From Deferrisomatales bacterium (GTDB taxonomy: Bacteria > Desulfobacterota > Deferrisomatia > Deferrisomatales > JARGFW01), in the NCBI GenBank assembly GCA_029211085.1, contig JARGFW010000002.1, positions 19,091 through 83,090 on the forward strand: a stretch of DNA of 64,000 nt, written 5' to 3'. Within the stretch, counting starts at the first letter, position 1. The number at the start of each line of letters is the position of its first letter. Shown one piece after another: positions 1 through 64,000 of this stretch. A model generated the notes under the pieces. It did no database searches and was not told the origin of the DNA. It was given only the letters and a program-made list of their open reading frames with translations. The translations under genes and the position numbers were made by a program.

Positions 1-323
1 CCGAGGACGTTGCCGGCGCGGATGTTCATCCCGCCGGTGAACCCCAGGCGGCCGTCCACCACCAGGATCTTGCGGTGGGTGCGCAGGTTGAGGTAGCGAA
101 AGCCCCACGGGGTGACCGAACACACGAAGCGGGCCGCGGGAACCCGATCCCGTCGGAGCCCCCAGATGACCGAAGGGAACGCGTAGCGGGCCCCGACGGC
201 GTCGACCAGCACGCGGACCTCGACGGCGCGCGCCACGGCTGCCCGCCGGCTCGCCCGGAAACGCTTCCCCCAGCGATCGTTGTCGAAGATGTAGGTCCCC
301 CCGCGCAACCCCCCCCTCAACAC
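1..323 (-). CDS. Phospholipase D / cardiolipin synthase-like protein, partial (runs off window edge; 5' end appears truncated)
   Basis: Reverse strand translates ...[14 protein letters not shown]...[16 protein letters not shown]...[28 protein letters not shown], containing the HKD-type motif HxKxxxxDxxxxxxGGxN. In-frame TAG at 324-326, so only a GTG/TTG start is possible and the usual N-terminal region is absent. Confidence 0.65.
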
Positions 324-472
324 CTAGGGAAACCCACTCCGAGGGACGGCGCGGCGCGAAGCAAACAGAGCGGATCGCCGGGTCTGGGGCCGGTGGGTTC
401 CCTTCCCTGCACGCTGCAGTACACTGCGCCTCCTGGGCGACACCAGCAACCACCCGCGGAGGCTCGGAGCCC

Positions 473-2164
473 TTGAACGCAGACCGCTCGGTCGCCTACT
501 TCTCGATGGAAATCGCGGTTGACCCCGCCATGCCCACCTACTCGGGGGGGCTGGGTATCCTGGCGGGGGACACGGTGCGCGCGGCCGCCGACCTGAAGGT
601 GCCGATGGTCGCAGTGACCCTGTTGCACCGCAAGGGGTACTTCTATCAGGCCCTGGACGCCAGCGGCTGGCAGACGGAAGCCCCGGTGGATTGGGTGGTG
701 GAGGACTTCCTCCAGGAACTGGAACCCCGGGTGACGGTCACGGTGTCCGGCCGGCCGGTGCAGTTGCGGGCCTGGCGCTACGCGGTCCAGGGCGTGAAGG
801 GTTTCTCGGTCCCTGTGCTGTTCCTGGACGCGGATCTGCCGGAGAACACCCCCGAGGACCGCACCCTGACCCACTGGCTCTACGGGGGCGACCTGACCTA
901 CCGGCTGAGCCAGGAGGTGGTTCTCGGGTTCGGCGGCGTGCGCATGCTGCGGGCCCTCGGGCACGAGACTCTCGAGCGGTTCCACATGAACGAGGGACAC
1001 GCCAGCCTGCTGACCCTGGAACTCCTGGACGAGCGGTTGCGCCAAGCCGGTCGTGACACGGCCACGCCCGAGGACGTGGACGCGGTCCGGCACCTGTGCG
1101 TGTTTACCACCCACACGCCGGTGCCCGCGGGGCACGACCGCTTTCCCTGTGAGCTGGCCAACACCGTGGTGGGACACCGGGCCCTGGCCGAACTCGCCGA
1201 CGCCTGTCAGTTCGAGGAGCAGCTTAACCTCACCTACCTGGCGCTGAACCTCAGTCACTACGTCAACGGGGTGGCCAAGCGCCACGGGGAGGTGTCCCAG
1301 CACCTGTTCGCCTCCTACGTGATCGACTCGATCACCAACGGGGTGCACGCGGGCACCTGGGTCTGTCCCCCGATGGCCGGGGTGTTCGACCGGCACGTCC
1401 CGGGTTGGCGTGAGGAGAGCTACAGCCTGCGCTACGCGCTGGGCATACCCCCCGAGGAGCTGTGGGCAGCCCACGAGCAGGCGAAGCGCGCGCTCATCGA
1501 ACAGGTCAATCGGGAGACCAACGCCGGGTTGGATCGGGATTTCTGCACCATCGGCTTTGCCCGCCGGGCCACCGCCTACAAACGCCCACAGCTGGTCTTC
1601 TCCGACCCGGAGCGGCTGCGGGCCATCGCCGCGGCGGTGGGCCCCGTACAGTTCGTGTTCGCGGGCAAGGCTCACCCCCGGGACCAGGAGGGCAAGCAGG
1701 CGATCCAGAGGATCTTCCAGATGGACGCCGCGCTCCGCCCCGCCGTGCGCGTGGCCTACCTGCCCAACTACGACATGACCCTGGGGCGTCGGATGGTCGC
1801 GGGGTGCGACCTGTGGCTCAACACCCCCCGGCCTCCCATGGAGGCTTCGGGTACCAGCGGCATGAAGGCGGCGATGAACGGGGTGCCGTCCCTGAGCATC
1901 CTGGACGGCTGGTGGCTCGAGGGGTGTATCGAGGGTGTCACCGGTTGGGCGATCGGGCAGGACGGGCGCTCCGGCGCGCCGGTGGACGACGCCAAGGACG
2001 CCGGCTCCCTCTACGACAAGCTGGAGAAGGTGGTCCTCCCCATGTACTACAAGGACCGCGGTGCCTTCCTGGAGATCATGCGCCACGCGGTGGCCCTCAA
2101 CGGCTCCTTCTTCAACACCCACCGCATGCTGCAGCAGTACGTGGTGAAGGCCTACTTCGACTGA
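473..2164 (+). CDS. glgP: Alpha-glucan phosphorylase family protein (glycogen/maltodextrin phosphorylase)
   Basis: [41 protein letters not shown]...; [73 protein letters not shown] start. Confidence 0.93.
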
Positions 2165-2457
2165 GGCTCGCAACCACGGTCGCAGGGCGTGGTGGCCATC
2201 CTGCGGGGATCAGCCCGGGGCTGAATGCCCGCTGCCGTGCCGACTCTCCCCGAAGCCCTTCTGCGTGCCGATCCGGAACGGCCGGCTCGGCAGCAACAGG
2301 ATGACGCGGTGGTAGTTCTGGAGGAGGTCAGGGAAGGGTCCGCGATCGCCGCCGATAGACCCTCAGCAACCTGCATCCAGACCCTGACCCTCCGGGTTGC
2401 CTGCCCCCCGGCATCAAACTGTATGGGCGAGTTCTTTGCGGCCGAGTCGGGGGGCGG

Positions 2458-2670
2458 TCAGAATTCTATGGGATCGGAGCCGGCCCGTGCCAGGCCGTGG
2501 ACGATCCACCCGGCCCCCATCCCGAAGGCGAACACCAGGAAGAGCAGGATCACCCGGGACATGGAGAACTCCCAGAACAGGAAGCGGATGCTCACCACCT
2601 CGGCGTTCTGGAGGGTGAAGATCACCACGAGGAGCAGCAGGCTCCCTGCGACGATCAGCTTGTTCTGCAT
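2458..2670 (-). CDS. LapA domain-containing inner-membrane protein
   Basis: MQNKLIVAGSLLLLVVIFTLQNAEVVSIRFLFWEFSMSRVILLFLVFAFGMGAGWI; two TM helices with the typical FTLQNAEVVSIRFLFW pattern. Confidence 0.8.
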   Translation of the reverse strand: MQNKLIVAGSLLLLVVIFTLQNAEVVSIRFLFWEFSMSRVILLFLVFAFGMGAGWIVHGLARAGSDPIEF

Positions 2671-2735
2671 GGGGCGCTCCTCTCGTCGGGGCCGGATCTG
2701 GATCCCCGGTTCCACCGCCAGGTTCGGGGGGTTGT

Positions 2736-3803
2736 TCAGTGCTTCTTCCCGCGCAGGAACTCCGCCACCGCCAGCACCGCCTTGGCTCCTTCGCCGGCCG
2801 CGATCAGGATGCGCTTGCCGAAGGTGTTGGTGAGGTCGCCGGCCGCGTAGAGGCCGGGCAGTCCCGTCCGGCAGTTGCGGTCGACCTCCACCTCGCCGCG
2901 CTCGTTGACGATCACCAGTTCCCGAACCAGTTCACTGTTGGGGACCAGGCCGATCTCCACGAACACGGCCTCCACGGGCAGGACTTCTTCCTCGCCGCTT
3001 TCCTGGTTGCGCACTACCAGCCGCTCGAGGCGGTCGGAGCCCTCCAGTCGCACCGGATCCCGGCCCGTGAGAACGGTGAGGTCCGCCTGGGCTTCGACCT
3101 CTTCTTTGAGGTAGGGATCCGCCCCGTAGGAACGCGCCACCAGCCGGGTCCGTGCGCCCCGTTTGGCCAGACCCAGTGCCGCCTGCACCGCCGAGTTGCC
3201 GCCCCCGACCACGGCCACTTCTTTGCCCGCGTACCTCTCGGCCAGGAGATCATGGTACTCGAGTACGCCCTTGCCCCGGAACTCGGGCTCCCCAGGAACG
3301 GCCAGGCGCCTCCGGCGCATGCCCATGGTCAGCAGCACCGCCCGGGATTGGAACACCTGGCCGTCTTCGGCGTGGACCCGGAAGGTGTCCCTGCTCTTCT
3401 CGATCCGGGTGACCTCGCAGATTTGGTGCGCCAGCCGGGGTTCGTCGAAGAGCTGCTTCTGGAAACGGCCGACCAGCTGGGGGCCCTCAATGGAGTCGAA
3501 CCCCGGATAGTTGACGATGCGGGTGGAGTCCCAGGCCTGGCCGCCCAGGCTCTTGGTGACGAGAAGCGTATCGATGTCTGTCAAGGCCGCGTAGATGCCA
3601 GCGGAGATCCCCGCGGGCCCGGCTCCCACGATGATCAGGTCATAGGCGTAGTCGGCGAGCTTCCTGTCGGGGTCGCAGGCGAACTTGTCCCGGCAGGCTC
3701 GGGAGCAGAAGTAGAGGGTTTCTCCCTGGCACTCGGTCGTTGGGGTCTGCGCAGTGGGCAGGACCGGCTTGCCACAGACCGGATCGACACATTCAGTTTC
3801 CAT
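2736..3803 (-). CDS. FAD-dependent NAD(P) oxidoreductase (thioredoxin-reductase-like) with N-terminal YHS/TRASH-like domain
   Basis: N-terminus METECVDPVCGKPV...LYFCSRACRDKFACDP (YHS-like cysteines), then LIIVGAGPAGISAGIYAA (FAD Rossmann), VAVVGGGNSAVQAALGLAK (NAD(P) Rossmann), GLYAAGDLTNTFGKRILIAAGEGAKAV. Confidence 0.85.
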   Translation of the reverse strand: METECVDPVCGKPVLPTAQTPTTECQGETLYFCSRACRDKFACDPDRKLADYAYDLIIVGAGPAGISAGIYAALTDIDTLLVTKSLGGQAWDSTRIVNYPGFDSIEGPQLVGRFQKQLFDEPRLAHQICEVTRIEKSRDTFRVHAEDGQVFQSRAVLLTMGMRRRRLAVPGEPEFRGKGVLEYHDLLAERYAGKEVAVVGGGNSAVQAALGLAKRGARTRLVARSYGADPYLKEEVEAQADLTVLTGRDPVRLEGSDRLERLVVRNQESGEEEVLPVEAVFVEIGLVPNSELVRELVIVNERGEVEVDRNCRTGLPGLYAAGDLTNTFGKRILIAAGEGAKAVLAVAEFLRGKKH

Positions 3804-3869
3804 CAGAGCTCTCCTCCCGGCGATCTTGGGGACCCGCCATGGGGCCTGCGACCCGCCCGTGTAGCCTCT

Positions 3870-4934
3870 TTACAGCCAGTTCTTCCTCTTGAAGTACGCC
3901 AGCATAATGCCGGCCACCGCGATCATCACACCCCAGAAAACGAAATAGCTGTACTTGTAGTGCAGTTCTGGTAGGTACTCGAAGTTCGTCCCGTAGATTC
4001 CGGCTATGAACGTGAGCGGGATGAAGATGGCAGCGAAGATCGTCAGCACCTTCATGATATCGTTCATCCGGTTGCTGACGGCGGAGTTGTACATGTTCAG
4101 GTGGTCCGAGAGCATGTCGCGGTAGGTGTCGATCGCCTCGGTCGCCTGTGTGACCAGGTCTTCGAGATCCTTCAGAAACGGCACGGTGTCGGTCTTGATG
4201 AGGCCATTGTCCATCTTGGCGAGTTTGACGATGGCCTCCCGGGCCGGGCGGATGGATTTCCGAAAGTAGGCCATCTCCCGCTTCATGCTGTTGATGTTTT
4301 CCATGACAGAGGGGGTGGGGTCCCCCAGCACGGCTGCCTCCATGTCCTCGATCTGCTCTCCCAGTCGCTCGATCACGTAGATGTAGTTGTCCACGATGGT
4401 GTCCAGCAGGGCGTACCCCAGGTAGTCGATACCGGACGCCCGGATGCGGCCCTTCTGCTTGCGAATCCGTTCCCGGACCGGCTCGAACACGTCCCCGGGT
4501 CTTTCCTGGAAGGTCAACAGGAACGTCTCCCCGAGAACCATGCTCAGTTGCTCGGCCACCACCCGTTGGCTCGCCTCGTCGAAGTGGATCATCTTCAGGC
4601 AGATGAACAGATAATCGTCGAACTCCTCCACTTTGGGTCGCTGGCCGGTATTCAGGATGTCCTCCAGGACCAGGGGGTGCAACCCGAAGGTGGTGCCGAC
4701 CTCCCGGATCGCCTCCAGATCGTGCAGCCCATCCACGTTGATCCAGGTGACCGTCTGTGTCTTCTTGTACGCCCCCCCTTGACGGATCTCCTGCAGTTCC
4801 CCCTCTTCGAGCTTCGCACCGTCGTAATCGATCACCCGCACCCGCAGGGTGTCCGTCTTCTGTTGTCCGATGAACACCAGGGAACCCGGGGCCAGGCCGC
4901 GGTTGGCTCCCCGGTTTTTGAAAAAACGCGCCAT
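3870..4934 (-). CDS. corA: Magnesium/cobalt transporter CorA
   Basis: MARFFKNRGANRG...; C-terminal MNDIMKVLTIFAAIFIPLTFIAGIYGTNFEYLPELHYKYSYFVFWG, with the CorA GMN-like motif here YGTNF. Confidence 0.92.
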   Translation of the reverse strand: MARFFKNRGANRGLAPGSLVFIGQQKTDTLRVRVIDYDGAKLEEGELQEIRQGGAYKKTQTVTWINVDGLHDLEAIREVGTTFGLHPLVLEDILNTGQRPKVEEFDDYLFICLKMIHFDEASQRVVAEQLSMVLGETFLLTFQERPGDVFEPVRERIRKQKGRIRASGIDYLGYALLDTIVDNYIYVIERLGEQIEDMEAAVLGDPTPSVMENINSMKREMAYFRKSIRPAREAIVKLAKMDNGLIKTDTVPFLKDLEDLVTQATEAIDTYRDMLSDHLNMYNSAVSNRMNDIMKVLTIFAAIFIPLTFIAGIYGTNFEYLPELHYKYSYFVFWGVMIAVAGIMLAYFKRKNWL

Positions 4935-5214
4935 GGGTGTACCTCCTGTGTCGTCGGGTCTGTCGCAGGCCGGCGGGGTGTGCCCGGCACGCAGCCGGGG
5001 CCTTGTGCGGCTTGTCATGGCCAACCTGGACGGTGCGCGGGGAAACGGCAAAGGTGTTCGGAACCGGAACTTCCGATGGCTCCACCATGGCGGTCCGAGC
5101 GCCGGGCTGGTCGGGAACTCGTGGCCGATCTGCCGGAGCACGGCGGAACCTGGGGTCCGGCCCCCGGTTGGCTCCCCCTGGGTTGCCGGCGAGAATACAG
5201 CTTTCAACGGTGCG

Positions 5215-5560
5215 CCACAAAGAAGCCGCGTCGTGGGACGCGGCGGTGAGGTTGGTCCCGGTCGCGCATGGCCACCCGTTGGGCCGTGGCTCGCGTCCGG
5301 GCTGAGTTGGGTGGCCTGCTCGGTAAGTGCTTCGGTCTACGGAGGGGGTCGCAGGGTACAGCCTGCGGGTGGACTCATGGCAGGCCTGGCAAGCGAGGCC
5401 CGCGTGCCCTTTGCTGGAACCCATGGCCGAGTACTTGCCGGGCTGGTCAATCGGTTTTTGTTTGTCGTCAGACCCTGGCACAACGAAGCGCCCCTGGTCC
5501 TGGATGAGATGGGCGACGGGCGTGGATGTCGGGCATGTCTGGAGCAGCGGCAGGGTCTGA
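5215..5560 (-). pseudogene. Degenerate fragment of a multihaem c-type cytochrome
   Basis: Reverse strand reads ...TPVAHLIQDQGRFVVPGSDDKQKPIDQPGKYSAMGSSKGHAGLACQACHESTRRLYPATPSVD (CxxCH), then similarity appears to shift frame (TEQATQLSPDASHGPTGGHARPGP). No intact ORF. Confidence 0.45.
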
Positions 5561-5637
5561 CCCGGGACACCGCTGCCCTAGCTGATCACGGGCGCAATAA
5601 ACCGTAGCCCGAACCCGTGGGTACCTCGCACCAGACC

Positions 5638-6027
5638 TCACCGCGCCTCCTCGATCATCCTGAGAATCGCTGTCTGGACCTCCTCGGCCACGGCCTGCAT
5701 CTCCTCCAGTCGCGGGAACATCGCGAGCAACGCGGTGGGCAGCAGCGTTCCGATCTTGGTCTTGCCGCCCTCCTGGTAGACCGAGATGCGGCAGGGGAGG
5801 CCCAGGCTCACCGTCATGTCGGCGGTGAGCACCTTGGCCGCCTGCTGCGGGTTGCAGACCTCCAAGATCCGGCACTCGTTGGGAAAGTCGACCCCCTTCT
5901 CCTTGAGCTTCGCCCGGAGATCATAGACGTGCAGCACCCCGAAGCCGTTTCTCCTCACGGCCTCTTCGAGTTCCCGCGCGGCGGTATCGACCTCCTTGGT
6001 GGTTTCAACGACGTGCAGCACGGTCAT
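5638..6027 (-). CDS. DUF302 domain-containing protein
   Basis: MTVLHVVETTKEVDTAARELEEAVRRNGFGVLHVYDLRAKLKEKGVDFPNECRILEVCNPQQAAKVLTADMTVSLGLPCRISVYQEGGKTKIGTLLP; classic DUF302 pattern. Confidence 0.88.
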   Translation of the reverse strand: MTVLHVVETTKEVDTAARELEEAVRRNGFGVLHVYDLRAKLKEKGVDFPNECRILEVCNPQQAAKVLTADMTVSLGLPCRISVYQEGGKTKIGTLLPTALLAMFPRLEEMQAVAEEVQTAILRMIEEAR

Positions 6028-6299
6028 CTCCCTTCCCGGTGGGGGCTCGCCGACCCGGCCAGCGTACCCCTCCCTTCCGAGATGCCAAGCCGCGGGGAAA
6101 GAGGGGGCGGTGCACTGGCCAGCGACCGCACGTGGTGCATACTGGGAAACGGCTGCCCACCCACCCCGGGTGTTCCCGGGCACCACCGTTGGTTCGTTCC
6201 CGACGCCTAAGGAAACTTTCATCACGGTCTCACGCGTCTTTCACCTTGCACTCTTACTTTATAGGGAACGGCACCTACACCACGAAGGAGTTGATCCCA

Positions 6300-7696
6300 T
6301 GACCAGAAATCCCTACGTACCCGGCGCGATCCTCGCGGTCGCGACCTTCCTCGCCGCGGCGGCCTGGGCCACCCCGGCCCCCGAGTCGTTCGCCCCGCTC
6401 GCGGAGAAGCTCCAGCCCAGTGTGGTCAACATTTCCACGACCAGCACCACGAAACATCCCCGCATGCAGGGGAACGACCCGAACCAGGACCGCCTGCGCG
6501 AGTTCTTCGGAGACGAGTTCTTCCGGCAGTTCTTCGGCGGCGACGCGCCCCACCCCGGGTTCAAGAGCCAGAGCCTGGGTTCGGGGTTCATCCTGGACCG
6601 GGAGGGCTATGTCATCACCAACAATCACGTGGTGGAGAACGCCGATGAGATCCTGGTGCGGCTCTCCGACGAACGCGAGTTCAAGGCGCAGGTGGTGGGC
6701 AAGGACCCGAAGACCGACCTGGCCCTGATCCGCTTCGACCCCAAGGGCGAGACCCTCCACCCGGTGGCGTTGGGCGACAGCGATGCCGTGAAGATCGGCG
6801 ACTGGGTAGTGGCCATCGGCAACCCCTTCGGGTACGGGCACACGGTCACCGCAGGCATCGTCAGCGCCAAGGGGCGGCTGATCGGGGCCGGCCCCTACGA
6901 CAACTTCCTGCAGACCGATGCGGCGATCAACCCCGGCAACTCGGGTGGGCCCCTGTTCGACATGCAGGGTCGTGTGGTCGGGATCAACAGCGCGATCGTC
7001 GCCGGGGGGACCGGGATCGGCTTCGCGATCCCCGTAAACCTGGCCAAAGAGGTCGTCTCCCAGCTCAAAGAGAAGGGCACGGTCACCCGGGGCTGGCTGG
7101 GGGTGATGATCCAGGAGGTCAGCCCGGAGCTGGCGAAACAGTTCGGCCTGGAGGAGGCCAGGGGCGCCCTGGTTGCCGAGGTTGCGTCGGGGGGGCCCGC
7201 CGAGAAGGGCGGCCTCCAGCGGGGCGACGTGATCCTGACCTTCGACGGGGTTGCGGTGGACAAGATGAACCAGCTGCCGCGGCTCGTGGCCCAGCGGGAA
7301 CCGGGCAAGAAGGTGGAGGTGGGGGTGCTGCGCAGGGGCGAGGAGAAGACCCTGTCCGTGGCCCTGGGCGAGTTGAAGGGAGAAGCCGTCGCCGGGGAGC
7401 CGGGTACGGCGGAGGCGTTGGGCCTCACCGTCCAGGAACTCACGCCGGCACTGCGTAAACAGCTCGACCTGGGGCCCGACGGCGGGCTGATCGTGGCGGG
7501 GGTGGAAGCGGACGGGGCCGGGGGAAAGGCGGGGCTGCGCCGCGGCGACGTGCTCCTGGAGGTGAACCAGACGCCCGTGCCGGACCTGGCCTCCTACCGG
7601 AAGGTCCTCGCCGACGCCAAGGGCAAGGACAGCGTCCTCTTCCTGATCAAGCGGGGGGAAGGGAGTCGGTATCTGGTGGTGCCCCTGGGGAAGTGA
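6300..7696 (+). CDS. DegQ/HtrA-family periplasmic serine endoprotease with two PDZ domains
   Basis: Signal peptide, LGSGFILDREGYVITNNHVVENADEI, KTDLALIRF, TDAAINPGNSGGPLFDMQGRVVGINSAI (His/Asp/Ser triad), tandem PDZ regions. Confidence 0.95.
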
Positions 7697-7712
7697 GCCC
7701 TCGATCCACCCC

Positions 7713-7982
7713 TTGGACGGAAGAGCAACTCTGCGGGGCCGGGGCCAGATGGCCCCGGCCCCCTGGCGCTGGAGACCGAAGGGGAGCCGGCTCCGGACCT
7801 ACCGGTTCCGCCACGGGGAGCAGTTCTACAACTTCCAGGGTCTGCTCGCCTACAAGGAGAAATTCGATCCCGTGTGGGAACCCCGGTATCTGGTGACCCG
7901 CGGCGGGCCCGGCGTGGCCCGCGCGCTGCTGGACGTGGCGGCGTTGATCGGCGGCGGCCTGCGGGCAGTGTTGGCGAAGTGA
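7713..7982 (+). pseudogene. C-terminal remnant of MprF-type phosphatidylglycerol lysyltransferase/flippase
   Basis: LRTYRFRHGEQFYNFQGLLAYKEKFDPVWEPRYLVTRGGPGVARALLDVAALIGGGLRAVL matches the extreme C-terminus of MprF proteins (FYNFQGLRxYKEKFDPVWEPRY); the upstream catalytic and membrane domains are missing. Confidence 0.7.
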
Positions 7983-9430
7983 GCCCCGGCGCCGTGCGAA
8001 GACTCCCCTGGCTCCGGGGGCGGGTGCTCTGGCCAGCGGTGTTGCTGGTCCTGGGGACGGCGTTGCCCGCCCTCGGCTTGCCCGATGCAGCGGTGGCGGC
8101 GGGCATCGGCGCAGGCCTGCCCCTGGTTGCCGGGATGCCGTTCGCGGCGCTGCTGCTGTCCATCGCCGTGCTGCCCCAGGCGACCCCCAAGCTGTGGAAG
8201 CGTCACCACGGCAAGATCGCCGCAGTCTGGGGCCTGGCGGTGGCCGTGCCGTTCACCGCCGTTCTGGGGGCGGTCGCCGTGCAGGAGATCGTCAACGTGC
8301 TCCTGGCCGACTACGTGCCGTTCATCATCCTGCTCTGGACCCTGTACACCGTGACCGGGGGGTTGCTGGTGGAGGGCGGCGGCAACGGCACGCCGGCGTC
8401 CAACGCGGTGTGGCTGCTGGCGGGCACGGCCCTGGCCGGGTGGATCGGCACCACCGGCGCCGCGATGCTGCTGATCCGCCCGCTGCTGCGGGCCAATGGG
8501 TGGCGGCGGCGGCGTGCCCACACGGTGGTGTTCTTCATCTTCCTGGTGTGCAACGTCGGCGGCTCCCTCACCCCCCTGGGCGACCCGCCGCTGTTCCTGG
8601 GGTTCCTGCACGGCGTCCCGTTTCTGTGGACCCTGCGCCTGCTGCCGGTCACGGCCGCGGTGGCCGGTATGCTCCTGGGGGCGCACTTCCTGCTCGATTC
8701 GGCCCTCTTGCGGGCCGAGGATCAGGCCCCCCCGGCGCGGGCGCCGCTGCGCGTGCAGGGGGTCCACAACCTGCTGTTCCTGGGCACGGTCCTGGCGGTG
8801 GTCATCGCCAGCGGAGCGCTGGACTGGGGGGAGGTGGGGGCGCTGGGCGTGGGCCGTGACCTGGCGGGGCTCACCCGGGACGCCGCGCTGCTCCTGTGCG
8901 GAGCGCTGTCCCTGCGCACCACCCCGGGGGAACTGCGGCAGCGAAACGGGTTTTCGTGGGGCCCGATCCGCGAGGTGGCGCTGCTGTTCCCGGGAATCTT
9001 CGTGGCGATGTTGCCGGTGGTCCTGATCCTGAAGGCCGGGGCACACGGGCGTCTGGCCTCCCTGCACGGGTTCCTGGACAGCCCCGCCCACTATTTCTGG
9101 GTGACCGGCGGGTTGTCCAGCGTGCTGGACAACACCCCCACCTATCTGGTGTTCCTGGGGTCCGCCCTGGGGGCGTTCAGCCCACACCTGCAGGAGCCTG
9201 CCGCCCTGGCAGCGCTGCTGCGCGATAACGGAGGCACCCTGATGGCGATCTCGGCCGGGGCGGTGTTCATGGGAGCCACCACCTACCTGGGCAACGCGCC
9301 GAACCTGCTGGTGCGGTCCCTGGCGGAGGAGTCGGGGCTGGCCATGCCGGGGTTCTTCGCCTACGTGCTGCGCTACGCCGTACCCTTCCTGTTGCCGGCG
9401 CTCGCCGTGGCGGCGTGGGGGTTCTTCTGA
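7979..9430 (+). CDS. Sodium:proton antiporter, NhaD-like family
   Basis: ~480 aa multi-TM protein: FFIFLVCNVGGSLTPLGDPPLFLGFLHGVPFLWTL; SVLDNTPTYLVFLGSALG; AGAVFMGATTYLGNAPNLLVRSLAEESGLAMPGFFAYV. GTG start overlaps the stop of the preceding remnant. Confidence 0.85.
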   Translation: MSPGAVRRLPWLRGRVLWPAVLLVLGTALPALGLPDAAVAAGIGAGLPLVAGMPFAALLLSIAVLPQATPKLWKRHHGKIAAVWGLAVAVPFTAVLGAVAVQEIVNVLLADYVPFIILLWTLYTVTGGLLVEGGGNGTPASNAVWLLAGTALAGWIGTTGAAMLLIRPLLRANGWRRRRAHTVVFFIFLVCNVGGSLTPLGDPPLFLGFLHGVPFLWTLRLLPVTAAVAGMLLGAHFLLDSALLRAEDQAPPARAPLRVQGVHNLLFLGTVLAVVIASGALDWGEVGALGVGRDLAGLTRDAALLLCGALSLRTTPGELRQRNGFSWGPIREVALLFPGIFVAMLPVVLILKAGAHGRLASLHGFLDSPAHYFWVTGGLSSVLDNTPTYLVFLGSALGAFSPHLQEPAALAALLRDNGGTLMAISAGAVFMGATTYLGNAPNLLVRSLAEESGLAMPGFFAYVLRYAVPFLLPALAVAAWGFF

Positions 9431-9656
9431 GATCCCACGCCTGACGACGCCCAACGGCATGAAAAGGGGGCGGCCGGCGGTCGGGAGAGCAGGGGCGGGG
9501 CCTGCCTTCCGGCGGACAAGATGCCTCTGTTTCGATGGGGTCACGAGCGAACCAGCGGTGCCCAAGGGGGCTGTTTGTAGGGAGAACCCGTGCTCCGCCG
9601 TTGGCTGCGCAACGGTCATTTCCCGTTATCGCCCGAAGTCTTTTCCGCTTTTCCGC

Positions 9657-9684
9657 TAAAGCTCCTCAGGGCCTGAGCCGATTC
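9657..9684 (+). promoter_or_regulatory. Candidate sigma28 (FliA)-like promoter
   Basis: TAAA-N16-GCCGATTC (taaagctcctcagggcctgagccgattc), close to the enterobacterial FliA consensus TAAA-N15-GCCGATAA, about 50 bp upstream of the ORF at 9735. Confidence 0.35.
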
Positions 9685-9734
9685 GAAGGGACACAACCCA
9701 CAGTGTACGAGACCCCACGGACGGAGGTCGAACC

Positions 9735-10526
9735 ATGACGAACGGAATTGTCGCGTCTCCCCCTCCCCAGCCCACGCCGTTTCGCCAGACCGAGCGCCTG
9801 CAGGAGGCGTTGAGCTACCGGTCCGAGTCCACCGACGTCCGCTACACCGACGCCGACGGGCGCTCCTTCAACCTCAGCCTGCGCACCGAGAGCATCTCCT
9901 ACGCGATGACCTACGACCGCGCCGCCCAGGTGCGCGGCGGCAGCCCGCCGGAGATCGGGCACCGCGAACACGAGCCTGCGGAGGGGCCTCGCAGGTACGG
10001 CCGCGGCCGGCACCGGGAGATCCGCAAAGAGCTCAGGGAACTGCACGAGGAGTTCCACGACCTGGAGAAGGCCCTCAAGCAGTCCGGCATCGAGGTCGAG
10101 GCCTTCAGCAAGATGCTGCACCGCATGCTGAAGTCCGTGGACCGCGGCTACCGGGATCACTTCCGCTACCGGGACCCGCTGGAGGGGGCCATCGTCGCCT
10201 CCGAGCAGGTGCACGTGGAGGCCGCGGCGGTGGGGCAGACGGCGACCCTGGCCATGGACGACGTGGACCCGGTGTACTGGAACGTGGAGAACACCGTCCA
10301 ACGCCTGGTGGATTTCGCCACGGGGCTGTACCGGGAAGGCGACCGGGGCGAGCACGTGGACAAGATGGTGGCGGCGATGCAGCGCGGCTACGCCGAAGCC
10401 GCCCAGGCGTTCGGCGGCGCGCTCCCGGAGATCGCCGACGACACCATCGAACTCGCCGTGCAGAGGCTGGAGGAGTGGGCCGCGGGCGACCCCGCACAGG
10501 AACCGGTTCTCGATCTGGTGGCCTGA
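9735..10526 (+). CDS. Hypothetical protein (possibly DUF5610-like C-terminal half)
   Basis: Intact 263-aa ORF with RBS (acggaggtcgaacc ATG): MTNGIVASPPPQPTPFRQTERLQEALSYRSESTDVRYTDADGRSFNLSLRTESISY...; followed by a strong hairpin. Confidence 0.75.
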   Translation: MTNGIVASPPPQPTPFRQTERLQEALSYRSESTDVRYTDADGRSFNLSLRTESISYAMTYDRAAQVRGGSPPEIGHREHEPAEGPRRYGRGRHREIRKELRELHEEFHDLEKALKQSGIEVEAFSKMLHRMLKSVDRGYRDHFRYRDPLEGAIVASEQVHVEAAAVGQTATLAMDDVDPVYWNVENTVQRLVDFATGLYREGDRGEHVDKMVAAMQRGYAEAAQAFGGALPEIADDTIELAVQRLEEWAAGDPAQEPVLDLVA

Positions 10527-10554
10527 GCGGAGCCGCGCGCCTCAGGGAAGGTCC

Positions 10555-10580
10555 GGAGCCGCCCCCCGTGGGGCGGCTCC
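10555..10580. terminator. Intrinsic terminator-like hairpin
   Basis: ggagccgcccc-ccgt-ggggcggctcc: perfect 11-bp stem, 4-nt loop, between convergent genes. Confidence 0.75.
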
Positions 10581-10600
10581 GCTATTTCGTGGGGGGTGGG

Positions 10601-12889
10601 TCAGGGGGTCAGTTCTTCGAGGAGTTGTCCGGCGTCGAACGCCCAGTCCCCCTTCTGTTTGGCGTCCAACGCCTCCCGCAGCAACTGGATCGACTGCTCC
10701 TTCTTGCCCAGTTTGGCGTACACCGCCCCCAGGTGGTAGGCGATCTCGGGGTGTTCGGGCATCGCGGTGCGGGCCTGCTCGATGTTGCGAGCCGCCCCCT
10801 CGTAGGAACCCATGCGGTACTGCACCCAGCCCAGGGTATCGCGGGTGAACGGGTTGTCCGGGGCGGCCTCCACCGCCTGCTCGGCCAACTGCAGGGCCTC
10901 CGGGCGCCGGTTATCGTCCGCGGCGTAGATCACCGCCAGGTTGTTGGCCGCCACCGGGTGTCCGGGGGCGTAGGCCAGGATGCGCCGGTACAGGGCAGCG
11001 GCGTCTTCGCCGCGCCGCTGGCTCTCGTACACGCCGGCCAGCAACAACAGGCTGGAGGTGCGCTGGGGGGCGGCGGCCAGGGCTTTCTGCAGCGCGGTCA
11101 CCGCTGCCGCCGAGTCCCCCGCCGCCAGGGCCAGCCGCGCCTCCAACTCCCGGGTTTCCGGCCGGTCGCCGTCCACCGCCAGGCTGCGCAGCAACAGGGC
11201 CTGGGCCGTATCCAGTTCTCGCCGCCCCAGATGGTAGGAAGCCAGGGCGTCGAGAACCGCCGGCACCTCCCCGTTCTTCTTCAGGAACCCTGTGGCGGCG
11301 GGCGCCACCTGCTCGTGGCGCCCCAGTCGGGCCAGGGCACCCATCTCCCGCAGCAGCGGCTCCACCGCCGCCGGGGCCAGTTCCCTGGTGCGGCGAAACT
11401 CGGCCAGGGAGGGCTCGTGGCGCCCCTGGGCGGCCAGGGCCTGGCCCAACAACAGGTGCAGTCCCGGGTCGTCGGGGGCACCCTTCAGGAGTTCGCCCAG
11501 CGCGCCCTCGGCCTCGGCAGCCTTGCCGGACTCCAACAGGGCGCGGGCCCGCACCCGAAGCGCGGTGGGATCCCCGGGCCGCCCCTTGAGCACCTGCGCT
11601 GCCCGCTCCAGGGCCGCCTCCGGGCGCCCGAGTTCCAGGTTGACCTTGGCCAGGTCCTGCAGGGCGAAGAAGTGGGCGGGCACCTCGTCGAGCACCTTGA
11701 GGTAGGCCGCCCGGGCCTTCTCCCAGTCCCGGCCCATGGCGTAGGCCTTGCCCAGGAACAGGTTCGCGTTCACCGAGTCGGGGGCCTCGCGCACGATCTG
11801 CTCCAGGGCCGTGGTGCCCTCCGCCAGGCGACCCTGCACGATGTCGAGCCGGGCTTGCAGCAGCCGGGCGTTGCGGTCGTCCGGGGCCTGGGCCAGGAGC
11901 TTCTCCACCAGCGGCTCGGCGGCGGTGTCGTCCCCCTCCAGCAGGTACAGGTTGGCCAGGCGCGCCAGGGTCTGGGCGTGGTCCGGTGCCAGGGTCTGCA
12001 CCTCCTGCAGGGTGTCCCTTGCCTGGGGCAGGTCGCCGATCAGGGAGTAGAAATTGGCCAGCTCTCCCAGGGCCGCGAGCCTGGCTTGGGAATCTTCACC
12101 GGCGCCGGTGAGGCCTTTGCGCAGCAGCGCCTCGGCGGCCGGGGCATCGCCCCGCTTGAGGCGATACAGGGCCACCGCCTTGAGCGCTCCGGGGTTGCCC
12201 GCGGACAGGTTCTCCACCTCCCCCATCAGGCGGTCGGCCGCTTCGAAGTCTTTCTGCTGGGCCAGCAGGTTGGCCAGCACCACCCGCAGGGTGGCACTGG
12301 GGGGGATCGTGCCAAGGCCATCGCGCAGCACGGCCGTGGCCTTCTCCAGCTGGTTGTTCGTGGCGTGCAGTCGGGCCAGCTCCACCCACAGAAGTTCGTT
12401 GTCGGGGGCCAGTTCCACGGCCCTCTGGGCCGCCGCCACCGCCCCTTCCCGGTCTTCCAGACCGGCCTTGGCGCGGCCCACCAGGGCGTGGCCTTCGAAC
12501 CGCTCGGGCAGCAGCTCGGTAGCCTTCTGGGCATGCTCCAAAGCGTCCTGGTAGCGCCTGCCCAGCAGCAGGAACGTGGCCACCTGGAGGCGGGCCTCCC
12601 CATCCTCGGGGGCCAGACTCACCACCTCCTGAAACTCCCGGAACGCGTTGGCAGGGTCGTTGAGCCGCAGATACACCCGCCCCAGGGCGCGGCGGGCCTC
12701 GGCGTTGCGGGGTTCGAGCTGAACGGCGTTGCGCAGCTCGATCGATGCCTCCGTCAGCCTGCCGTCCTCCTCGTAGGTCGCTGCGCGCTGACGATGCTCC
12801 TCCGCACGCTCGGCCACGCCGCCGAACGCGGCACTTCCGGCCAGCAGCAGCCCACCCAGCACCCACCCCGACCACATCCATCCCCGCAT
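10601..12889 (-). CDS. Large secreted TPR-repeat protein (PEP-CTERM/exopolysaccharide PrsT-like)
   Basis: Signal peptide MRGWMWSGWVLGGLLLAGSAAFG, then about 20 tandem TPR motifs (e.g. LTEASIELRNAVQLEPRNAEARRALGRVYLRLNDPANAFREFQEVVSLAPEDGEARLQVATFLLL). Confidence 0.85.
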   Translation of the reverse strand: MRGWMWSGWVLGGLLLAGSAAFGGVAERAEEHRQRAATYEEDGRLTEASIELRNAVQLEPRNAEARRALGRVYLRLNDPANAFREFQEVVSLAPEDGEARLQVATFLLLGRRYQDALEHAQKATELLPERFEGHALVGRAKAGLEDREGAVAAAQRAVELAPDNELLWVELARLHATNNQLEKATAVLRDGLGTIPPSATLRVVLANLLAQQKDFEAADRLMGEVENLSAGNPGALKAVALYRLKRGDAPAAEALLRKGLTGAGEDSQARLAALGELANFYSLIGDLPQARDTLQEVQTLAPDHAQTLARLANLYLLEGDDTAAEPLVEKLLAQAPDDRNARLLQARLDIVQGRLAEGTTALEQIVREAPDSVNANLFLGKAYAMGRDWEKARAAYLKVLDEVPAHFFALQDLAKVNLELGRPEAALERAAQVLKGRPGDPTALRVRARALLESGKAAEAEGALGELLKGAPDDPGLHLLLGQALAAQGRHEPSLAEFRRTRELAPAAVEPLLREMGALARLGRHEQVAPAATGFLKKNGEVPAVLDALASYHLGRRELDTAQALLLRSLAVDGDRPETRELEARLALAAGDSAAAVTALQKALAAAPQRTSSLLLLAGVYESQRRGEDAAALYRRILAYAPGHPVAANNLAVIYAADDNRRPEALQLAEQAVEAAPDNPFTRDTLGWVQYRMGSYEGAARNIEQARTAMPEHPEIAYHLGAVYAKLGKKEQSIQLLREALDAKQKGDWAFDAGQLLEELTP

Positions 12890-13106
12890 CGCCGACTCCT
12901 GTCCCGTGGTCTACACCGAAAGGATAATCATAGCCGATGTCTGAGCGGCGGGGAAATTCCCCGGGGGTGGAGCCCCTGTGGCGGCATAGGCCGGCCCGAT
13001 GGAGGTCATCTCCGGGCCACTTCCTGTCCATTCCCCTTGACGTTCACACAAAATTCCTGTAGTCATTCCACAATCACAACAGTCGACAATGCCACGGAGG
13101 ATTCCC

Positions 13107-14399
13107 ATGCCCTGGAAAACCGAGACCCTCGCCCTGCACGCCGGCCAGGAGCCGGACCCCGCCACCGGGAGCCGGGCGGTGCCGATCCACCAGACCAGCA
13201 GCTACGTGTTCCGCGACGCCGAACACGCCGCCAACCTGTTCGCCCTCAAAGAGCTGGGGAACATCTACACCCGGCTGATGAACCCCACCACCGACGTGTT
13301 CGAACGGCGCATGGCGGCCCTGGAGGGGGGCACCGCCGCCCTGGCCCTGTCCTCGGGAATGGCGGCGGAGACCGCCGCCCTGCTGTGCGCGGTGGAGACC
13401 GGCTACGAGATCGTCGCCGCCACCAGCCTCTACGGCGGCACCCGCACCCTGCTGCAGCACACCCTGCCCAAGATGGGCATCCGCACGGTGTTCGTGGACC
13501 CCAGGGACCCGGAGAACTTCCGCGCGGGGCTCACCGGCCGCACCCGGGCCATCTACGCCGAGTCCGTGGGCAACCCCAAGCTCGACACCCTGGACCTGGC
13601 CGCGGTGGCGGCGATAGCCCGGGAAGCCGGGGTGCCGTTCATCGTGGACAACACCATGCCCACCGCCTTTCTGCTGAAACCCCTGGAGCACGGGGCGGAT
13701 GTCGTGGTGGCGTCGGCCACCAAGTTCATCGGCGGCCACGGCACCAGCATCGGCGGCGTGATCGTGGACGGCGGCACCTTCGACTGGGGCAACGGGCGCT
13801 TCCCCCACTTCACCGAGCCGGACCCCAGCTACCACGGGCTGCGGGCCTGGGACACCTTCCGCGACTTCGCCGGCATGGGCAACGTGACCTTCGCCATGAA
13901 GCTGCGCCTGCAGTGGCTGCGGGACACCGGCGCCTGTGCCAGCCCGTTCAACTCGTTCCTGTTCCTCCAGGGGTTGGAAACCCTGCCCCTGCGCATGGAG
14001 CGCCACTCGGAGAACGCCCTGGCCGTGGCCCGCTTCCTGGAAACCCATCCCAAGGTGGCCTGGGTCAGCTACCCGGGCCTGCCCACCCACCCGAGCCACG
14101 ACCTGGCCCGCCGCTACCACCATCGCGGCCTGTTCGGAGCCATCGTCGGCTTCGGCATCGCCGGCGGGGCGGCAGCGGGGTCGGCGTTCATCGACCGGCT
14201 GGGGCTGTTCAGCCACCTGGCCAACATCGGCGACGCCAAGAGCCTGGCGATCCATCCGGCGAGCACCACCCACCAGCAGCTCGGCGCGGAGGAGCAGCTG
14301 GCCGCCGGGGTGACCCCGGAGTTCGTGCGGCTGTCGGTGGGGCTGGAGCACAGCGACGACCTGCTGGAAGACCTGGACCAGGCCCTGAACGGAGGGTGA
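13107..14399 (+). CDS. metY: O-acetylhomoserine aminocarboxypropyltransferase/cysteine synthase family PLP enzyme
   Basis: MPWKTETLALHAGQEPDPATGSRAVPIHQTSSYVFRDAEHAANLFALKELGNIYTRLMNPTTDVFERRMAALEGG...; VVASATKFIGGHGTSIGGVIVDGG (PLP lysine); RBS ggagg upstream. Confidence 0.93.
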   Translation: MPWKTETLALHAGQEPDPATGSRAVPIHQTSSYVFRDAEHAANLFALKELGNIYTRLMNPTTDVFERRMAALEGGTAALALSSGMAAETAALLCAVETGYEIVAATSLYGGTRTLLQHTLPKMGIRTVFVDPRDPENFRAGLTGRTRAIYAESVGNPKLDTLDLAAVAAIAREAGVPFIVDNTMPTAFLLKPLEHGADVVVASATKFIGGHGTSIGGVIVDGGTFDWGNGRFPHFTEPDPSYHGLRAWDTFRDFAGMGNVTFAMKLRLQWLRDTGACASPFNSFLFLQGLETLPLRMERHSENALAVARFLETHPKVAWVSYPGLPTHPSHDLARRYHHRGLFGAIVGFGIAGGAAAGSAFIDRLGLFSHLANIGDAKSLAIHPASTTHQQLGAEEQLAAGVTPEFVRLSVGLEHSDDLLEDLDQALNGG

Positions 14400-14473
14400 A
14401 GGGTACGCCTCCGGCGGGGGAGGTGCGCGCCGGACGCGACGGGCGACCGCCCGCTGTGGCAACCGAGAAGAAA

Positions 14474-14509
14474 GAGGGCCACGCGCGCCGTAGCGGCGCC
14501 GTGGCCCTC
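14474..14509. terminator. Terminator-like hairpin between metY and the convergent XDH-family gene
   Basis: gagggccacg...cgtggccctc inverted repeat. Confidence 0.6.
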
Positions 14510-14561
14510 GCCATCTCAGCCTTCCGCATCCCCGCCCCGGCCGGCGGCGGCCGGGAACCCC

Positions 14562-16841
14562 CTACCGCTTGCCCTGGAGCAGCTTGAGCACCTGGTCCGG
14601 CGTGACGGGAACGCGGGTGGGCCGGACCTTCAGCGCGTCGGCGATGGCGTTGGTGATCGCCGGCAGTACCGCGATGTGCAGGGCTTCCGAGGCTTCCTTG
14701 GCGCCGTAGGGCCCGCTCGGGTCGAGGCTCTCGACGATGAGGGTCTGCATCTCGGGCACATCGGCCGCGCCCGGGAGCCCGTACTCGACGAGGTTGGTGC
14801 TGAAGGTCTGGCCGGAGTCGAACGCGAGCTGCTCCAACAGGGCCTGGCCGAGGCCGAAAGCGATGGAACAGTGGCTCTGCCCTTCGACGGCTGTCGGGTT
14901 GATGGCGAACCCGCAGTCCTGGGCCCCGGTCATCCCGAGGATGTGGATCGCGCCGGAGTCCGGATCCACCTCTACCTCGGCCACGGCCGCGCCGTAGCTG
15001 TAGGTGCCGGTGACCTGGCCCTGCTGGCGCCCGGGGGTCGTCCAGTCCCGGGTGTAGTTGATGTCGGGCCGGAAGTGGCCCTTCCCGGAGATCGGCTTGC
15101 CCTTCTGCAACGCCTTGATGACCAGCGACCGGATCAGCACGCGCTGGGCCGGGCTGCCGACCACCTGGGCGAAGCCGTCGGCCAGCACGATGTCTTCGGG
15201 CGCGGCTTCGAGCTTCTCCGCGGCCTGTTCCAGGAGCTGCCGCCGGGCGTCCTTGGCCGCCTCCCACACGGCGTTGGCCGAGACGTACGTCGCGGACATG
15301 CTGTAGCTGCCGGGGTCCAGGGGCGTGAGCTGGGTGTCGGCCGAGACCAGGGCGATCTCGGCCATGGGCACGCCGAGCTGATCGGCGGCGATCTGCACCA
15401 TCATGCTGTCGTTGCCCTGGCCGTTGTCGGTGGTGCCCGTGAAGAGCGTCGCGCCGCCCTCTTCGTTGAAGTGGATGTGCGCGGTGGACCCGGAGCGAAA
15501 GCCCATGTTGAAGCCGACGATGGACGACCCGCAGGCGACGCCGACCCCCCGGAGCCCGCGTCCGGCAGGTTTCGTCTTGCCGTAGCCCGCCGCTGCGGCG
15601 GACCTCTCGATCGCCTCCCGGAGCCCGCTGCTGGTCACCGTCGACCCGCTGTTGGTGGTCTCCCCCGTGTTCATGATGTTCCGCAGCCGCATCTCCACCG
15701 GGTCGATCCCGAGTTCCCTGGCCAGGCCGTCCAACAACGTCTCGAAGACGTAGTAGATCTGGTTGATGCCGTGGCCCTTCATCGCCCCCCGGATCGAGTT
15801 GTTGGTGTAGGCGCGGGTGGCGCGGTAGCGGACGTTCGGGATCCGGTAGGTGGCCTCGATGGTCGCGTAGGGCACGGAGATGGCGATCTGGCCCGTGCTG
15901 TTGTAGGCGCCGCCGTCCACCAGGATGTCGGCCTCGAACCCGGTCACCACGCCGCGGGCGTCGGCGCCGAGCTTCACCCGCGCGTGCCAGGGGTGCTTCT
16001 GTCGGGTGACCGTGAAGGTCTCCTCCCGGGAGTAGCGGATCTTCACCGGCTTGCCGGTCTTCATGGAGAGGAGCGCGGCGCAGTAGTCGGCCGGGGAGAC
16101 CTCGGAGCGGCCCCCGAACCCGCCGCCGATCTGGGCCTTGAGCACCCGCACCTTGTGCGGCGGAATCCCCAGGGTGTTGGAGAGCCCCTTCTGCTTGGTG
16201 AACGGGCTCTGGTGGGGCATCCACATGTCCAGCTGCCCGGTGGCCGGGTCGTAGGACGCCAGGGACACGTACGGCTCCAACTGGCAGTGGGAGAGGGCGG
16301 CGAGGTCGAACGTCTCCTCCAACACCGCGGCGGAGCCCTTCCAGGCACCCTCCAGGTCGCCGAAGTCGAGGCCCACGGTGGCGCTCACGTTGTCCGGGGC
16401 GTGGTCGTGGAGCACCGGTGCCCCCTCCTTCAGGGCCGCGGCCGGGTCGAACACGGCGGGCAGCACTTCGTACTCCACGCGGATCAGGCCCAGCGCCTCC
16501 TCGGCCGTGTCCCGGTCCACGGCGGCCACGGCGGCGACCTCGTCGCCCACGTAGCGCACCTTGTCCAGCGCCAGCAGGTACTGGTCGCGGCTGTGGGGAA
16601 ACACACCATACTTCTCGCCGGGGCCGTCGCGGCCGGTCACGACGGCCCGGACGCCCTTGAGGGAGACGGCCCGGCTCACGTCGATCGCGCGGATGCGGGC
16701 GTGGGGGTGGGGGCTGCGCAGGATGGCGCCGTGGAGCATGTGGGGGAGCTGGATGTCGTCGGTGAACCGGGCCGCGCCCTGGGCCTTGCCTGCGGCGTCG
16801 ATCCTCGGGACCCCGCGTCCAACCAGTGTACCTATTGCCAT
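14562..16841 (-). CDS. Xanthine dehydrogenase family protein, molybdopterin-binding (large) subunit; possibly HcrA-like
   Basis: MAIGTLVGRGVPRIDAAGKAQGAARFTDDIQLPHMLHGAILRSPHPHARI; KAQIGGGFGGRSEV; SIRGAMKGHGINQ; YGAKEASEALHIAVLPAITNAIADA. No FAD or 2Fe-2S subunit gene adjacent. Confidence 0.92.
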   Translation of the reverse strand: MAIGTLVGRGVPRIDAAGKAQGAARFTDDIQLPHMLHGAILRSPHPHARIRAIDVSRAVSLKGVRAVVTGRDGPGEKYGVFPHSRDQYLLALDKVRYVGDEVAAVAAVDRDTAEEALGLIRVEYEVLPAVFDPAAALKEGAPVLHDHAPDNVSATVGLDFGDLEGAWKGSAAVLEETFDLAALSHCQLEPYVSLASYDPATGQLDMWMPHQSPFTKQKGLSNTLGIPPHKVRVLKAQIGGGFGGRSEVSPADYCAALLSMKTGKPVKIRYSREETFTVTRQKHPWHARVKLGADARGVVTGFEADILVDGGAYNSTGQIAISVPYATIEATYRIPNVRYRATRAYTNNSIRGAMKGHGINQIYYVFETLLDGLARELGIDPVEMRLRNIMNTGETTNSGSTVTSSGLREAIERSAAAAGYGKTKPAGRGLRGVGVACGSSIVGFNMGFRSGSTAHIHFNEEGGATLFTGTTDNGQGNDSMMVQIAADQLGVPMAEIALVSADTQLTPLDPGSYSMSATYVSANAVWEAAKDARRQLLEQAAEKLEAAPEDIVLADGFAQVVGSPAQRVLIRSLVIKALQKGKPISGKGHFRPDINYTRDWTTPGRQQGQVTGTYSYGAAVAEVEVDPDSGAIHILGMTGAQDCGFAINPTAVEGQSHCSIAFGLGQALLEQLAFDSGQTFSTNLVEYGLPGAADVPEMQTLIVESLDPSGPYGAKEASEALHIAVLPAITNAIADALKVRPTRVPVTPDQVLKLLQGKR

Positions 16842-17274
16842 GGCGATCTCCCGGACGGTCTTGCGTCCGCATCACGAGGTGTCAAACGGGAAGGGAGCGA
16901 GGCGGGCCTCGTCGCCGCCTAAGCCTACCGTATCCACCGTACCCCGAACAGACCTGTCACGGAGCGTGGGGAGGGCAGGGCGCCTGCGGGAGGGCAACAT
17001 AGGGTGGAGTGCTTCCGGAACGGCGCGGGCACCCGCCGGGGGTCGTCTCGGTGAACGCTGGGGAGCGGGAGCTCGCACCCTGGGGGGGGATCCGGCCCCT
17101 GAAACGGGGAAGAGGACGGGGGCCGGGGGGCTCGTCACCGGGGTGCCCGAAGACCGGGGTAGGTTCCCGGGCTCCACCCTGCGGCAGTTCGCCGGCACCG
17201 CCACGAGCAGCCCCTACTGAGGCATGCCACCATCCGGAAAGTGGACCAAGGAGTTGAACGTTTGTTTCACCGGG

Positions 17275-17302
17275 CGCTGAAAGCGCGCCAGCGCTTTCAG
17301 CG
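17275..17302. terminator. Hairpin downstream of the HEPN-like gene (putative terminator)
   Basis: cgctgaaagcgc-gcca-gcgctttcagcg: perfect 12-bp stem, 4-nt loop. Confidence 0.5.
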
Positions 17303-17334
17303 ATCCGCGTGCAAACTATTGTTGGGTTCGCTGG

Positions 17335-18297
17335 CTAAACAGTAAAAACGCCATTGATATGCTTCACAATGGCGGAGACAGTGCTCTGAGCAACGTGCAC
17401 ATACTCAACTGCTGTCTTAGGCGAGATTGCCCACTGTGTACCAATTTCCTGATCCACACCATGGTCAGCTGCGTTCCGTATATGCCCTAGGTACTTCAAC
17501 ATAAACTTGTGCTTTGACAATAACTGGTTAGCTTGGCTTATAAATTCCGCTTTAGCATTAATTCCATTCGCATTTTGCAGGACGACACCATGGTAACCAG
17601 CAACCTGAACCAGGAAGGATTCTACAGCGTTTCCGGCATGTACTATAGGTGCTCTAGAATCGTCGGTGGCACTTGCAGCTCTTTGATATGCGGTAACTAG
17701 GTTATCTAACACATTGGGCCGATCAACCCAATCAACAGCCTCTTGGCCAAGAAGTTTGCTGACTTCAAGGACCGCGGTCTCTCGGTCCTGAATCACCTGA
17801 TCCAAAATGGTGAGATATTCTTTTGGATCATCTCGTCGAGGCTTGTACAACCCGCCGCCCTCCGAGATTAGTGACTGAGCATAGGTCCCTAAATCAATAA
17901 ATGTTGCGCTGATCACTTGTCGGTGCGCGTCTATGTTGTGCAGTGCTCTTGTCTGATTGGCTGCCTCGCCAACTACACCGGTAAGCTCAAGCCTCGCCTT
18001 GAAGGTACTATATGGCGCGTATTGTTCAAGAACATAGCGAAGGATCGCTGCCTTGTTGTCGCGAATTGCCGTGCACAAGTAGAGAGAGCACTTTGCGTCT
18101 GGAACAAACTTCCCGGGCTGAACTTCTCTCAATAGAGAGAGTTCTCTTGCCATCTGGAGGGCGTCACGCGCGTAGGGTGGCGTCGTATCTAGGAATGCAG
18201 AAACCAGGTTCTCATCTACACCGTCCTGCTTCTGCAACGCTGCATCCGTGGCCGCGATTACATTCTCAGCGCTTGTCTGGTAGATTTCATAAGGCAT
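17335..18297 (-). CDS. Uncharacterised protein with C-terminal HEPN-like motif (R-X4-H) and possible N-terminal winged-helix region
   Basis: 320-aa ORF in lower-GC DNA. C-terminus NQLLSKHKFMLKYLGHIRNAADHGVDQEIGTQWAISPKTAVEYVHVAQSTVSAIVKHING; the RNAADH segment fits the HEPN RX4-6H signature. Confidence 0.75.
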   Translation of the reverse strand: MPYEIYQTSAENVIAATDAALQKQDGVDENLVSAFLDTTPPYARDALQMARELSLLREVQPGKFVPDAKCSLYLCTAIRDNKAAILRYVLEQYAPYSTFKARLELTGVVGEAANQTRALHNIDAHRQVISATFIDLGTYAQSLISEGGGLYKPRRDDPKEYLTILDQVIQDRETAVLEVSKLLGQEAVDWVDRPNVLDNLVTAYQRAASATDDSRAPIVHAGNAVESFLVQVAGYHGVVLQNANGINAKAEFISQANQLLSKHKFMLKYLGHIRNAADHGVDQEIGTQWAISPKTAVEYVHVAQSTVSAIVKHINGVFTV

Positions 18298-18315
18298 GGA
18301 GCTACCCTCCCTGTC

Positions 18316-19056
18316 TTATGAATCCCTTGTGGTTTCGTCGTCTTCACCGTTAGTTGGGCGATCGATTTCTAGCATGAGCTTCCGAATCTTTTCTCCTAGT
18401 CCGTCTAGCTCAGATGGTTTTGCGTCGATGCGAAGCTCAATGTGTACAGATGCGCCTTTAGAAGGTAATGCTGACTGCCTAGAGACCTCATGTTGTACTT
18501 GCTCAGAACTTCCCGAAGGCTGCAAGGCCCCCCCCTCCGAGTGCAAGGATTGCTCACTAGCTGAGGTGCCTGCACTTGCGACCAATTGCCCATCATGCTC
18601 TCGAACAACACCCGCCGCACGTAACATGTCTACGACAGCCCGTGCCCCGGTCATAACGGGCCCCGACTTAGCCTCACCCGCAGAGTAGGCAATGTGAGAC
18701 TCCAGTGCAGAACTCTCCATCCTGCCACGGATTTTCACTGCGGCTGCCATCTTCTCTAAGAACTCATTGTCTTGCACAACAGTCAGCCAGTTCTCTTGCA
18801 TTTCGTCCGGGAGTTCGTGTTCCAATGCTTTTGCTAGGGCCCGCCCCTTCATGGTTGCGGCTTTCGCCCTACCACCCTCGATCAATTCAATATTCGCCAA
18901 GAACGCATTGTTGGCGCTGATGGCGGTCTTGTTCATTGCACAGTATTTTGCAACATCATCCAGAGAAGAAGGATCTTTCAGCCTGCCATACGCCTTAATG
19001 ATCTTGCAGATCTCTTCGTAAGACGAGCGTGGCAATTTGAACTTGGCTTCGGCCAT
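18316..19056 (-). CDS. Uncharacterised protein, putative DNA-binding winged-helix (DUF5343-like architecture)
   Basis: 246 aa from MAEAKFKLPRSSYEEICKIIKAYGRLKDPSSLDDVAKYCAMNKTAISANNAFLANIELIEGGRAKAATMKGRALAKALEHE...; C-terminal HIELRIDAKPSELDGLGEKIRKLMLEI; RBS (aggagga). 18 bp upstream of, and co-oriented with, the HEPN-like gene. Confidence 0.72.
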   Translation of the reverse strand: MAEAKFKLPRSSYEEICKIIKAYGRLKDPSSLDDVAKYCAMNKTAISANNAFLANIELIEGGRAKAATMKGRALAKALEHELPDEMQENWLTVVQDNEFLEKMAAAVKIRGRMESSALESHIAYSAGEAKSGPVMTGARAVVDMLRAAGVVREHDGQLVASAGTSASEQSLHSEGGALQPSGSSEQVQHEVSRQSALPSKGASVHIELRIDAKPSELDGLGEKIRKLMLEIDRPTNGEDDETTRDS

Positions 19057-19102
19057 GTCTATTCCTCCTGTTTTCTGACGTGATATTCCAAACCCAACAG
19101 GT

Positions 19103-19153
19103 GTTATCCGGCGTGACGGATAACCCAATATCCGTGACAGCGGGATAACCCGC
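19103..19153. promoter_or_regulatory. Palindromic operator-like repeats upstream of the two-gene cassette
   Basis: GTTATCCG-gcgtga-CGGATAAC (19103-19124, perfect 8-bp arms) and GCGGG-ATAA-CCCGC (19140-19153), sharing a GGATAAC core; 47-97 bp upstream of the start at 19056. Confidence 0.55.
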
Positions 19154-20030
19154 TATAGATGGCACCGCAGCTCGACCCGAAATCCGGCCCGGGGATGCGC
19201 CAGACCGCCCACCGGTTCACACTCGTTGCCGACCACTCCTACCAACAACCATCCCGCAAAAATGGCCACGAACCCCTGGGAGGCGTCGCGGCCACGGACT
19301 GCTGCGGTATCGATTCGCTTTCCCCTGGGTTGTCGCTTCTACATCGGAGGGGAGAGCGGAGTCAAGAACACGGAGCAGATAATATTGGAATTGAGGACGA
19401 ATGCTCCTGTGCAAATACAGTCGCCTCGTGATGCAGTTTGGAACGGTTGGAAACTGGAAACAGGAACAAACGAATGCCGGCAAATCGCTGCGCGAAAACG
19501 TTGGTTTCTAAACCAACGATAAGTCCACCCGAGTCATCCCGTCGGGTCCACCCAAGAGTCGGTTCACCACCGTAACCGTTTTTCACCCCCATCGAGAGCC
19601 GACACATTCGACAACCCGGCCGCGCTTGCCCGTTCTGGCGGCGCGGCCGGGTGGTTTTCTCGGGTGGGGCGCCCCTGCCGGGGCAGGTTCTACCACGCCC
19701 GCACGCCCACCGCGCGCCCGATCCATCCGTCCCGAACCGTCCGTCGCTCCCGACAACCGGGTGCCCTGATGCCGTCGGGGCCCGGTCCCCAACACCCCGT
19801 GCAACGCCAGGCGGGGCCATTCCCAGGTATTTCCCCATCTTCACGGTTTCTTCATGGGGGCTTCACGACCCTTTCACGACCCCGCGTCTACTCTTGGAAC
19901 CGTATCCGACACCGTTCCAGGCAGAGGAGGTGAGGGAAATGCAAAGGGCGCCGCCCACGAGATTCCAAGGGATCCGACGGTCAGTTCCATCAAACGTTCC
20001 CGGGGGGACAAGAGACGGAGGGAGAAAACG

Positions 20031-20843
20031 ATGAAGTGGACACGTGCAGGTTCTTTGGTTCTGACGGCAGCGGTCGCGGCTACTCTGGTGGCGGCTGCCA
20101 CCGGCAGTTGGGCGGGGGACGAACTGCCCTTCAAGGAAGCCCAGTTCTTCATCGAGTACAACTCCTCGGCCGGGGACACGGGGGTCCAGGTGTTCCTCGA
20201 CGACGACAACTGGCGCCGCATCACCATCTCGGACCCCGACGACCACGTGCTCTTCACCGTGAAGGGCCAGAGTCAGCTCGGCCGGCAGGGCCTCACCGAG
20301 CTCTTCTTCGAGAGCGTGGAGCCCGAACTCGCCGATCTGCCGATCGTCGAGTTCCTGGAGCGGTTCCCGGAAGGAGCCTATGAGTTCGAGGGCATTCGAA
20401 ACGACGGGATCGACCTGGAGAGCGAGGTGGAGTTCACCCACGTGATCCCGTGCGGGCCCGAGGTCACCCCGGAGGAGGGTGAGGTGCTGAACCGCCGCCG
20501 GATCGAGATCGGCTGGGACGAGGTCACCCAGGTGGTCGATCCCGTCCAGACCGACGCCGCGGGCGAGACGGTCTGCGTAGATCCGGGCTACCTCGGCCAG
20601 GAGCTGTGGATCGACACCTACCAGGTCATCGTCGAGAACGACGATATCCACCTCATCGTCGACCTGCCCGCCGACGCGAGACAGCTGACGGTTCCTCCGG
20701 AGCTACTCGAGGAGAACACTGCCTACAAGTTCGAGGTCCTCGCCAAGGAGGAGAGCGGCAATCAGACGATCACGGAGAGTTTCTTCTGCACCGGACCCGG
20801 TCTCAGCCCAGAAGAGTGTGAGGATCTGGCCGACGCCCTGTAG
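20031..20843 (+). CDS. Secreted acidic hypothetical protein
   Basis: Signal peptide MKWTRAGSLVLTAAVAATLVAAATGSWAGDELPFKEAQFFIEYNSSAGDTGVQVFLDDDNWRRITI...; RBS ggaggg; acidic, with a few cysteines. Confidence 0.78.
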   Translation: MKWTRAGSLVLTAAVAATLVAAATGSWAGDELPFKEAQFFIEYNSSAGDTGVQVFLDDDNWRRITISDPDDHVLFTVKGQSQLGRQGLTELFFESVEPELADLPIVEFLERFPEGAYEFEGIRNDGIDLESEVEFTHVIPCGPEVTPEEGEVLNRRRIEIGWDEVTQVVDPVQTDAAGETVCVDPGYLGQELWIDTYQVIVENDDIHLIVDLPADARQLTVPPELLEENTAYKFEVLAKEESGNQTITESFFCTGPGLSPEECEDLADAL

Positions 20844-21298
20844 GCGGCTCGGAACCCGGGGGCTCCCTGTGCCTCTTCTCCGCGAGCGCGGCGGGGGGGA
20901 GGGAGCCCCGCCCTCGGTACGGCCTGCCGGCTGGGCCGGGACGGTCCGGAGCGGACCGAACGCGAGGGTGCAGGAGCGGGCACTCGATGGAACCGTCAGG
21001 AAACGATGTGACACGAGGACATGCGGCCCGCTCGGCCGCCATCGACACCCCGTTCCCGACCCTCGCCCCCGGAACCCGCTGGAACTCGAACCGGGGGAGC
21101 ACACGTGCTATGCCCCCGGCATCGGCCTGGTGCCGGAGAGCGGGATCGCCGGTGAGAACCGGGTGGAACGGGTCTCGGTCACCGTACCGTGAAGGGCCGG
21201 GGCCCTCGGCGGCACCCGGTCGCGACCCGGCGAGACCTTGTCAGCGGGCCGCCCGGGGGCCAATAATCGAAGGCCTGGGCCACGTGAATGAGGTGCCG

Positions 21299-21976
21299 AT
21301 GCGTTTGCTCCTGGTTGAGGACGACACCGACCTGTCCAACACCTTGGCGCGGGGATTCCGTGAGGAGGGGTTCTCGGTCGACCAGGCCTTCGACGGCCCG
21401 GAGGGCCTCCACGTGGCGCTGGGCGGCGAGTACGACCTGGTGATCCTCGACCTGATGCTCCCCGGCTTCGACGGTTTCCGGTTGCTCCGGGATCTTCGTG
21501 GCCGGGGCCACCGGGTTCCCGTGTTGTTCCTCACGGCCAGCGCGGACGTGGAGGACCGCATCCGGGGCCTCCAACTGGGGGGTGACGACTACCTGGCCAA
21601 ACCCTTCAGTTTCGAAGAGCTCCTCGCGCGGATTCGGGCCGTGCTGCGGCGAGCGGCCGGGGTGGCCCAGAACCACCTCACCTGGGACGGCCTGCGGGTC
21701 GAGGTCGATGCCCACCGGGTGTTTTGGCAGGACGCGGAGATCCCGCTGACTCCCAAGGAGTTCCACATCCTCGAGGCCCTCCTCCTCCAGCAGGGGAAGG
21801 TCCTCTCCCGGACCCGGTTGGTGATGCACGTGTACGACGAAGCCTTCGACAGCGACTCCAACGTCATCGACGCCCACGTGGCCAACCTGCGGCGGAAGCT
21901 GCGGGACGCGAGCGGTTCGGCGGTGGTGGAGACGGTGCGCGGCGTCGGGTTCCGGATACCGGAGCCGCCCGCTTGA
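21299..21976 (+). CDS. OmpR-family response regulator transcription factor
   Basis: MRLLLVEDDTDLSNTLARGFREEGFSVDQAFDGPEGL...DLVILDLMLPGFDGFRLLRDLR; C-terminal wHTH VIDAHVANLRRKLRDASGSAVVETVRGVGFRI. Confidence 0.93.
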   Translation: MRLLLVEDDTDLSNTLARGFREEGFSVDQAFDGPEGLHVALGGEYDLVILDLMLPGFDGFRLLRDLRGRGHRVPVLFLTASADVEDRIRGLQLGGDDYLAKPFSFEELLARIRAVLRRAAGVAQNHLTWDGLRVEVDAHRVFWQDAEIPLTPKEFHILEALLLQQGKVLSRTRLVMHVYDEAFDSDSNVIDAHVANLRRKLRDASGSAVVETVRGVGFRIPEPPA

Positions 21977-23481
21977 CCTCCATACGCCGACGCATCCTGG
22001 TCCCCCTGGTGCCGCTGCTGGCCCTGGCCCTCGCGGTTACGGGGATGGGGATCTACGTCGCCATGCGTACGGACGTGCTGGCGGGGCTGGATCGTACGGT
22101 GGGGTTGCTGGCCCGGGGAGTGGACGCCTCGGTGGACGTAGAGCTCGGGGGAGATCTCGAGTTCGAGCTCGAGGGGCACCGGGCGTTGGAGTTCGAGGAG
22201 GAAGAAGGGGGCGCCTTCTTCGTGGTCCGCGCGGCGGACGGGGCGGTGTTCGTGTCGTCCCTGGCGTCGCCCCCCGAGCTCCCCCTGCCCCTGGACTCGG
22301 CGCCTCGCTTCTCGGATCAGGTGGTGGAGGGCCGGGTGTACCGGGTGTGCACGCTGCGGGTGGTCCGGGCCCCCGACGACGACGAGGGGGACCGCCAGGA
22401 GTGGCTCGAGCGGAACCCGGGGAAACCCCTCCCCGAGCGGCTGCCCCAGACCCTCTGGGTCACCGCGGGGTACCGCACCGAGGACGCGGACCAGACCCTT
22501 CGGTTCATCGGTGTCCGGCTCCTCGGTGGTTTCGGCGGGCTCTTCCTGGCGTCGATCCTCCTGACCGTGTGGATCGTGACCCGGGCCCTGCGCCCCCTCG
22601 ACCGCCTCTCGTCCCAGGCGGACCAGGTGGGTCCGGACGCGCCCCGGGCGCGGCTCGACGAGGCCCAGGCGGACCGGGAGGTGGTCGCGGTGGTCTCGGC
22701 CCTGAACCGGGCACTGGATCGCCTGATGGCCGCGTACGAACGCCAGAAGCGGTTCACCGCCGACGCGGCCCACGAACTGCGCTCGCCGCTGACGGCTCTG
22801 CGCGCCGGCCTCGAGGTGGTGCTGCGCAAGCCCCGGGGCTCCGCGGAGCTCCTGGCGGCCCTTCAGGCGGCCCACCACACGGCGCTGCGCATGGGCGACG
22901 TGGTGGAGAACCTGCTCTCGCTCAGTCGGCTCCAGCGTGACCAGCCGGTGGCGGATGGGCGGCCGGTCGACCTCTCCGAGGTCGCCCGGGGGGCCGTCGC
23001 CGTCAGCGAGCCCGCCGCCCGGGCCAAGGGGGTTCGGTTGGAGGTCCGGCTCCCGACGCCGATCCCCACCCTGGGCGATGCGGGCCTTCTGGCCGAGTGC
23101 GTCACGAACCTGGTGGACAACGCCGTGCGGTACACGCCGGCCGGGGGCTCGGTGACCGTCTCCGGCGAGAACGGTTCCCGCCCCTACCTGGCGGTGAGCG
23201 ACACCGGCGTCGGGATCCCTGCCGAGCACCTCGACCAGATCTTCGAGCGGTTCTACCGCGTGGACAAGGTCCGGTCCCGGGGCAACGGCGGCGTCGGCCT
23301 GGGCCTGGCGATCGCCCGGGAGATCGCCCGGCTCCACGGCGCCGAGCTCACGGTGGAGAGCCGGGTGGGTGAGGGCAGCCGCTTCGAACTGCGCGTGAAA
23401 GCGGCCGAGGGCACCGGCGCCGCCGGGGGGCATGCACGGCCCGACCGGGGGAAGGGTAAGGCGGAGCCGCCACCGGCATGA
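21973..23481 (+). CDS. Sensor histidine kinase
   Basis: TTG start overlapping the RR stop; H-box RFTADAAHELRSPLTALRAGLEV; N-box NLVDNAVRYTP; G-boxes VSDTGVGIPAEHLDQIFERFYRVDK...GVGLGLAIAREIARLHG. Confidence 0.92.
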   Translation: MTSIRRRILVPLVPLLALALAVTGMGIYVAMRTDVLAGLDRTVGLLARGVDASVDVELGGDLEFELEGHRALEFEEEEGGAFFVVRAADGAVFVSSLASPPELPLPLDSAPRFSDQVVEGRVYRVCTLRVVRAPDDDEGDRQEWLERNPGKPLPERLPQTLWVTAGYRTEDADQTLRFIGVRLLGGFGGLFLASILLTVWIVTRALRPLDRLSSQADQVGPDAPRARLDEAQADREVVAVVSALNRALDRLMAAYERQKRFTADAAHELRSPLTALRAGLEVVLRKPRGSAELLAALQAAHHTALRMGDVVENLLSLSRLQRDQPVADGRPVDLSEVARGAVAVSEPAARAKGVRLEVRLPTPIPTLGDAGLLAECVTNLVDNAVRYTPAGGSVTVSGENGSRPYLAVSDTGVGIPAEHLDQIFERFYRVDKVRSRGNGGVGLGLAIAREIARLHGAELTVESRVGEGSRFELRVKAAEGTGAAGGHARPDRGKGKAEPPPA

Positions 23482-23701
23482 AGGGTGGGGGGCCTGGGGG
23501 CTCGAAGCGCCTCGCAGGATTTCCCGAAACGTTGGCCATGCGACCCGTTCGCCCGCGCCGCCGCCGCCGAATCCGGTGAAGCGGCGCGGTTGCCGCCCGA
23601 CCCCGAACGCCCCCTCCCTGCGCTGGACCCTTGACCGCGAGGCGCCGACCGGTCGATCATTCGTATTCGAATCATTCACCCCCGAACGGAAATAGGCGCC
23701 G

Positions 23702-24154
23702 ATGCCCGACCCGCAATCAGACCCCTGGGGCCCGACCCTGGGCCACCTGCTGGCCCAGGTCTCCCGGCTGGTGGGCGGCCGCATGCGGGCGCGGATGCAG
23801 GGGCTGGGACTGCGCCGGGCCCAGGCGCTGGCCCTGTTCCGGCTCTGGCACGAGGACGGCATGGCCCAGAACGTGCTGGCCCGGGCCCTGCACATCTCCC
23901 CCGCCACGGCGACCTCCACCCTGCAGGGCATGGAGCGCGACGGCTGGATCGCGCGCGGCCGGGACCCGGCGGACCAGCGGATCGTGCGGGTGCACCTCAC
24001 CGCCAAGGCGCGGGAGCTGCAGGCGGAGGTGCAGGGCTCCCTGGAGGCCCTGGACGAGGAGCTGACGGCGGGGCTTTCGGGGGAAGAACAGCGTCTGCTG
24101 CGGGAGTCGCTCCTCAAGGTGCGCGACCGCCTGGCCCCGGAGCGGCTCCCGTGA
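23702..24154 (+). CDS. MarR family transcriptional regulator
   Basis: LGLRRAQALALFRLWHEDGMAQNVLARALHISPATATSTLQGMERDGWIARGRDPADQRIVRVHLTAKA. Confidence 0.9.
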   Translation: MPDPQSDPWGPTLGHLLAQVSRLVGGRMRARMQGLGLRRAQALALFRLWHEDGMAQNVLARALHISPATATSTLQGMERDGWIARGRDPADQRIVRVHLTAKARELQAEVQGSLEALDEELTAGLSGEEQRLLRESLLKVRDRLAPERLP

Positions 24155-25947
24155 AATCCCTGATGCGCCTCTACGCCTTCCTGCGCCCCTACCGGGGACG
24201 GTCGATCGCGGCCCTGCTGCTGCTGGTCGGCATGGTGGTGGCCGATCTCCTCATCCCCCGGCTGACCCAACGGATCATCGACCAGGGGATCTTGCAGAAC
24301 GACTTCCACGTGGTGCTCACCACGGCCCTGGTGATGCTGGGCGCCTCCCTCGTTTCAGCGGCGTTCGCCCTGGCCAACAACTTCCTCTCGGTGAGCGCCG
24401 CCATGGGCTTCGGGGCCGACGTGCGCGGCGCGCTGATGCGCAAGGTGCAGACCTTCTCCTTCGGCAACCTGGACCAACTGCAGACCGGCGCGCTGATCGT
24501 CCGCTCCACCAGCGACGTGAACGCGGTGCAGATGATCGTGCTGCTGTCCCTGCGCATCCTCACCCGGGGGCCGATCTGGATCCTGGGGGCGGTGGTGCTG
24601 CTGGTGCTCACCAGCCACCGGCTGGCCCTGATGATGGCCGGGTTCGTGCCCCTGATCGTGCTGCTGGTGTGGCTGTTCGCCCGCAAGATCCGCCCCATGT
24701 ACCTCGGGGTGCAGCAGGTGCTGGACCGGCTGAACACGGTGCTGCAGGAGAACCTGGCGGGGGTGCGGGTGGTCAAGGCGTTCGTGCGGGCCGACCGGGA
24801 GGCGGCCCGCTTCGACGCGGCCAACGAGCTCCTCATGGACCGCACGACCCGGGTGGCCCAGGTGCTGGCGGTGTTCATGCCCACCATGCTCCTGGTGGTC
24901 AACCTGGCCATCGCCGGGGCGGTCTGGATCGGCGGCTGGACGGCCCTGTCGGGGGGCATGACCGTGGGGGAGGTGGTGGCGGCGATCAACTACCTCTCCT
25001 TCGCCCTGTTCCCCCTGCTCATGCTGGCCGGCATGCTCGGGCCGCTGGCCTCCGCGGACGCCTCCGCGAGCCGCATCCTGGAGATCCTCGACGCCGAGCC
25101 CCAGGTGCGCCCGCCGGTAATTGCGCGCCGGCTCCCGGCGCCCCGGGGGCGGATCGCCTTCGAGGACGTGGGATTCCGCTACGCCGGCAACGGCGCGGAG
25201 CCGGTGCTCTCGGAGGTCTCGTTCGTGGCCGAGCCGGGGGAGACGGTGGCGGTGGTGGGGGCGACCGGGGCCGGCAAGTCGACCCTGATCCACCTCATAC
25301 CCCGGTTCTACGACGTGACCGCCGGCCGGGTCACCTTCGACGGGGTCGACGTGCGCGAGCTGGACCTGGGGTTCCTGCGGGGCCAGATCGGGGTGGCCCT
25401 CCAGGACGCGCTGCTGTTCGGCCGCAGCGTGCGCGACAACATCCGCTACGGCCGGGCGGACGCCCCGGACGCGGAGGTGCTGGCCGCGGCCCGGGCCGCC
25501 CAGGTCCACGAGTTCGCCGCGGAGCTCCCCCAGGGCTACGACACGGTGATCGGCCCGCGCGGGGTCACCCTCTCCGGCGGGCAGCGCCAGCGGGTCGCCA
25601 TCGCCCGGGCGCTGCTGGTGCGGCCCAAGGTGCTCATCCTCGACGACTCCACCAGCGCCCTGGACGCCGAGACCGAGGTGCGGCTGCAGGACGCCCTGGA
25701 CCGGCTCATCGCCGAGTCTCGGGGCGCCACCACCCGGATCATCGTCGCCCAGCGCATCAGCACGGTGCTCCTGGCCGACCGGATCCTGGTCCTGGACCAC
25801 GGGCGGATCGCCGCGGCGGGGCCCCACCGGGAGCTCCTGGGGTCGAGCGAGGTGTACCGGGACATCTACCGCTCCCAGCTGGGGACGGTGCCGAAGCAGA
25901 CCATGGGGACCGCCGGAGCGGCCGGCGGGGGGGCAGGGCGTGGCTAG
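24151..25947 (+). CDS. ABC transporter, fused permease/ATP-binding (MsbA/LmrA-like exporter)
   Basis: Six-TM domain plus GATGAGKSTLIHLIPRFYDV (Walker A), LSGGQRQRVAIARALL signature, VLILDDSTSALDAETE (Walker B). Confidence 0.93.
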   Translation: MKSLMRLYAFLRPYRGRSIAALLLLVGMVVADLLIPRLTQRIIDQGILQNDFHVVLTTALVMLGASLVSAAFALANNFLSVSAAMGFGADVRGALMRKVQTFSFGNLDQLQTGALIVRSTSDVNAVQMIVLLSLRILTRGPIWILGAVVLLVLTSHRLALMMAGFVPLIVLLVWLFARKIRPMYLGVQQVLDRLNTVLQENLAGVRVVKAFVRADREAARFDAANELLMDRTTRVAQVLAVFMPTMLLVVNLAIAGAVWIGGWTALSGGMTVGEVVAAINYLSFALFPLLMLAGMLGPLASADASASRILEILDAEPQVRPPVIARRLPAPRGRIAFEDVGFRYAGNGAEPVLSEVSFVAEPGETVAVVGATGAGKSTLIHLIPRFYDVTAGRVTFDGVDVRELDLGFLRGQIGVALQDALLFGRSVRDNIRYGRADAPDAEVLAAARAAQVHEFAAELPQGYDTVIGPRGVTLSGGQRQRVAIARALLVRPKVLILDDSTSALDAETEVRLQDALDRLIAESRGATTRIIVAQRISTVLLADRILVLDHGRIAAAGPHRELLGSSEVYRDIYRSQLGTVPKQTMGTAGAAGGGAGRG

Positions 25948-27739
25948 CCGGGAGGCGCGGGGGCCGCAGACCCCCCGGGCGGGGGGCTTCGCCGGCCGGC
26001 GGGGGGGCCACGGCCGCCCCGTGGAACGGGCCAAGAACCCGAAGGGCGCCCTGCGGCGCCTGGCCCCCTACCTGCGCCCCCATCGCGGCGCCCTGGTCCT
26101 GGTGGCCCTGACGGCCGCCCTGGGCACCGGCATGGCCCTGGCCCGGCTGGCGCTGTTCATGGCGGGCGCCTACGCCCTGGCCGCGGCCGCCCAGCTGGTG
26201 CAGGGGGTGCTGCTCGCCGGGGTCTCCCAGCGGGCCATACGGGTGCTGCGGGGCGATCTGTTCGGCCACCTGCAGAGCCTGTCCCTGCGCTTCTTCGACA
26301 CCCGGGCCCAGGGCGACCTGATGAGCCGGCTCACCAACGACATGGACGCCATCAGCCGGGTGCTCACCGACCACGTGTCCCAGTTCTTCACCGGGCTGCT
26401 GTCCCTGGTGGGGATCGTCGCGATCCTGTTCGCCCTGAACCCCTGGCTCGCCCTGGGCTCCATGCTGGTCTTCCCCACCATGATCGGCCTGGTGGGCGTG
26501 GTGGGGCGGCGCACCCGGGCGGCGTTCCGCGCCTACCAGGCGGACCTGGGGGAGCTGAACAGCGTCCTCGAGGAGACCTACAGCGCCCAGCGGATCGTGC
26601 TCGCCTACGGGCAGGGGGACAGCGTGCTGTCCCGGTTCGACCGGGCCAACGCAGGGGTGCGCGCCACCGGCGTACGGGCCATGGCCCTGTCCCTGCTGGT
26701 GATGCCGCTGATGGGCATCCTGGCCAACGCCAACGTGGCGATCCTGGGGGGCCTCGGGGGCTGGATGGCGCTCCGGGGGCTGGTGACCATCGGCACCATC
26801 GCCGCGTTCATCTCCTACTCCCGGCGCTTCGCGGAGCCCCTGCGTCAGCTGGGCGGGCTGTACAACCAGATCCAGGGGGCCCTGGCCGGGGCGGAGCGGA
26901 TCTTCGAGGTGCTGGACACCGCGCCGGACCAGGCCGACCCACCCCACGCCCCCGAGCTAACCCGGGTGGTCGGGGCGGTGGAACTCGACCACGTGGGTTT
27001 CGCCTACGTCCCCGGCGTGCCGGTGCTCACCGACGTCTGCCTGCGCACCCGCCCCGGGGAGCGGATCGCCCTGGTGGGGCCCACCGGCGCGGGCAAGACC
27101 ACCCTGGTCAACCTGCTCTCCCGCTTCTACGACCTGGAGGAGGGGACGATCCGCATCGACGGCACGGACATCCGCAGCGTCACCCGGGACAGCGTGCGCC
27201 GCCAGCTCGGGGTGGTGCTGCAGCAGTCGTTCCTGTTCGCCGAGTCGGTGCTGGAGAACATCCGCTACGGCCGCCTCGACGCCAGCGACGAGGAGGTGTT
27301 CGCGGCGGCGCGGCTGGCCCGGGCGGACGGCTTCGTGCGCCGGCTCCCCCGGGGTTACCACACGGTGCTGTCCGAGGGGGGCGCGAGCCTGTCGGGGGGC
27401 CAGCGGCAGCTGCTGACCATCGCCCGGGCGATCCTCGCCGACCCGGCGATCCTGATCCTGGACGAGGCCACCAGCTCGGTGGACACCCGCACCGAGGTCC
27501 GCCTGCAGGAGGCCCTCCAGACCCTCATGCAGGGGCGCACGAGCTTCGTCATCGCCCACCGCATGTCGACCATCGCCACCGCGGACCAGGTGGTGGTGAT
27601 CGAGGGCGGGCGCATCGTCGAACGGGGCACCCACGAGGAGCTCCGCGCCGCCGGCGGCGCCTACCAGCGCCTGTACCTGAGCCAGTTCCGGGGGGAGGCG
27701 GACCCCCTGGAACAGGTGCCCGCCCCGTCGGAAGGGTGA
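25940..27739 (+). CDS. ABC transporter, fused permease/ATP-binding, likely heterodimer partner
   Basis: GPTGAGKTTLVNLLSRFYDLEEG, LSGGQRQLLTIARAILADPAILILDEATSSVDTRTE; start overlaps the previous gene. Confidence 0.93.
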   Translation: MASREARGPQTPRAGGFAGRRGGHGRPVERAKNPKGALRRLAPYLRPHRGALVLVALTAALGTGMALARLALFMAGAYALAAAAQLVQGVLLAGVSQRAIRVLRGDLFGHLQSLSLRFFDTRAQGDLMSRLTNDMDAISRVLTDHVSQFFTGLLSLVGIVAILFALNPWLALGSMLVFPTMIGLVGVVGRRTRAAFRAYQADLGELNSVLEETYSAQRIVLAYGQGDSVLSRFDRANAGVRATGVRAMALSLLVMPLMGILANANVAILGGLGGWMALRGLVTIGTIAAFISYSRRFAEPLRQLGGLYNQIQGALAGAERIFEVLDTAPDQADPPHAPELTRVVGAVELDHVGFAYVPGVPVLTDVCLRTRPGERIALVGPTGAGKTTLVNLLSRFYDLEEGTIRIDGTDIRSVTRDSVRRQLGVVLQQSFLFAESVLENIRYGRLDASDEEVFAAARLARADGFVRRLPRGYHTVLSEGGASLSGGQRQLLTIARAILADPAILILDEATSSVDTRTEVRLQEALQTLMQGRTSFVIAHRMSTIATADQVVVIEGGRIVERGTHEELRAAGGAYQRLYLSQFRGEADPLEQVPAPSEG

Positions 27740-27794
27740 AGGATGGGCTCGGGACGGGGCCGCGTGCTGCGGCGCTGAGATCAAGGGCTGGTTT

Positions 27795-28065
27795 TGGACA
27801 GGATCTCACGGATCTCACGGATCGGAAGATCAAAGACGGAAGGTCAGAGGCTCTTTTTGACAGGATTAACAGGATGAACAGGATGGGAAGTTCAAAGGCG
27901 AAAAACCGGTGGTTCAGGGGTTGGTCCTGAGATCCGTGTGATCCCGGCCAAGAAAAGGTCTTTCCGGTTCAAGGTCGGGGGCTGGTCTTGGACGGGATCA
28001 ACGGGGCCTAAACTTCAATAGCGAATTGGCTTTTTCATCCTGTCCATCCTGTTAATCCTGTCAAA
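27795..28065. repeat. Intergenic inverted/tandem repeat element (GACAGGATNAACAGGAT family)
   Basis: ggacaggatctcacggatctcacggat at 27795+, ttttgacaggattaacaggatgaacaggatg at ~27855-27884, and the near-perfect inverse catcctgtccatcctgttaatcctgtcaaaag at ~28035-28067. Confidence 0.7.
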
Positions 28066-28159
28066 AGAAGAACGCACTTCGGTCCACGGTCTGTGTCCGT
28101 TCTTGACAGAATCTCACAGCGGGGAAAGGCGAGACCGACCCCGTCCTGGCCCTCCCTGC

Positions 28160-28537
28160 TCAGCTGCGCCCGGTTCCGAACAGCACCAGGTCCGCGCCCC
28201 CGTCTTCCCTGCGGTCGCTGCGCAGCAACTCCATGTGGCGCAGCACCGCCAGGGCCCGCTTCGCCTCGGGCGGGCGCACGCCGAACAGGGCGGGGACCGC
28301 TTCTCGGGACACGCGAACGTCCTTCTTCACCCGCTCGAAGATCGCCTTCTCCAACCCCTTGAGTTCGCCCTCACCCCCCGCGGAGGTGGCAGCCCCCGTT
28401 GCCAGCTTCACCGCCCACGGGTCGCAACCCTGAGCGGGGCTCATCGCGTCCATCAGGCAGTCTTCGCACAGGTTCTGGCTACCGTGCGCCATGGCCTCTT
28501 CGGGCTCGACAACGGTTCCGCAGCGATCACACTTCAT
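28160..28537 (-). CDS. Hypothetical protein with N-terminal zinc-ribbon-like motif
   Basis: MKCDRCGTVVEPEEAMAHGSQNLCEDCLMDAMSPAQGCDPWAVKLATGAATSAGG...; CxxC...CxxC, RBS aggagag. Confidence 0.75.
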   Translation of the reverse strand: MKCDRCGTVVEPEEAMAHGSQNLCEDCLMDAMSPAQGCDPWAVKLATGAATSAGGEGELKGLEKAIFERVKKDVRVSREAVPALFGVRPPEAKRALAVLRHMELLRSDRREDGGADLVLFGTGRS

Positions 28538-28832
28538 GGTCTCTCTCCTTGGGGCGCCGCGGGTCAGGCGCCCGGTTCATCGAGCCGGTCCACCACCACG
28601 GTGGCGGCTGCGTGGGGTTGGACGAACGCTTCCATGACCTCCCGGAGTTCCCGCCCCGGGGCTTTGAGGCGTTCCTCCCCGCCGACGTCGGGGCCATGTC
28701 TCATCCCTCCCGTTTCGCCCGTGGTGGGCGGACGGTCCGGTGCCTGGTTTCTACCACGCCCCTCCTGGGGGCGGAACGTCCACCGACCCGGTACCCGCGG
28801 AGTGCGCCCGCGTCCCGACCCGAGGGGCGGGG

Positions 28833-29840
28833 TCACTGCAGGACGGGTCCGGCGCTGTAGCCTGCAAACCGCTGCCGATACTCCTTCGGCCCCATCCCCG
28901 TGAGCCGGACGAACACCTTGCGGAAGTAGGAGACATCCTCGTACCCGACCTGGTAGGTGATCTCCTGGAAGGTCAGGTCGCCTTCCTCCAGCAGCCGCCT
29001 GGCGGTCTCCACCCGGAGTTGCTGCAGATACCCCAGCGGGGTCACCCCGATGGCCTGTCGGAAGCGGCGTTCCAGGGAGCGGCGGCTGATCCGGTATTTC
29101 CAGGCCAGCCGGTCGTAATCCAGGGGCTCCGTGGGATGGGTTTCCATCCACTCCTGGGCCTTCCCGACCACCGGATCCCCGTGCTGCCTTGGTGCGAGGA
29201 AAGCGGCGTAGGGGCTCTGGGCCTCCCGTCCCAGGTCCAGGAGCATGGTCTTGGCGGACTGCACGGAGGCTTGCCGGCCACAGAACTTCTCCACCAGGTA
29301 GAGGGACAGGTCCATCCCGGCACTCACCCCGGCGGAACAATAGAGGCGGCCCTGGTCGAGGAACATCCTGTCTTCCCGCAACCGCACCTGGGGGTATCTA
29401 CGCCGGAACATCTCCGCGAACCCCCAGTGGAGGGTCGCCCCTTTGCCGTCGAGCAGACCGGTCTCCGCCAGCAGGAACGCGCCGGTGCAGATGCTGGCCA
29501 CGTGGGCACCGCGCTGGTACTGCCGGCGGATCCAGGGGACCAGTCCCGGTCCCGTTTCCATGACCTGATCGATGTAGGTCGCCGATGCGATGACGAGCAG
29601 ATCCGTCTGCTCGATGGCCTCGATGCCGGCGTGGGGTTGGACCAGGACGTTGTTCAGGCACTGGATGGGCCGGCCGTCCACCGAGGCGATGGCCACGTCG
29701 AAGAACGGGGTGGGCGGGGTGTTTCCCAACCGGTGCCAGAGCCGCCCCGCCTGGTTGAGGATGTCCATGGGGCCGAAGATGGTGGTGGCCATGGACTTGT
29801 GGCATCCGAGGATGGTGGCCTTCCGGACCGCGCCAGCCAT
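28833..29840 (-). CDS. GlxA family transcriptional regulator (DJ-1/PfpI-like domain plus AraC HTH)
   Basis: ASICTGAFLLAETGLLDGKGATLHWGFAEMFRRRYPQV; C-terminal AraC: YRISRRSLERRFRQAIGVTPLGYLQQLRVETARRLLEEGDLTFQEITYQVGYEDVSYFRKVFVRLTGMGPKEYRQRF. Confidence 0.92.
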   Translation of the reverse strand: MAGAVRKATILGCHKSMATTIFGPMDILNQAGRLWHRLGNTPPTPFFDVAIASVDGRPIQCLNNVLVQPHAGIEAIEQTDLLVIASATYIDQVMETGPGLVPWIRRQYQRGAHVASICTGAFLLAETGLLDGKGATLHWGFAEMFRRRYPQVRLREDRMFLDQGRLYCSAGVSAGMDLSLYLVEKFCGRQASVQSAKTMLLDLGREAQSPYAAFLAPRQHGDPVVGKAQEWMETHPTEPLDYDRLAWKYRISRRSLERRFRQAIGVTPLGYLQQLRVETARRLLEEGDLTFQEITYQVGYEDVSYFRKVFVRLTGMGPKEYRQRFAGYSAGPVLQ

Positions 29841-29992
29841 GGAGGACGTCCCTTTCCGGCACCCGGGCCGACCCCGTGGGCCCGCCCGCGGGGTTTGGCG
29901 TTATCGCCCTTGATAATGTCGTTTATGCCACTCCCGGTGCCGCGGCGCAACCGCTACTATCGGGGCACCCCATGCAGAAAAGGAGACCGACC

Positions 29993-30448
29993 ATGACCTC
30001 TGCATCGATGCTGGCGTCACTGGCCCCCTGCGGCCTGAGCTGCGAGACGTGCTTTGCCCATGTGGACGGAGATATCCGGCGGTACAGCATCCAGCTGCGG
30101 GAGCGGTTGGGGCACTTCGAGGCGTATGCCCAGCGGTTCGAGACCCTGCTGGGTGACCCGGTTTTTTCGAAGTACCCCGCGTTCAATGAGATGCTCGACT
30201 ACTTCGCTTCCGAGAACTGCCGGGGCTGCCGCAACGAGCAGTGCAAACTGCTCAAGACCTGTGGCGTGCGCGGGTGTCACCAGGAGAAAGGCGTCGAGTA
30301 CTGCTACCAGTGCGACGAGTTCCCCTGCGACAGGACCAACTTCGACGAGCAACTCCACGGGGCCTGGGTGAGGATCAACGAGAAGATCCGCGCCAAGGGC
30401 ATCGAAGCCTACTACGCGCGAACCAAGACCTCCCCCAGATACCTATGA
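29993..30448 (+). CDS. DUF3795 domain-containing cysteine-rich protein
   Basis: LAPCGLSCETCFAHVDGDIRRYSIQLRERLGHFEAYAQRFE...ENCRGCRNEQCKLLKTCGVRGCHQEKGVEYCYQCDEFPCDR. Confidence 0.85.
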   Translation: MTSASMLASLAPCGLSCETCFAHVDGDIRRYSIQLRERLGHFEAYAQRFETLLGDPVFSKYPAFNEMLDYFASENCRGCRNEQCKLLKTCGVRGCHQEKGVEYCYQCDEFPCDRTNFDEQLHGAWVRINEKIRAKGIEAYYARTKTSPRYL

Positions 30449-30555
30449 AGAACGGCGGGCCGGGGCCCTTGGCCAGGCGGGCGGACGAGGGGTGCCCCGA
30501 GCCGGCTGCGGTCTTTGCCTTTTGAGATTCCGGGGTGGCACGGTTTCCGGACGCA

Positions 30556-30584
30556 AGGAGGGCCCCGCATCGCGGGGCCCTCCT
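30556..30584. terminator. Intrinsic terminator-like hairpin
   Basis: aggagggccccgc-atc-gcggggccctcct perfect 13-bp stem between convergent genes. Confidence 0.75.
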
Positions 30585-30664
30585 CGGGTCTTCGTGCCGG
30601 GTCCAGGGGCCGTGCCGGTGCGTCTACGGGGACGCCGCGCGGCAGCCCGGCGCCGACCCGACGG

Positions 30665-32149
30665 CTACACCCACCGGGTGGTGACCGTCTTCTCGTCGAG
30701 GAACAGCCGCATCGACGCCATGCGGCTCTTGGCCGTGCCCAGGAAGGATTCGCGCTTGGACCCCAGGGGGAAGAACGCGTAGGGCTGGGGCACGGCGACG
30801 TTGATGCCCACGTTACCGACGATCGCCTCGCGGGTGAACTTGCGCGCCGCCTTGCCGCTCTCGGTGAAGATGCAGGCGGAGTGGCCGTAGTTGGTCTTGT
30901 TGTTGATCCAGTCCAGCGCCTCGTCCAAGCTCCCGGCCTGCATCAGCACCGCCACCGGGCCGAAGGACTCCTCTTTGGCGGTGGCCATGTCGGGGTTGCC
31001 GTTCTCCAGGATCGTCGGCGCCAGGAAGTAGCCGTTCTCGTAGCCTTGGACCACGGGGTTGCGCCCGTCCAGCACTATCTTGCACCCCTCGGCCAGAGCC
31101 CGGTCGATCCAGTCGATGACCTTGTCCTTGCCGGCCTGGGTGCACATGGGACCCAGTTCGGTGGTGTCGTCCAGGCCGTAGCCGAGCTTCATGGTCCGGG
31201 CCGCCGCCACGCACTTCTCCTTGAACTCCTCGTAGCGCCCGCCCACCAGGATCACGTTGTCCGAGCCCAGACAGCGCTGACCTCCCATACCGAAACAGGA
31301 GCGCAGCAACCACTCGGCCACCTGGTCCAGATTGGCATCGGGCATGACGACCACGTTGTTCTTGCCGTTGCCGTTCAGGGACGACGGTTTGCCGAGTTCG
31401 CCGCAGATCCTGTGCAGCTCCCAGCTGGCGGCGGTGGAGCCGATCAGGCCCACGCCCTGGATCTCGGGCTGCTCGAGGATGTACTTGTTGATGGCGCGGC
31501 CGCCGTGGACCAGGTTGATCACCCCGGCGGGAAAACCCACCTCAGTGGCGGCCCGGGCGATGGCGTCGGCCGCCACCGGGTCCTGCCGGCTGGGGCTCAC
31601 CACCACCGGGCAGCCCGCGGCCAGGGCGTAGGGCACGAAGGACGACCATGCGTGCATGGGGATGTTGCCGGGAGTGATGATCAGAAACGGCCCCAGGGGC
31701 TCGTAGACCATGTGCTGGTCGATGCCGGTGGCCAGTTGGTCCAGGTGCTCGTTGTCCTTCACCAGCCGGTAGGCGGCAGCGCACGCCGACTCCACGTTCT
31801 CGATCACCCGGCGCACCGAGCCCCGGGACTCGCCGATGGTGCGGCCGTGGTCCTGGCTCAGCACCCGGCTGAGTTCTTCGGCCTTCTGGTCGAGCTTGGT
31901 GCGGAGGTCGAACAGCAAGCGGGCCCGGTCGCGCAGGCACACGTCCTTCCACACGTGGAACGCCTTCTCGGCGGCCACCACCGCCGCCCGGGCCTCTTCG
32001 TGGGTGGCCTCGGGTACCTCGGCGATCACCTCATTGGTGGCCGGGTTGGTGACCGGTTGGACCCGGGTGGACTTGGACTCCACCCACTCGCCGCCGATCA
32101 GGAACTTGAGCTTGCCGTAGTGCTGCTTCACTTCGGTTATCAGCGCCAT
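30665..32149 (-). CDS. Aldehyde dehydrogenase, methylmalonate-semialdehyde dehydrogenase (ALDH6)-like, probably CoA-acylating
   Basis: FLIGGEWVESKSTRVQPVTNPATNEVIAEVPEATHEEARAAVVAAEKAFHVW; catalytic GMGGQRCLGSDNVILV; LDGRNPVVQGYENGYFLAPTI; NVGINVAVPQPYAFFPLGSKRESFLGT; DEKTVTTRWV. Confidence 0.88.
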   Translation of the reverse strand: MALITEVKQHYGKLKFLIGGEWVESKSTRVQPVTNPATNEVIAEVPEATHEEARAAVVAAEKAFHVWKDVCLRDRARLLFDLRTKLDQKAEELSRVLSQDHGRTIGESRGSVRRVIENVESACAAAYRLVKDNEHLDQLATGIDQHMVYEPLGPFLIITPGNIPMHAWSSFVPYALAAGCPVVVSPSRQDPVAADAIARAATEVGFPAGVINLVHGGRAINKYILEQPEIQGVGLIGSTAASWELHRICGELGKPSSLNGNGKNNVVVMPDANLDQVAEWLLRSCFGMGGQRCLGSDNVILVGGRYEEFKEKCVAAARTMKLGYGLDDTTELGPMCTQAGKDKVIDWIDRALAEGCKIVLDGRNPVVQGYENGYFLAPTILENGNPDMATAKEESFGPVAVLMQAGSLDEALDWINNKTNYGHSACIFTESGKAARKFTREAIVGNVGINVAVPQPYAFFPLGSKRESFLGTAKSRMASMRLFLDEKTVTTRWV

Positions 32150-32164
32150 GTCTGGAACCTCCTT

Positions 32165-32358
32165 TGGGCTTTCGGCTGGGAAGCCAGGAAGCTAGGAGGC
32201 TCGGAAGCACCCCGCCCAACCTGTCCCGGCACAAGAGTTCTCATTCGCAACCGGGCCGCCGGAGACGGCCTGGCACACTAGGGTGGATCGCACGCAGCGG
32301 ACCCACCGGACTTTCAGCACGCAGCTATCAGCTGTCAGCCTCCTGGCTTCCTGCTTCG
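32165..32358. repeat. Intergenic inverted repeat between ALDH and DUF1185 genes
   Basis: gaagccaggaagctaggaggct (32181-32202) versus agcctcctggcttcctgcttc (32337-32357); also gcagctatcagctgtcagcc at 32321-32340. Confidence 0.55.
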
Positions 32359-32359
32359 C

Positions 32360-32938
32360 CTAGCGCAACCCGTCCTTCTTCTCGGCCTCTCCCACGGTGA
32401 GCCCGCCCACCCGCGGCAGGGGGCGTCCGGAGTCGGTCACCACCAGGGCGACCACGATCTCGTTGCCCCGGGGGGCGTCCTGGACCCGGACGGGCATGGC
32501 GTCGAAGTGGGTGCGGACGAACGCGGCGTCCTTGTAGTGCACGGGCACGTCGATCTCGGTGCCGGGGGTGCCCATCTTCTTGGCCGAGGGGATGATGGAC
32601 TTGCCGCCCCCCAGGGCCGCCCGGAAGGGCGCACCCAGCTTGGGGTGGAGGAGGGCGGCGGCGTGCTCCAACTCGCCCTGGCTGCCCACGATCGCGGCCT
32701 TGCCGTAGCTCTCCGCCTGCTCGGGCCGGATGCCCAGGGCCTCCACCGCCTTGCGGCCTAGGAGCGCGCCGAGCTCCTCCCCGGTCTGCATCAACTCCGC
32801 GAGGTCCTCCACGTACCGGCCCGCGAACGGGTTGACGATCACCGCCGCCGCCGCGGCCCGCCGGGTGGGCGGATGTACCGGACGACCGGCCTCGGTGCGG
32901 GTCTCTTCCACGATGGTCACGATCTTGCGAATTTCCAT
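32360..32938 (-). CDS. Amino acid synthesis family protein (DUF1185)
   Basis: MEIRKIVTIVEETRTEAGRPVHPPTRRAAAAAVIVNPFAGRYVEDLAELMQTGEELGALLGRKAVEAL...GKAAIVGSQGELEHAAALLHPKLGAPFRAALGGGKSIIPSAKKMGTPGTEIDVPVHYKDAAFVRTHFDAMPVRV. Confidence 0.88.
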   Translation of the reverse strand: MEIRKIVTIVEETRTEAGRPVHPPTRRAAAAAVIVNPFAGRYVEDLAELMQTGEELGALLGRKAVEALGIRPEQAESYGKAAIVGSQGELEHAAALLHPKLGAPFRAALGGGKSIIPSAKKMGTPGTEIDVPVHYKDAAFVRTHFDAMPVRVQDAPRGNEIVVALVVTDSGRPLPRVGGLTVGEAEKKDGLR

Positions 32939-33843
32939 GGCTTCTCCTCCTTCTGGAAAACCTGTTTCTCTTCCAACCACTCCACCCCGCCTTCCCCCGG
33001 CCACCCCACGAACCGCCAGCGGCCTCCCAGGGTCAGGACCGCGCCCCGGATGCGGCCGGCCTCCACCTGCGCCTCCGCCCAGGCGGCCCCTCGGTCCAGG
33101 GCATGCTCGATCTCCCCCCCGGAGAGGGCACCCACCCGGCGGGTGACTCGCCGGCCGCGCAGGTCCGTGTCCGGGTCCAGGGACTCGGCCAGAACTCGCT
33201 CCACGGCTGGGGAGTCCACGTTCACCGCGTTTCCCGCCAGGGTGGCCGCCACGTCCGCCGCAGCCGCCCGGTCTCCGAAGACCGTAGCCGCGTCGGCGAT
33301 CCCCAGGGTGAAGCTCCGGCCGCCAAAGCCGCTGGTGGCCACGCCGCCCACCCCGTCCGCAGCTGCCACCCGCACCCGCGCCGCGGGCTGCCGGGCGTCC
33401 ACCCGTGGGACCAGCCCGACCGTGACCGATTCACCCGGTACGAGTCGCTGCGCCACGTCCCCGCCGTTGCTGACCACGGCCCAGGTGGCGCCCTGGGCGG
33501 CCAGTGCGTCCGCCACCGCGTCGGCCACGACCCCGGCCACGGCGATCAACGGCGTGACGCCCTCCTCTGCGTAGGGGCGGGACGCGTCAGCCGCGGCCCT
33601 CACCGCGCTCGGGAGGGCGTCGGTGTTGCGGATGCGCCGGACGTCCACCGTCAAAAGGCGCCGCATACCCGCCAGCTCCTCCAGCACCTCCAGTGCCCGC
33701 CGGCCTGCCGCATCCAGCCCCTCCCGCCGGGTCCCCCCCGGCCAGCGCGCCGACAGGACCAGACCCACCGGCCCCCACTCCACCCGCAGCCGTTCCGCCC
33801 CCAGGGGGATGAGCCGCGGGTCGCCGGTCGGCCCCGCGGTCAC
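32917..33843 (-). CDS. UPF0280 family protein (ApbE-like fold)
   Basis: VTAGPTGDPRLIPLGAERLRVEWGPVGLVLSARW...TPLIAVAGVVADAVADALAAQGATWAVVSNGGDVAQRL...GVATSGFGGRSFTLGIADAATVFGDRAAAADVAATLAGNAVNVDSPAVER. GTG start overlaps upstream stop. Confidence 0.85.
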   Translation of the reverse strand: MTAGPTGDPRLIPLGAERLRVEWGPVGLVLSARWPGGTRREGLDAAGRRALEVLEELAGMRRLLTVDVRRIRNTDALPSAVRAAADASRPYAEEGVTPLIAVAGVVADAVADALAAQGATWAVVSNGGDVAQRLVPGESVTVGLVPRVDARQPAARVRVAAADGVGGVATSGFGGRSFTLGIADAATVFGDRAAAADVAATLAGNAVNVDSPAVERVLAESLDPDTDLRGRRVTRRVGALSGGEIEHALDRGAAWAEAQVEAGRIRGAVLTLGGRWRFVGWPGEGGVEWLEEKQVFQKEEKPWKFARS

Positions 33844-35348
33844 CGCTCGCCGGGGGCCGCCCCGAACGGCTTCACCGCCTCCAGATGGCCGCCCATGGCG
33901 GCGTAGTCCTCCCAGCGCATGGTGTACTCCACGGGGATGACCAGCGCCGGGGTGGGTACCCAGGTGAAGGCTCCGGCCAGCACCCGCTCCACGTCCACCA
34001 TGAAGTTGATCCCGCCGCCCGGGAGCAGGAACGTGGCCGCCCCGCCCACGGTGAGCCGGGCCTGGCGGGCGTGCACGGCCCGGGTCAGGCGGATGGGGTA
34101 TCGGGTCACCCCGGCTCGGGCGCTGCCCCCCGTGCCCCCGCAGTAGAGCACCGACACCCGGCTCTCCTGGCAGGTCTCGGAGATGGCGGAGACGGCCCGG
34201 CGGGCGGCCTCCGGGAGATCGACCTCCTCCAGGGTCCCCCCCTCCAGGACCCGCAAGTAGACGGCCTGCTGGCCGGTGGTCTCGGTGATCAGGATGCGCG
34301 AACCCGGCCGCACGTCCCGGAGGCCGTCGGGCGCGAAGACCTGGCGTGGGTCCATCACCGATGTCCCCCCCCAGCCCTTGCCGTGGTCGCCGAAGTAGCG
34401 CCCCGGCGTGCTGCGCCGGAACCTCAGGCGGGCCCCCGAGGGGGTGGTGCCCAGGAACCGCCCCGCCGCGTGTTCGGTGAGGAGCCCGGTGAGGTGGCTG
34501 TCGAGCACCACCACCTCGTCCGCCGCTTCCTTCAGGACCGGCGCGAAGAGGCCCAGGGTCGCGCTCCCGCACCCCACCCGCATCTTGCCGATGGCAACGC
34601 CGTCCACCACGGGGGGCCGGCCGGCCTGGAGTTCGAGCCGGCTCCCCCCGTCGACCCTCACCCTCACCCGCTCCCGGTTGGCCAGGGCGGTCATGACCCG
34701 GGCGGCCCGGAACCCGTGGGGTCCGGTGAGGGTGTTGGCGCCGCCCAGGGCGAGGATCTTGGAGCCGTACTCCTCGGTGGTGACGTGGCCGATCTTCTCC
34801 CCCCCGGCGGTGACCGGGGCGCCTTCCTCCCCCAGGTAGGCGTCGGTGTCGATCTTCACCTTGACGCTGCTGTAGGAGAGCGGCGTCTCGGTGACCACGG
34901 TGACCACGTCCACCCCCTGGGAGAGCCCCCGGACGATCACCGGGGCGGGCTTGCAGTCGGGGTAGGTGGTGCCGGCGCCGATCCCCGTGACCAGGGGCTC
35001 GCGGAGGGCGGGCTCCCAGTCCGGCCCCACGATCTCCCGCACCTCCTCGAAGGTGCGCAGCGGCGCGTTGCGCACCAGCGTGCCCCCCTGGTTCCCGTAG
35101 CGCCGGCAGGCGCCGCTGCCGCCGTCGGGCACCCGGCACGCCACCGGGCACGACCCGCAGGCGACCCGGAGGTCGTCCGCCGGCAGCTCTTCGGTTACCG
35201 CGCCCTCGGGGCAGACCCGCAGGCACACCCGGCAGTCCACACACGGGGCGTCGATCACCGCCACCTTGTCCACCAGGGCGACGCACTCCAGCGGGCAGTT
35301 GGCCACACACTTGCCGCAGGCCGTGCAGCGGTCGGGGAGGATCTTCAT
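33840..35348 (-). CDS. 4Fe-4S ferredoxin-domain protein, 6-hydroxynicotinate reductase-like
   Basis: N-terminal 2x[4Fe-4S]: RCTACGKCVANCPLECVAL...APCVDCRVCLRVCPEGAV; then VACGSCPVACRVPDGGSGACRRYGNQGGTLVRNAPLRTFEEVREIVGPDWEPALREPLVTGIGAGTTYPDCKPAPVIVRG...; resembles Hnr of anaerobic nicotinate fermenters. Confidence 0.8.
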   Translation of the reverse strand: MKILPDRCTACGKCVANCPLECVALVDKVAVIDAPCVDCRVCLRVCPEGAVTEELPADDLRVACGSCPVACRVPDGGSGACRRYGNQGGTLVRNAPLRTFEEVREIVGPDWEPALREPLVTGIGAGTTYPDCKPAPVIVRGLSQGVDVVTVVTETPLSYSSVKVKIDTDAYLGEEGAPVTAGGEKIGHVTTEEYGSKILALGGANTLTGPHGFRAARVMTALANRERVRVRVDGGSRLELQAGRPPVVDGVAIGKMRVGCGSATLGLFAPVLKEAADEVVVLDSHLTGLLTEHAAGRFLGTTPSGARLRFRRSTPGRYFGDHGKGWGGTSVMDPRQVFAPDGLRDVRPGSRILITETTGQQAVYLRVLEGGTLEEVDLPEAARRAVSAISETCQESRVSVLYCGGTGGSARAGVTRYPIRLTRAVHARQARLTVGGAATFLLPGGGINFMVDVERVLAGAFTWVPTPALVIPVEYTMRWEDYAAMGGHLEAVKPFGAAPGER

Positions 35349-35427
35349 GGCTATTCGCTATTGGCTGAGGGCTGATAGCTGTCACCACTTGGCCAAAAGC
35401 CAAGCGCCAACGGCCAACCGCCGTTTC
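35349..35427. repeat. Short repeat-like intergenic segment between the Hnr-like and enamidase-like genes
   Basis: ggctattcgctattggctgagggctgatagctgtcacc...ggccaaaagccaagcgccaacggccaacc; shares the gctgatagctg core with 32321-32340. Confidence 0.35.
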
Positions 35428-36588
35428 TCACTTCACCACCGCGTCCCGCTTGGCCGGGGGCGTGTTGCGGCTCTTCTTCACCACGATCTCGCCGTCCACC
35501 AGGATGATGCTCACCCCCGGGGTGTCGCCCGCCCGGTAGGCTGCGAGCAGGTCGTCGCCCACCGAGCCCATGGGAGCGTCGCAGAACACCAGATCGGCCG
35601 GAGCGCCCACGGCGATGCGGCCCTGGGGGAGTTTGTGGCAGCGGGCCGTGTTGCCCGTGGCCCAGGCGATGGCGACCGCGGGGTCCACGTCCGCCAGGCT
35701 GACCAGGTGGGCGATCACCCGTTGGATGCCCAGGGGCACCACGCCGGTGCCGGAGGGCGCGTCGTTGCCGATGATCACCCGGGCCAGGGCCCCCGCGTCC
35801 ACCGCCTCCCGGGCGGCGTGCACCGCCATCTTCGGGTTCCCGCAGTGGACGATCTCCACGTAGATGTCGCTGTTCCGAACGATGGTGGAGACCTCTTCCG
35901 GGCTGACTGCGGTGGGCCCGCCGTTGGTGTGGCACGCCACGTCGGCGCCGGCCGCCAGCACCTGTTCCGCGGTCACCGTGGAGGAACCCGGGATCGAGGT
36001 GCCCCCCATGTGCATGAGCACGGTCATCCCGTGCTGTTTGGCCCATCCCACCATGGGACGGGCATCGGCCGGCAGCTTGATCCCGCCCAGGCCGATCTCG
36101 CCCACGGTGCGCACCCCCCCCGCCGCCATCTCGGCGAAGTCCGCTTCGGTCAGACCCGGCTCGAGGATCACGGCGCCGCCGATCACCTTCATGCCGCCGG
36201 GCCGAAACGCGCCGAAGGACTTGGCCGCCAGGATGGCCAGGGCCTTGACCCCGGCGGGGTCCTTGGGCCGGCCCGGCAGGTGCACCTCGCCGGCGCTGAT
36301 GCCCGTGGTCACGCCGCCGTGCACCTCGCTCTCCAGGAACCCCAACTGGCTCTGCCGGGGGGTGAAGTCCCCCAGCACGGGGTGGCAGTGGGAGTCGATC
36401 AGGCCCGGGGTCAGGGCGCACCCCCGGGCGTCGATCACCCGGTCCACGGCCGAGTCGGCCACGTCGGCGTCCCGGCCCACCGCCGCGATCACCTTGCCGT
36501 CCAGGAGCAGGGTGTCGGCGGTCAGGAGCGGCTGCCCCACGTCCCCGGACACCAGGAGTCCCACGTTCACGATCTTCGTCTTCGCCAT
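35428..36588 (-). CDS. Enamidase-like amidohydrolase (nicotinate-degradation type)
   Basis: MAKTKIVNVGLLVSGDVGQPLLTADTLLLDGKVIAAVG...TPGLIDSHCHPVLGDFTPRQSQLGFLESEVHGGVTTGISAGEVHLPGRPKDPAGVKALAILAAKSF...HMGGTSIPGSSTVTAEQV...GNDAPSGTGVVPLGI...VVKKSRNTPPAKR; as remembered, close to Eubacterium barkeri enamidase across its length. Confidence 0.85.
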   Translation of the reverse strand: MAKTKIVNVGLLVSGDVGQPLLTADTLLLDGKVIAAVGRDADVADSAVDRVIDARGCALTPGLIDSHCHPVLGDFTPRQSQLGFLESEVHGGVTTGISAGEVHLPGRPKDPAGVKALAILAAKSFGAFRPGGMKVIGGAVILEPGLTEADFAEMAAGGVRTVGEIGLGGIKLPADARPMVGWAKQHGMTVLMHMGGTSIPGSSTVTAEQVLAAGADVACHTNGGPTAVSPEEVSTIVRNSDIYVEIVHCGNPKMAVHAAREAVDAGALARVIIGNDAPSGTGVVPLGIQRVIAHLVSLADVDPAVAIAWATGNTARCHKLPQGRIAVGAPADLVFCDAPMGSVGDDLLAAYRAGDTPGVSIILVDGEIVVKKSRNTPPAKRDAVVK

Positions 36589-36589
36589 C

Positions 36590-38845
36590 TCAAGCCTCCC
36601 GGCCCGTTGCCTGCAGGGCCTCGCGCACCCGCTCCAGGTTGGCGGGCAACTGGGTAATCCTCTTCCCGCAGGCCTGGGCCAGGGCGCCCAGGATCGCCGG
36701 CGCCGTGGGGATCAGGGCGGGTTCCCCCACCCCCTTGGCTCCGTAGGGCCCCGTGGCCTCCCGGCTCTCCACGATCAGGGGAGTGAGCCGCGGCACGTCC
36801 AGGGCGGTGGGGATGAGGTAGGTGTCCAGGTTGACGTCCTTCCCCGGGGAGAACTCTTCCATCAGGGCCATGCCGAGCCCCATGGCCGCGCCGCCGCGGA
36901 TCTGACCCAGCACCCCGGGCGGGTGGATGGCCCGGCCCACATCGTGGGCGGCCGCGAGCCGCTCCACCCGGACCTGGGCGGTGGCCCGGTCCACGGCGAC
37001 CCGGGCCACCTGGGCGGCGAACGCGTAGGTCCCGTACGGGCGGCCCTGGCCGGTGCGGTGGTCCAGGGCCGAGGTGTCCGGGTCGAAGACGCCCGCCTCC
37101 CGGGCCGGCTCCCCGGCGGCGGCGAAGGCGGCGGCCACCTGGCCCAGGCCGGCGCCCCGGGAAGGCTGGGAGCGGGAATGCACACCGCCGTCCCGCAGTT
37201 CCAGGTCGTCTCGAGGCACCTCCAGGAGTTCCTCGGCACGCTCCAGCACCCGCTCCCGCAGCCGGGCCGCGGCCTCCAGCACCGCCCCGCCGGAGATGTA
37301 GGTCTGGCGACTCGCCGAGGTGGCCCCCGCGTTGGTGGTGCGGCCGGTGTCCCCGCGCACCAGGCGCAGTCCGTCCGGGTCGATGCCCAGGGTCTCGGCG
37401 CAGATCGCCAGGAGCACCTGGTCCGAACCCTGGCCGATGTCCGCGGCGCCGGTGAACAGGGTGAAGCGGCCGTCTTCCCCGAGCTCCACCTGGGCCGTGG
37501 AGGGGTTCGACACCCCGGTGTTGCCGATGCCGTAGTACATGGCGCCCACACCGATCCCGCGCAGGTGTTCCCGGTCGCTCCGGCAGGTGCGCCGCCAGCG
37601 GTCGCGCACGGCGTCCACCTTGGCCAGGCACTCCGAAAGCCCGACACTCGCCCCGAGCACATGGCCGGTGATGGTGGCGTCGCCGGGGCGCAGGGCGTTG
37701 CGAAACCGCACCTCCAAGGGATCGACGCCCAGGGCCTCGGCCAGGAGGTCCATCTGGCCCTCGTGGGCGAACGCCACCTGGGGTGTGCCGAACCCGCGCA
37801 TGGCGCCGGAGAAGGGGTGGTTGGTGTAGACGGCCCGGGAGCGGACGCGGGCGCTCGGCACCCGGTAGGGCCCGGCCGCGTGGACCGCGGCCCGCATGGC
37901 CACGGCCAGGCCGTAGGACGCGTAGGCCCCGGTGTCCGCCACCAGGTCCGCTTCCACGGCCAAGAGGCGTCCCTCCGGGTCCGCGGCGCTCCGATACTTC
38001 ATGACCATGGGGTGGCGCTTTCCCGACGCCAAGAGCGACTCTTCGCGGGTGTAGACCAGCCGCGACGCCCGCCCCGTGAGCCAGGTGGCGAGCGCCACGT
38101 ACGGTTGGGCCGAGAGATCGAGCTTGCCGCCGAACCCGCCGCCGGTGGGCGCCTGGGTGACGCGCACCCGCTCCGCCGAAATCCCCAGGAGCCGGCACAG
38201 GTCGTCCCGGTCGTAGTGGGGGTTCTGGGTGGAGCAGGTGACCGTGAGGACGCCCTCGTCCATCCAGGCCACGGCCGCCTCGGGCTCCAGGTAGGCGTGC
38301 TCGATCCAGGTGGTCCGGTAGGTCCGTTCCACCACGGCGGCGGCCCGGCCGAACGCCGCGTCCACGTCGCCCCGCTCGATGCGCTGCTCGAAGCAGAGGT
38401 TTCCCTTCTCGTGGAGGGGTGCCGCGTCCGCGGCCAGGGCTTCCTCGGGGGTCCAGAGGGCCGGCAGGGGTTCGTAGACCACCTCGACGGCCCGGGCGCC
38501 CAGGGCCGCGGTCTCCGGGGTCTCCGCCGCCACCAGGGCCACCGCGTCCCCCACGCAGCGCACCCGCCCGGGGGCGAGCATGGGCTGATCCGCGGTGAGG
38601 CGGATGATGCCGTAGCAGTTCTCCCCGGGGACGTCTCGGGCGGTGAAGACCCGCACCACCCCGGGTACGGCCTGTGCGCTCCCCGCGCGGATCTCCAGTA
38701 CCCTCGCGTGGGCCTCGGTGGACCGCACCACGGCCAGGTGGAGGCAGCCCGGCACTTTCAGGTCCGCGGCGTAGCGCAGCCGCCCCAGCACCTTGTCCAG
38801 GGCATCGCGCCGCACGTTGCGGGCCCCGATCGTGCCGCGGCTCAT
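36590..38845 (-). CDS. Molybdenum hydroxylase large (molybdopterin-binding) subunit, XDH family
   Basis: MSRGTIGARNVRRDALDKVLGRLRYAADLKVPGCLHLAVVRSTEAHARV; APTGGGFGGKLDLSAQ; GAMRGFGTPQVAFAHE; GPYGAKGVGEPALIPTAPAILGALAQACGKRI. Confidence 0.93.
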   Translation of the reverse strand: MSRGTIGARNVRRDALDKVLGRLRYAADLKVPGCLHLAVVRSTEAHARVLEIRAGSAQAVPGVVRVFTARDVPGENCYGIIRLTADQPMLAPGRVRCVGDAVALVAAETPETAALGARAVEVVYEPLPALWTPEEALAADAAPLHEKGNLCFEQRIERGDVDAAFGRAAAVVERTYRTTWIEHAYLEPEAAVAWMDEGVLTVTCSTQNPHYDRDDLCRLLGISAERVRVTQAPTGGGFGGKLDLSAQPYVALATWLTGRASRLVYTREESLLASGKRHPMVMKYRSAADPEGRLLAVEADLVADTGAYASYGLAVAMRAAVHAAGPYRVPSARVRSRAVYTNHPFSGAMRGFGTPQVAFAHEGQMDLLAEALGVDPLEVRFRNALRPGDATITGHVLGASVGLSECLAKVDAVRDRWRRTCRSDREHLRGIGVGAMYYGIGNTGVSNPSTAQVELGEDGRFTLFTGAADIGQGSDQVLLAICAETLGIDPDGLRLVRGDTGRTTNAGATSASRQTYISGGAVLEAAARLRERVLERAEELLEVPRDDLELRDGGVHSRSQPSRGAGLGQVAAAFAAAGEPAREAGVFDPDTSALDHRTGQGRPYGTYAFAAQVARVAVDRATAQVRVERLAAAHDVGRAIHPPGVLGQIRGGAAMGLGMALMEEFSPGKDVNLDTYLIPTALDVPRLTPLIVESREATGPYGAKGVGEPALIPTAPAILGALAQACGKRITQLPANLERVREALQATGREA

Positions 38846-39711
38846 TGCTGCCCCTTTCCGCGTTCGGCCAGGAAGGCATCGCGTGCCTCGCGGAGGGCCC
38901 GCACCACCAGGGCCCGCACCACGGGCAGTTTGTACGCCATGGAGGCCCGGCCCCCGGAGGCCTGGCGGACCACCTCCTCCACTGCCCGGCCCGCCTCCTC
39001 CAGCTGCGGGTCGCCGAAACCCCGGTGCACCACCTCTTCCGCCTCCAGGAGCCGTTGCGGGCGGGGGAACACGGCGCCCACGGCGATCCGCGCGAGGCCG
39101 GTTTCCGGGTTGGCCATGACCGCCGCCGAGAGGCGGCTGATGGCCGCGGCCCGCCGCCGTCCGATCTTCAGGAAGGAAGCGCCGTGGGGGGTTTGCCGGG
39201 GGATGAGGATGGCCACCAGGATCTCGTCGGCCGCCAGGACGGTCTGCCCGGGGCCCTGGAAGAACTCCCCCACGGAGAGCCGCCGCTCGCCCCGGGGTCC
39301 GGACACGGCGAAATGGGCCCGGAGCGCCGCCAGGGCCGGCAGGGTGTCGGCCGCCACGGAGGCGTTGGCCGTGTTGCCCCCCAGGGTGGCCAGGTTGCGC
39401 ACCTGCACCGACCCCACCCAGGACGACGCCTGGGCCAACAGCGGAGCCCGCCGGTGGACCAGGGGGCTCTCCGCGACCGCCGCGTGGGTGGTCGCCGCTC
39501 CGATCCGCAGCGTGCCGTCCCCGTCTTCTCGGAGCACCCGCAGCTCCGGGATCGCGGTCACGTCGACGAGGGTCCCGAGGGTCACCTTGCCGTGGCGCGA
39601 CGCGACCAGGAGATCCGTGCCGCCGGCGACCACTCGGGTGTCGCCGTCCTGCCCCAGCGCGTCGAGGGCCTCCCCGAGAACCCGGGGCCGCAGGTAGCGC
39701 AGCGCGCTCAC
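38842..39711 (-). CDS. Molybdenum hydroxylase FAD-binding (medium) subunit
   Basis: VVAGGTDLLVASRHGKVTLGTLVDVTAIPELRVL...VRNLATLGGNTANASVAADTLPALAALRAHFAV; 4-bp overlaps with both neighbours. Confidence 0.92.
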   Translation of the reverse strand: MSALRYLRPRVLGEALDALGQDGDTRVVAGGTDLLVASRHGKVTLGTLVDVTAIPELRVLREDGDGTLRIGAATTHAAVAESPLVHRRAPLLAQASSWVGSVQVRNLATLGGNTANASVAADTLPALAALRAHFAVSGPRGERRLSVGEFFQGPGQTVLAADEILVAILIPRQTPHGASFLKIGRRRAAAISRLSAAVMANPETGLARIAVGAVFPRPQRLLEAEEVVHRGFGDPQLEEAGRAVEEVVRQASGGRASMAYKLPVVRALVVRALREARDAFLAERGKGQQ

Positions 39712-40202
39712 GGCCGGATCGCTTCCCGGGACGCCGCGTACACCGCGTCCACGATGGCGTCGTACCCGGTGCACCGGCAGAGGTTCCCGGCGATCGCGAC
39801 CCGGATCTCTTCCCGGGAAGGCTGCGGGTTCCGATCCAGGAGGGCCTTGGCGGAGAGCAGCATGCCGGGGGTGCAGAACCCGCACTGGACCGCGTGCTTC
39901 TCCACGAACCAACGCTGCAGGGGGTGGAGGGCCTCCGGGCCACCCAGGCCCTCCACGGTCAGAACGTCTGCGCCGTCCACCTTGCCGGCGAGCACCAGGC
40001 AGGCGTTCACGGCCTGGCCGTCCAGCAGCACGGTGCAGCCGCCGCACTCGCCGACCCCGCACCCCTCCTTGGCGCCGATCAGGTCGAAATGCTCCCGCAG
40101 CAGCCACAGCAGCGTCCGGTGGGGTTCCACCCGGACGCTGACGGTCTCGCCGTTGAGGGTGAACGCGAGGGAAAGCAGGTCTTGGGACATCCCGTTTCTC
40201 AT
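39708..40202 (-). CDS. Molybdenum hydroxylase 2Fe-2S (small) subunit
   Basis: LLWLLREHFDLIGAKEGCGVGECGGCTVLLDGQAVNACL...QCGFCTPGMLLSAKALLDRNPQPSREEIRVAIAGNLCRCTGYDAIVDAV. Confidence 0.95.
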   Translation of the reverse strand: MRNGMSQDLLSLAFTLNGETVSVRVEPHRTLLWLLREHFDLIGAKEGCGVGECGGCTVLLDGQAVNACLVLAGKVDGADVLTVEGLGGPEALHPLQRWFVEKHAVQCGFCTPGMLLSAKALLDRNPQPSREEIRVAIAGNLCRCTGYDAIVDAVYAASREAIRP

Positions 40203-40248
40203 TCCAAATCCGGCCGGGTTACTCTGACCCGGCCCATTGGAGATTCAC

Positions 40249-41556
40249 CTACCGGGTCATCATCGCCGGCAGATACAGCGCGATCTGGGGGAAGATGGTG
40301 ATCAGGGCCACCACGACGAAGATCGCCAGGAGAAAGGGCAGCACGCCGCGGAAGATGGTCTCCACCCGCACGTCCCCGGCCACACCGGCCACGGTGAAGA
40401 CGTTTAGCCCCATGGGGGGCGTGATGAGCCCGGCCTCCATCATGAGCACGGCCATCACCCCGAACCAGATGGGGTCGAACCCCAGGTTGGTGATCACCGG
40501 GTAGATCACCGGCATGGTGAGGACCATCATGGAGATGGCGTCGAGGAAGCAGCCGAGCATGAGATAGATGAGCAGGATGACCACATGGATCAGATACGGG
40601 GAGACCGCCAGCTCGCTGGCCCACGTGGCCACCTGCATCGGGATCGTGGAGAGCGCCAGGAAGTAGCTGAACACGTTGGCGCCGGCCACCAGGAACAGCA
40701 CCATCACCGAGATGCGGGTGGCCTCCTGCAGGGCCTGCACCAGGTTCGTCCAGGTGACCTTGCCTTTCACCAGCGAGACCAGGAACAGCACGGTGGCGCC
40801 CACGGCGCCGGCTTCGGTGGGGGTGAAGAACCCCAGGTAGATGCCGCCCATGACGATGGCGAACAGCAGCAGCGGCTCCCACACCCCCAGCAGCGCCGTG
40901 AACTTCTGCGCCCAGGACACCGTCTCGGCCCGGGCCGGGGCGAGCTTGGGGTTCAGCTTCACAAGAAAGATGATGATTGCCACGTACGCCGCGGCCAGCA
41001 GGAGCCCCGGGAACATCCCGGCCACCAGGAGCTTGCCGATGGACTGCTCGGTGAGCATCCCGTAGACCACGAAGCCGATGCTCGGCGGGATGAGGAACCC
41101 GAGGGTTCCACCGGCGGCCACGGTGCCCGTGGCCAGGCGGGGGTGGTACCCGTAGCGCTTCATCTCGGGCAGGGCCACGGTGCCCATGGCAGCGGCCGTG
41201 GCCACCGACGACCCCGATACGGCCGAGAACCCGGCGCAGGCGCCGATGGTGGCGATGCCCAGGCCCCCGGGCAGGCGGCGCAGCCACTTCTCGAAGGCGC
41301 CGTAGAGGTCGCGGGTCAGGCCCGAACTGCCTGCGAAACCACCCATCACGATGAACAGCGGGATGACGGTGTAGGGGTAGTAGGAGGAGACCTCGTAGAC
41401 GGTGCGGGCCACCACGGGCAGCGCCGCCTGCACCGAAGCCAGATAGCTGATTCCGCCGAACCCCACCAGCATCAGGGCGAAGGCGATGGGCATGCCCAGG
41501 GCGAGCAGCGCGAACATTATCACGGTACCTGCAAGACCGACGATCATCGGGTCCAC
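40249..41556 (-). CDS. dctM: TRAP transporter large permease (DctM)
   Basis: ~435 aa multi-TM: TVIPLFIVMGGFAGSSGLTRDLYGAFEKWLRRLPGGLGIATIGACAGFSAVSGSSVATAAAMGTVALPEMKRYGYHPRLATGTVAAGGTLGFLIPPS. Confidence 0.93.
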   Translation of the reverse strand: MDPMIVGLAGTVIMFALLALGMPIAFALMLVGFGGISYLASVQAALPVVARTVYEVSSYYPYTVIPLFIVMGGFAGSSGLTRDLYGAFEKWLRRLPGGLGIATIGACAGFSAVSGSSVATAAAMGTVALPEMKRYGYHPRLATGTVAAGGTLGFLIPPSIGFVVYGMLTEQSIGKLLVAGMFPGLLLAAAYVAIIIFLVKLNPKLAPARAETVSWAQKFTALLGVWEPLLLFAIVMGGIYLGFFTPTEAGAVGATVLFLVSLVKGKVTWTNLVQALQEATRISVMVLFLVAGANVFSYFLALSTIPMQVATWASELAVSPYLIHVVILLIYLMLGCFLDAISMMVLTMPVIYPVITNLGFDPIWFGVMAVLMMEAGLITPPMGLNVFTVAGVAGDVRVETIFRGVLPFLLAIFVVVALITIFPQIALYLPAMMTR

Positions 41557-41558
41557 GG

Positions 41559-42047
41559 TCACCTCCTCACCAGGCGGCCGCAGGCCTCGCCGAGGTCCAC
41601 AACCAGCTCCAGGAACAGGAGCACTCCCGCCAGGGAGACCAGGAGCTTGAAGGGCCGCTGGGGCACCCGGAGCATGTCCGAGACCGCTCGCTCCTCCATA
41701 CCCCCAGTCCACCCCTGCCAGGCGAGGACACCGATGATGAACAGGCTCAGCAGCAGGGTGAAGACCTCGAATCCAGCCGCTGCCCGCGGGGACAGCCGCG
41801 AGGTGAGCATCTCCACCCGCACGTGGGCCTTGGCCTGCTGGGTGTAGGCGACGCCCAGGAGCACGAAGACCGCCAGGAAGTAACTGGAGAGCTCCATGGT
41901 GCCGGGGATGGGCCGGGACCACACGGCCCGGCCCACCACCTCGGCAGAGGTCAGGAGCATGAGGGGCAGGAGCATGAACATGCCCAGGAACGATAGCCCG
42001 TAGGAAGTGCGACGGACCGCCGTCCGGAACAGCTGAAATACCGCCAT
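41559..42047 (-). CDS. dctQ: TRAP transporter small permease (DctQ)
   Basis: 162 aa, four TM helices, MLLTSAEVVGRAVWSRPIPGTMELSSYFLAVFVLLGVAYTQQAKAHVRVEMLTSRLSPRA. Confidence 0.88.
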   Translation of the reverse strand: MAVFQLFRTAVRRTSYGLSFLGMFMLLPLMLLTSAEVVGRAVWSRPIPGTMELSSYFLAVFVLLGVAYTQQAKAHVRVEMLTSRLSPRAAAGFEVFTLLLSLFIIGVLAWQGWTGGMEERAVSDMLRVPQRPFKLLVSLAGVLLFLELVVDLGEACGRLVRR

Positions 42048-42088
42048 GGGAACCCTGCCTCTCCTCTCCTGTTATCCCGATCCCTGGA

Positions 42089-43144
42089 TCAGTGCCATTC
42101 CGCGGGGAACGCCTCGCACTTGGACCCGGACTCCTCGGCGATCTTGTTGTACATGGCCACGGCGTCCTTGGCGGCCAGGCCTTTCGCTTCCAGGTCGGCC
42201 ACCCACTTCTTGGTCTCCTCCTGGAACTTGGCAGACCAGCGTGCCTGCTCCGCGGCCGGGAGCTCGTAGAGTTCCACCCCCTTGTCCTTGATGTCCTGGA
42301 TCATCTTCTTGTACGCGTCCCGATCCAGTCCGTGGGTGGCGGCGAAGGGGTTGCCCACGACCTCGGCGATGATGGGTTTGAGATCGTCGGGAGTGTTGTC
42401 CCAGCTCTTCTGGTTCATCACCACGCCTTCGGTGACGCAGCCGAAGGTGGCCACCACGCCGTGTTTCACCACCTCGTGGAGCTTGAACGCCAACACCAGG
42501 GGCGAACAGGTGACCAGCCCGTCGATGGTGCCGGTCTCCAGGGCCAGGTACACGTCGCCCAGGGGCATGAACACCGGCTCGGCGCCGAGGGACTTGATGT
42601 AGTTGGTCTGGTGTCCGCCCGGGCTGCGGATCTTCAGTCCCTTGACGTCATCCATGGACTTCACCGGCTTCTTCGTCCAGAGGAAGGCCTGGATGCACCC
42701 GTTGAGCTCCAGGACCTTCACGCCCTCGAACTCCTTGTGCAGGACCTCCTCGGCCATCTTGTTGCCGATCGTCGTGGACGTGTCCTTGCCCTCGGTCCAG
42801 GTGGCCAGGGAGAGGACGTCGGAGAGGGGGAACCGGCCGGGGGTCCAGGTGGCGGTGAAGTAGCCCATATCCGAGAGGCCGTTCTTGACGATGTCATAGT
42901 GCTCCGGGCCCTTGCCCAGGGCACCGCCGGCGTAGAGGGTGTAGGTGATCCGGCCGTTGCTGCGTTTCTTCAGCTCCTCGAGCATCGGCTCCCACACCGT
43001 CTTGACCTCCCGGCTGGCGGGCGGGTGCCAGGTGCTGAACTTGATGTGGGTGGTGGATTCGGCGGCTACCGCCGCCGTCCCGGCGAGGGCGACCACCAGG
43101 GGAATGGACAAGAGCGCTCCGAGTACCGTTTTGACCATCTTCAT
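42089..43144 (-). CDS. dctP: TRAP transporter substrate-binding protein (DctP)
   Basis: Signal peptide; THIKFSTWHPPASREVKTVWEPMLEELKKRSNGRITYTLYAGGALGKGPEHYDIVKNGLSDMGYF...GLKIRSPGGHQTNYIKSLGAEPVFMPLGDVYLALETGTIDGLVTC. Confidence 0.92.
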   Translation of the reverse strand: MKMVKTVLGALLSIPLVVALAGTAAVAAESTTHIKFSTWHPPASREVKTVWEPMLEELKKRSNGRITYTLYAGGALGKGPEHYDIVKNGLSDMGYFTATWTPGRFPLSDVLSLATWTEGKDTSTTIGNKMAEEVLHKEFEGVKVLELNGCIQAFLWTKKPVKSMDDVKGLKIRSPGGHQTNYIKSLGAEPVFMPLGDVYLALETGTIDGLVTCSPLVLAFKLHEVVKHGVVATFGCVTEGVVMNQKSWDNTPDDLKPIIAEVVGNPFAATHGLDRDAYKKMIQDIKDKGVELYELPAAEQARWSAKFQEETKKWVADLEAKGLAAKDAVAMYNKIAEESGSKCEAFPAEWH

Positions 43145-43289
43145 TGCTCTACCCTCCTCGAACCGTGTGTCAGTTTCCGACAGCCCCTCTGGCTGATCGT
43201 GTCCACTCGTCAGGTCCTGCCCCTGTCTCCCTCACTGCCCCCTCTTTGCGCGCCACGTCGCCGCAGAAATCATCTGCAGCTTTAGTAAT

Positions 43290-43306
43290 ATCAATTTGCA
43301 GTTGAT
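43290..43306. promoter_or_regulatory. AT-rich inverted repeat in the TRAP operon upstream region (candidate operator)
   Basis: ATCAA-tttgcag-TTGAT within an AT-rich island (gctttagtaatatcaatttgcagttgatttatag), upstream of dctP. Confidence 0.35.
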
Positions 43307-43540
43307 TTATAGATGGGCCGCCAGGGTCTGTCAACAAGCATTTGAGCCCACACTCGACCTTCCGCGGCTGTGCCCGCGTGGCGGGTTGCGCATAGGATGC
43401 CAGAGATCTGGCATGTTTCCAGTCCCGGGTCGCAGATATCCGCGCTGCGGCATGGATCCCAATACGCAGGGACTGCGCGAAGCTCCGTGGCCGGGAGCGT
43501 TGCCCGAGAACCCGCACCCGAAAGGAGGTGGGTACGCCGA

Positions 43541-44092
43541 CTACCAGGACGGCGGAGAGATCACCCAGACGACTTCGACGTCCTCTTCTCCGCTGTTGAT
43601 CCAGTCGTGGGGGGTTCGGGAGGAGTAGTAGAAACTCTCCCCGGAGGCGACTGCATGGGTGGTGCCGCCGACCGTCAGGGTCAGGGTCCCCTTCAGGACG
43701 ATCCCGAACTCCTCTCCTGCGTGGGTGTAGGACTCCTTGGAGCCTCCCCCGGGAGGGACCACCGTATAGAAGGGCTGGATCAGTTTGCCCCGCGTGGAGC
43801 GGACCAGTTGCTGGATCCTGGCGTCCCACTTCCGCACCGACATGTCCCGCCGGTCGGCCACTTTCATCACCACCGGTTCCGACTCCTCTTCGTCGTGATC
43901 GAAGAAGTCGACGATGTTGACCCCCAGGGCCTGGGCGATCTTCTTGAGGGTCGCGATGGAGGGGGAGGTGTGGCCTTTCTCGATCTGGGACAGATGGGCC
44001 CCCGTGCACCCCACCTTGTCGCCCAACTGCTTCAGCGTCAGACGCCGCGCCTCGCGCATCGCCTTCAGTTTCTCCCCGATCTCATTCGGCAT
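43541..44092 (-). CDS. XRE-family HTH regulator with C-terminal cupin domain
   Basis: MPNEIGEKLKAMREARRLTLKQLGDKVGCTGAHLSQIEKGHTSPSIATLKKIAQALGVNIVDFF...; cupin HAGEEFGIVLKGTLTLTVGGTTHAVASGESFYYSSRTPHDWINSG. Confidence 0.92.
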   Translation of the reverse strand: MPNEIGEKLKAMREARRLTLKQLGDKVGCTGAHLSQIEKGHTSPSIATLKKIAQALGVNIVDFFDHDEEESEPVVMKVADRRDMSVRKWDARIQQLVRSTRGKLIQPFYTVVPPGGGSKESYTHAGEEFGIVLKGTLTLTVGGTTHAVASGESFYYSSRTPHDWINSGEEDVEVVWVISPPSW

Positions 44093-44319
44093 AGAGTCGC
44101 TCCACGCAACGGCTTCCCGGCCCCTTTGGGGCCGCGGCAAGTTCAAGCAACAGAAACCACTCGTAAACCAGAAGTTCATCATACGGGCTTTGGCGGCTCA
44201 AGCCCCGAGGAAGAACACGCCCCGCCGCGACGTGGAATCCGACCTTCCTTCCCGGTGCATCCGAGCTCGTGCCCCCCTTGCATCCTCTTCGCCGGGGATT
44301 GCCCGCCATCGCCCGAGGG

Positions 44320-45708
44320 TCAGGGGAGGGTGCCCTCCGAGGCCGCCCCGGCGCTCCCCAGCCCGCGCCATCGCCCCAGGGAACAGAGGATCCCCAAGCC
44401 GCACAGAAAGCAAAACGCCAGGAGCGAGACGCGCATGCTGAGCAGGAACGCAGGCTGGGTCTGGGGTGTCACGGAGTGGCCCCCCATGAATACCGAAAAC
44501 GCCACGGTAATGATCGTCATGCTGGTCATCATGCCCAGGGAGCGCATGCTGGCCGTGAGACCGGAGGCCACCCCAAGGTGACGGGGGGGGACACTGCCCA
44601 TGATGACGCTGGTGTTTGGCGAAGAGAAAAGCGCGAACCCGACACCGAGAAAGCTCAGCATGAACACGACCACGGGGAGGGGCGTGGGCGCCGCCAAGGT
44701 CGCAGCGATACCCAGGCCCACGGCGCACAGGGCCATGCCCGCCGTCGCCACCCGGTCCGCAGGGAAACGGTCCGACAATCGGCCGCACAGGGGGGAAAGC
44801 AACGCCTGTATCACCGGCTGCACCATCAGCACCGTGCCAGCGGTCCTGGGTGGGAGGCCCTTCACGTACTGCAAGTACAGGCTCAGAAAGAACGTCACCC
44901 CGAAGGTCGCTGCGTAGTTGAGGAGGGCCGCCAGGTTGCTCAGCGCGAAGACCCGGTTGTCCCGCAACAGGCGAACGTCCAGCACCGGGTAGGTCGTGCG
45001 GGCCTCGACCATGACGAAGAGGACCAACCCGGTCGCACCGGCAAGCATCGCCCCCCAGGGCCACCGTTCCCCGCCGAGATTCGAGGCGCCCACCACCAGC
45101 AAGCTGATGGCCCCGGCGTACAGAAGACTCCCCCGCCAGTCGAACGGCTCGCCCCGCGCATCGGCCCATTCCCCGCGCAGCTTCCAGCGGACCAGGAGGA
45201 ACGTGACGGACCCCAAGGGGATGCACAGATAGAACAGGGAGCGCCAGCCGAACGCGGTGACCAGTACGCCTCCGATGAACGGCCCGCAGGAAATGCCCGC
45301 GTAGACACTGGCTACCGAGATTCCCAACGCCCTGCCTCGCTCGTGGGGCGGGAAGACGGCCACCACGATGGCCATGCCGGTGGCCGCGATCATGGCACCG
45401 CCCATGCCTTGCAGAAAGCGGAGCCCGATGACCGCCTCGACCGAGCCGGCCTGGGACAGCGCGCCGCCGAACACCGTGAACAATACGATCCCCGTCTGGA
45501 AGACCCGTCGGCGTCCGTGAATGTCGCCCAGGCGGCCCATGGCGAGGAGCAACAGGGAGACCGAGAGAATGTAGGAGGTTTCCACCAGACCCAGTTGCTT
45601 GGCGCTGGCCCCGAGGTCCCGCCCCAGGGAAGGCAAAGCAACCCCCACGGCAGACATCATGAACGGGAGGAGGAAGTGGGCCACGGATACGGCAAACAGG
45701 GTGGCCAT
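44320..45708 (-). CDS. MFS transporter (drug:H+ antiporter-like)
   Basis: MATLFAVSVAHFLLPFMMSAVGVALPSLGRDLGASAKQLGLVETSYILSVSLLLLAMGRLGDIHGRRRVFQTGIVLFTVFG...; ~12-14 TM. Confidence 0.88.
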   Translation of the reverse strand: MATLFAVSVAHFLLPFMMSAVGVALPSLGRDLGASAKQLGLVETSYILSVSLLLLAMGRLGDIHGRRRVFQTGIVLFTVFGGALSQAGSVEAVIGLRFLQGMGGAMIAATGMAIVVAVFPPHERGRALGISVASVYAGISCGPFIGGVLVTAFGWRSLFYLCIPLGSVTFLLVRWKLRGEWADARGEPFDWRGSLLYAGAISLLVVGASNLGGERWPWGAMLAGATGLVLFVMVEARTTYPVLDVRLLRDNRVFALSNLAALLNYAATFGVTFFLSLYLQYVKGLPPRTAGTVLMVQPVIQALLSPLCGRLSDRFPADRVATAGMALCAVGLGIAATLAAPTPLPVVVFMLSFLGVGFALFSSPNTSVIMGSVPPRHLGVASGLTASMRSLGMMTSMTIITVAFSVFMGGHSVTPQTQPAFLLSMRVSLLAFCFLCGLGILCSLGRWRGLGSAGAASEGTLP

Positions 45709-46221
45709 CCTGGAGGTGTCCTGTCGTCCCACCTCAGCCGCGTCCCCGAACGGCCCTGCGGAAGCCCCGGTCGGTCCACTCCCGCGGGGCCGGCCCCGGC
45801 GCCTCACCATCCCGACGGAAGGGTTCGGCCATCGATGGCGGGCGCGGCGCCCCGACCCTCGAGGGCTCCCAGGCACCACCGGCTTGCAGGCGGATCCAAC
45901 TGTGGAGCGGGCTCAGGGCGCAGCCCAGGGAAGCCTCTGGAGGAGTCACTTTGCACCGGTTGTCTGTTGCCACGTGAACGGTAAGCCCAAAACGCTAGCC
46001 CCTCCAGGCCGGTCGCGTCAACCGCCCCTTCGTCCTCCACAGAGGGCCGCCCCCGCTCCGGAGGGTTCACCGGGTGCGGGGCCCCGGGCGGGGTGGCCGA
46101 AGGGCGGCGCACACCGACCGGGGGGGCCGTGCAGCCACCCGGGCCGGATCACCCCGGAACTTGATTCCACGCGGCATACTGGGCAACACTGACGCCTGCT
46201 GCGCCTCTCACCGGGACTACC

Positions 46222-47313
46222 ATGTCGTCGAGCCTCCTCAAACGCTGGGCCCGCAAATACTTCTCGGACCCCGAGGCCCTCATCCTCGTCGTGCTGCTGG
46301 CCCTGGGGTTCGCGGTGGTGCTGTTTCTGGGCAATACGCTGACGCCGGTGTTCGCCAGCGTGGTCATCGCCTACCTTCTCGAAGCCGCCGTCACCTGGCT
46401 GACCCGGCGCGGGGTGCCGCGCTTGCTGGCGGTCTTTCTGGTGTTCTGCCTGTTCCTGACGTTCCTGCTGTTCCTGTTCTTCGGCCTGGTGCCGCTGCTG
46501 AGCAAGCAGGTCACCCAACTGGCCCAGGAACTGCCGAAGATGATCGCCGTGGGCCAGCACCTGCTGCAGGTCCTGCCCGAACGCTATCCCCAGTTCTTCT
46601 CGATCCAACAGGCGGCCGAGATGGCCGCCAGCATCCGCTCCGGAGTCACCTCCTTCGGCCAGAATCTACTGTCCCTGTCCCTGTCCTCCCTGCCGCACCT
46701 GTTCACCCTGGCCCTGTACCTGGTTCTGGTGCCGGTGATGGTGTTCTTCTTTCTCAAGGACAAGGAACATCTCCACGATGTGCTGTCCCGGTACCTGCCC
46801 CGGGAGCGCGGGGTGGCGACCCGGGTTTGGGTGGAGATGGACCAGCAGATCGGCAACTACATCCGCGGCAAGATCACCGAGATCCTGCTGGTGGGGTTGG
46901 TCAGCGTCGTCACCTTCGCGGCCCTGGGGTTGAAGTACGCGATGCTGCTGGGAGCGTTGGTGGGGCTGTCGGTGGTGGTACCCTACATCGGCGCGATCGC
47001 GGTCACCGTACCGGTGGTGTTGATCGCGTACTACCAGTGGGGCCCGACCCGTGAGTTCGCCTATCTGTTTGGGGCCTACATGGTGATCCAGATCCTCGAC
47101 GGCAATCTGGTGGTGCCGTGGCTGTTCTCCGAGGCCGTGAACCTGCACCCCATCGCGATCATCGTGGCGGTGCTGGTGTTTGGGGGGGTGTGGGGGTTCT
47201 GGGGGGTGTTCTTCGCGATCCCCCTGGCGACCCTGGTCATGGCGGTGATCCACGCCTGGCCCCGTGCCACGGACGAGGGAGAGCACCCCACCGGCGGCGC
47301 CTCCCCCGCCTGA
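46222..47313 (+). CDS. AI-2E transporter family (PerM/YdiK-like) membrane protein
   Basis: SVVIAYLLEAAVTWLTRRGVPRLLAVFLVFCLFLTFLLFLFFGLVPLLSKQVTQLAQELP...; IGAIAVTVPVVLIAYYQWG; HPIAIIVAVLVFGGVWGFWGVFFAIPLATLVMAVI. Confidence 0.9.
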   Translation: MSSSLLKRWARKYFSDPEALILVVLLALGFAVVLFLGNTLTPVFASVVIAYLLEAAVTWLTRRGVPRLLAVFLVFCLFLTFLLFLFFGLVPLLSKQVTQLAQELPKMIAVGQHLLQVLPERYPQFFSIQQAAEMAASIRSGVTSFGQNLLSLSLSSLPHLFTLALYLVLVPVMVFFFLKDKEHLHDVLSRYLPRERGVATRVWVEMDQQIGNYIRGKITEILLVGLVSVVTFAALGLKYAMLLGALVGLSVVVPYIGAIAVTVPVVLIAYYQWGPTREFAYLFGAYMVIQILDGNLVVPWLFSEAVNLHPIAIIVAVLVFGGVWGFWGVFFAIPLATLVMAVIHAWPRATDEGEHPTGGASPA

Positions 47314-47334
47314 TCCCGCCTGCCTCTGCCCGCG

Positions 47335-48285
47335 ATGCACCTGTCTCCTCTGCTCGACGAGGTCCGCCGCCGGCACGACCCCGGTTCCCAAGCGGCGCGG
47401 CGGCTGTTCCATGGCCGGGGTGGCTGCTATCCGGGGCTCGACGCCGTGACCGTGGACTGGTTCCCCCCCGTGGCGGTGGTCACCCTGCACGCACCCGCCC
47501 CGGCCCCCAGGCTGGACGCCCTGGAGGAGGGGCTGGGGGCGATCCTGGGAGAGCGATTGGAGTGTCTGCTGGTGCAGCGCCGGGATCTGCCCGGGGCACC
47601 TTGGCGGGTGCTGCGCGGAGCGATTCCCGAACCGGCCTACGCGGTGGAGGCGGGCCTGCGTTACCGCCTGCGCCTGGGGGAGGGGCAGAATCTGGGATAT
47701 TTTCCGGACATGATCGACGGCCGGGCCCTGGTGCGGCGCCTGGCCACGGGCCGGAGGGTGCTGAACCTGTTCGCCTACACCTGCGCGTTCTCGGTGGCCG
47801 CCCTGGCGGGGGGGGCCGAGCAGGTGACCAATCTGGACATGAACCGCGGGGTGCTGGAACTGGGCCGCCAGAACCACCGGGACAACAGCGTCGAGCTGCG
47901 CCGCGCCTCGTTCCTGGCCCACGACCTGTTCAAGTCCTTCGGCAAACTGCGCCGCCTCGGTCCGTTCGGCCTGGTGGTGGTGGATCCGCCGAGCCACCAG
48001 GGCGCGAGCTTCTCCGCCCGCCGCGACTGGCCTCGACTGCTGCGGCACCTGCCGTCTCTGCTGGCACCGGGGGCCGAGGTGGTGGCGTGTCTGAACGCCC
48101 CCCACCTGGGGCCGGAGTTCCTGGTGGAGCAGTTCGCGGCGCACGCCCCCGGGTGCAGTCTGCAGGAGATCCTGCCCACTCCGCGGGACTTCCCGGACCG
48201 TTTCCCCGAGAGGGGGTTGAAGGTGCTGCGGTTCCAATGGGGGGGGGTAGAGAAGCAAGTGAAGATCGAAGGGCGTACTTTTTGA
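47335..48285 (+). CDS. Class I SAM-dependent rRNA methyltransferase (RlmI-like)
   Basis: LRLGEGQNLGYFPDMIDGRALVRRLATGRRVLNLFAYTCAFSVAALAGGAEQVTNLDMNRGVLELGRQNHRDNSV...FGLVVVDPPSHQGASF. Confidence 0.85.
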   Translation: MHLSPLLDEVRRRHDPGSQAARRLFHGRGGCYPGLDAVTVDWFPPVAVVTLHAPAPAPRLDALEEGLGAILGERLECLLVQRRDLPGAPWRVLRGAIPEPAYAVEAGLRYRLRLGEGQNLGYFPDMIDGRALVRRLATGRRVLNLFAYTCAFSVAALAGGAEQVTNLDMNRGVLELGRQNHRDNSVELRRASFLAHDLFKSFGKLRRLGPFGLVVVDPPSHQGASFSARRDWPRLLRHLPSLLAPGAEVVACLNAPHLGPEFLVEQFAAHAPGCSLQEILPTPRDFPDRFPERGLKVLRFQWGGVEKQVKIEGRTF

Positions 48286-48399
48286 CGGGATTTCACGGAT
48301 CTCGCGGATGGAACACCGAACCCTCAACCGATCGCTCAACCGGTTGTTTTCGCCTTAACCCTTGCCCTTCATCCGTGCGATCCGTGAGATCCTGTCCAA
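48281..48399. repeat. Intergenic imperfect inverted repeat, same family as 27795-28065; possible bidirectional terminator
   Basis: Left arm tttgacgggatttcacggatctcgcggatg (48281-48310); right arm catccgtgcgatccgtgagatcctgtccaa (48370-48399); 25/30 complementary. Confidence 0.65.
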
Positions 48400-48433
48400 T
48401 AGAGGATGTGGCCCTTCGGCACCGGGCGACCGC

Positions 48434-48802
48434 TTAGTCCAGGCTGACCCCCAGGGCCACGGTGGTGGCCGCCGGGTCCCACGGCGGATTGCGGAACAAC
48501 AGCGCCAGGTCCCCCAGATAGAACGCCCGGGAACACCACCCCCCCGGCATCTCCACCTGCAGCACCGAGTCCGCGTCGGTGGCGAACGGGGCGTCACCGC
48601 GACGTCCGCTCACCGTGTCGAGCCAGGCGATACCGCCGGCGGTGCCGTCGGCCTGGAACTGCACCGACACGAACACGCGCTCGTCCACCAGGAAGCGCTG
48701 ACAGCCCCCGTCGTCCACCCCCGCCCGAGCCACGGTCGTCAACGCCGCGGCGCACAGCAGCCAGCCTCCGACGACCAGCCGCTTCCACCCCGGGGACCTC
48801 AT
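48434..48802 (-). CDS. Hypothetical secreted protein
   Basis: 122 aa with signal peptide (WLLCAAALTTVARAGVDDGGCQRFLVDERVFVSVQFQADGTAGGIAWLD); overlaps the upstream redoxin stop. Confidence 0.65.
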   Translation of the reverse strand: MRSPGWKRLVVGGWLLCAAALTTVARAGVDDGGCQRFLVDERVFVSVQFQADGTAGGIAWLDTVSGRRGDAPFATDADSVLQVEMPGGWCSRAFYLGDLALLFRNPPWDPAATTVALGVSLD

Positions 48803-49416
48803 GGCTCACCCCGCAGGGCCAGTATGTCGCTGGCGGTATCTGGGGCAGCGGTGGCCAGGATTCCCGGGAGCACGTCGTCCAGCTGTTCCGTGGTGATTCG
48901 CCCCACGTGGCGCCACTGCACCGAGCCGTCCTGGCCGATGAGGAACGCGGTGGGCGTGCCCAGCACCCCATACTCCCGGGCGGTTGCGTAGGGTGCGCTG
49001 CCGTCGGGGCCGACCAGGATGCGCGCCCCTGGGTAACGGGCCCCGGAAGCCAGCCAGTGGCGCACCATGGAGGGTTCGGAGAGCATTACGCACAGCACCT
49101 CCAGGCGATCGGCAAAGCGCTCGGCCACCCGCTGTACGGCGGGCGCGCTTTCCTCACAGGGGATGCAGCCCACGCTGCTGAACAGCACCAGGGCCGACCG
49201 ATCTTCCAGCAGTTGTTGCAGGTGGACCGCCCGACCCTGGAGGTCGGTGAGGCGGAAGTCCCCGGCCGGCTCCCCCACCACGGTCATGGCGGCACCAACC
49301 GGGTTCACCGCCAGTGCGCACCACACCAGTGCGGCCAGCGCCAGTGTGGCCGGCGTCGGGAAGCTGGTTCGGCATGTGGGGGGGGGGACTGCGAGACGGC
49401 GGGCAGGCGTGGCCAT
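48799..49416 (-). CDS. Redoxin/TlpA-like thiol-disulfide protein
   Basis: Signal/TM then GDFRLTDLQGRAVHLQQLLEDRSALVLFSSVGCIPCEESAPAVQRVAERF...YGVLGTPTAFLIGQDGSVQWRHVG (CxxC and cis-Pro motifs). Confidence 0.85.
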   Translation of the reverse strand: MATPARRLAVPPPTCRTSFPTPATLALAALVWCALAVNPVGAAMTVVGEPAGDFRLTDLQGRAVHLQQLLEDRSALVLFSSVGCIPCEESAPAVQRVAERFADRLEVLCVMLSEPSMVRHWLASGARYPGARILVGPDGSAPYATAREYGVLGTPTAFLIGQDGSVQWRHVGRITTEQLDDVLPGILATAAPDTASDILALRGEP

Positions 49417-49911
49417 GGTTTCTCGACTCCGTTCGGCAGCCGTTCGACCCATCCGGAACCATTCCGGAGGGGCACTGGCTTTGCGTCCCCGCGTTACCGC
49501 GGGTTTGCCCTTTCGTGGAGCAGGAGCAACCCTTGCCCCCTGCCCGGTGCGGTCGCGCCGGGACCCGTCGAGGTCCGTCGCGCGCCGCACATACGGTACC
49601 TATCGGCACACTCCAGGATCTGGTTAAGTTTGTGGGGGAACGGAACGCCCTGGGCAACTCCCGCGGCGTGGCCTGCAGCCGTCATTTTGCATGAATCCCG
49701 GTCGGGGACGGGGTACTATCCAGCCACGGCCGCCGCAAGACCCCCGCGGTACCCGGGGGCGGGCGAGCCGTTGGACTCACCTGGCCACCCTCAGGGATCG
49801 AGACGCCCAAGCCCGAGTGCCGGGTTGCGCACCCGCACCAAAGGGGCGCCCCTGCGCCTCTGGCGGCCGAGAGCAAGACCACGTCACGACCTCCGCATCC
49901 TGGGGAGACCC

Positions 49912-50844
49912 ATGGGCTATCGCAAGGAAGACGCTGGCGCCACGAGCCGCCGCACCGCCGAGGTGAAGCGGGTTCTGTGGATCATTCTCTTCCTGAACGT
50001 CGCCGTGGCGGCGGGGAAGTTCTTCTACGGTCTGTTCATCGACTCGGTGTCGATGCAGGCGGACGGCTTCCACTCCATGTTCGACGGCACCTCGAATGTG
50101 ATCGGTCTGGTGGGCATGAGCTTCGCCGCACGCCCCGCCGACCGCGGTCACCCCTACGGCCACGGCAAGTACGAAACCTATGCCTCGGCCATCATCGGCG
50201 CCATGCTCCTCATGGCCGCCTGGAAGATCGGCTCGGCTGCGGTGGGCAAGCTCTTCGCCGGGGTCGCCGAACCACCCCGGGTGGACGCCACGGCCTTCGC
50301 CGTGATGGCCGTCACCCTCCTGGTGAACATCTTCGTGGCCTGGTACGAGCGCCGCAAAGGGTTGGCGCTGCAAAGCGACATCCTGGTGGCCGACGCTTCC
50401 CACACCGGCAGCGACATCCTGGTGAGCAGCGGCGTACTCGTCGGCCTGTGCTTCGTCAAGCTGGGCATGCCTCTGGCCGATCCCATCATCGCGCTGCTGG
50501 TGGTCGCCGCGATCCTCTGGTCCGCCTGGGGGGTCTTCGGCAAGGTCAACCGCACCTTCTCGGACAGCGCCATCCTCCCCGTGGGGCAGGTGTGCGGCAT
50601 CGCCGAACGGGTGGAGGGTGTGCTGGGCTGCCACTCCATCCGCACCCGCGGCCCGTCGGCGCAGATCCACATCGACCTGCACATCCAGGTGGACCCGGAA
50701 CTCACCGTCGCCGCGGGCCACGCCATCGCCGAAGAGGTCGAGGAAGCCCTGTGCGAGGGCATTTCCGGAGTCGTCGACGTCATCGCCCACCTCGAACCCT
50801 GGGACGAGTACCAACAGAGCAAGACCCAGAAGCAGGGGTTTTGA
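49912..50844 (+). CDS. Cation diffusion facilitator family transporter
   Basis: VSMQADGFHSMFDGTSNVIGLVGMSFAARPADRGHPYGHGKYETYASAIIGAMLL...LVADASHTGSDILVSSGVLVGL. Confidence 0.92.
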   Translation: MGYRKEDAGATSRRTAEVKRVLWIILFLNVAVAAGKFFYGLFIDSVSMQADGFHSMFDGTSNVIGLVGMSFAARPADRGHPYGHGKYETYASAIIGAMLLMAAWKIGSAAVGKLFAGVAEPPRVDATAFAVMAVTLLVNIFVAWYERRKGLALQSDILVADASHTGSDILVSSGVLVGLCFVKLGMPLADPIIALLVVAAILWSAWGVFGKVNRTFSDSAILPVGQVCGIAERVEGVLGCHSIRTRGPSAQIHIDLHIQVDPELTVAAGHAIAEEVEEALCEGISGVVDVIAHLEPWDEYQQSKTQKQGF

Positions 50845-50926
50845 CGCATCCACCGAAGCCCCTCCCGAGTCCTCGGCCGCGTCCGGGGCAAGACCCGGCG
50901 GTATGCCTGCCGAGCGCGCCTCTGTC

Positions 50927-52039
50927 TCACCCGAGGGCTCGCCCGGGAAGATCTACCCGAACCCGGGTGCCGGTTCCTGTGGGGCGGTCCGTCAGGGTTG
51001 CCTCGCCCCCCATGGCCCTGGCGAGGGTGCGGACGATGTAGAGCCCCAGCCCTGTGCCGGCCACCCCTTGGGCCGCCCGCCCGCGATAGAAGCGCTCGAA
51101 GATGAGATCCCTCTCCCTCCCAGGGATCCCAGGCCCCTCGTCATCCACTTCGAGAAAGACCCGCTCCTGGTTCCCGCCGGTGCGGACCACCACTGTGGTG
51201 TCCCGGGGACTGTAGCGGACCGCGTTTTCAACCAGGTTGGACAGGCAGACCCGCACCGCCAGCTCGTTGCCCAGGGCCGTGCGGCCGGGGGTGGCACCGT
51301 CCAGCCGCAGGCGGATGCCTCGTTCCTCCGCGGACTCCCTGTGGAAGCTGGCCACGACCTGGGCCAACTCGTTGAGATCCAGTTCCTCGGCGGGCAGACT
51401 CAGCACCCCGTTCTCCACCCGGCGCAGCAACAGGACCTCCTCGGCCAGGGTGCCCAGGTATGAGGACGTCTCGAGAATCACCTGGGCATAACGTCGGCCG
51501 CGCTCGTCCGCGACCGGCTTGGAGGCGAGCTGGTTAGCGAAACCGCCGATCACCACCAGTTTGTTTTTGAGTTCGTGAAAGAGCAGGTTCTGGAACTCCA
51601 ACTGGGACTCCCGACCCGCTTCCGACCGCCGCAGTTGGCGTGCCACTTCCTGGGTTTCCTTGGTCCTGGACAGCATATTCTGGACCTTCAGCACCACCTC
51701 CCGGACCGCGAACGGCTTGGCGATGTAGTCATCGGCCCCGAGTTCCAGACCCCGCAGCTTGTCCGAGACGGAGGCCAGCGCGGTTAGCATGACGATGGGC
51801 AGGCCGGATACGGCCGGGTCGGCGTGGCCACGGATCATGCGGCAGATCTCCCAGCCGGTCAGGTCGGGGAGGAGCAGGTCCAACAGGACCAGGTCCGGCT
51901 GCTGGTCACCGATGGCGCGGCACGCGGTGAGGCCGTCGTGTGCGGTGAGGGTGCGAAAGCCGGTTGCCTGGAGGTTGAACTCCAAAAGTTCCGCCACCTC
52001 GGGCTCGTCTTCGACGATCAGCACCGTGCTTTGCGACAT
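50927..52039 (-). CDS. Response regulator receiver-histidine kinase hybrid
   Basis: N-terminal REC: MSQSTVLIVEDEPEVAELLEFNLQATGFRTLTAHDG...DLVLLDLLLPDLTGWEICRMIRG; then NLLFHELKNKLVVIGGFANQL (H-box), NLVENAVRYSP, EGPGIPGRERDLIFERFYRG, GTGLGLYIVRTLARAMGG. Confidence 0.92.
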   Translation of the reverse strand: MSQSTVLIVEDEPEVAELLEFNLQATGFRTLTAHDGLTACRAIGDQQPDLVLLDLLLPDLTGWEICRMIRGHADPAVSGLPIVMLTALASVSDKLRGLELGADDYIAKPFAVREVVLKVQNMLSRTKETQEVARQLRRSEAGRESQLEFQNLLFHELKNKLVVIGGFANQLASKPVADERGRRYAQVILETSSYLGTLAEEVLLLRRVENGVLSLPAEELDLNELAQVVASFHRESAEERGIRLRLDGATPGRTALGNELAVRVCLSNLVENAVRYSPRDTTVVVRTGGNQERVFLEVDDEGPGIPGRERDLIFERFYRGRAAQGVAGTGLGLYIVRTLARAMGGEATLTDRPTGTGTRVRVDLPGRALG

Positions 52040-52192
52040 GGGTCTTCTCCCAGACACCGGGTCCCCGTCCCCATGAACAGGGACGCCTGCCACTTGCCTC
52101 TGTCTGGAGGGTAGCAGCCGACTGTTACGGCCGGGTGAACGGCAGATGACGGTTTGGCGGACGAAGTGTAGTGAGTGGGGTGGCTGGGAGAG

Positions 52193-52417
52193 CTACTTGT
52201 TCCGCAGATCCCGGTGCCCGGCGAACGGATGGGGCCGCAGGCTGCGCAGCAGCTTGCCCAGGTAGGTGGGGCATCCGTCGTGGTTCGGGGAAGTGCAACG
52301 TGTGGGCTCCTGCCCAAGGGCCCTGGTAGCAGCGCCCAAGGAGGCCAGGCAGGACTCTGGACTTCCATACCGGTAGGGGCAGGCGCCGGGTTCTGGTTGG
52401 ATCGTGGGGAAGTGCAT
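52193..52417 (-). CDS. Small cysteine-containing hypothetical protein
   Basis: 75 aa MHFPTIQPEPGACPYRYGSPESCLASLGAATRALGQEPTRCTSPNHDGCPTYLGKLLRSLRPHP; purine-rich gaagaggagag upstream. Confidence 0.5.
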   Translation of the reverse strand: MHFPTIQPEPGACPYRYGSPESCLASLGAATRALGQEPTRCTSPNHDGCPTYLGKLLRSLRPHPFAGHRDLRNK

Positions 52418-52608
52418 GGCCAAGGGTGTCTCTCCTCTTCTGGGGGGTTGTTGTGCGTAGTGTAGCTGCTCCGAGTTACCGGTGGGTTACAGGCGGATGA
52501 AGGTTTTCCGGAGGTGGTCTGGCGCTTGCCCACCCATCGCGGCGCGGCCCGAAACCCGCCCGGTTCATGGGCCCGGGGGTGGAATATTCATCTGGCCGAA
52601 ATCGGGTT

Positions 52609-52626
52609 GTAACATTCCGGTAACAT
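52609..52626 (+). promoter_or_regulatory. Pho-box-like PhoB site upstream of pstC
   Basis: GTAACAT-TCCG-GTAACAT: perfect 7-bp direct repeats with 4-bp spacer (11-bp period). Confidence 0.7.
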
Positions 52627-52635
52627 GCTATCTGT

Positions 52636-55383
52636 ATGCTGCGGGCCGGAAGCGTCGAGAGGCGCATCCGCTCGCATTCTGCCCACCGGACCCCGACCGC
52701 GGAAAACACCTTGCCGATCAACGAGTCCCCATCGACAAACACCCACCGCGCCGACAGCGGTCCCGCGGAGCCGGCGCCGGGTGAGGCTGCGCCGAAAGCC
52801 CAGGAGGTCGTCTACCGCCGCAACAAGGAGACGCGACGGGCAGTCTTCATCGCGGATCGCCTGGCCAAGCGGGTGATCAGCGTCGGCGGCATAGCGGTCA
52901 TCGCCGCCGTCCTGGGAATCATGGTCTTCCTGGTTGCCGAGGTCGCACCGCTGTTCATGGGCGGAGAGGTCCTGGACGAAAGTGCCTATTCGCTGGCCGT
53001 GCCCCCCCGTTCCGGCACGGCCACCGCGTGGGACGAGTACCGCCGTATGGCGACCATGATCAGCCGGGACGGCTCCATCACCGCGGTACACGCCCCCAGC
53101 GGCAGGGTACTGCTGACGGAGGACCTCGCGTTCGCCCAGGTGCCCTCCGCCAGTGCTCACATCCTGGGCGGGTCCCAACTGGTCTTCGGGTTTCCCGACG
53201 GCAGCGCCCAGGTGGTCGCCGCGGGGTTCCGCAGCGAGGTCCTTCCGTCCGAGGAGGAACCCGCGGGACTGGAGCACCTGCCCGGCGGTGACCGTACCGA
53301 CGGGGCGGCGGTCTTTTCCGATATCCCCGGTGGCCAGGTGCGCAGGGTGTACGTCGAGAGGCTCCTGGAGGATTCCTTTCGGGTCACCGGTGGTCTGGGA
53401 GTGCGCGCCATCGGCATGGCGGACTCGGGCGGGGGGCAGGACTCGACCCGCGCCTTCGTGGCCCTGGACTCAGCCGGCGAACTCTGGCTGACCCAGGCCC
53501 GCACCAAGAAGAATCTGATGACCGGGGCCCTGCGTACCAGGACGCGAACGGTCCAGCTCCCGCGCATCCCGGGGCTCTCCGCCGACCCGTATCTGCTGCT
53601 GTCGAGGGGCGGCCAGAACGTCATCGTGGCGCTGCAGGACGGCACGGTCTTCCGCTTCGACGCCAGCGATCTGGCGGAGCCCGTGCTGGCCGAGACCTCG
53701 CGCCTCACCCCGCCGGGGGTGGGCGTCGCGGCCCTGGCCTTTCTGGTGGGTGAACAGTCCCTGGTGGTGGGCGGGACCGACGGCAGCGTCAACATCCACT
53801 TCCTTTTGCGACGGGACGGGGCAGGAAGCACCGATGGCCGGCGTCTGGTACGCACCCGTGACCTGCAGCCCCACGGGGCAGCGGTGACGCGCATCGTGCC
53901 CAGCGGGATCGACAAATCCTTCCTCACCGCGGATACTACCGGGGCCCTCTGGTTGCGCCACGCCACCAGCAACCAGGTGCTGCTGCGGTTTTCCCGGGAG
54001 CAGGACGCGATCTATCAGTACCTGGCCCTGGCGCCCCGCCAGAATGGCGTGTTCGCGGTGACCGAGGCGGGAGCGGCCCGGTATTGGCACATTTCGGTGC
54101 CCCACCCGGAGACCTCCTGGAAGACGTTCTGGGGGCGTATCTGGTACGAGGGCTATCCGGAGCCCACCTTCACCTGGCAGTCCTCGGCCGCCACCGATGA
54201 CTTCGAGCCCAAGCTCTCCCTGGTGCCGCTCGTCTTCGGCACGCTCAAGGCCACCTTCTACTCCATGCTGTTTGCCGTCCCGGTGGCGCTGTTGGCGGCG
54301 TTCTTCGTCTCCGAGTTCATGGGGGGACGGGCGAAGGGCGTATTGAAGCCCGCCATGGAGATGATGGCCTCCCTGCCGTCGGTGGTGCTCGGCTTCGTGG
54401 CGGCGCTGGTGTTGGCGCCCGTGGTCGAGACCTGGATCGGCTCCGTGCTGCTCTGCTTCCTCACGGTTCCGGCGCTGCTGGTGCTCGGGGCTCACCTGTG
54501 GCAGCTGCTGCCCCGCAACCTCGCCGACCGCTACGACGGCAGTGTGAAGTTCGCCTGTATGGTCGCCTCCCTGGTGGTCGGGGTCTACCTCGCGGTGCTC
54601 CTGGGCAGCGGCTTCGAGCGGGTCTTCTTCCAGGGCAGCATCACCCGCTGGCTGTCCGGCACCGAGGGCTCCGGGCGTCCCCTGACCTTCCTGCTGCTGT
54701 TGCCGCTCTCCCTGTTCGCGGTGCTGGCCTACGGGGCCCGTCACCCGGTCAACCCCTTCTACCGTCGCTCCAAGAACGCCGACGGTCTGCGGGCCGGACT
54801 CTACTCCTTCGCCGGGTTCTCCTTGTCGCTGGTGGCGGCCGGGGTGCTGTCCGCAGTCGCCGCGGAAGGTCTGGTGCGCTTCGGTTTCGACCCCCGCGAC
54901 GGCCTGGTGGGCACCTACGTGCAGCGCAACACCCTGCTGATCGGCTTCGCCATGGGGTTCGCGGTGATTCCCATTGTCTTCACCATCGCGGAGGACGCCC
55001 TGTCCGCGGTGCCCGATCACCTGCGGGGGGCGAGTCTGGGGTGCGGGGCCACCATCTGGCAGACGACCCTCTGGGTGGTCATGCCGGCGGCCATGAGCGG
55101 CATCTTCTCGGCGATCATGGTGGGTATGGGGCGGGCTGTGGGGGAGACGATGATCGTGGTCATGGCGGCGGGCAACACCCCCATCATGGACATCAACGTG
55201 TTCAACGGGCTGCGCGCCCTCTCCGCGAACATCGCCGTCGAGCTTCCGGAAGCCGTGGTGGGCGGAACCCTGTACCGGACGCTGTTTCTGTCCGGCCTGG
55301 TGCTGTTCGCCGCGACCTTTGTCGTGAACACCGTGGCCGAGCTCGTCCGCTTGCGCTACCGGAAGAAAGCCAGGCAGCTGTAG
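52636..55383 (+). CDS. pstC: Phosphate ABC transporter permease PstC, large-N-terminal form (true start may be downstream, e.g. TTG at 52711)
   Basis: VYRRNKETRRAVFIADRLAKRVISVGGIAVIAAVLGIMVFLVAEVAPLFMGG; large periplasmic segment; permease core GTLKATFYSMLFAVPVALLAAFFVSEFMGG...VVLGFVAALVLAP...EDALSAVPDHLRGASLGCGATIWQTTLWVVMPAAMSGIFSAIMVGMGRAVGETMIVVMAAGNTP. Confidence 0.9.
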   Translation: MLRAGSVERRIRSHSAHRTPTAENTLPINESPSTNTHRADSGPAEPAPGEAAPKAQEVVYRRNKETRRAVFIADRLAKRVISVGGIAVIAAVLGIMVFLVAEVAPLFMGGEVLDESAYSLAVPPRSGTATAWDEYRRMATMISRDGSITAVHAPSGRVLLTEDLAFAQVPSASAHILGGSQLVFGFPDGSAQVVAAGFRSEVLPSEEEPAGLEHLPGGDRTDGAAVFSDIPGGQVRRVYVERLLEDSFRVTGGLGVRAIGMADSGGGQDSTRAFVALDSAGELWLTQARTKKNLMTGALRTRTRTVQLPRIPGLSADPYLLLSRGGQNVIVALQDGTVFRFDASDLAEPVLAETSRLTPPGVGVAALAFLVGEQSLVVGGTDGSVNIHFLLRRDGAGSTDGRRLVRTRDLQPHGAAVTRIVPSGIDKSFLTADTTGALWLRHATSNQVLLRFSREQDAIYQYLALAPRQNGVFAVTEAGAARYWHISVPHPETSWKTFWGRIWYEGYPEPTFTWQSSAATDDFEPKLSLVPLVFGTLKATFYSMLFAVPVALLAAFFVSEFMGGRAKGVLKPAMEMMASLPSVVLGFVAALVLAPVVETWIGSVLLCFLTVPALLVLGAHLWQLLPRNLADRYDGSVKFACMVASLVVGVYLAVLLGSGFERVFFQGSITRWLSGTEGSGRPLTFLLLLPLSLFAVLAYGARHPVNPFYRRSKNADGLRAGLYSFAGFSLSLVAAGVLSAVAAEGLVRFGFDPRDGLVGTYVQRNTLLIGFAMGFAVIPIVFTIAEDALSAVPDHLRGASLGCGATIWQTTLWVVMPAAMSGIFSAIMVGMGRAVGETMIVVMAAGNTPIMDINVFNGLRALSANIAVELPEAVVGGTLYRTLFLSGLVLFAATFVVNTVAELVRLRYRKKARQL

Positions 55384-55392
55384 GGAGCGGAG

Positions 55393-57111
55393 ATGCGGAC
55401 GAAATCGATCCCAAACGGTGAAGTACTCGTGAAGCGCTCGGCCAGGGCAGGCCTCGGCGCCCGCGGCGAGCCCCAGGTGTGGTCGCTCGGGGGATCCCTG
55501 GCCCTGGGGGTGCTGATGATCGTGGGGTTCCTGTTGCTGATCCTGTGGAACGGGATCGTGACCTTCTGGCCCAAACCAATCGAGGTGCTGCGCCTCCACG
55601 ACGGCAGGGTGATCGCCGGGGAGCGCACCCGCAGCGAGATCTACCGCCCGCGCCCCGACGAATTGGCCCGCTGGTCCGAGGAAGCCACCGGGACGGTGGC
55701 AGGGGACGGCATGGCCGGCCGCTCCCTGTACCGGATCGCCAACTTCGACCTCTACAACGAGGATTTCGCCTGGGTCTCCGACTACCAGATCGGCTCGCGC
55801 ACCCGGGACCCAGATTTCTATTTCGTGGAGCGCACCGAGTGGGGCCCCTTCGTGGGCAAGGTGGCGGCCCTGCACCTGGACTCCCAGGCTCTCGACGACG
55901 TGGGGAAGATTGTCGAGGTGCTTCCCCGGGAGCTCGAGGCGGCCGCCGAACGCCGCGAAACCCTCCGGACCCTCGAGCGCACGGAGCTCGGCAACATCAA
56001 CCGCGCCTTCGAGGAACTGCGGCTGGAGCTGAGGGCGGTGGCCCTGAAACACGGCGAGCAGAGCGAGCCGTACCGCAAGGCGCAGCTCGACCAGCGGGAA
56101 GAGATCGCCGAGCTGGAGGCGCGCCACCAGGAGCTTGCCGCGGAGGCACAGGCGGTCCGGGGCCAGGACCAGAAGTTCGAGCTGGTGCTGCAGGACGTGA
56201 ACGGCACCGAGAAGACCCTGCGGCTGAGCGACGTGGTGCGCCTGTACCCGGCCAACCGGCTGGGCGTGTTCGGCAAGGTGGGGGTCTACCTGTCCCGCTG
56301 GGCGGAGTTCCTGACCAGCGAGCCCCGGGAAGCGAACACCGAGGGCGGGGTCATGCCCGCCATCTTCGGTACCTTCGCCATGACCCTGCTGATGGTGCTG
56401 TTCGTGGCCCCGTTCGGGGTGCTGGCGGCCCTGTACCTGAGCGAGTACGCGAAGCAGGGGCGCATCGTCAGCGCCGTGCGCGTCTCGGTCAACAACCTGG
56501 CCGGGGTACCTTCCATCGTCTACGGGGTGTTCGGCCTGGGGTTCTTCGCCTACCTGGTGGGCGGCGGGATCGACCAGTGGCTGTTCCCCGAGCGTCTGCC
56601 CAGCCCCACCTTCGGCACGGGCGGCCTGCTGTGGGCTTCCCTGACCCTGGCCCTCATGACGGTTCCGGTGGTGATCGTCGCCACGGAAGAGGCCCTCTCC
56701 GCGGTCCCCCAGTCCATGCGCGAAGGGTCCCTGGCGTGCGGCGCCTCCAAGTGGCAGACGGTGCGCAACATCGTGCTGCCCCGGGCCATGCCCGGGATCA
56801 TGACGGGGCTGATCCTGGCCATGGCCCGCGGGGCGGGTGAGGTGGCCCCGCTGATGCTGGTGGGGGTGGTGAAGCTGGCGCCGGACCTGCCCATCGACGG
56901 CGTCTTTCCCTACGTGCACCTGGAACGTAGCTTCATGCACCTGGGCTTTCACATCTTCGACGTCGGCTTCCAGTCCCGCAACTCCGAGGCGGGCAAGCCG
57001 ATGGTGTTCGTTACGACCCTGCTCCTGATTGCGATCGTGGCGCTCATGAACGCCGTCGCCATCGTCATCCGGAACCGGCTCAAGCGCAGATTCGCGACGG
57101 GGCATTTCTGA
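55393..57111 (+). CDS. pstA: Phosphate ABC transporter permease PstA
   Basis: [61 protein letters not shown]...[61 protein letters not shown]. Confidence 0.93.
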
Positions 57112-57112
57112 C

Positions 57113-57934
57113 ATGCAAACGGCAGCGGCACCTGTGGACCGTTACGAAGAGACCATCTACCACGAGAAACTGGGGCCCGACGGCCCGCTGGTGGTGATCG
57201 AGAACTTCAACCTGTGGTACGGCCAGGCCCAGGCCCTCTACGATGTCACCCTGAATTTGCAGAAGGGGCTGGTGACCGCGTTGATCGGCCCCTCAGGCTG
57301 CGGCAAGTCCACCCTGCTGCGGTCCCTGAATCGCATGAACGATCTCATCGACGGGCTGCGGGTGGCGGGCGGTGTGCGTTTCGACGGGCAGGACATCTTC
57401 GCCCGGGATCTCGACGTCATCGGGTTGAGAAAACGCATGGGCATGGTCTTCCAGAAGCCCAACCCGTTCCCCATGTCGATCGCCGAGAACGTCACCTATC
57501 CACTGAAAGTCGATGGGGTGCGCGACCGGTCCCTGCTGGAAGCGATCATGGAGAAGGCTTTGCGCGGGGCGGCGCTGTGGGACGAGGTCAAGGATCGGCT
57601 GAAGGAGAGCGCGCTGGGCCTGTCCGGCGGCCAGCAGCAGCGGCTGTGCATCGCCCGGGCCATCGCCGCAGACCCCGACGTGCTGCTCATGGACGAGCCG
57701 TGCAGCGCGTTGGATCCCGTGGCCACGGCGAAGATCGAGGAGCTGATGGAGGAACTCAGCGGCCGGTACACCATCGTCATCGTCACCCACAACATGCAGC
57801 AGGCGGCGCGGGTCTCCCACAACACGGCGTTCATGTACCTGGGCCGGCTGATCGAGTACGGTGAGACCCTCAAGATCTTCACCACACCCAAGGGCGACCG
57901 CACCAAGGAATACGTCACGGGCCGCTTCGGCTAA
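57113..57934 (+). CDS. pstB: Phosphate ABC transporter ATP-binding protein PstB
   Basis: [76 protein letters not shown]...[43 protein letters not shown]. Confidence 0.97.
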
Positions 57935-57946
57935 GGGGACAGGCAG

Positions 57947-58642
57947 ATGAAGCAACACACGAGTAGAGCCTTCGCGCAGGAACTGGAACAACTGAGAGAA
58001 ATGGTCCTGCGCATGGGTGGCCACGTGGAGACCGCCATCGCCGAGGCCATGCGCGCCCTGGTGGAGCGCGACCCGGACCTGGCCCGCAAATGCATCGGCG
58101 AGGACCACGCCGTCAACAAGATGGAGGTGGACATCGACGAACTGTGCGTCAGCATCCTGGCGCGCCGTCAACCGGCGGCGGAGGACCTGCGGCTGCTGAT
58201 CAGTGGACTCAAAACCTCCACGGACCTGGAACGGATCGGCGACCTGACGGTGAACATGTGCGAGCGAACCCTGGATCTCCTGGAGGTCCCGCCGCTGAAA
58301 CCCCTGATCGACCTGCCCCGCATGGCCGAACTGGCCGGCGGCATGTTGAGCGACGCCTTGAACGCCTACGTGAAGGGGGACGCGGAGCTCGCCCAGGAGG
58401 TGTGCATCCGCGACGATCTGGTCGATCGGCTGAACGAGCAGGTGTTCCGGGAACTGATCACCTACATCATGGAGGACCCCCACACCATCTCCCAGGCCCT
58501 GGCGCTGATGATGATCTCCCGCTACCTGGAGCGGATCGCCGACCACGCCACCAACATCGCGGAGATGGTGATCTATCAGGTGAAGGGCCGAGACATCCGC
58601 CACATGCGGGTCGGCGAGGAACACGCCGGAAAACCGGTGTAG
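57947..58642 (+). CDS. phoU: Phosphate signalling regulator PhoU
   Basis: MKQHTSRAFAQELEQLREMVLRMGGHVETAIAEAMRALVERDPDLARKCIGEDHAVNKMEVDIDELCVSILARRQPAAEDLRLLISGLKTSTDLERIGD. Confidence 0.96.
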   Translation: MKQHTSRAFAQELEQLREMVLRMGGHVETAIAEAMRALVERDPDLARKCIGEDHAVNKMEVDIDELCVSILARRQPAAEDLRLLISGLKTSTDLERIGDLTVNMCERTLDLLEVPPLKPLIDLPRMAELAGGMLSDALNAYVKGDAELAQEVCIRDDLVDRLNEQVFRELITYIMEDPHTISQALALMMISRYLERIADHATNIAEMVIYQVKGRDIRHMRVGEEHAGKPV

Positions 58643-58650
58643 GGTGGGGC

Positions 58651-59346
58651 ATGGCGAGAATCCTGGTAGTCGATGACGAGAAGGATCTGCTGGAACTGCT
58701 GCAGTTCAACCTGGAGGTGTCCGGCCATGGGGTCGCGACCGCCACAACCGGGTGGGAAGGGCTGGAAAGGGCCCGCGCCGACAAACCCGATCTGGTGGTG
58801 CTGGATGTGATGCTGCCCGACCTGATCGGCTTCGAGGTCCTCAGGAAACTGCGCGAGAGAGAGGAGACCCGCTCGATACCGGTGATCCTGTTGACGGCCC
58901 GGGGCGAGGAGTCCGACGTGCTGGTGGGCTTCGAACTGGGTGCCGACGACTATGTCTGCAAGCCGTTCAGCCCCAAGGAGCTGCTCGCGCGCATCCGGGC
59001 GGTTCTCCTGCGCGGCCGCGACACGGCGGGCGGAGCGCAGTGCGTGCGCTTCGGCAGTCTGGAGGTGGATATATACAGTCACCAGGCGCGCAAGAACGGC
59101 CAGGAGATCACCCTGAGCCCCCAGGAGTTCAAGCTGCTGGCGTTCCTGGCGACCCACCCCAGGCGGGTGTTCACCCGCGAGAGCCTGCTGGCCCATGCCT
59201 GGGGCACGGATGTGTACGTGGATCCTCGGACCGTGGACGTGCACATTCGACGATTGAGGACCCAGGTAGAGGACGACCCCTCGAAGCCGCGCTTTCTGGA
59301 GACGGTGCGCGGAACCGGTTACCGCTTCAATCCCAACGTGACATAG
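58651..59346 (+). CDS. phoB: Phosphate regulon response regulator PhoB
   Basis: MARILVVDDEKDLLELLQFNLEVSGHGVATATTGWEGLERARADKPDLVVLDVMLPDLIGFEVLRKLR...; wHTH VDVHIRRLRTQVEDDPSKPRFLETVRGTGYRFNPNVT. Confidence 0.94.
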   Translation: MARILVVDDEKDLLELLQFNLEVSGHGVATATTGWEGLERARADKPDLVVLDVMLPDLIGFEVLRKLREREETRSIPVILLTARGEESDVLVGFELGADDYVCKPFSPKELLARIRAVLLRGRDTAGGAQCVRFGSLEVDIYSHQARKNGQEITLSPQEFKLLAFLATHPRRVFTRESLLAHAWGTDVYVDPRTVDVHIRRLRTQVEDDPSKPRFLETVRGTGYRFNPNVT

Positions 59347-59354
59347 GGGACAAG

Positions 59355-61094
59355 GTGCGCAACTCGATTCTCTCCCGCCTGGTCTTCCACTCCATTCTGG
59401 CCCTATTGGCGCTGTTGGTCACCGCCGGTTTTCTGCTCGACCGGTATCTGAGTGAGCGAGAGATCGGGCGGCTGGAAGGTGAGTTGGCGCGAGCCGCCGG
59501 AGTGGCGGCCATCTTCCTCGATGACGGTGTCGGCGCGTTGGAGCGGAACCTCAAGGAGCTCAGCGCGCGCTCCGGGATGCGCTACACGGTCATTCGGAGA
59601 GACGGGGTCGTGCTCGCGGATTCCTCAGCCGACCCGGCTAGCATGGATAACCACGCGGACCGGCCCGAGATCGCCACGGCACTCCAGGGTCGCAAGGGGT
59701 CGTCGCAACGTGCCAGCCCGACCCTCGATTTGGGTATGCTCTATGTGGCCATTCCCACCGACCCGGTGATCCGGGTGGCGAAGCCGGTTGCCGAGGTCGA
59801 CGTCCTCCTCCAGCAGATCCGGCGGCGGATCGTCCTCGCCTGCGTTCCTGCCTTTTTGCTGGGGCTGGCGCTTTCGGTAGGACTCTCCCTGGGGCTCAAG
59901 CGGCGCATCCAAACCATGGAGCGCTTCGCCAAGAAGCTGGCCGCAGGGCAGTACGAAAAGGCGCTCGCAGTCTGGGGCAGTGACGAGCTGGGCAGCCTGG
60001 AGATCAGCCTCGACGGGCTGCGGGTGGAGCTGGAACGTCAGATCAATCAGATCAATGCAGACCGGGAACGGCTGCTGTCGCTGCTGGACGGGATTCCCGA
60101 TGCCGTGCTCCTGTTCGACGCCTCCAGTCGTTTGACGGCCCACAACCGGATGGCGGAGCGCTTGCTGGAGCTGGTCGGGAAAGGTACGGCCGGCGTGTAC
60201 GGGGCCGAGGTGATTCGCCACCCAGGGATTCTTCGCAGGCTCGATGCGGCGTGCCACGGGGAGGCGATCGACCCCGCCCCCCTCGGCGTGCACTGGGACA
60301 AGGGCAATCGGGAACTCAGTGTCACCTTCCATGCGGTGAAGACCGGTAGGGGCGAGAACCACATCCTGGTCCTGCTGCGGGACATGACCCACGAGGCACA
60401 CCTGGAGAAGGTCCGCACCGACTTCATCGCCAACATGGCCCATGAGCTCCGCACCCCGCTGACCGCCCTGCGCGGCGCTTCCGAGACCCTCCTGACCACC
60501 GGCAGGGACAATCCCGCGCTGCTGGAGCGCTTTCTGGGCACCATCAACCGTCACGCGGAGCGGCTCGGCAACATCCTGGCCGACATTTCCCAACTCGCGC
60601 TCACCGAGAGCGGCGCGGTCCAGGCGAAGCCCACCCCTCACGACGCGCGGGCAGTGGTCGCGGAGGTGCTGGCCCTGTTCGGCGACCAGGCGGAGCGCGC
60701 CGGCGTTTCCCTGCTGAATGCCTCGCCGGCCGGGGCGGTGCCCCTCGTCTCGGACGTGGAGGTGGTGGAGTCGATCCTCGTCAATTTGGTGCAGAACGGG
60801 GTCCGATACACCCCCAAGGGCGGCACGGTGACCGTGGGCGTTCAGTCGCTGCCCGAGGGGAAGGTGGAGTACTCGGTGCGAGACACCGGAATTGGCATCC
60901 CACCCCGCGACCTGCCCCGCGTGACCGAGCGCTTCTACCGGGTCGATGCCGGGCGCTCGCGGGACAGCGGCGGCACCGGGCTGGGGCTGAGCATCGTCAA
61001 ACACCTGGTGGGCCTGCTGGAGGGTGAGTTGGCCATCGAGAGCGAGTACGGGAAGGGCACCGCGGTTCGGGTCACCCTGCCGTCCCTCGGCTGA
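59355..61094 (+). CDS. phoR: Phosphate regulon sensor kinase PhoR
   Basis: GTG start; RTDFIANMAHELRTPLTALRGASETLLTTG; NLVQNGVRYTPKGG; DTGIGIPPRDLPRVTERFYRVDAGRSRDSGGTGLGLSIVKHLV; PAS-like LLSLLDGIPDAVLLFDASSRLTAHNRMAERLL. Confidence 0.92.
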   Translation: MRNSILSRLVFHSILALLALLVTAGFLLDRYLSEREIGRLEGELARAAGVAAIFLDDGVGALERNLKELSARSGMRYTVIRRDGVVLADSSADPASMDNHADRPEIATALQGRKGSSQRASPTLDLGMLYVAIPTDPVIRVAKPVAEVDVLLQQIRRRIVLACVPAFLLGLALSVGLSLGLKRRIQTMERFAKKLAAGQYEKALAVWGSDELGSLEISLDGLRVELERQINQINADRERLLSLLDGIPDAVLLFDASSRLTAHNRMAERLLELVGKGTAGVYGAEVIRHPGILRRLDAACHGEAIDPAPLGVHWDKGNRELSVTFHAVKTGRGENHILVLLRDMTHEAHLEKVRTDFIANMAHELRTPLTALRGASETLLTTGRDNPALLERFLGTINRHAERLGNILADISQLALTESGAVQAKPTPHDARAVVAEVLALFGDQAERAGVSLLNASPAGAVPLVSDVEVVESILVNLVQNGVRYTPKGGTVTVGVQSLPEGKVEYSVRDTGIGIPPRDLPRVTERFYRVDAGRSRDSGGTGLGLSIVKHLVGLLEGELAIESEYGKGTAVRVTLPSLG

Positions 61095-61165
61095 ACGGCA
61101 CCGGATCCGGGTCTCCAAAGATCTGTCCCCCCCCGGCACCCTTTTCACCAAACCACAACGCGGCC

Positions 61166-61183
61166 ATAACAATCCGGTAACAC
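61166..61183 (+). promoter_or_regulatory. Pho-box-like site upstream of pstS
   Basis: ATAACAA-TCCG-GTAACAC, same architecture and spacer as 52609-52626. Confidence 0.6.
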
Positions 61184-61284
61184 CGCGGCAGTAAACTCCC
61201 CCACAAGAAACTCAAGCAGCCTGCAACCCGTTGCGCGGCGTCGGATTGCGGGTTCTACGGAAGCGCCGCCTGGAGTGGAGTCAA

Positions 61285-62256
61285 ATGAGAGTATTCATCA
61301 AGGGATTGTCGATCACCGGATTGGCCCTGTGCCTGGCTGCCCCGAGCCTGGCACTGGAAGTGGACTCGAAGATTCAGCCGTACAGCAAAGTGAGCGGGGT
61401 CTCCGGCAGCATCAAGTCGGTGGGCAGTGACACCCTCAACAACCTGATGACCCTGTGGTCGGAGGGCTACCGCGCGTCCTACCCCGCCGTGAGGATCGAG
61501 ATCGAGGGCAAGGGGTCCTCCACCGCGCCCCCGGCGCTGATCCAGGGCACCTCGCACTTCGGCCCCATGTCGCGCGCCATGAAGGGCAAGGAGTCAGACG
61601 AGTTCGAAAAGAAATTCGGCTACAAGCCCTCCCGGGTGCGGGTGGCGGTTGACGCCCTGGCGGTGTTCGTGAACAAGGACAACCCGCTCCAGTGTCTCTC
61701 CATGAAGCAGCTCGATGCGATCTTCTCCAAGAACCGCAAGGGCGGCTACCCGGACGACATCCACACCTGGGGCGAACTGGGCCTGACCGGCGAGTGGGCC
61801 AACAAGCCGATCTCCCTGTACGGCCGCAACTCGGCCTCGGGCACCTATGGGTTCTTCAAAGAGGAAGCGCTCTTCAAGGGCGACTACAAGGACAGTGTCA
61901 AGGAGCAGCCCGGTTCCTCGGCTGTCGTGCAGGGCGTCGCTTCCGACAAGTACGGCATCGGTTACTCCGGCGTGGGCTACAAGACCGCCGACGTGCGCAC
62001 CGTGCCCCTGTCCGGCGAGGGCGGGTCCTGTTACGACGCCAACGCCGAAAACGCCTACAGCGGCGACTACCCCCTGGCCCGGTTCCTCTTCGTCTACCTC
62101 AACAAGAACCCCAACACCGGTCTCGACCCCCTGCGGGGCGAGTTCATCAAGTACGTGTTCTCCAAGGAAGGCCAGATCGCCGTCATCAAGGACGGGTACT
62201 TCCCGGTGTCGAAAGCCCTTGCCGATCAAGACCTTGCCGGGATCGGTCTGAAGTAG
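61285..62256 (+). CDS. pstS: Phosphate ABC transporter substrate-binding protein (PstS family)
   Basis: Signal peptide; ISGSIKSVGSDTLNNLMTLWSEGYRASYPAVRIEIEGKGSSTAPPALIQGTSHFGPMSRAMKGKE...ISLYGRNSASGTYGFFKEEAL. Confidence 0.92.
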   Translation: MRVFIKGLSITGLALCLAAPSLALEVDSKIQPYSKVSGVSGSIKSVGSDTLNNLMTLWSEGYRASYPAVRIEIEGKGSSTAPPALIQGTSHFGPMSRAMKGKESDEFEKKFGYKPSRVRVAVDALAVFVNKDNPLQCLSMKQLDAIFSKNRKGGYPDDIHTWGELGLTGEWANKPISLYGRNSASGTYGFFKEEALFKGDYKDSVKEQPGSSAVVQGVASDKYGIGYSGVGYKTADVRTVPLSGEGGSCYDANAENAYSGDYPLARFLFVYLNKNPNTGLDPLRGEFIKYVFSKEGQIAVIKDGYFPVSKALADQDLAGIGLK

Positions 62257-62543
62257 CACCGAGCGATCCGCGTATCTCCAACCGATCCACCTCATGTTGA
62301 GCGGCCGGGTTCCCCCGGCCGCTTCTTCTTGTCTGGTTCCCGAGGTGCAACAAGGTTTCCCCGTCATCTGGAGCACAGATGTTATCCTCGCCGGGGAGCG
62401 ACGGTGGCTGCCCTTCGGACGCGCAAGAGGAGTTTGCGGGGTTTGATCGGATCGCTGCTGTGGCGGGGGGGGGTAGCGGCAGTTACCCAGGTAGGCAGCC
62501 CTCGGGTTGAGGCTCTCGCTGCCGCCTGGGGGCTGACTGGGGG

Positions 62544-62834
62544 TCAGGCCTCGGGATTAGGGAAGCGGCCCCGGTAGAGAAGCCGTTCCCACCACCGCGC
62601 CTTCCGCAACGCCGGATCGTCGGCAGCCAGTTCGTACTGCTTGCCACGGCGGGTACGGACCAGGATCGTGCCGTCGGATTGCACCCCAGTGACGACCCAG
62701 AACTTGTCCACATGATACGTGTAGGTTTCACCGCGCGGTGCAGGGTGGACGTCCGTGGCGCGTGGCCCGGGGTGGGGTGAGTGTTTGGTTCTGCGGTAGA
62801 TCACCGCGTCTGTTGGTTTGAATCGACGGTCCAT
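62544..62834 (-). CDS. Hypothetical protein
   Basis: MDRRFKPTDAVIYRRTKHSPHPGPRATDVHPAPRGETYTYHVDKFWVVTGVQSDGTILVRTRRGKQYELAADDPALRKARWWERLLYRGRFP; coherent, non-repetitive composition. Confidence 0.7.
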   Translation of the reverse strand: MDRRFKPTDAVIYRRTKHSPHPGPRATDVHPAPRGETYTYHVDKFWVVTGVQSDGTILVRTRRGKQYELAADDPALRKARWWERLLYRGRFPNPEA

Positions 62835-63096
62835 CATGTGTTCCCCATTTCATAAGAGCGATCGGTGCAACACCCGTGGTCTGCTCGGGCCAACCCCCAG
62901 CCAGTCCGGCAGGGACGGTAGGCTGGTTCACTGCACCGCGGCACGCCCACGGCTAGCATACACTACCTTGTAGGGCGTGTATATTTGCGCCCGATCCCGG
63001 CAATCTCGAGTCGCGACGTTGGAACCTGTCCTTGCTCGACGTGGTCCGGGCGACGCGGCCGGGGCCACGGGCCCCCGAGGCAGAACGTGACGAAAA

Positions 63097-63118
63097 ACCC
63101 CGGGCCGAGGCCCGGGGT
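63097..63118. terminator. Terminator-like hairpin
   Basis: accccgggcc-ga-ggcccggggt perfect 10-bp stem, flanked by A-rich aaaaa (T tract when read on the minus strand). Confidence 0.65.
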
Positions 63119-63162
63119 CGCTGTTCGTGTTTCGGTACTGCAATGGCAAGGGCCGCGTGTGG

Positions 63163-63453
63163 CTACTCCGGCCCGTCTTTCCGAGCCTCCCCGCCGGCCC
63201 GGTGCTGGTCGCGTCGGTGCAGAAGATCCGTCAGGGTGAACTCGACCCCGCCCTTTTCTCCGGAGAACAGCCCCGGGCCCTCAGCCACTTCCCGCTCACC
63301 GTCGGCGCCGTTCTGGTATGTCGCGCCGTTGGTCTGCCGAACGCCGGCTCCGGCACCACAGCCGAAGATGCCGGCAGACAGACAACCCATGAGCAGGGCG
63401 AGAACGAGGGGCCCGATGGCCTTTGGCGCGCGACTTCCGATCATGGCGGCCAT
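63163..63453 (-). CDS. Small hypothetical protein with lipoprotein/signal-like N-terminus
   Basis: MAAMIGSRAPKAIGPLVLALLMGCLSAGIFGCGAGAGVRQTNGATYQNGADGEREVAEGPGLFSGEKGGVEFTLTDLLHRRDQHRAGGEARKDGPE. Confidence 0.55.
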   Translation of the reverse strand: MAAMIGSRAPKAIGPLVLALLMGCLSAGIFGCGAGAGVRQTNGATYQNGADGEREVAEGPGLFSGEKGGVEFTLTDLLHRRDQHRAGGEARKDGPE

Positions 63454-63459
63454 CGTGCC

Positions 63460-64000
63460 CTAGAACTTGACCCGGGCGCCAGCAAGGAATCCGGAGATCG
63501 TGTCGAAGTCCCCACCCTTCCGGTCGAGGTCGTGGCTGCGGTAGCCGGCGTACAACTCCGTGCCGTACTCGTCGAGTTTCTGCACCAACTGCACGCCGAA
63601 CACCTTGGCTTCGTCGTCGTCCTGCTTTACGTCGTTGAAGACACCGTAGTCCACGGAGAATGCGGTCTTGCCCAGATCGGAGAACTTCCGCTGGTAGCCG
63701 AGCTTTCCGTAGAAGTAGGTGGGATCCTCGCGGCCGCTTTGGTCGCGCACTTGCTTCGCACTGGCGACGGTGAGGTTGATGCCGGAGTCGTGGAGCACGG
63801 ATATGGAACCCGAGTTGGCCTCGGTCCTGGCGGCTGTGCCCTCGTAGGCGTGGGCGACTGCGGCCTCTATCTTCAGACCCGCGACCTTGCCTGTATACCG
63901 TAAGGCCACGTCGCAGCGGTCTTCCTGGACCAGCGAACCGGACAGCGTGAAGCCGAACAGTGAGGGGCTATCGTAGCGTACCCGGTCTCTGCGACTGAGA
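63460..64000 (-). CDS. Porin-like outer membrane protein, partial (C-terminal part; gene continues beyond the window)
   Basis: ...RVRYDSPSLFGFTLSGSLVQEDRCDVALRYTGKVAGLKIEAAVAHAYEG...FSDLGKTAFSVDYGVFNDV...VQKLDEYGTELYAGYRSHDLDRKGGDFDTISGFLAGARVKF; beta-barrel strands with terminal aromatic F. Confidence 0.85.
   Translation of the reverse strand, partial: LSRRDRVRYDSPSLFGFTLSGSLVQEDRCDVALRYTGKVAGLKIEAAVAHAYEGTAARTEANSGSISVLHDSGINLTVASAKQVRDQSGREDPTYFYGKLGYQRKFSDLGKTAFSVDYGVFNDVKQDDDEAKVFGVQLVQKLDEYGTELYAGYRSHDLDRKGGDFDTISGFLAGARVKF

Follow-up and report, generated by a model that had tools for sequence, protein, structure and literature searches.

In the 64,000-nucleotide stretch of DNA analysed here (the window), the region 17259-19097 almost certainly represents an integron cassette of two genes that has been inserted into an attI-like site. 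The genes it carries, g1 and g2, form an obligate, horizontally moving unit. The best explanation for this unit, which we regard as probably correct, is that it is an integron-borne and undescribed effector/regulator pair of the abortive-infection or toxin-antitoxin type, in which the effector is a HEPN protein. The family of the pair is absent from the libraries searched; its kind, a HEPN effector module, and its vehicle, an integron cassette, are known.

Gene g1 (18316-19056, minus strand; ORF of 246 aa) is the upstream member of the pair, and g2 (17335-18297, minus strand; ORF of 320 aa), predicted to encode a HEPN endoribonuclease, is the downstream member; they are separated by 18 bp. Both co-oriented ORFs are as the sequence-only reading had given them, and its observation that they are more AT-rich than their surroundings, together with the computation of G+C it had proposed, led to the following values. 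The G+C content of the cassette is 50.6% versus 67.9% for the window, and GC3 is 0.54 for g1 and 0.49 for g2 versus 0.95, 0.95, 0.81, 0.90 and 0.84 for five neighbouring ORFs, among which are a xanthine-dehydrogenase-like gene and a Cys/Met-metabolism gene. These low values indicate that the cassette is foreign-looking DNA. Relative to the nearest homologous locus (L010), dN is 0.23 for g1 and 0.16 for g2 and synonymous sites are saturated; both genes thus appear to be under purifying selection. Lower G+C (0.53-0.58) was also observed at positions 19160-19600 of the window, past the attI-like site, a region without a recognisable gene.

The cassette is 1839 bp long (17259..19097, minus strand) and consists of a TTGGGT 5′ end, g1, g2 and an attC site up to the G of its G/TT, the slash marking the point of opening. 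The attC site (17253..17327, minus strand) has the geometry sought in a simple attC search. On the minus strand it is composed of R″ ACCCAAC (17321-17327), L″ GTTT(G)CAC, whose bracketed G is extrahelical, an inner stem with perfect arms of 12 bp (17275-17286 and 17291-17302), L′ GTGAAAC, and R′ G/TTCAAC (17253-17259), of which the last six bases are those of the recipient site. The hairpin that had been noticed at 17275-17302 is therefore real, and it is the inner stem of attC. Just before g1, the 5′ junction G/TTGGGT (19092..19098, minus strand) is the exact complement of R″, as is expected from a circular cassette that was opened at G/TT. The attC site was the only match of the search in the window, and shuffled sequences gave an average of about 0.65 matches per 64 kb. 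In addition, exact copies of the L″ motif AACNNNNGTTTGCASGCGGA are present at only two places in the genome, here and in the array linked to the integron integrase gene (intI). The hairpin is not followed by a T-run in the direction of the genes. It had no match in Rfam either, and a structured RNA at this position was rejected on that ground.

The palindromes reported at about 19103-19153 proved to be equally real, and belong to the attI-like site (19096..19153, minus strand), where they are followed by TAACACCTG/TT (core 19096-19106). The sequence TAACACCT precedes the cassette junction, which gives TAACACCTG/TT, and this is identical to the attI core located beside the genome's own integron integrase on contig C357, the one integron integrase in the genome that scored above the curated cut-off (430.8 bits versus 265). 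The sequence TAACACCTGTT is found at four places in the 5.78 Mb genome: by intI on C357, on C295, on C343 and at the cassette junction described here. On C295 and C343 the core forms part of a 90-100 bp sequence that is 98% and 85% identical, respectively, to the C357 site; the palindromes at 19103-19153 match the other attI sites in layout and not in sequence. AT-rich cassettes follow the sites on C357, C343 and C295, and the R″ of their attC complements their own 5′ end, as judged by eye. No intI is present within the window, and no intI relic was found beside the cassette by tblastn. Within the limit that a draft genome with an estimated contamination of 8.5% sets to the placement of the four attI sites on a single chromosome, these dispersed sites, which are unusual as a set, bear on whether a single integrase can supply several chromosomal places with cassettes.

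Each of the four attI-like sites (in genome G000, C357:26168, C343:26351, C295:37830 on the minus strand, and window positions 19096-19106 on the minus strand) has one or two AT-rich cassettes behind it, and those on C343, on C295 and in the window have no integrase alongside. Other cassettes of this genome (L034:8487-9173, plus strand; L056:4821-5531, plus strand; and the first C295 cassette, which is the reverse complement of L071 from about 4170) encode small AT-rich proteins that are probably membrane-bound; the one cassette protein examined, that of L034, had no match in Pfam. At L007 the homologous pair is located behind an integron integrase (369 bits) and a RelA_SpoT cassette with a typical attC; after the pair itself no attC was recognised. 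The RelA_SpoT-domain protein (L007:11104-12216, minus strand), the first cassette and directly before the HEPN pair, weakly matches the PADLOC candidate PDC-S33. At L012 a GTTAGAC-ended hairpin with a degenerate R″ is located after g2.

We consider g2 very likely to be a member of the HEPN family. AlphaFold predicted two winged helices (residues about 10-153) and, in the C-terminal part, a HEPN bundle (residues about 160-314) with helices at 193-208, 215-236, 261-279 and 293-314, the overall pLDDT of the model being 90.4. This is in agreement with the fold that the sequence-only reading had led us to expect. The R-X4-H it had spotted near the end of g2 corresponds to R274-NAAD-H279, which in the model is found where a long helix (helix 3) ends; according to PMC3710099, this is where the motif is located in HEPN RNases. 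Conservation of the R and the H, which had been proposed as a check, held in all 19 aligned relatives. Invariant residues across the alignment are R274, N275, D278, H279, G280 and E226; the invariance of R and N is partly by construction, since both were written into the scan pattern, outside of which D278, H279 and G280 are located. The second HEPN motif, Ex3[KR], is half present: E226 is invariant, and position 230 is variable and not K/R. Against Pfam family DUF4145 (PF13643) the window g2 scored 15.2 bits, below the gathering cut-off of 23.1 bits, and weak similarity to this family, which belongs to the HEPN clan, was detected for 17 of the 19 members at E ≤ 0.1 (best 5.2e-5). The Foldseek matches were all weak, and included a HepT-type HEPN toxin (6m6u, over the HEPN part), Csm6 and an RNase-LS-like phage protein. 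The motif and the model point to g2 as a putative RNA-cutting enzyme.

For g1, tandem winged helices were predicted with high confidence at residues about 10-160, in line with the HTH-like N-terminal segment suspected earlier, followed by a predicted disordered linker (residues 165-201) and a short C-terminal tail. The model weakly resembles the domain with which the restriction enzyme BpuJI recognises DNA. The supposed resemblance of g1 to DUF5343-type proteins found no support in sequence: no Pfam DUF5343 match was obtained in 18 members at E ≤ 0.1, and the assignment was rejected. In PADLOC, NCBIfam, PHROG and Pfam, g1 had no family match; neither g1 nor g2 matched a profile of PADLOC-DB 2.0.0 at E ≤ 10, and the two weak matches that these four libraries gave for the window pair were DUF4145 and the winged-helix family TBPIP. 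On this basis, membership of a known defence or toxin-antitoxin family was rejected. An hhalign comparison of the winged-helix halves of g1 and g2, whose predicted layouts look alike, gave nothing in favour of a common origin. The description of the pair as a HEPN protein with a winged-helix partner is supported by the weak but consistent DUF4145/HEPN similarity, the predicted bundle, the invariant RX4H and the obligate pairing shown by the relatives.

When one genome per species was scanned, 17 loci were found among 85,462 species. They are spread over at least six phyla, archaea included (Nitrospirota, Candidatus Eiseniibacteriota, Chloroflexota, Planctomycetota, Myxococcota/'Deltaproteobacteria', Pseudomonadota and Euryarchaeota), and within the window's phylum relatives are present in 4 of 396 genomes, the window's own counted. 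At every locus on a long enough contig g1 is directly upstream of g2, the two genes being -1 to 32 bp apart; L012 ends at a contig edge, where the last residues of g1 are still visible. Distances among g1 and among g2 proteins are correlated (r 0.77, Mantel p 0.0005). The gene tree is at odds with taxonomy: the nearest relative of the window pair is from Nitrospirota, copies from Rhizobiaceae and Oxalobacteraceae are sisters, and archaeal copies are interspersed with bacterial ones. The suggestion that the unit is mobile was borne out, its vehicle being the integron gene cassette. Defence genes near homologues were convincing at three loci, a count made without a background control: DpdF at L024, methyltransferase and specificity genes at L019, and a HerA-like gene at L020. 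Many other homologues sit amid ordinary genes. No match was found in named phages.

A role of the pair in defence or as a toxin-antitoxin module is, on balance, probable. HEPN domains with an intact RX4-6H are described as effectors of toxin-antitoxin, abortive-infection and other conflict systems in PMC3710099. Anti-phage cassettes are known from integrons; according to the review PMC12409362, they make up at least 16 of 179 cassettes in V. cholerae, and in V. parahaemolyticus 9 of the 57 that were tested. In the mechanism that we propose, g1 and g2 would associate in a complex, with g1 keeping the HEPN dimer inactive; DNA binding or regulation of the operon may be further functions of g1. 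Infection by a phage would be the trigger, either because g1 is lost or because the winged helices bind nucleic acid of the invader, and released g2 would cut RNA, halting the phage or the cell. That g1 is the restraining partner of g2 falls a little short of an even chance. Somewhat more tentative still is the full picture, in which an undescribed anti-phage pair spreads across distant bacterial and archaeal phyla, partly as integron cassettes, and is inserted here at one of several dispersed attI sites that lack an integrase of their own and are served in trans by a single one. If true, a two-gene HEPN effector system would join the growing list of integron-carried defence modules, and this addition would lie outside the well-studied Vibrio arrays. 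The pair would also lend itself to a simple test, with a single predicted pair of catalytic residues, a single partner gene and a single attC.

The alternative nearest to this interpretation is that the pair is a stabilising toxin-antitoxin cassette, in which g2 would be an RNase toxin and g1 a labile DNA-binding antitoxin and autorepressor, so that it keeps the cassette in place rather than stops phage. The tight coupling with the partner gene first is consistent with this, as are the weak fold match of g2 to a HepT-type toxin and the precedents for HEPN toxins in toxin-antitoxin systems and for RNase toxins in integron cassettes, both on record (PMC3710099). However, g1 matches no antitoxin family, and both proteins exceed the usual size of toxin-antitoxin proteins; their size, together with the two winged helices that g2 itself has, suggests sensing. 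We consider a purely stabilising role unlikely. Less likely again, and rather improbable, is a regulatory or housekeeping RNA-processing pair, with a winged-helix regulator and a HEPN RNase that has a single host RNA as its substrate. The patchy distribution of relatives speaks against it, and the gene tree that ignores taxonomy, the foreign composition and the carriage by an integron fit mobile cargo, even though many homologues are surrounded by ordinary genes and HEPN proteins with non-defence roles exist, as PMC3710099 indicates.

A different objection concerns the vehicle: the hairpin could be a transcription terminator and the palindromes an operator, their likeness to attC and attI being due to chance. 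By the simple test no attC was found downstream of most other homologous loci, from which it would follow that other vehicles exist for the family, and single attC matches do arise in shuffled sequences at the frequency given above. A chance likeness would nevertheless have to account for the exact complementarity of R″ and the cassette 5′ end, the attC geometry, an attI core in common with the integrase locus and the matching cassettes on C295 and C343, and a terminator for a hairpin that lacks a following T-run in the gene direction. We therefore regard it as very improbable, and retain the integron cassette as the vehicle.

Among known systems, the DUF4145-like HEPN proteins (PF13643, PMC3710099) have, like g2, a HEPN bundle with R-N-x3-H, and DUF4145 domains co-occur with restriction-modification and other conflict modules. 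Relative to these proteins, g2 has two additional winged helices at its N terminus, and its partner is always a tandem winged-helix protein; this combination is absent from the DUF4145 arrangements in the available part of Anantharaman et al. 2013 (PMC3710099). RnlA-RnlB and LsoA-LsoB (RNase LS) are also two-gene units with a HEPN RNase effector; however, g1 has no family match to link it to RnlB-type antitoxins, and winged helices in g2 replace the RNase-H-like N-terminal domain. HepT-MntA similarly combines a HEPN protein with a small partner, but g1 is a predicted tandem winged helix without a nucleotidyltransferase match. The integron-cassette HEPN family of PDB entry 3jrt is likewise a case of small defence or toxin modules on attC cassettes; the g1-g2 pair has no sequence relative in the PDB and is thus not recognisably of this family. 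Compared by description, the integron anti-phage cassettes of Darracq et al. 2025 and Kieffer et al. 2025 (via PMC12409362) are small attC modules as well. A remote relative of g2 (23% identity) was observed on a Haladaptatus plasmid (NZ_CP119793.1, L002:5860-6843, plus strand), in which RNPSGGH replaces RNAADH and a DEAD/DEAH helicase gene precedes the g2 relative in place of g1.
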